A DNA stretch of 20,264 nucleotides, from the IMG/VR virus record IMGVR_UViG_3300037427_002403, positions 1 to 20,264 of that record. One strand, 5' to 3'. Of this stretch, positions 1 through 20,264 are shown piece after piece. Below the pieces are notes generated by a model. The model saw nothing but the letters and a program-made list of their open reading frames with translations. It was not told where the DNA came from and did no database searches. The translations under genes and the position numbers were made by a program. The number at the start of each line of letters is the position of its first letter. Within the stretch, counting starts at the first letter, position 1. The stretch comes from a virus.

Positions 1-146
1 ATCATATATTCTACCGTAGTAGCAACATCATTCATGGCTTCACGTAAATCATATCTCTGACCAGACTCTTGTTTACGCGATACGGTATCCAACAATGTCC
101 AGCGCCATTGTTTCATTGACTTGGAATACCATAGCTTTATATCCAT
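1..146 (-). CDS. Small conserved-type phage protein, N-terminal part
   Basis: This is the N-terminal part of a small protein whose 3' end lies beyond the left edge. Translation from the ATG at 146 gives 48 codons without a stop, starting MDIKLWYSKSMKQWRWTLLD and continuing into a polar, probably helical stretch (LREAMNDVATTVEYM). It is rich in Trp and basic residues early on. I do not recognise a domain. The style, with a short Trp-rich start and a basic-acidic helix, resembles small conserved hypothetical proteins of T4-like cyanophages, but that is an impression and not a match. It starts 10 bases after the stop of the 89-residue gene upstream and is probably co-transcribed with it. The upstream DNA has no clear Shine-Dalgarno; a TAAATAGA motif sits 2 bases before the ATG. 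Confidence is high that the frame is real and none is claimed for function. Confidence 0.7.
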   Translation of the reverse strand, partial: MDIKLWYSKSMKQWRWTLLDTVSRKQESGQRYDLREAMNDVATTVEYM

Positions 147-156
147 AATCTATTTA

Positions 157-426
157 TTAGTCCACAGGCATTAACTCAGGATTTTCCAATTCAAGGTCAA
201 ATATTAGTGGATTGCATTCTTCAGCCATCAAATACTGATATGCTTTAAAAAGATCATCCATCTCCCAAGTTTTCTCTTTGTTGGCAATTTCAATCAAACC
301 TCTATCATATAGTGCTCCATCAGGAAGGTCATCAAATGTAAAGGGAACACCATTTATAAAATACATCTTAACAATCTTTGTACCCTCATCAATCCAAACA
401 TAACGTTCTTCTAATTTATACTTCAT
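157..426 (-). CDS. Hypothetical acidic protein, 89 aa
   Basis: A small acidic protein of unknown function. It opens MKYKLEERYVWIDEG, and the first half looks like a beta-rich fold (YVWIDEGTKIVKMYFINGVPF), followed by an acidic helical second half ending LENPELMPVD. It has no cysteine pair, signal peptide or membrane segment that would suggest a role. The start is well supported: AGGAG lies 7 bases before the ATG. The Shine-Dalgarno is part of a small inverted repeat (see the regulatory entry at 426-439). The gene follows the tRNA by about 25 bases and precedes the partial gene at the left edge, so it is probably read on the transcript from the sigma70-type promoter near 1040. It may be one of the small early proteins that phages use to redirect the host, which is inference from position only. 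Confidence 0.75.
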   Translation of the reverse strand: MKYKLEERYVWIDEGTKIVKMYFINGVPFTFDDLPDGALYDRGLIEIANKEKTWEMDDLFKAYQYLMAEECNPLIFDLELENPELMPVD

Positions 427-439
427 AGGATCACTCCTA
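426..439 (-). promoter_or_regulatory. Shine-Dalgarno inside a small hairpin
   Basis: On the minus strand the bases read TAGGA-GTGA-TCCTA, then TG. The two 5-base arms are perfectly complementary and enclose a GTGA loop, which fits the stable GNRA class. The 5' arm contains the AGGA of the Shine-Dalgarno and the 3' arm ends in the A of the start codon of the 89-residue gene. Folding would hide both ribosome contacts. Whether such a short stem forms in the cell is unknown. Confidence 0.35.
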
Positions 440-451
440 TTTTTTTATATA

Positions 452-524
452 TGCAGGTTGTGAGGATCGAACTCACCTTATCCAAATTATGAGTTTGGTG
501 CATTCACCAGATTGCTAAACCTGC
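452..524 (-). tRNA. tRNA, anticodon CAT (Met elongator or Ile2)
   Basis: A full cloverleaf can be drawn on the minus strand. The acceptor stem is GCAGGTT paired with AACCTGC, followed by discriminator A73. T8 and A9 are present. The D arm has three good pairs (GCA/TGC) and a GG in the loop. The anticodon stem CCAAA/TTTGG is perfect, with loop CTCATAA and anticodon CAT. The variable loop is ATAAG, and the T arm is GTGAG-TTCGATC-CTCAC. The 3' CCA is not encoded. A paired G1-C72 and the lack of three G-C pairs at the base of the anticodon stem argue against an initiator tRNA. CAT could mean elongator Met, or Ile if C34 is modified to lysidine; the identical loop occurs in both types, so I leave it open. 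The 5' end overlaps the last 10 bases of the upstream CDS. Confidence 0.93.
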
Positions 525-700
525 AAACTCAACTGGATAGCGTTATCTTCTGGAATATATGTACTATCATGAAAATTGCAATATTCGTTAAAAGTGATTT
601 TCATCTCTTTATTTGTTAAATTGCAATATTTTGCTGCTTTTGGTATATTCCATTTTGCATGAAATAGCATTTCCATCGCTTTTCTGGTTTCCGGTCTCAT
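515..700 (-). CDS. Hypothetical protein, 61 aa
   Basis: A small protein of unknown function, read from the ATG at 700 and beginning MRPETRKAMEMLFHAKW. I chose this ATG because AAGGA lies about 8 bases upstream. The frame stays open to a TTG at 718, which would add six residues but has no ribosome site of its own that I can see. The middle (IPKAAKYCNLTNKEMKITF) looks like two short helices joined by a turn, faintly like a helix-turn-helix, but it is too short to assign. The TAG stop lies inside the tRNA gene that follows, at its positions 8-10, so message and tRNA overlap by 10 bases. It probably belongs to the early small-gene transcript with the 75-residue gene upstream and the tRNA downstream. 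Confidence 0.7.
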   Translation of the reverse strand: MRPETRKAMEMLFHAKWNIPKAAKYCNLTNKEMKITFNEYCNFHDSTYIPEDNAIQLSLQV

Positions 701-732
701 TTGAAATTTCCTTGCCAAAAGGTAATGGGAGT

Positions 733-766
733 AAAAAAGCCACCGGGATAATTTACCGTCTTTTTT
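733..766. terminator. Possible bidirectional terminator hairpin
   Basis: Between the 75- and 61-residue genes there is an AAAAAAG at 733-739 and a CTTTTTT at 760-766. Between them, CGG (744-746) can pair with CCG (756-758). The structure is symmetric enough to give a T tract in either direction. The GC part of the stem is only 3 bp and there is an uneven internal bulge, so this would be a weak terminator or an RNA-processing hairpin. Confidence 0.3.
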
Positions 767-786
767 GGAATTAAAAGTTAATTTTC

Positions 787-1014
787 CTACAGAGGATCTG
801 CATACACTAGTTCAGTAGTATCATTCAACATCTCTCGCACAAATGTAAGCACACCCATAAACTCATCCATATTCTCACAAACAACCACCTTTTCAGTGCC
901 TAGATTAGAATAAAGATTAAATTTACGACCACTTGTATCAACTACGCATCGTGTTAGATACTCATCCTCTTCGGACTCTACATACAAATTCTTTTCAGTC
1001 TGATCTTCTTGCAT
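787..1014 (-). CDS. Hypothetical acidic protein, 75 aa
   Basis: A small, strongly acidic protein of unknown function. After a charged N-terminus (MQEDQTEKNLYVESEEDEYL) comes a beta-rich region (TRCVVDTSGRKFNLYSNLG, EKVVVCENMDEF) and a helix (MGVLTFVREML). This alpha/beta pattern suggests a compact folded domain. It has two cysteines and no membrane segment. It is the first gene after the perfect sigma70-type promoter at 1037-1065, so it should be expressed early by host RNA polymerase. The predicted leader is about 15 bases and has no strong Shine-Dalgarno, since the nearest GGAG lies about 17 bases before the ATG. A role in host takeover is possible from position and acidity but is speculation. 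Confidence 0.8.
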   Translation of the reverse strand: MQEDQTEKNLYVESEEDEYLTRCVVDTSGRKFNLYSNLGTEKVVVCENMDEFMGVLTFVREMLNDTTELVYADPL

Positions 1015-1033
1015 AAAATTTACAGCACTTCAC

Positions 1034-1047
1034 TCCATTATAATGGA
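1034..1047. repeat. 14-bp perfect palindrome over the -10 box
   Basis: TCCATTATAATGGA is a perfect palindrome and contains the TATAAT -10 box. It could be a repressor or activator half of an operator, or an RNA hairpin in messages crossing from the upstream gene. No known binding protein can be named. Confidence 0.6.
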
Positions 1048-1065
1048 TACAGAGTCCTCTGTCAA
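1037..1065 (-). promoter_or_regulatory. Consensus sigma70-type promoter (early)
   Basis: On the minus strand TTGACA (1065-1060) is followed after exactly 17 bases by TATAAT (1042-1037). Both hexamers match the bacterial consensus in all six positions and the spacing is optimal, which is rare by chance. Transcription should start near 1030, about 15 bases before the ATG at 1014, and proceed to the left through the small genes and the tRNA. It begins 1 base after the stop of the 236-residue virion gene. T4-like phages read early genes with unmodified host polymerase, so this fits an early promoter. Two 14-base inverted repeats overlap it. Confidence 0.88.
1049..1062. repeat. 14-bp inverted repeat over -35 and spacer
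   Basis: ACAGAG-TC-CTCTGT is an inverted repeat with 6-bp arms, beginning one base after the neighbouring palindrome. It overlaps the last bases of the -35 box and half of the spacer. Together the two dyads cover almost the whole promoter. Confidence 0.55.
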
Positions 1066-1776
1066 TCACTTGAAGGTATATTGACCATTATCTCCAGGAT
1101 AATCAGCAGTTGTCAATCCTTCATACTCTGGAATGTTCTTCTCACAATCAATTCTCTCACCATATACGACATAACTACAATTAATTGAACCACCTGCAGC
1201 ATTTTTAACAATCACCTGTGATCCCCACTCCATCTTCTCTACAAAAAGTTCTTGGAAATTTCCAAGTGGAGTTAAAGAAACATCAATTGACTCTGGATCA
1301 ACCAATCCACGCCAGTATTCGGGCAATTTTATTACATTATCATCCTTAAGTTTTCCTCTTACATAAACATCAGCACTAGGACCTTCAATACATACATGCC
1401 TTAATCGATGACCGTCTTTAGTTGGGTGAGGAATATCAAAATTCTTTTTCTCTGTTAAAAGATGATCACCACAAGAAACTTGTGTTGAAGAAGTAATCTC
1501 ACCTAATGCACTAATAGTACCATCCAAATTAATTGCACCACCACCCCAAAGCAAAGAATTCAATTTAACTTGATCAACCATAAAATGTAAATGATACCAT
1601 GGTTCACAAGCTTCTGGATATTTTTCGTCATCTCCAGTCAAACCTTTCATAATATAATCATACCTTGATGATGGTCTCCCCCAATAAGGTCCGTCATCAC
1701 AATTCGGTGATCCTATTTTTGCTGGTACAAAAACAAGAGGATCAGATCCTGATGCAGGGGTTTTTGGTATTGCCAT
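1066..1776 (-). CDS. Fibre-type virion protein, paralogue of the 254-aa protein
   Basis: A 236-residue protein whose last 125 or so residues closely match the end of the 254-residue protein encoded at 2466-3230. Shared blocks include NFDI-HPT, RLRH-C, DVYVRGK, LP-YW-GLVD, SLTP-G, GER--CEK/DGEK and the terminal LT--DYPGDN. The N-terminal half differs (MAIPKTPASGSDPLVFVPAKIGS) and is rich in Gly, Pro and Ser. I know this type of C-terminal domain from putative tail fibre or structural proteins of marine T4-like phages, where it may act in trimer formation or receptor contact, but I cannot name a proven function. It follows the oxygenase gene by 19 bases. A TAAATAGAGT motif lies 9 bases upstream of the ATG, and there is no strong Shine-Dalgarno. 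The early promoter begins directly after its stop. Confidence 0.75.
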   Translation of the reverse strand: MAIPKTPASGSDPLVFVPAKIGSPNCDDGPYWGRPSSRYDYIMKGLTGDDEKYPEACEPWYHLHFMVDQVKLNSLLWGGGAINLDGTISALGEITSSTQVSCGDHLLTEKKNFDIPHPTKDGHRLRHVCIEGPSADVYVRGKLKDDNVIKLPEYWRGLVDPESIDVSLTPLGNFQELFVEKMEWGSQVIVKNAAGGSINCSYVVYGERIDCEKNIPEYEGLTTADYPGDNGQYTFK

Positions 1777-1795
1777 TTTTTTAACTCTATTTAGA

Positions 1796-2464
1796 TTAAC
1801 ATGTTAGCCACATACTAGGATGCGGCATACTTTGGTGGTGAAGATTGTATTCTGCTTTAAGACACAACTTAATATCTCCAGCAATTACATATCGGTCTCT
1901 CTTATTCTCTTTTTTTAAAGTAGAATGCTGCAAAGTGCTTGGAAAGATAACAACTGTTCCTTCATGAGGAGTAATTGTATAGTTGTTACAATTATATCTA
2001 TTAAACTTTTTCATCACATTAAATCGATCACTAGGTTCAAATAGTGCACCTGCTACTTCATTTGTGTTGGTTAATTGATGAACACAAAATTTGTCTGATG
2101 TCTCATCTGATGAAAGATAATATGTAAATGATATATCAGCACCATTATGCGAATGCATATTTAATTGAGGTATATCTTTATTATGATAACCAATCCAAGA
2201 TTTGATAAAATTAATATCTAATTTTTCATGGTCTACTTCTAATAGATCCAAGTATCTACAAACACTTCTCTTAAGAGACTGAAAGAATCCAAGATAACTT
2301 TCATTTAAATGTAAAGAACATTTTCCAGAATTTTCTGGTGTCTCATTATTATATCCATCGAACCATAAAGTTTTTAGTTCATTAAAGTATTCATTTTTAA
2401 ATTCATCATGCACATCAATCCTATCCTGTGCTACCACAGTAGGAAAAACTTCATGGACTTTCAT
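1796..2464 (-). CDS. Putative 2OG-Fe(II) oxygenase, 222 aa
   Basis: Probably a 2-oxoglutarate and iron(II)-dependent dioxygenase of the type often found in cyanophages (the PF13759-like group). The opening MKVHEVFPTVV is typical of the group. Residues 103-117 (MHSHNGADISFTYYL) provide the first metal-ligand segment, with His104 and His106. Residues 168-181 (HEGTVVIFPSTLQH) match the conserved strand leading to the distal ligand His180. Arg189 or Arg191 (KRDRYVIAGDI) would bind the 2-oxoglutarate carboxylate. The length is usual. The classical HxD is not obvious, because the first site reads HSH. It starts 1 base after the preceding fibre-type gene and lies between two paralogues, so it is presumably translated with them. 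The substrate is unknown; hydroxylation of a neighbouring virion protein is one possibility. Confidence 0.8.
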   Translation of the reverse strand: MKVHEVFPTVVAQDRIDVHDEFKNEYFNELKTLWFDGYNNETPENSGKCSLHLNESYLGFFQSLKRSVCRYLDLLEVDHEKLDINFIKSWIGYHNKDIPQLNMHSHNGADISFTYYLSSDETSDKFCVHQLTNTNEVAGALFEPSDRFNVMKKFNRYNCNNYTITPHEGTVVIFPSTLQHSTLKKENKRDRYVIAGDIKLCLKAEYNLHHQSMPHPSMWLTC

Positions 2465-2465
2465 C

Positions 2466-3230
2466 TCAAGTGTTTATATTATATTCACTATTATCGCCTG
2501 GATAGTCCTCTGGTGTCAAGCCCTGGTACTCTGGAATGAGTTTCTCACCATCCTTTCTCTCTCCAAAGATATGATAGTAACAATTGATTGGCATTCCACC
2601 TTGTGCCTGGAGATATACTTTGTCCTCATCAACTCTCTTCACAATAACATTTTGATGAGCACCAATAGGAGTGAGTGATACTGTAATAGATTGTGTGTCT
2701 ACCAATCCTTTCCAATACCTAGGAAGTTCAATCTCTTTTTTATTAGTAACCTTTCCGCGTACATATACATCATTCTGTGGTGCTTCTGGACAAGTATGTC
2801 TTAGTCTCCAACCTTCTATCGTTGGATGTTTAATATCAAAATTCTTCTTTGCTGCTAAGATATGACCACCACAATTAGATATAACATGTCCTTGTGCAAT
2901 CAAATGCATACCAACATTAACATTGCTTGTTGTGTCAACCATTCCCATTAATGCTGAAGGTCCTAAAACACCTAATGAATATGGATTATTAACTCCAGTA
3001 CATAATGCTCCAGGAATCTTTGGAGGTCCAATTAAATCAGAATTTGAACAAGGAGCAACCATCAATGTTGCACCAACAAAAGGCCATGCTGCTGCTGATC
3101 CAACTATTTGTGGACCTTCAATAAAAGATGATCCTCTAATCTTTGTAAGACCTAAACCAAGTGCAATGGGAAGTCCAGCGCCAACAAGTTGCTGACCTCC
3201 TGTTGCTGTATCATCAAACATAAATGACAT
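2466..3230 (-). CDS. Fibre-type virion protein, 254 aa
   Basis: A virion-type protein with two parts. Residues 1 to about 125 are rich in Gly, Ala and Pro with scattered hydrophobic stretches (LVGAGLPIALGLGL, VGATLMVAP). Residues 128-254 form the domain shared with the 236-residue protein at 1066-1776 (KKNFDIKHPTIEGWRLRH, DVYVRGKV, LPRYWKGLVD, SLTPIGAHQN, then PEDYPGDN near the end). The domain is familiar from putative tail fibre or adhesin proteins of marine myoviruses; its exact job is not known to me. An excellent Shine-Dalgarno, AGAGGAGGA, ends about 5 bases before the ATG, so translation should be strong, as expected of a structural protein. The gene is followed by the oxygenase after one base. 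The N-terminal Gly/Pro pattern vaguely recalls spike-tip proteins but lacks a clear PAAR signature. Confidence 0.75.
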   Translation of the reverse strand: MSFMFDDTATGGQQLVGAGLPIALGLGLTKIRGSSFIEGPQIVGSAAAWPFVGATLMVAPCSNSDLIGPPKIPGALCTGVNNPYSLGVLGPSALMGMVDTTSNVNVGMHLIAQGHVISNCGGHILAAKKNFDIKHPTIEGWRLRHTCPEAPQNDVYVRGKVTNKKEIELPRYWKGLVDTQSITVSLTPIGAHQNVIVKRVDEDKVYLQAQGGMPINCYYHIFGERKDGEKLIPEYQGLTPEDYPGDNSEYNINT

Positions 3231-3233
3231 AAT

Positions 3234-3242
3234 TTCCTCCTC
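3234..3242 (-). promoter_or_regulatory. Strong Shine-Dalgarno for the 254-aa gene
   Basis: The minus strand reads AGAGGAGGA shortly before the ATG at 3230. This is the best ribosome site in the window and overlaps the end of the preceding gene's TAG. It fixes the start of the 254-residue protein. Confidence 0.75.
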
Positions 3243-3994
3243 TAATTAACAATAGCATTTTCCATGTAGGCTTTTTGATCACCAAATTTTCCATCTTTTA
3301 GTGAACAACCTACAGTAATACCACGAATGACTTTAGAAATAATTTTTAATTGCCCGTTAGCAACAGCAAATCCATCTTTTGGAGTGGCTATTTTCCAAAG
3401 TTCAGAAGCAGTTACTTGAAATTTCTTACAATCTTTAAAGACTATACTATCATTGGAAGAAAAAACAATATTTCCTTCACCTTCCTTACCTTTAGCAACA
3501 AATTCAATATCGCATGCTTGTATTAAAATTTTTCCATTTCCTGCAATAATATTTAAATTACCATTTTCGGCATAAATCATAGCAGTTTCATCTTTCTTAT
3601 CCTTATCATATCCACACCCGACTTGAAAATTTGTAGGTGCAACAGAAGTTGTATATCCTTTTCGAGGACCAGTTTTATCCATTGAGAATTGATGTCTTCC
3701 ATCAAATCCTTGAAGTTTCATGGCTGCAGTACAAGCAGCAACCTGATCAATAACACCTATTTGCATAGATCCATGCACATTACTATATGTACAAGCAGAG
3801 TAATTAGCTTCTGCACCACTACCATCTCTTACATCTAAATGTCTTGTTGGGGGTGTTGATGTGAAGTTCCCAAAACCACCAGTTGCATTTCTGGTAGAAT
3901 CTGTGGTATTCATTATCCCAGCAACATCAATTAGTTCTCCTGTAGCAGAATCTCTTAATCCAGATTGTGTGTTTGCTGCATTTGAGTATGTCAT
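3242..3994 (-). CDS. Beta-helix-like virion protein, possible spike
   Basis: A 250-residue protein. Its N-terminal third is polar and Thr/Ser/Asn-rich (MTYSNAANTQSGLRDSATG). From about residue 135 it becomes a regular series of short beta strands with Gly/Asn turns: ENGNLNIIAGNGKILIQA, then EGNIVFSSNDSIVFKD, then FQVTASELWKI and GQLKIISKVIRGITVG. This pattern is typical of beta-helices and of the C-terminal spike of T4 gp5 (VxVxGN-like repeats). The gp5 in this window seems to lack such a domain, so this protein could supply the central spike, or it could be a separate baseplate or fibre component. It follows the PA14-module protein by 15 bases, and an AGAGG overlapping that gene's TAG serves as ribosome site. 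Family name unknown; beta-helical fold likely, spike role inferred. Confidence 0.65.
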   Translation of the reverse strand: MTYSNAANTQSGLRDSATGELIDVAGIMNTTDSTRNATGGFGNFTSTPPTRHLDVRDGSGAEANYSACTYSNVHGSMQIGVIDQVAACTAAMKLQGFDGRHQFSMDKTGPRKGYTTSVAPTNFQVGCGYDKDKKDETAMIYAENGNLNIIAGNGKILIQACDIEFVAKGKEGEGNIVFSSNDSIVFKDCKKFQVTASELWKIATPKDGFAVANGQLKIISKVIRGITVGCSLKDGKFGDQKAYMENAIVN

Positions 3995-4009
3995 ATAATA
4001 TTTTTACCT

Positions 4010-7000
4010 CTATACAAGATTCTCAGGAGTACCTGGAATATTAAGTCGTGGATCATTGCTAGTTATGTCAGTACCAGACCTCTGAATAGCAGAAGGACGT
4101 GTAGTTACCTGAGCATCAATACTCTCTTGAAGTGTATCATAAATCTGTACCTTTTGTCCAGGTGTATCATAATATCCTGCATAACGAATACCATTTTCAT
4201 AGAAAACAGCACCATAATATGCACGTCCATCATAATATCCAGTCTGTTTCAATCCAGCCAAATCAGTTACCTGAAGCAATCTAGGATCATCAGGTTCAAC
4301 AATAGGATCTCTAACAGTCCTAAGGATAAGACGTGTTGATATACCTGTTCCTGTATCTGTCTCGATTCTAACAGAAGGTGTAGAAGTAAATCCTCTTCCT
4401 ATACTAATTGTCTCAATCCCTGTAATCTTACCAAAAGGACCACAGATAAGTTTACCTTCATATCCATTACTAGGTTCAACTATTAGTTTATCCTTTGTAC
4501 AATCATAATTCTCTCCACCAAAAGGAACATCAATATCTGTCAACTCTGTTATGACAGATACAGTTGTACCAATACCAACTGGTGGTGTATAAGTATTACC
4601 TCCAGTAATCGTAATAATCTCTTTAACTACACCTTTACCACTGATAGGTTTAGGGCATGGTGGAGCAATCAATATCGCAGAAGCAGCAATTGGATTTGTC
4701 TTCCATGAAGTCATATCAGTTCTCTGAATATTCCTATTATATTTGATTATAAGTGCAAATCCACGTGGGTTATTAATAAAGATCTTGTCGCCTTCATGAG
4801 GAATATTAAGATTATCTACTCGTATTGTATGCTTACCTTTAGAAACCTGTACATTAGTCCACTTACCTACTTTCCAGTAACCATAATCCATTCTCAAGAG
4901 ATGAGAATGAGATCCTGCTACTAACTGATCTCCAATATGAACACTTGCATTATTATCTGCAGCAAATTTAATAGAGTAAATACCACTTTCAGGGAAATCA
5001 ACATTGTGCCACAAATATGTTTTAACCCCTTCAATATCTGGATTGTTAGCATAAAGATCAGGGAACCATGGAGATACAGAATGATGCTGCATATAAGATG
5101 CCCACCGAGTTGGTGTAGACTTATTTCCAGTTGATGGATCTATCGCACCTGCTTCAGTATGATGGAATAATTTTGGTCCTTCATATGTTACACCATTCTT
5201 TGTTGTCCCACTATTAACTCCTCTAAAGATATTGTTTGCTTCTACTTTAAAGATAGCTTTATGACCTGAACCAACAATCCACTTTCCTCTGCTTACAGTA
5301 CATACCAAGTCCTGCCAATCCATATCATCATGTTCTTCCATCTGAAGAACCTTATCACCTTGAGTTCTTAACCTAATACCATGTTTGGTTTGATCACTAC
5401 TCAAAATTACTTCATATTCTTTTCCAATTGTAACTTTTTTTGTAATAGTTTTTCTCAACTGACCACCTTTATACCTCTTCTTCTCATTAATTCCTAGTCC
5501 TGGAATATGAATTCCATTAGCAAACTCTGCACCAGTACTGATATTAAAAGTAACATCTACCTGACCAGTTTGTAAAATAGTTGCACCACCTTGCCAATCA
5601 ATAGTCTTAAAAATATTCTCAAGGATAGTAAAAGATCTTGATATTGGTTTGTTCCATATCTCAACAGTAATATCATGCTTTCCTTGTTTCAAGAAAGTTT
5701 TTATTGGTTTAGGAAAATCAGTTTTAAAGTGCTGCAATTGAGTGATCTCATTATCATCAATCAATACTCTTCCTTTATTATCACCTGTTCCTTTAACAGC
5801 ATAATATCCATCATAACCAATATCAAGAGGCCATGTATTAGTATACACAACTCCAGACCTATCACTACCAGGAGTATCTAAAGGTTTAACTGGAGAAAGT
5901 GCATAACGATCCATAAAATCACTCCATGAACCTCTCCTCTGGCCAGAATGCCCATGCCCTGTTACTGGATACCATCTCTCTGATGCATTTGGAAATCTTG
6001 TTGACCAAATTGGATTGGGAGGACACCTACCTTCTTGTGGTGGTGGAATCTCTTGTGGTGGTGTTGGTTCAGGTGCATCAATTGCAAGTGCTATACCCAT
6101 TGGGTTTTCACACCAAGGTTTTGCTGAAATAACTTCCTTTGTGGTAATTGCGGAGTCAATACTAATAGCAAGCGCCATTGGATTGATACCTTTCATACTA
6201 CCAAACCCATAAAGACCGCCAGGTTTTTGATATAAATCTGCAACAATTTCATATGTTCCTGCCTTAATAGTATGTGTTTCATCATATTCTCCAGTTGACT
6301 TATCAGTATCACCAACAAATCCTTTCTTATTAATAAGTACTTGATCGGCTATTTGTAACTGTACACTATCATCAACTCCTATACGAATTCTATATGATCC
6401 ATCTGCAGGAAACTTAACATTAGGCCATACAATCCTATGTGTTCCTGCATAAGGATTATTAGGCAAATTCGCTACAGGACTAAAAGGAGTGACGCCAAAC
6501 TCGTTTATAAACCCACCTCTACCATAAACATTAGTCCTCCACAGTTGTCTATTGCCTTTACCTATTGAGGAAACAGTATCAAAAACATGCTTCTTTTCAA
6601 TCTCTCTTGCAAGAGTCTTGGATATAACCTTTCTAATTTTAGGAGGAGCATAGAAATAACATACATTACCTGCACTACCACCCCCAGCTTTCTTACCTCT
6701 AAGAGTAATACTCTTTGTTATGCCCTCCTTACCGGATTTATGTATTTTCTCTTTAACCCATGTTGTCTTACCAATCGTAATAGAACGAACTGCTTCACCA
6801 GCATACCCTGGATTATCATCCCACCATAAATTTAAATCAATCTTTCCTCTACCCTCTATACTCCTACCATCACCAGAAAAATTTGCATCTCCTGAGACAA
6901 TAGTAAATCTAACATTGGCATCATCACCATCACTATCCTTTAATTCAATTGTCTTTTTACCATTAGAAACTTTAATAGATTTATTAGCAGAATTTAATTG

Positions 7001-8545
7001 AGCATATTTAATCTCAAGTTTAGACTTACTAGAAGTAGCAGGAGGACCACCACCAAGGGGAGTAGTATCACCCTTATTCTTAACCCACATTCCACAACTA
7101 GATGTTATTACTATATCTTGCCAATCCATATCATCATGCTCTTCCATCTGAAGAACACGTTTACCTTGAGTTCTTAAGCGGATACCATGCTTAGTCTCAT
7201 GACTATGGAAAATCGTCTGATAATATCTACCTGGTTCAATATTCGCTGAAACTGTTTGATTAATTTGCGGTCCATCAAAAGCTTTTGCTCCACCAATTCC
7301 TAACTCTGGTATCTCAACACGATTAGCAAATTGTGCAGCACTACTAATTTTAAAAGTAACTATATCACCTTTACATTCATCACTTACACTTTCAATAATA
7401 GTTTCCTTTACTGGGTAATTAATAAGTTCAATTCTAACATTATGAACACCTGCTTCAATCTGTTTTTTATGAGGTGGATTTAATAGTGCTCCTGTATAAA
7501 CACCCAGAGTATATACATATTTGTTATCAATATATAATTTTGCTCCATTATCACAAGCACCTTTGATCCTATAAGTTCCAGTAACAGGAAAAAGTAAATC
7601 CCATTCAAATGTAAACAAAATATCTGGATAATCAGTTCCTGGTACATTCGATGCAGGGACTGGTGATATTGCATACTTATTCATCCAGTCTCCCCAACCA
7701 CCATCAGGAAGTACTACTGGATTACCCATATCTCTATGGTGCTGTTTAAAGCATGCATCAGTAACCTTATTCCAAGATGGTTGTACTCTAAAATCACCAG
7801 AAGTTATTTTACCTGGTCTAATCTTTCTTGTATGGAACCATGGAGTATTATCAACTTCTCTAGCAATCTTCTGATACTTTAATATCTCCTGTTGAATAGG
7901 ATCTTCACTCAAATTTGTCCAAACACTTGGAACCCACTCACCAAGATCTTCTCCATTAGGACCCCACATTCTACCAGAATCCCAAGTAAACTCACTACAA
8001 ACTCCTGGAGGATGAGTTTCTTCATAATCAGTTGCTTGATCAAAATATTGCCATTGATTTACAACATCTCCAAGTATTGCTATAAATGTTGCTCCGGCTC
8101 CATAATCACAATCATCTCTAGCAACAACTTGTGGTGGATAAGAATATCCATTCCCACCTCTTACAACATCAACAGCCATTATAGTACCATCGGTTCCTAC
8201 AACAGCATTTCCTACTGCTCCAATACCACCTCCACCAAAAATTTGAATCCTTGGAGGACCACATACAATCTTTTCATTAACTCCACCACATTCATCTGTA
8301 GTACTTACTGTATCTTGTGGTGTTAATGCATTGACTTCATTTATATCAAGATATCTGATAGTATTATCACCATCCTGAAAAATAAAAACTGTTCCAGGAT
8401 CATCTCTAGCCTTATCATTAGCAGCACAAAGATCATATCCATCTACAAATCCCTGTTCAGTATCAATCCATCCAATACGAATGTTTTCCTTGGTTACATT
8501 ACCAAAAACTGTACTAGTTACTTGTTTAGCTCTCTTCAATGCCAT
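4010..8545 (-). CDS. Giant virion protein with four PA14-like modules
   Basis: A 1511-residue protein, almost certainly a virion component at the baseplate or tail periphery. Four modules look like PA14 domains, each with a W-x-x-x-FP-x-x-G-x-Y-x-x-x-x-x-x-D-N core: around residues 300-350 (GTYRIKGACDNGAKLYID), 700-750 (GSYRIRIGVDDSVQLQIA), 890-945 (GYYAVKGTGDNKGRVLID) and 1170-1215 (GIYSIKFAADNNASVHIG). PA14 domains commonly bind glycans. Two copies of a KHGIRLRTQG...VLQMEEHDDMDWQD block lie near residues 448-477 and 1050-1078. A proline-rich linker (PTPPQEIPPPQEGRCPP) is near residue 840. Both ends carry GG-GY-(S/T)-x-P strand repeats (VVRGGNGYSYPPQV, ISIGRGFTSTPSVRI). It follows gp5 by 44 bases and has late-promoter-like octamers upstream. 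Glycan binding on the host surface is a reasonable inference. Confidence 0.8.
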   Translation of the reverse strand: MALKRAKQVTSTVFGNVTKENIRIGWIDTEQGFVDGYDLCAANDKARDDPGTVFIFQDGDNTIRYLDINEVNALTPQDTVSTTDECGGVNEKIVCGPPRIQIFGGGGIGAVGNAVVGTDGTIMAVDVVRGGNGYSYPPQVVARDDCDYGAGATFIAILGDVVNQWQYFDQATDYEETHPPGVCSEFTWDSGRMWGPNGEDLGEWVPSVWTNLSEDPIQQEILKYQKIAREVDNTPWFHTRKIRPGKITSGDFRVQPSWNKVTDACFKQHHRDMGNPVVLPDGGWGDWMNKYAISPVPASNVPGTDYPDILFTFEWDLLFPVTGTYRIKGACDNGAKLYIDNKYVYTLGVYTGALLNPPHKKQIEAGVHNVRIELINYPVKETIIESVSDECKGDIVTFKISSAAQFANRVEIPELGIGGAKAFDGPQINQTVSANIEPGRYYQTIFHSHETKHGIRLRTQGKRVLQMEEHDDMDWQDIVITSSCGMWVKNKGDTTPLGGGPPATSSKSKLEIKYAQLNSANKSIKVSNGKKTIELKDSDGDDANVRFTIVSGDANFSGDGRSIEGRGKIDLNLWWDDNPGYAGEAVRSITIGKTTWVKEKIHKSGKEGITKSITLRGKKAGGGSAGNVCYFYAPPKIRKVISKTLAREIEKKHVFDTVSSIGKGNRQLWRTNVYGRGGFINEFGVTPFSPVANLPNNPYAGTHRIVWPNVKFPADGSYRIRIGVDDSVQLQIADQVLINKKGFVGDTDKSTGEYDETHTIKAGTYEIVADLYQKPGGLYGFGSMKGINPMALAISIDSAITTKEVISAKPWCENPMGIALAIDAPEPTPPQEIPPPQEGRCPPNPIWSTRFPNASERWYPVTGHGHSGQRRGSWSDFMDRYALSPVKPLDTPGSDRSGVVYTNTWPLDIGYDGYYAVKGTGDNKGRVLIDDNEITQLQHFKTDFPKPIKTFLKQGKHDITVEIWNKPISRSFTILENIFKTIDWQGGATILQTGQVDVTFNISTGAEFANGIHIPGLGINEKKRYKGGQLRKTITKKVTIGKEYEVILSSDQTKHGIRLRTQGDKVLQMEEHDDMDWQDLVCTVSRGKWIVGSGHKAIFKVEANNIFRGVNSGTTKNGVTYEGPKLFHHTEAGAIDPSTGNKSTPTRWASYMQHHSVSPWFPDLYANNPDIEGVKTYLWHNVDFPESGIYSIKFAADNNASVHIGDQLVAGSHSHLLRMDYGYWKVGKWTNVQVSKGKHTIRVDNLNIPHEGDKIFINNPRGFALIIKYNRNIQRTDMTSWKTNPIAASAILIAPPCPKPISGKGVVKEIITITGGNTYTPPVGIGTTVSVITELTDIDVPFGGENYDCTKDKLIVEPSNGYEGKLICGPFGKITGIETISIGRGFTSTPSVRIETDTGTGISTRLILRTVRDPIVEPDDPRLLQVTDLAGLKQTGYYDGRAYYGAVFYENGIRYAGYYDTPGQKVQIYDTLQESIDAQVTTRPSAIQRSGTDITSNDPRLNIPGTPENLV
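5311..5383 (-). repeat. Long direct repeat, copy 2 in transcription order
   Basis: This 73-base stretch repeats at 7117-7189 with about 10 mismatches and no gaps. It encodes the KHGIRLRTQG...HDDMDWQD block of the giant PA14 protein. The first 40 bases differ at only two positions, which suggests a fairly recent or constrained duplication. Confidence 0.85.
7117..7189 (-). repeat. Long direct repeat, copy 1 in transcription order
   Basis: Partner of the repeat at 5311-5383. The two copies are 1.8 kb apart in the same gene and same frame, so recombination between them would delete one super-repeat, about 600 codons, cleanly. Confidence 0.85.
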
Positions 8546-8583
8546 ATCTTATTGTATTTTCTGTTCTTTTTCTTCATTAGTAT

Positions 8584-8591
8584 TATTTATT
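8584..8591 (-). promoter_or_regulatory. Late-promoter-like octamer AATAAATA
   Basis: On the minus strand AATAAATA differs from the T4 late consensus TATAAATA at the first base only. It lies about 40 bases before the ATG of the 1511-residue protein, a sensible distance for a late promoter of this gene. In DNA this AT-rich, chance occurrence is possible. Confidence 0.4.
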
Positions 8592-10425
8592 ATGCGTGTA
8601 GCGGGGGAGTTTTATGTTCAGGAAGTGCCATCGGTTTAATTGGTTCTTTTCCTATTTCTGTACCTGGATTATTTGCAGGTTTATTTATATTACCAAGTCT
8701 TGATGCATCTGCTTGTTCACCAGCGCCACCACCAGTTCCAAAAGTATAATAATCAGCAGCTGCTTTAACAGGATCCACATCACATCCAAACAAACTAAAC
8801 TTCAAATTCATAAAGTTCATTGCACCAGAAATATCTCCTAGTATACCATCCATCGAAGGGAAACCACCACTAGCAGCAACAAGATTAGGATCCAAAAGAT
8901 CAATCTGATTCTTCATGTCATTCAAAAATGTATCGACCTTTGCAATAATCTTCTTCATAGGTTCCTCAATTGCTTCTTTATTTGCAGCAATTATATCTCC
9001 TGTTAGATTTTCAACATAACACATAGGAACTCTATTAACCATATTATCAGGAGTTGGAGCATTTTGATCGACATCTTCTCCTCTAGAACCACCTGTAAGA
9101 GCCGATGGAAGACCTGATGGAAGACCACTACTACTACCATCAGCTCCATTACAACCTCCTCCAGCACCCATCATAGCACTTAAAAGTTGTTCCGCCAATC
9201 CTGCAGTAATCTTTTCAAAAATACATAGAATTAATTGTGTAATTTGTGATGACATATCGCCCATCATATTCCTTTGATTAGGAAATAATAGATTAGTTGG
9301 CGCATCTAATGCCTGATTGATCTTCTTAATTATAAACTCTTTAATCTTATCAAAAATTACTTTCATATGCCTTGCTAATATATCTGCAGTCATCTGCATT
9401 AACTTCTCAATCTGCTCACAAATACTACCACTACCAATATTAGAAACCATATCAACATATGCCAATGCAGTGTGAAGAATCTTATTAATCCTCTTCATCA
9501 ATTTCTCAAGTGCAATCTGCATTCCTCTCATTGAAGACTTAACCTGATCATAAGGATCTTCCTTATGAATTTTTTCTAAATATAAATCATTTGTTTTAAC
9601 ATCATTTACTGCAGTCTGTTGTGTATCCTCTGCTTGCTCTACTGGTGATATTCCTTCAGGAGTAGAATTTGGACCTGATATTGAAGCACAATAAGCAGCC
9701 TTTGCATCTAGAGCTGCCTTAGCAATAGCAGCATTTTCATCATCCTGTGATAACCCATCCTCTTTTGCTTTATTTCTTGCCGCTTGTACCGCATCAACTG
9801 CACCAGGTATGCTAGACAAAGCAATACGAGGATCCAATCCATACTTATTAAGTCTTACACTAGCTGGTGGAGTTCCACATATAGCCTTGTTCTTTGCAGA
9901 CATTGGCTGCTGAACTTTCCTACCATGATCTGGTGGTTCTTCACCTTCTTTTTGTTTTGGTGTTAATGGTTTACCAGTTCTTTCTGCATAACCACTTGTA
10001 GGAGCAAAATTTTGCTCCGTGGTTCCAATTTTCATTTTCAACTGTGTCTGAGAATTATTTCCCAGAACACCCATAATAACAGGTGTTTGCATATCATCCG
10101 CATCAAGAAAGAATCCAAAAACAAAATTTCCTTGCTGGAGATTTGCTGTTTGTGATTTGGCTAATTGACCACCACCCGCGGTAACAGGATACATTATCTG
10201 TGCCCACGGAAGATCATTAGAATGTATGGACTCCTCTTCCTTATCATGAAGTCCTATAATTCTTACCTTATATCTTCTACCCCACCCAGGAATCTGACTT
10301 GACTCTGCATGTTTATTTGGATTAACATTCTCTCTCCAATAAGAATCATCGGCAATCTGCCCCACCCACCACTTAAAATTGGCTCCTAGAAATCCTGATG
10401 TAAATAGTGAGGTTGATCCTTCCAT
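8590..10425 (-). CDS. 5: Baseplate hub subunit gp5, without lysozyme domain
   Basis: The gp5 hub protein of T4-like phages. Residues about 15-125 form the gp5 OB-fold: WWVGQI near the start, GWGRRYKVRIIGLH, LPWAQIMYPVT, and GNFVFGFFLDADDMQTPVIMGVLG. In T4 this domain binds gp27 and caps the tube. T4 gp5 (575 residues) then has a lysozyme domain and a triple beta-helix. Here the remaining 485 residues show neither. They consist of a polar linker, a long alpha-helical region (about 300-425, SMRGMQIALEKLMKRINKIL onward) and a Gly/Ser-rich then helical C-terminus. Peptidoglycan cleavage is probably supplied by the two-domain hydrolase encoded at 12234-15545, and the spike perhaps by the protein at 3242-3994. 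It starts 3 bases after the CP12-tailed gene, with no Shine-Dalgarno, so translation is probably coupled. Confidence 0.87.
   Translation of the reverse strand: MEGSTSLFTSGFLGANFKWWVGQIADDSYWRENVNPNKHAESSQIPGWGRRYKVRIIGLHDKEEESIHSNDLPWAQIMYPVTAGGGQLAKSQTANLQQGNFVFGFFLDADDMQTPVIMGVLGNNSQTQLKMKIGTTEQNFAPTSGYAERTGKPLTPKQKEGEEPPDHGRKVQQPMSAKNKAICGTPPASVRLNKYGLDPRIALSSIPGAVDAVQAARNKAKEDGLSQDDENAAIAKAALDAKAAYCASISGPNSTPEGISPVEQAEDTQQTAVNDVKTNDLYLEKIHKEDPYDQVKSSMRGMQIALEKLMKRINKILHTALAYVDMVSNIGSGSICEQIEKLMQMTADILARHMKVIFDKIKEFIIKKINQALDAPTNLLFPNQRNMMGDMSSQITQLILCIFEKITAGLAEQLLSAMMGAGGGCNGADGSSSGLPSGLPSALTGGSRGEDVDQNAPTPDNMVNRVPMCYVENLTGDIIAANKEAIEEPMKKIIAKVDTFLNDMKNQIDLLDPNLVAASGGFPSMDGILGDISGAMNFMNLKFSLFGCDVDPVKAAADYYTFGTGGGAGEQADASRLGNINKPANNPGTEIGKEPIKPMALPEHKTPPLHA
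8682..8689 (-). promoter_or_regulatory. Late promoter octamer TATAAATA inside gp5
   Basis: An exact match to the T4 late promoter consensus on the minus strand, inside the 3' end of gp5 and about 137 bases before the start of the giant PA14 protein. T4 itself has late promoters within genes. It could boost transcription of the downstream virion genes, or it could be chance. Confidence 0.4.
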
Positions 10426-10428
10426 AAA

Positions 10429-10815
10429 TTAGTCGTCGTATACCCTACATTCGAGTGCATCAGGATGATTGTCACAATACACTTCTAAATGCTTATCCTG
10501 ATGTCTGGATTTCCAACCATCATCTTCATCACCTTCATGATTCTGCATGAATCCACTCATCTTTAAATCATCTTCACTATATTCAACCATACCATGATTG
10601 ATATGTTCTTTGTGATCTTTAGGGTCAATATAAACTTCATGGTCCAGATCGTGCTGAATCGGGTTTGCCATAGAAGACTCTCCTTGCATTTGTAGTTTTA
10701 ATTCTAATTCACTTATTTCATTTTGTAAATGCCTACGGCGTTGTGGATTAATACCATTTTGTTCGAGTTCCTTTTTATCATCATCAATATGATCCTGTAA
10801 TGTTTTACTCATCAT
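10429..10815 (-). CDS. CP12-tailed small protein in the hub cluster, 128 aa
   Basis: A small hydrophilic protein between gp27 and gp5. Residues 1-45 are a charged helix (MMSKTLQDHIDDDKKELEQN, then PQRRRHLQNEISELELKLQ). The middle is His/Asp/Glu-rich (about 50-105) and probably disordered. The last residues, LEVYCDNHPDALECRVYDD, match the C-terminal signature of CP12, the cyanobacterial and plant protein that ties GAPDH to phosphoribulokinase: Cys-x8-Cys, Pro between them, then EC-x-x-Y-x-D at the end. The CP12 central AWD-VEE motif is absent. The ATG at 10815 overlaps the gp27 stop (TGATG), so translation is likely coupled. The frame stays open upstream to 10869, inside gp27, which I do not take as coding. 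It could be a baseplate factor, a Calvin-cycle regulator, or both. The CP12 tail is clear; its function here is inference. Confidence 0.85.
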   Translation of the reverse strand: MMSKTLQDHIDDDKKELEQNGINPQRRRHLQNEISELELKLQMQGESSMANPIQHDLDHEVYIDPKDHKEHINHGMVEYSEDDLKMSGFMQNHEGDEDDGWKSRHQDKHLEVYCDNHPDALECRVYDD

Positions 10816-12194
10816 CAATTTGTTGGTAGAGTCAAAGAATCTCTTACTAAATTCATTCTTGTATAGCAAGTAGGAGGATTAGCAGTAATAATATGAGATA
10901 AATCCACTATAATATATAGTCCACTAACCAAAGTATCACCTTCTGGATCATCATTCATTTTATCCGCCTGCAATTGAGGTATATCAATACTAATTGCATC
11001 TCCAGCATGCAAAGTAAAGTCACCAGCAATTGTAATACTCCTTTTAAGAGTAAACATCTGATTATATCTCATTGAAGCCTGATTAACAAGTTTTTCAGGT
11101 TCAAGATTATGCTCTTGTGATTTCTCAATCTGTTTATCAGTCTTTCCTTCTGGCAATCCACCAGTATCCCATAACATATATGTGGTTCTTGTAAAATCCA
11201 TATCAAATTTTTTATTAAAAACCTTAACTGGCAACTCTTCAGCTGCAAGTTCAGGTTCCATCTTTGAATCTTTACCTTTCGTTGATCCAGGTGCTGGTGG
11301 TTTTACTGTTGGTTTAATAATTTCATAATGACAATTAAAGGGATCAAAAAGAACAATTCTTGTAGTATAAGATCCGATTTGCAGTTTAGATTTTGCATTG
11401 ATATTATTATCAGATGTTAATTCTAAAACTTGACCATCATATCCCATAGGAATGTTCTTTCCCGATTCATCAGGAATATTATTCCAAATATATTTCTTTG
11501 AAGATTCCTGTGCAAACAATCCATCAACAGATTTAAACTGATAACCTTCAGAAGTTTCCCAAAGAAAAAATCCAGCACTATTATCAGCTTTAGTTGTAAC
11601 ACCTTTCTTTTGTAACCATAAATTAAAGGCAAGAGGTTTTCTATTTACACCTATACAATTATATACATTTGCTGTTGGTTCGATACTACATTTCTTTTGA
11701 GTATTTAAAAATCTTTGGTCAGTAAGAACCTTATTAACATGGTCAGATATTTTTCCATTAAATCTAATATTAACTCTCTTTTTACCATCTTCATTTTGAA
11801 TAAACTCTTCTGATACAAGTGCCAAATCAACAACAGAATTTTGTTGGTCATCACCTAGAGGATTAATATCATCAACAAAAAGTTCCACATCAATTTTCTC
11901 TTGATTAGCATCTTCCATAATAACTCTTACTTCTTCTGTTCCAACTAGAGGAAGTCCTGGAATAATTCCTTTCCCCTCTAGTGCACTTCCAGTATCTACA
12001 TATCTAAGTTGCACTCTTATAGTTGGATCAAGAATACTTTCAGAATATTTAAATTTATCAATCAGATGTGCAATATTAACACTGTTTCCTCCCCCATTTG
12101 CACTGATGGTAACATTTTTTAAATTACCTTCTTCAACTGTCAATCTAGTGACATTAGCACCTGTATCTGTTTTTGTTCCCTTAGTCTCTGCCAT
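10815..12194 (-). CDS. 27: Baseplate hub subunit gp27
   Basis: The gp27 hub protein, which in T4 forms a trimeric ring linking gp5 to the tail tube and the tape measure. The T4 protein has 391 residues; this one has 459. Typical segments are VNIAHLIDKFKYSESILDP near the start, EEVRVIMEDANQEKIDVELF, KRVNIRFNGKISDHVNKVLTD, FFLWETSEGYQFKSVDGLF, and a C-terminal barrel (KRSITIAGDFTLHAGDAISI, then DTLVSGLYIIVDLSHII). A polar insert near residues 290-320 (PPAPGSTKGKDSKMEPELA) may be a loop. The ribosome site TAAGGA lies about 10 bases before the ATG, preceded by a TAAATAGAGT motif. Its stop overlaps the start of the CP12-tailed gene. Position among hydrolase, CP12-tailed protein and gp5 fits the hub module. 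Confidence 0.87.
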   Translation of the reverse strand: MAETKGTKTDTGANVTRLTVEEGNLKNVTISANGGGNSVNIAHLIDKFKYSESILDPTIRVQLRYVDTGSALEGKGIIPGLPLVGTEEVRVIMEDANQEKIDVELFVDDINPLGDDQQNSVVDLALVSEEFIQNEDGKKRVNIRFNGKISDHVNKVLTDQRFLNTQKKCSIEPTANVYNCIGVNRKPLAFNLWLQKKGVTTKADNSAGFFLWETSEGYQFKSVDGLFAQESSKKYIWNNIPDESGKNIPMGYDGQVLELTSDNNINAKSKLQIGSYTTRIVLFDPFNCHYEIIKPTVKPPAPGSTKGKDSKMEPELAAEELPVKVFNKKFDMDFTRTTYMLWDTGGLPEGKTDKQIEKSQEHNLEPEKLVNQASMRYNQMFTLKRSITIAGDFTLHAGDAISIDIPQLQADKMNDDPEGDTLVSGLYIIVDLSHIITANPPTCYTRMNLVRDSLTLPTN

Positions 12195-12233
12195 CTTTTT
12201 TTAGTCCTTATACTCTATTTAATCAATGTTGAT

Positions 12234-15200
12234 TCATGCATTGAAAACAAGAGCGGCCATTGGATCACCACCACCTCTACCACTTCCACCACCAGTTAGT
12301 ACAGGAACAATCTGTTTTGATCCCTGTGCCAAAAGAAGTTCTTTATCACTGTTTGATAGATCAACTTTCTGTCCTGCTTGCGAAGCATATTGAGGCCAAC
12401 TTCTTAAGAGTGCAACAGTCTGTGCATAATTTCCTCTATTGAGTTGCTTCAACATATGGGGGAAAACATTATCCATTGCTGCTGTAGAATCAGCATCCAT
12501 AACAAATTCTTTACCCCTTTCACCCAACCAGGCCTGATGTCTATATCCTTTAGTGTATCCACCTTTCCAATGTTTCTCAAGAGCAGGTCTAGATGTTGCC
12601 TTTCCCAACCCTAATTTATCAGTTATTCTTTTAGGATTCATAGTCTGATCAACTCTTGCATTCGCTTTTGTATATTTCCTAGCATAATCCAAATGCAAAT
12701 GAGGTCCGTCAGACAATCCAGTACTTCCTACAGTACCAACAACAGTTCCACCACCAACGTCCTGACCCATCTTAGCATACACTGAATTAAGATGAGAAAG
12801 TTTTAGAAAGGATCCATTATTCAATTTAATAGCAAGGAAATTACCATAACCACCTCCACGACCATCAGTATTAACATCAACAATTTTTCCTGGTTCATTT
12901 ATACCAAGAGGTGTTCCTGTTGGATTTGCATAATCTTCACCACTATGTCCTTGTGCAGGAATATGTCCAGACATACCTTTTTCACCAGCAACTCCATGTG
13001 GTCCTCTCTTACGTGATCCTGGTCCAGCAGGATTATAATATCCATAATCAGAACCACCTGGATCTGGAATTTGTGTTATTGCACCACTCTGATAAGTCGT
13101 TTCATCTCCTGTTGATGCAAGACCAAGCGATCCACCTTTATTACCATAAGTACCACTAGCAACACTACCACTTGTCTTTGAACCACTCAACACACTCATT
13201 ACATGATCCCAAGTAGTATGTGCTTTATTTCCAGAAGCAAACCGATCTTGATATGTTAAATTACTTGGACCTTCTGGAAGACCTCTCCAAGTTCCAGCAA
13301 GATTATAAGCAAACTTTTCAGTAGTCATACTACCAGATTTCCATGCTTTATAACCACCTCCATTAATCAATAAGATAGCAAGTTTATCCTGATTTTCTGG
13401 ACTAAACAAATCTTTATTAGGATCTAACCCAATATCCCTTGCTCTCTTTAATACATAATCAGGCATCTGCTGGTATCTACCCATCGCACCAGATCCATAA
13501 CCAGCATTTAAAGCTGCACGTCTAGCACCAGCAATAGTCATGGTACTTAAACCATCAATATGACCAGAATTAATAGTATCATAAGACTTTGCTTCAACAC
13601 TAGAAATAAGATCTAAAATATCACCATACTCTCCTGAAGATTCAGTAGCATAAGTCTGACCAGTTGGGCTAAATCCAGGTCGTCTAACTTCACCAGCACC
13701 AGTCGCAGAATCACCAGCAGCAGCACCCATTTTTCCAAGTGTTAATTGATGCCTTAAATCATTAATCGTATCCTCAACTGTTCTATCAATACTTTTCTCA
13801 ACTGATCTTGCAATAACATTTGATAAATCTCTACCATCCAATAACATATTAGCCCTTGCTTCACCACCACCAGCATACCCTAATTCTACATCACCAAACA
13901 TATCATATACCCATGCGTTTAATCCTTTTCCAATATTCCAATAATCAATTTTTGATGGTTTAGTTCCTGAAAGTGCTTTAACACTCACTCCCATAAGAGG
14001 ACCAAAGAAAGGAGTCTTAATATCCTTATCATAAACATCTTTAATATAACCCATAGGATCCATGGGTGTTTTAGTTACCCTAGTACCAGTAATACCAGTA
14101 GTACCAGTAAAAACACCAAGAGGATCCCACCATGCACTATCCGTTCCATGTTCTTTGAATTTATGATAATTCTCAGTATCTGGGAACATCCTATCAAGTT
14201 TTTTCTCACCACCTACATCTCTTCCAGGCACCAAGGGCAACGGTATAACCCTAGGTAGAGACCTTCTAATTTTTCTAGAAGTTCTACGTGATCTTGTTCT
14301 TAACTTTCTTCCTGTCTTACCACCACCAAACATCTTCTCCACATCAGGTACTTTTGTTGGCGGTTCAGATGGTTTCGTCTTACCACCAAAAATTGCATCA
14401 TATATTGCACCACCTAACACACTTCCACCAGTACCACCAAGGAACATACCTATACCAGTTCCAACAAAAGGAATAGGTATTAAAGTTCCAAGAAGACCAC
14501 CTATCCATGTTCCTAATCCAGCACCAATACCTTTAAATGCTGCTTTACCAATAGGATCTCCTAGAGCCCATGATAATCCAAACTCCAACAATCCACCAAT
14601 AAATGGTATTTTACTAACAAGAGGTTTTACTAATCTTAAAATATTTTTAGCTCCTTGCTTCCCAACCACCATCATAAATCCTCTTCGGGCAAGATTTGTC
14701 GCTTGAGAGCGTGCAAACTTTCCACCTAATGCCTTAACACCTTCACTTCCAACCTGCCTAGTTGCAGCTCTTCTACCATGCTTTAAAGCAAACTTCCTAG
14801 CAGCTGCAGTACTTGTTAATTTTCCACCTTTTTTAGCTAAAAGTGTTTGACCACCACGCTTGAAAACTTGACCACTTGCAGCACCTCGACCAAACATCCC
14901 AGGAGCCATCCTGGCCATTGCCATTGCTACAATAAGAGAAGCATTTAAAACAGTGTTAAGAGCCTTACTAAGTGCATCAAATTTTTCAAGACCCTTTTCA
15001 CCAAATATATTCTTTACTAATCCTCTAAATGTATCATAAAGTTTATAACCCCAATCAACAACAGTTACTATTGCATTTAAAATTTTTCCTGCCCAATCCA
15101 AAACAAATTCAGTAGCTGCTGCTAATACAGGAAGGAATTTTAATAACTTTGGAAGATGTGGTAGTAATTTAATAGCAACAAAACCAAGAATCATCTTAAA

Positions 15201-15545
15201 AAGAAAATTCTTAATCTTTTCTAAGAATGAAAGTCGTGGTAAAGAAATCTTCTTACCAGGTTTTTCATCACCTTCTGGTTTCTTTTCTAGTTCATCCTCT
15301 TTAACTTGCTGCTTTTGTTTCTCTGTTCTTATTCTTTTTTTATTTGCAGCATCCTTTTCAATCTTAAAATTAGTCTTTATAAGATTTTCTATCTTAATTA
15401 TTTTTGAATGTACTACAACTAATTCACCACTCTCATCATCTTTCTTCCCCATCTTTACAAGATTAGCAGAAGATACCTTCTTAGTACTTGAAGGTAGAAA
15501 CTTCGTTGGATTTACTTTTGCTGCTGGTAGTGCTTTAGTTGCCAT
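12234..15545 (-). CDS. Tape-measure-like tail hydrolase: GH104-like lysozyme plus M23 peptidase
   Basis: A 1103-residue tail protein that can probably open peptidoglycan in two ways. Residues 1-100 are basic and coiled. Hydrophobic or amphipathic segments lie at about 105-165 and 315-395 (Gly-rich, GxxxG pattern). Residues about 636-787 resemble lambda-R/GH104-type lytic transglycosylases: LDLISSVEAKSYDTIN with a likely catalytic Glu, then GAMGRYQQMPDYVLKRARDIG and a QD-LA-LLI helix. Residues about 855-960 are an intact M23 endopeptidase: HSGEDYANPTGTPLG (HxxxD zinc ligands) and GLSDGPHLHLDYA (HxH). Near residue 1013 a GERGKEFVMDADSTAAMD motif recalls tape-measure proteins. The start follows the previous stop by 6 bases, with GTGAG as weak ribosome site. 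It is probably packed in or near the tail lumen and enters the cell envelope at infection. Confidence 0.85.
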   Translation of the reverse strand: MATKALPAAKVNPTKFLPSSTKKVSSANLVKMGKKDDESGELVVVHSKIIKIENLIKTNFKIEKDAANKKRIRTEKQKQQVKEDELEKKPEGDEKPGKKISLPRLSFLEKIKNFLFKMILGFVAIKLLPHLPKLLKFLPVLAAATEFVLDWAGKILNAIVTVVDWGYKLYDTFRGLVKNIFGEKGLEKFDALSKALNTVLNASLIVAMAMARMAPGMFGRGAASGQVFKRGGQTLLAKKGGKLTSTAAARKFALKHGRRAATRQVGSEGVKALGGKFARSQATNLARRGFMMVVGKQGAKNILRLVKPLVSKIPFIGGLLEFGLSWALGDPIGKAAFKGIGAGLGTWIGGLLGTLIPIPFVGTGIGMFLGGTGGSVLGGAIYDAIFGGKTKPSEPPTKVPDVEKMFGGGKTGRKLRTRSRRTSRKIRRSLPRVIPLPLVPGRDVGGEKKLDRMFPDTENYHKFKEHGTDSAWWDPLGVFTGTTGITGTRVTKTPMDPMGYIKDVYDKDIKTPFFGPLMGVSVKALSGTKPSKIDYWNIGKGLNAWVYDMFGDVELGYAGGGEARANMLLDGRDLSNVIARSVEKSIDRTVEDTINDLRHQLTLGKMGAAAGDSATGAGEVRRPGFSPTGQTYATESSGEYGDILDLISSVEAKSYDTINSGHIDGLSTMTIAGARRAALNAGYGSGAMGRYQQMPDYVLKRARDIGLDPNKDLFSPENQDKLAILLINGGGYKAWKSGSMTTEKFAYNLAGTWRGLPEGPSNLTYQDRFASGNKAHTTWDHVMSVLSGSKTSGSVASGTYGNKGGSLGLASTGDETTYQSGAITQIPDPGGSDYGYYNPAGPGSRKRGPHGVAGEKGMSGHIPAQGHSGEDYANPTGTPLGINEPGKIVDVNTDGRGGGYGNFLAIKLNNGSFLKLSHLNSVYAKMGQDVGGGTVVGTVGSTGLSDGPHLHLDYARKYTKANARVDQTMNPKRITDKLGLGKATSRPALEKHWKGGYTKGYRHQAWLGERGKEFVMDADSTAAMDNVFPHMLKQLNRGNYAQTVALLRSWPQYASQAGQKVDLSNSDKELLLAQGSKQIVPVLTGGGSGRGGGDPMAALVFNA

Positions 15546-15551
15546 TTATTC

Positions 15552-18149
15552 TCACCACGGTAATCTAATTCCTAAGAAACTAGTAGTATTATATTTGTCA
15601 CGATCTGCTGCGCTACAACTAGCAGATATTGGTGGCGTACTTGTTGGAGATTCTGTTGTTGCTTGAGAAGAAGGAGTAGTAACCCCACCACCACCGGCAT
15701 CACCACTAGAAGCACCAGTATTTACTTTTACAGTAGGTCTTACTGGTGGTCCTGGTAATTGCTTTTTAGATGCTGCCTGATCCTTTGCAAGTACAGAAAG
15801 TCTTTCCTTTCTTGCATCTACTGCTTGTTGATAGTTACCATAATATTTTCCATCAGATGAAGAATAATATTTACCAATAGCAGCAGCCCCTGCTTGTTTT
15901 ATTCTTGCTGTTGCTGCTTTATCTTCTACGTTAAGATCTCTCCAATTTCCTTTATTATCCGTATAACCACGATCAGTAGTCATCATTCGTGTAAATTGAC
16001 CCCACCAACCACCACGTTTCTGAATTGATTCTTGCCGTGCATTCTCTTCAGCATCAAACCTCTTTCCTCTTCCTTTAACTTCATGTATACCTTTTTTCTG
16101 ATTCCATGATGTAAAAGATCGATGTGCTTTACCTTCATTACTTAACTTATCTAACCTAGCCTGCGATGCTTTTTTAACTTGTAATGCCTTAGATAAATTC
16201 CTTTCTGATCCCCATTGCCTATCAACACCACCAGAAATTGGATCAAAACCTATTCCACCAAGTTTCTGACTTCCTCGGTGATCAAAATCAGTTAATCCAA
16301 GTCCAAAAATATCACCCAAACCAGCAAGACCTCTCATAAATCCTTGTGGTTTTAACTCATTCAATTCTCCTCCTTTCTCCGTATACCTCTTTTTACCAGC
16401 ATCAGTCCAATTTCTTGGAGTCCATTTTCCAGTCTTTGTATTAAGATAACCCATCCGGCCACCGCTTGGTGCCATCACATTATGTTGTGTAGATGTAGAT
16501 CGTAACTTTCCAGAACCAGAAGTATTAATATTAATATCACCGACTTCTACTTTAGGAGGTTTCAATTCTGAACCCACTCCAGGTCTATTACTCTTCATCC
16601 AAAATCCTTGAGAACCTGATATTGGAGCTTGCCAAATATAAATTTGGTTCAGTTTATCTTTATACCATGCTCCTGGGGATTTATTTTCTTTTGCTGCTGG
16701 TACATTATTAGGACCATCACCAGATGTTTTATCACCCATATGACCACCACCAGCAGCATAAGTAGTTCCCTTCATCATCGTGGGTCTATTTGTTCCACCA
16801 CCTGCAGCATTCCACTGTTCCATCTGATCAACACCCCAGTGCCGTACTGCACCTGCACTCATTACAAATTCCTGATCAGATAACATAGCAGGAATTTTAT
16901 CTACACCCTTTTCACCTGACACTAATCCACCAAACCAATCTTGAATCTTACCTGAACCCAATCCAGCACCTAAAAGCATTCCAAGTGGTCCAAACATACT
17001 ACCCAACAATCCACCTTTCAATCCACCACCAAATCCACCACCAAAAAATCCATATGATTTTGTTTTACCAGTATCTAATTTATGAAGTTGTTCTTGTGCT
17101 TCAGCAGATTCTCCAGTAAGTGTTTGCCAAAGATTTGGGTTATTTGCTTGCTGTTCTAACTGTGATCTAACCGTATCCTCTCCTTGTTCTTCAACTTTTT
17201 TCTCAGTTTTTCTTTCTTCTGCATCTACTGTTCCTGGCAACATTTTAGGAATTAATGCCCCAGCAGCAAATAATCCTATACCAGCTGCTGCAGCTGCTAA
17301 CCATGGATTAGATGCAACTACACTCACCAATTTAACAATCCAACCCCCAATCATGGGAATAAAACCACCAATAAAAGAACCAAATCCTGTTCCAAATAAA
17401 ATATAACCGCCTAATAAAGCAGGCCACCAATCCTCAAAAAACCTAATAATACTTTTAACTTTACCTTGATTTTTTTTATCACCCAACCATTGCATCATCT
17501 TTATCAATGCACGTCCTAAAACCATCTTTATAAAAAATTCAAAAATTCTTTGAAAGATTGATTTTACAGGTCCTAATATCTTATCTGCTGCCTTTGCTAT
17601 AACACCTACACCTTTTTTAAGACCTCCTAATATTTTTTCTCTACGTGATCTCTTTGCATCTTTCTCCTCATCCGCAGCTTGCTTCCTATCAAATTTATTT
17701 TTTTGTTTTAAAACGTTTGCAATATTATCAAGAGAAGTTTTAATACCTTCTAATACACTAACCTTCTCCTTCTGCGGTTCTGCAGTACCAGGAAGTAACT
17801 TTTGAGCAGAAACTGTTGTTGTTTTTACTCCTACTCCACCACCTGATTTTATATTCTCTGCTTTTATTACCTTTTTCTTTGCTACAAATCTACCTTTCTT
17901 ACTCTTTACTCTCTTCCATTCATTAGTTACTCTTTCAACTTCCTCACTTGGTATCTCAGTCTTGGATGCGCGACCTTTGGCCATAAATTCGCGCAATGCA
18001 TCCTTATAAGTATCATAATCCATCTCGACTTCAAAGGCTTCAATGCCAAGAAGTCTTAAAACCCTTTCATCAATCTTTTCGGCAGCAACATTAGGCGCTT
18101 TCTTACCGCTAGGTACTAAACTTAAAATGTTTTTAGAACTAGATGCCAT
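15552..18149 (-). CDS. Predicted tail tape measure protein, 865 aa
   Basis: Probably the tape measure or its functional equivalent, inferred from position directly after the gp26/gp51-type chaperone genes and from composition. Residues 1-100 are charged. Residues 130-200 are basic coiled helices. Residues 196-305 hold amphipathic and hydrophobic stretches (RIFEFFIKMVLGRALIKMM, WWPALLGGYILFGTGFGSFIGGF, NPWLAAAAAGIGLFAAGALI), like those tape measures use to enter the host membrane. A Gly-rich segment (about 370-405) leads to DKIPAMLSDQEFVMSAGAVRHWG, a motif common in tape measures. The rest is Gly/Lys-rich and probably disordered. The N-terminal layout parallels the 1103-residue hydrolase, and the two may be paralogues. 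T4 gp29 has 590 residues and shows no obvious similarity by eye. The ATG overlaps the end of the gp51-type ORF by 11 bases. Confidence 0.7.
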   Translation of the reverse strand: MASSSKNILSLVPSGKKAPNVAAEKIDERVLRLLGIEAFEVEMDYDTYKDALREFMAKGRASKTEIPSEEVERVTNEWKRVKSKKGRFVAKKKVIKAENIKSGGGVGVKTTTVSAQKLLPGTAEPQKEKVSVLEGIKTSLDNIANVLKQKNKFDRKQAADEEKDAKRSRREKILGGLKKGVGVIAKAADKILGPVKSIFQRIFEFFIKMVLGRALIKMMQWLGDKKNQGKVKSIIRFFEDWWPALLGGYILFGTGFGSFIGGFIPMIGGWIVKLVSVVASNPWLAAAAAGIGLFAAGALIPKMLPGTVDAEERKTEKKVEEQGEDTVRSQLEQQANNPNLWQTLTGESAEAQEQLHKLDTGKTKSYGFFGGGFGGGLKGGLLGSMFGPLGMLLGAGLGSGKIQDWFGGLVSGEKGVDKIPAMLSDQEFVMSAGAVRHWGVDQMEQWNAAGGGTNRPTMMKGTTYAAGGGHMGDKTSGDGPNNVPAAKENKSPGAWYKDKLNQIYIWQAPISGSQGFWMKSNRPGVGSELKPPKVEVGDININTSGSGKLRSTSTQHNVMAPSGGRMGYLNTKTGKWTPRNWTDAGKKRYTEKGGELNELKPQGFMRGLAGLGDIFGLGLTDFDHRGSQKLGGIGFDPISGGVDRQWGSERNLSKALQVKKASQARLDKLSNEGKAHRSFTSWNQKKGIHEVKGRGKRFDAEENARQESIQKRGGWWGQFTRMMTTDRGYTDNKGNWRDLNVEDKAATARIKQAGAAAIGKYYSSSDGKYYGNYQQAVDARKERLSVLAKDQAASKKQLPGPPVRPTVKVNTGASSGDAGGGGVTTPSSQATTESPTSTPPISASCSAADRDKYNTTSFLGIRLPW

Positions 18150-18318
18150 GCGCCTGTTGTTGCTTTAATTTTTCTTCTTCAAGATGCTGCTTCAAAAGTT
18201 CAACATAGATATCTCTTTCCCAAGGTATCATGTTTTCAATGTCTGATAATGAATATTTATGATACTGCATCAAAGCAAAATTAAGTCGGAGATAATTCTC
18301 CAGGTCCATATGGACCAT
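18139..18318 (-). CDS. gp51-type / T-like tail assembly chaperone ORF, 59 codons
   Basis: A short reading frame beginning MVHMDLENYLRLNFALMQYH and ending QQQAHGI. It has the pattern of the second half of tape-measure chaperones: a helix followed by an I-PWERD-Y-E-LL-x-HLEEE block, as in lambda gpT-like extensions. Cyanophage annotations often call such a protein gp51, although T4 gp51 is much longer. No Shine-Dalgarno lies near the ATG at 18318; a GAGGGA is 23 bases away. The frame continues open upstream into the slippery site at the end of gp26 and is exactly the -1 frame of gp26. I therefore think it is made mainly as a C-terminal extension of gp26 by frameshifting (about 300 residues in total), with separate initiation possible. 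It overlaps the tape-measure gene by 11 bases. Confidence 0.8.
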   Translation of the reverse strand: MVHMDLENYLRLNFALMQYHKYSLSDIENMIPWERDIYVELLKQHLEEEKLKQQQAHGI

Positions 18319-18347
18319 GACTAAGCGAAAAAAGATGCCAGTCCCTC
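18303..18347 (-). promoter_or_regulatory. -1 programmed ribosomal frameshift cassette, gp26 to gp51-type ORF
   Basis: Three elements stand in order on the minus strand. A Shine-Dalgarno-like GAGGGA is at 18347-18342. The heptamer T TTT TTC is at 18333-18327 in the gp26 frame (codons TCT TTT TTC), an X XXY YYZ slippery site. Then, after 10 bases, the perfect palindrome GGTCCATATGGACC at 18316-18303 can fold into a 5-bp stem with an ATAT loop. A -1 slip gives CGC TTA GTC ATG, continuing in the frame of the 59-codon ORF without a stop. Without the slip, gp26 ends two codons later (GCT TAG). The arrangement matches dnaX-type signals, and its place just before the tape measure matches the lambda G/GT site. 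Confidence 0.8.
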
Positions 18348-19040
18348 AATTACTACTTCGCTTTCAACTTTTGTCTTTGGATTCTTAACTGTGATTGTAT
18401 GAGAAAGTTTAGGCATTGTCTCAAAGAAATTCTCAATCTCTTTAAACTGATTAGAATTCATTGATTCTAAAAAGTCATTCACTTCTTTCTTAGTACAATC
18501 TGCTGCAGCCCATACTTCTTCTTCAGTATAGATCTTATCAATACATTGACCAATCAATTGGAAAGACTGATCCATTTGATTTTCATCTGCCATATCAAAA
18601 TTAGATTTAATAAATTGATCCAACGATGGATACTTAAGTTCCATCATAATAGAATCATCAAGTTTAATTTGATTAGTATGTTCATCATCTCTTTGAACAC
18701 TAATATCATCAAGATTAATCTTTACTTGAGCAGTAGTAGTCTCATCATCAGGACAAGTAACATTAACTTCAATTTCTTCACCAACAGACTTACCACGAAT
18801 ATTTAAAAATAGATATTCAATATCGAATGTAGGAAGTGATTCTACTTTAATTCCTTTAGTATGAATACAATTTTTAAGTACTGTTTTAATTGCAGTAGTA
18901 ATCTGTTTAGTGTCTTCACTCTCTAATGCAATGACAAGTACCTTTTCCTCTTTAACAAGAAAAGGTCTATACTTAATTGTTTCTCCTGTTGATGGCAACT
19001 CAAGTTCATAAGTTGGTGTAACGATCTTTGGTAAAGGCAT
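18321..19040 (-). CDS. 26: Baseplate hub / tape-measure chaperone gp26
   Basis: The T4 gp26-like protein (T4_baseplate family), 239 residues against 208 in T4. Recognisable parts are the opening PTYELELPSTGETIKYRPFLVKEEK (given in pieces: PTYELELPSTG, IKYRPFLVKEEKVL), LPTFDIEYLFLNIRGKSVGE, a beta segment VNVTCPDDET-TTAQVKI, and a helical C-terminal half with YTEEEVWAAADCTKKEV and FFETMPKLSHTI. In T4 it helps assemble the hub. By position just before the tape measure it corresponds to the G-type chaperone of other phages. The ribosome site TAGGAT is about 5 bases before the ATG. Near its 3' end is the slippery sequence described separately, so the protein probably exists as a short form and as an extended form containing the gp51-type sequence. 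Confidence 0.85.
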   Translation of the reverse strand: MPLPKIVTPTYELELPSTGETIKYRPFLVKEEKVLVIALESEDTKQITTAIKTVLKNCIHTKGIKVESLPTFDIEYLFLNIRGKSVGEEIEVNVTCPDDETTTAQVKINLDDISVQRDDEHTNQIKLDDSIMMELKYPSLDQFIKSNFDMADENQMDQSFQLIGQCIDKIYTEEEVWAAADCTKKEVNDFLESMNSNQFKEIENFFETMPKLSHTITVKNPKTKVESEVVIEGLASFFA

Positions 19041-19089
19041 AATATCCTATAGTAATTTCAGTATGTTTATTTAGCAGGTCAATGAAGAA

Positions 19090-20052
19090 TTATTTCCTAA
19101 TTTTAATTTGGTTGTTTGGCAATTTTTGATATTGGACACGAGTTGTATTAGGAGAAATTCCTTGTTGTCTCATTGCTGTTCTTAATCGTTGACCTAATTG
19201 TCCTCTTTGTATCTGCATACCAGTTGCGGTAAACCACTTATGCGTAGGAGGAATTGGTGGTGGTGAAGTAACTGGAGGCCGTTTATCTTGCTTTTCTGCC
19301 TCTACCACTTCCGCTGCTGGTTCTCTCTTACCTTGAACACTATTAATATAGTATCTAATATATGACATCGAAACTGTACATTTTAATATCTGTGATGCAT
19401 CATATGTCACTGGCATCGATACTATAGAAGTAGGAAAACAGTTTACAAATTTATAAACCAAGTTTGTACCTAAACCATCCTTTTCAAATTTTTCTACTGC
19501 TACACCTTGTGCATAATACTCAGCTGGATATTTCATCCTATAAGAATGATTTGGTTTCTCTAAATCATCATTATAAGGTTCATTAGCAATATATTTCATC
19601 CATGTTTCAAAAAATCTAATAGGAATATATGCATTCTCACCAGCAGGAACCATAAAAGTAAAATCTATTTTATTATCATACACTCTTCTATAGGCATGCT
19701 GTTCTGTAACACCTGTAAAATCACTAGTTATCGTATGTGTTGCAAGACTTGATCCTGGCAAAACTGTTTCTGAACAAAGAAGATAAAGTGTCTCTTGTGC
19801 TCCAGTATTATAATTTAATCCAGCATCTTTTTTTGCTTGACTCCATTTCTCACGAGACTTTATAGTACCATTCCCAGGTTCAGTAATTGAAACTACAAAT
19901 TGAGATGTTAATGATGGTTGAAGAATCTTAGCCGCAATATCATTAAAATGCTTTGCACCAGAACTAGGAGTACTCTCGTTAACTGAACCTATCGATTCAG
20001 CACCTTGATTTAAAAAAGATGCTGTATAATCTGGGTGAGAAGGGAACACCAT
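19090..20052 (-). CDS. Baseplate tail-tube cap/initiator protein (gp48/gp54-type)
   Basis: A 320-residue protein of the T4 tube-related family (gp19, gp48, gp54), placed at the baseplate end of the tail tube. It begins MVFPSHPDYTASFLNQGAES, and the core has LTSQFVVSI, ETVLPGSSLATHTI, YRRVYDNKIDFTFMVP, IPIRFFETWMKYI, KFVNCFPTSIVSMPVTYD and ILKCTVSMSYIRYYI. This order of strands is typical of tube-like beta domains. The C-terminal 60 residues are Pro- and basic-rich (RPPVTSPPPIPPTHKW) and may be a tail contacting the tape measure or sheath. T4 gp48 has 364 residues and gp54 has 320; I cannot decide between them by eye. The upstream region lacks a close Shine-Dalgarno. It lies head to head with gp4 and opens the minus-strand tail cluster. 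Confidence 0.75.
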   Translation of the reverse strand: MVFPSHPDYTASFLNQGAESIGSVNESTPSSGAKHFNDIAAKILQPSLTSQFVVSITEPGNGTIKSREKWSQAKKDAGLNYNTGAQETLYLLCSETVLPGSSLATHTITSDFTGVTEQHAYRRVYDNKIDFTFMVPAGENAYIPIRFFETWMKYIANEPYNDDLEKPNHSYRMKYPAEYYAQGVAVEKFEKDGLGTNLVYKFVNCFPTSIVSMPVTYDASQILKCTVSMSYIRYYINSVQGKREPAAEVVEAEKQDKRPPVTSPPPIPPTHKWFTATGMQIQRGQLGQRLRTAMRQQGISPNTTRVQYQKLPNNQIKIRK

Positions 20053-20053
20053 T

Positions 20054-20061
20054 TATAAATA
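20054..20061 (+). promoter_or_regulatory. Late promoter octamer TATAAATA for gp4
   Basis: An exact T4 late promoter consensus on the plus strand, 33 bases before the gp4 ATG at 20095, in the 42-base divergent gap. Transcription would start around 20067-20070. The first seven bases form part of the palindrome ATTTATAAAT, so the minus strand also reads TATAAAT, but there it runs into the ATG of the neighbour and is unlikely to be that gene's promoter. Confidence 0.65.
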
Positions 20062-20094
20062 TATAAACCTGTATGTACTATGTATATAAGATAC

Positions 20095-20264
20095 ATGGGA
20101 GAAAGTGTAAAAAGTAGGTATAAACCAGAGTTTCCTGTAAAATATGCCGGTGATTCAGGCAATATTATCTGTCGTAGTAGTTGGGAAAGAAAATTTTGTC
20201 AATGGTGTGATCTAAATGAAAATGTTCTTCAATGGGGTAGCGAAGAACTTTCTATACCATATCT
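20095..20264 (+). CDS. 4: Head completion protein gp4, N-terminal part
   Basis: The only plus-strand gene. The 56 codons present read MGESVKSRYKPEFPVKYAGD, then NIICRSSWERKFCQWCDLNE and NVLQWGSEELSIPY, where the window ends. The pattern of basic start, Y-GD--NII-RS-WE-KF--WCD and W-SEE--IPY is characteristic of gp4 (head completion) in T4-like phages, where a conserved VSP-D---HRY-PDF segment would follow. In T4 this protein finishes filled heads before tail joining; the fold is thought to be nuclease-like. I took the ATG at 20095; an in-frame ATG at 20080 (adding MYIRY) is possible. No Shine-Dalgarno is visible for either. Two cysteines lie near residues 36 and 39. Confidence 0.85.
   Translation, partial: MGESVKSRYKPEFPVKYAGDSGNIICRSSWERKFCQWCDLNENVLQWGSEELSIPY

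Follow-up and report, generated by a model that had tools for sequence, protein, structure and literature searches.

In tailed viruses, a -1 slip of the ribosome is a well-known route to two versions of a tail-building helper. For instance, the slippery heptamer of phage lambda is G GGA AAG, and the lambda frameshift producing G and G-T was reportedly described by Levin in 1993 and by Xu, Hendrix and Duda in 2004. This programmed -1 frameshift is reviewed in PMC5009743, a 2016 review in which G-T frameshifting is said to be conserved in long-tailed phages "except T4". In a T4 review, gp26 and gp51 are presented as hub assembly chaperones, gp51 being of unknown function. Vladimirov, Gautam & Davidson (2022, Virology 566:9), as cited in PMC10885494 and PMC12846349, identified the tail assembly chaperones of T4-like phages. 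According to the summary of that work given in PMC10885494, a short gene occurs together with a longer, fused one in some of the T4-like phages, and PMC12846349 credits the same authors with poly-T frameshift signals in T4-like TAC-N genes. As far as these citing papers describe them, the T4-like chaperones belong to the same gene family as the genes analysed here, by the homology found in this work. The idea of a frameshifted chaperone in T4-like phages is therefore not new. Since it was already in print in 2022, as these citing papers present it, the value of the present analysis lies in its confirmation, its breadth and the anatomy of the signal. Another comparable locus is that of Vandenendeviridae and Andersonviridae (phage Adele, PMC12846349), in which the downstream part is likewise annotated as a separate gene, but the motif is GTTTTT instead of T TTT TTC and the phage families are different.

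The locus studied here lies in a stretch of 20,264 nucleotides of viral DNA, referred to below as the window. Judging from sequence comparison, its gp26 and gp51-type ORFs very probably form one tail-assembly-chaperone gene that is expressed with a programmed -1 ribosomal frameshift. Families were assigned by Pfam and PHROG scans. The features of the locus are the following:

19090-20052, minus strand: upstream neighbour, tail tube family protein in a lambda V-like position (phrog_45, 3.5e-29; PF23849, 2.2e-11)
18321-19040, minus strand: gp26-type ORF, 239 aa, predicted short form (G / TAC-N) (PF12322 T4_baseplate, 2e-77; phrog_150, 1e-80)
18342-18347, minus strand: Shine-Dalgarno-like GAGGGA, 8 bases 5' of the heptamer
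18327-18333, minus strand: candidate slippery heptamer T TTT TTC, in the gp26 phase
18321-18323, minus strand: zero-frame stop TAG of gp26, one codon past the heptamer, a spacing also found in 153/168 relatives
18303-18316, minus strand: palindrome GGTCCATATGGACC, 14 bases, 5-bp hairpin with a 4-base loop, 10 bases 3' of the heptamer
18139-18327, minus strand: predicted T part of the long form, read in the -1 frame from the slip onwards (62 residues: R L V M V H M D L E N ...)
18139-18318, minus strand: gp51-type ORF, 59 codons, -1 frame (phrog_634, 7.3e-27)
18139-19040, minus strand: conceptual G-T fusion, 300 residues, complement(join(18139..18327,18327..19040)), with in-frame T4 gp51 homologues aligning along its whole length
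15552-18149, minus strand: next ORF downstream, 865 aa, with an overlap on the end of the T part; tape-measure candidate by position (phrog_35029, 2e-60)

The minus-strand end of gp26 reads GCA TCT TTT TTC GCT TAG, and the -1 frame is open through the junction (TTT TTT CGC TTA GTC ATG GTC CAT ATG). An earlier note made from the sequence had placed the GAGGGA, the heptamer in phase, the stop, the palindrome and the -1 ORF exactly to the base, and the fusion of about 300 residues that it predicted comes to exactly 300 (238 + 62). Most ribosomes would end at the TAG and release the short form of 239 residues (lambda gpG, TAC-N). A minority of them, probably delayed by the GAGGGA behind and by the small hairpin ahead, would slip, the tRNA-Phe moving from T TTT TTC to TTT TTT, and would produce the long form of 300 residues (gpG-T, TAC-NC). 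By analogy with lambda, the short and long forms would both coat the tape-measure protein before assembly of the tube, and the T part would recruit the tail-tube protein.

The locus resembles that of lambda in several respects: the site lies between the tail-tube and the candidate tape-measure genes, the -1 shift would fall near the 3' end of G with T in an overlapping frame, and a short and a long form would be made. It differs from lambda by its heptamer, T TTT TTC, and by the additional Shine-Dalgarno-like element and hairpin; the searches carried out here gave no G/T sequence homology to lambda. The gene order in the window is tail tube, G, T and long candidate tape measure. The 865-aa ORF matches the long ORFs of S-SM2 and S-SCSM1 that occupy the same position (8e-46 and 2e-47, respectively), and in HTVC008M the gene that corresponds in place, displaced by one small ORF, is recorded as a putative tape measure. 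Two long ORFs of the window, 15552-18149 and 12234-15545, both match the same long downstream ORF of S-SCSM1 (2e-47 and 6e-12), which suggests that the two long ORFs following gp51 encode two related tape-measure-like proteins; the second one additionally carries an M23 peptidase domain. Elsewhere in the window, ORFs 1066-1776 and 2466-3230 share long similar stretches (such as KKNFDI.HPT..G.RLRH.C, VYVRGK and YRGLVD) and therefore look like paralogues.

The junction was compared across relatives from IMG/VR contigs and GenBank isolates, from which 172 distinct junctions were extracted, 170 of them having the second ORF in -1. After removal of a false pairing (L179), 169 junctions were counted. 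This comparison, which the earlier note had suggested as a check, shows that the signal is kept and that third positions nearby are variable: an in-phase T TTT TTY located 0-8 codons before the gp26 stop, with a -1 second ORF, is found in 168 of the 169, a count in which close relatives are over-represented because most of these junctions were retrieved in two database searches that used proteins of the window as queries. The heptamer is TTTTTTC in 154 of the 168 and TTTTTTT in the other 14. More independent evidence comes from the named isolates and from a set seeded with pf16. All 12 named non-T4 isolates examined that have a -1 second ORF and lie outside the D506/Ackermannviridae group carry the heptamer in phase (S-SM2, P-SSM2, S-N03, Melnitz-2, HTVC008M, pf16, Ps15, phiM7, D484, EniLVp02, VH7D and AS-yj). 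The hosts of these phages are Synechococcus, Prochlorococcus, Pelagibacter, Methylophilales, Sinorhizobium, Pseudomonas, Stenotrophomonas, Vibrio and Aeromonas.

The heptamer is not a chance occurrence, since the 12 long ORFs tested in the window, 6204 codons in all, contain no in-phase TTTTTTY but the one at the junction, and the 125 gp26 genes have only one other upstream of the site, in 29,338 codon steps. The codon bias at the site also rules out chance: the two Phe codons are TTT then TTC in 125/125 cyanophage-type genes, TTC representing 27% of the Phe codons of these genes, and the second codon of the other conserved Phe-Phe pair is TTT in 123/124. Furthermore, the Ser codon that holds the first T of the heptamer is split between TCT and AGT (60/60) but always ends in T.

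The two elements flanking the heptamer, which had been noticed in the window alone, are both backed by the comparative data. GAGG or AAGGG is retained in 120 of 125 relatives, and this Shine-Dalgarno-like element shows the strongest mean pairing with the anti-Shine-Dalgarno in the 220-base span that was scanned (-160 to +60 around the site). Local RNA stability is at its peak just 3' of the heptamer. At the position of the hairpin, 86.2% of the pair cells are standard, versus at most 53.1% when the hairpin is slid by 1-6 bases. Against the frameshift reading, the hairpin has only 5 bp and is 10 bases away from the heptamer, and all five of its pairs hold in 72/125 copies. In addition, the first base of the Val/Ile codon covaries with the third base of the Asp codon (Fisher P = 1e-5, relatedness ignored), and the third base of Val/Ile with the first base of Asp/Asn (Fisher P = 3e-11, relatedness likewise ignored). 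These covarying pairs each join a synonymous position to a non-synonymous partner, and the hairpin is retained by compensatory changes. From this conservation we infer that the Shine-Dalgarno-like element and the hairpin act as stimulators. The three-part signal (Shine-Dalgarno-like element, heptamer and hairpin) and the covariation of the hairpin may be new.

T4 gp51 shows how the two ORFs are related. Its match to the gp26 family extends along the protein (2.6e-84), it also matches PF12322 (3.9e-52), and its end matches phrog_634 (1.2e-23): it is a gp26-like protein followed by a C-terminal T part in one frame, and T4 gp26, which has no T part, is the short form. Therefore, gp26 and gp51 would be the equivalents of lambda G and G-T, in support of the earlier proposal that the cyanophage genes are the G and T parts. 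The phrog_150 profile itself continues past gp26, its positions 241-281 covering gp51 sequence, presumably as a result of fused members in the family. Moreover, all matches of a T profile built without T4-like sequences at E up to 0.006 are C-termini of gp51, and position 2 of the FF-initiated model of this profile falls at the G/T boundary of gp51. A fold link to lambda gpG was also sought: the AlphaFold model of a T4-type gp51 (G-T), with a pLDDT of 91.5, had no fold match in the PDB, and in BFVD it matched T4-type relatives and, at a weak level, baseplate or chaperone proteins of other phages. The searches of solved structures were empty or at chance level, NCBIfam gave weak matches that were all below cut-off, and no lambda-type family appeared in the Pfam or PHROG scans.

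A separate in-frame fused copy is not the arrangement found at this locus, G and T being in different frames in the window and in its frameshift-type relatives. The view that gp51 is annotated as a separate protein only because the shift was missed thus holds for cyanophages and their relatives but not for T4, in which gp51 is indeed a separate protein, encoded by a duplicated fused gene. Genes 26 and 51 of T4 are in divergent orientation; unlike this order, RB43 carries the fused gp51-type and the short gp26-type genes in tandem on the same strand (L273:2983-4291). In a tree of gp26 and gp51, which is unrooted and has some long branches, both proteins of the phages T4, Acinetobacter, Aeromonas 31, Proteus, Krischvirus and RB43 make up one side (99/97), with gp51 as a single group (99/95). 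The frameshift-type Straboviridae (KVP40-like, Aeromonas AS-yj) stand apart from them. We infer that gene duplication replaced the frameshift, the simpler order because frameshift types occur in Straboviridae and also in other families.

The start of the second ORF bears on the possibility that gp51 is a separate small protein, translated by re-initiation at an ATG just past the gp26 stop, with the Phe-Phe pair conserved only for the protein. Many cyanophage copies do have this ATG, 2 bases after the stop: the first Met codon of the T frame is ATG in 86/125 cyanophage-type junctions and mostly CTN otherwise. TAATG or TGATG overlaps are also found in some Vibrio and Stenotrophomonas phages. However, 31 of 168 T frames have no ATG, GTG or TTG near the junction, and a separate gp51 gene as the sole product was rejected on this ground. 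The position of the first Met codon is CTG in S-SM2, whose record begins the gene at an internal ATG. Furthermore, the usual Shine-Dalgarno distance before the ATG is occupied by the T-run, in agreement with the earlier remark that the ORF lacks a Shine-Dalgarno of its own, the choice of TTC in the Phe-Phe pair is fixed past the need of the protein, and the T4 homologue is fused in frame. Re-initiation in place of frameshifting is therefore very improbable, while some separate T product made by this route is possible, most cyanophage copies having an ATG shortly past the gp26 stop.

It is still less probable that the -1 frame results from slippage of RNA polymerase on the T-run. The conserved run of 6-7 T speaks for this, but transcriptional slippage usually takes a longer one. 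The run also keeps the X XXY YYZ phase and its final TTY in every case, an argument that is confounded by the Phe-Phe protein sequence, and elements of the two kinds conserved here, a Shine-Dalgarno-like sequence and a hairpin, stimulate slippage of the ribosome. Negligible, finally, is the probability that the gp51 ORF is a decayed remnant whose frame change is a pseudogene scar or a sequencing error. Frame disruptions do exist in single contigs, within gp26 in L100 and in L179, but the same frame relation and an intact T part recur across independent contigs and isolates, in 169 distinct junctions altogether, a conservation that rules out decay or error. In the T4-like contig L179 (2483-3255), a frame change within the G part interrupts the gp51 gene.

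Some relatives depart from this pattern and speak against the frameshift reading. In S-SCSM1 (L160:4195-4260, MK867354.2), the heptamer is intact and the gp51 part is in +1, not -1; about 11 extra bases apparently follow the gp26 stop, as a real variant or a sequence error. In Vibrio D506/K483 and Ackermannviridae (L165:4140-4240, L282, L269, L270, L279, L280, L281), the T part is in -1 without TTTTTTY, and gp26 ends in CTT TTC or ATT TTC. Vibrio D506 (L165) is a real exception to the heptamer, and PhaxI shows no obvious start codon close to its junction. The NTT TTC site of this group is one that we take to recall the shift site of T7 gene 10. It is conceivable, although doubtful as a joint statement, that Kyanoviridae and related T4-like phages share an incompletely described three-part -1 signal, that T4 and its kin, a single lineage of Straboviridae, lost this signal on duplication into gp26 and a pre-fused gp51, and that Ackermannviridae and Vibrio D506 use the different site NTT TTC.

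The predicted frameshifted long form is missed in most database entries seen for this T4-like cyanophage family. Many cyanophage annotations make gp51 an independent "baseplate hub assembly catalyst", give it an internal start, or omit it. The T part is also unannotated in the records of Aeromonas AS-yj (L166:4205-4373) and VH7D (L272). Hence, the frameshift reading would correct how many cyanophage genomes annotate one of the core tail genes, and it would give gp26 and gp51 a concrete function, as G and G-T, that can be tested. The locus also provides a case in which a frameshift has apparently been replaced by gene duplication inside one virus family.
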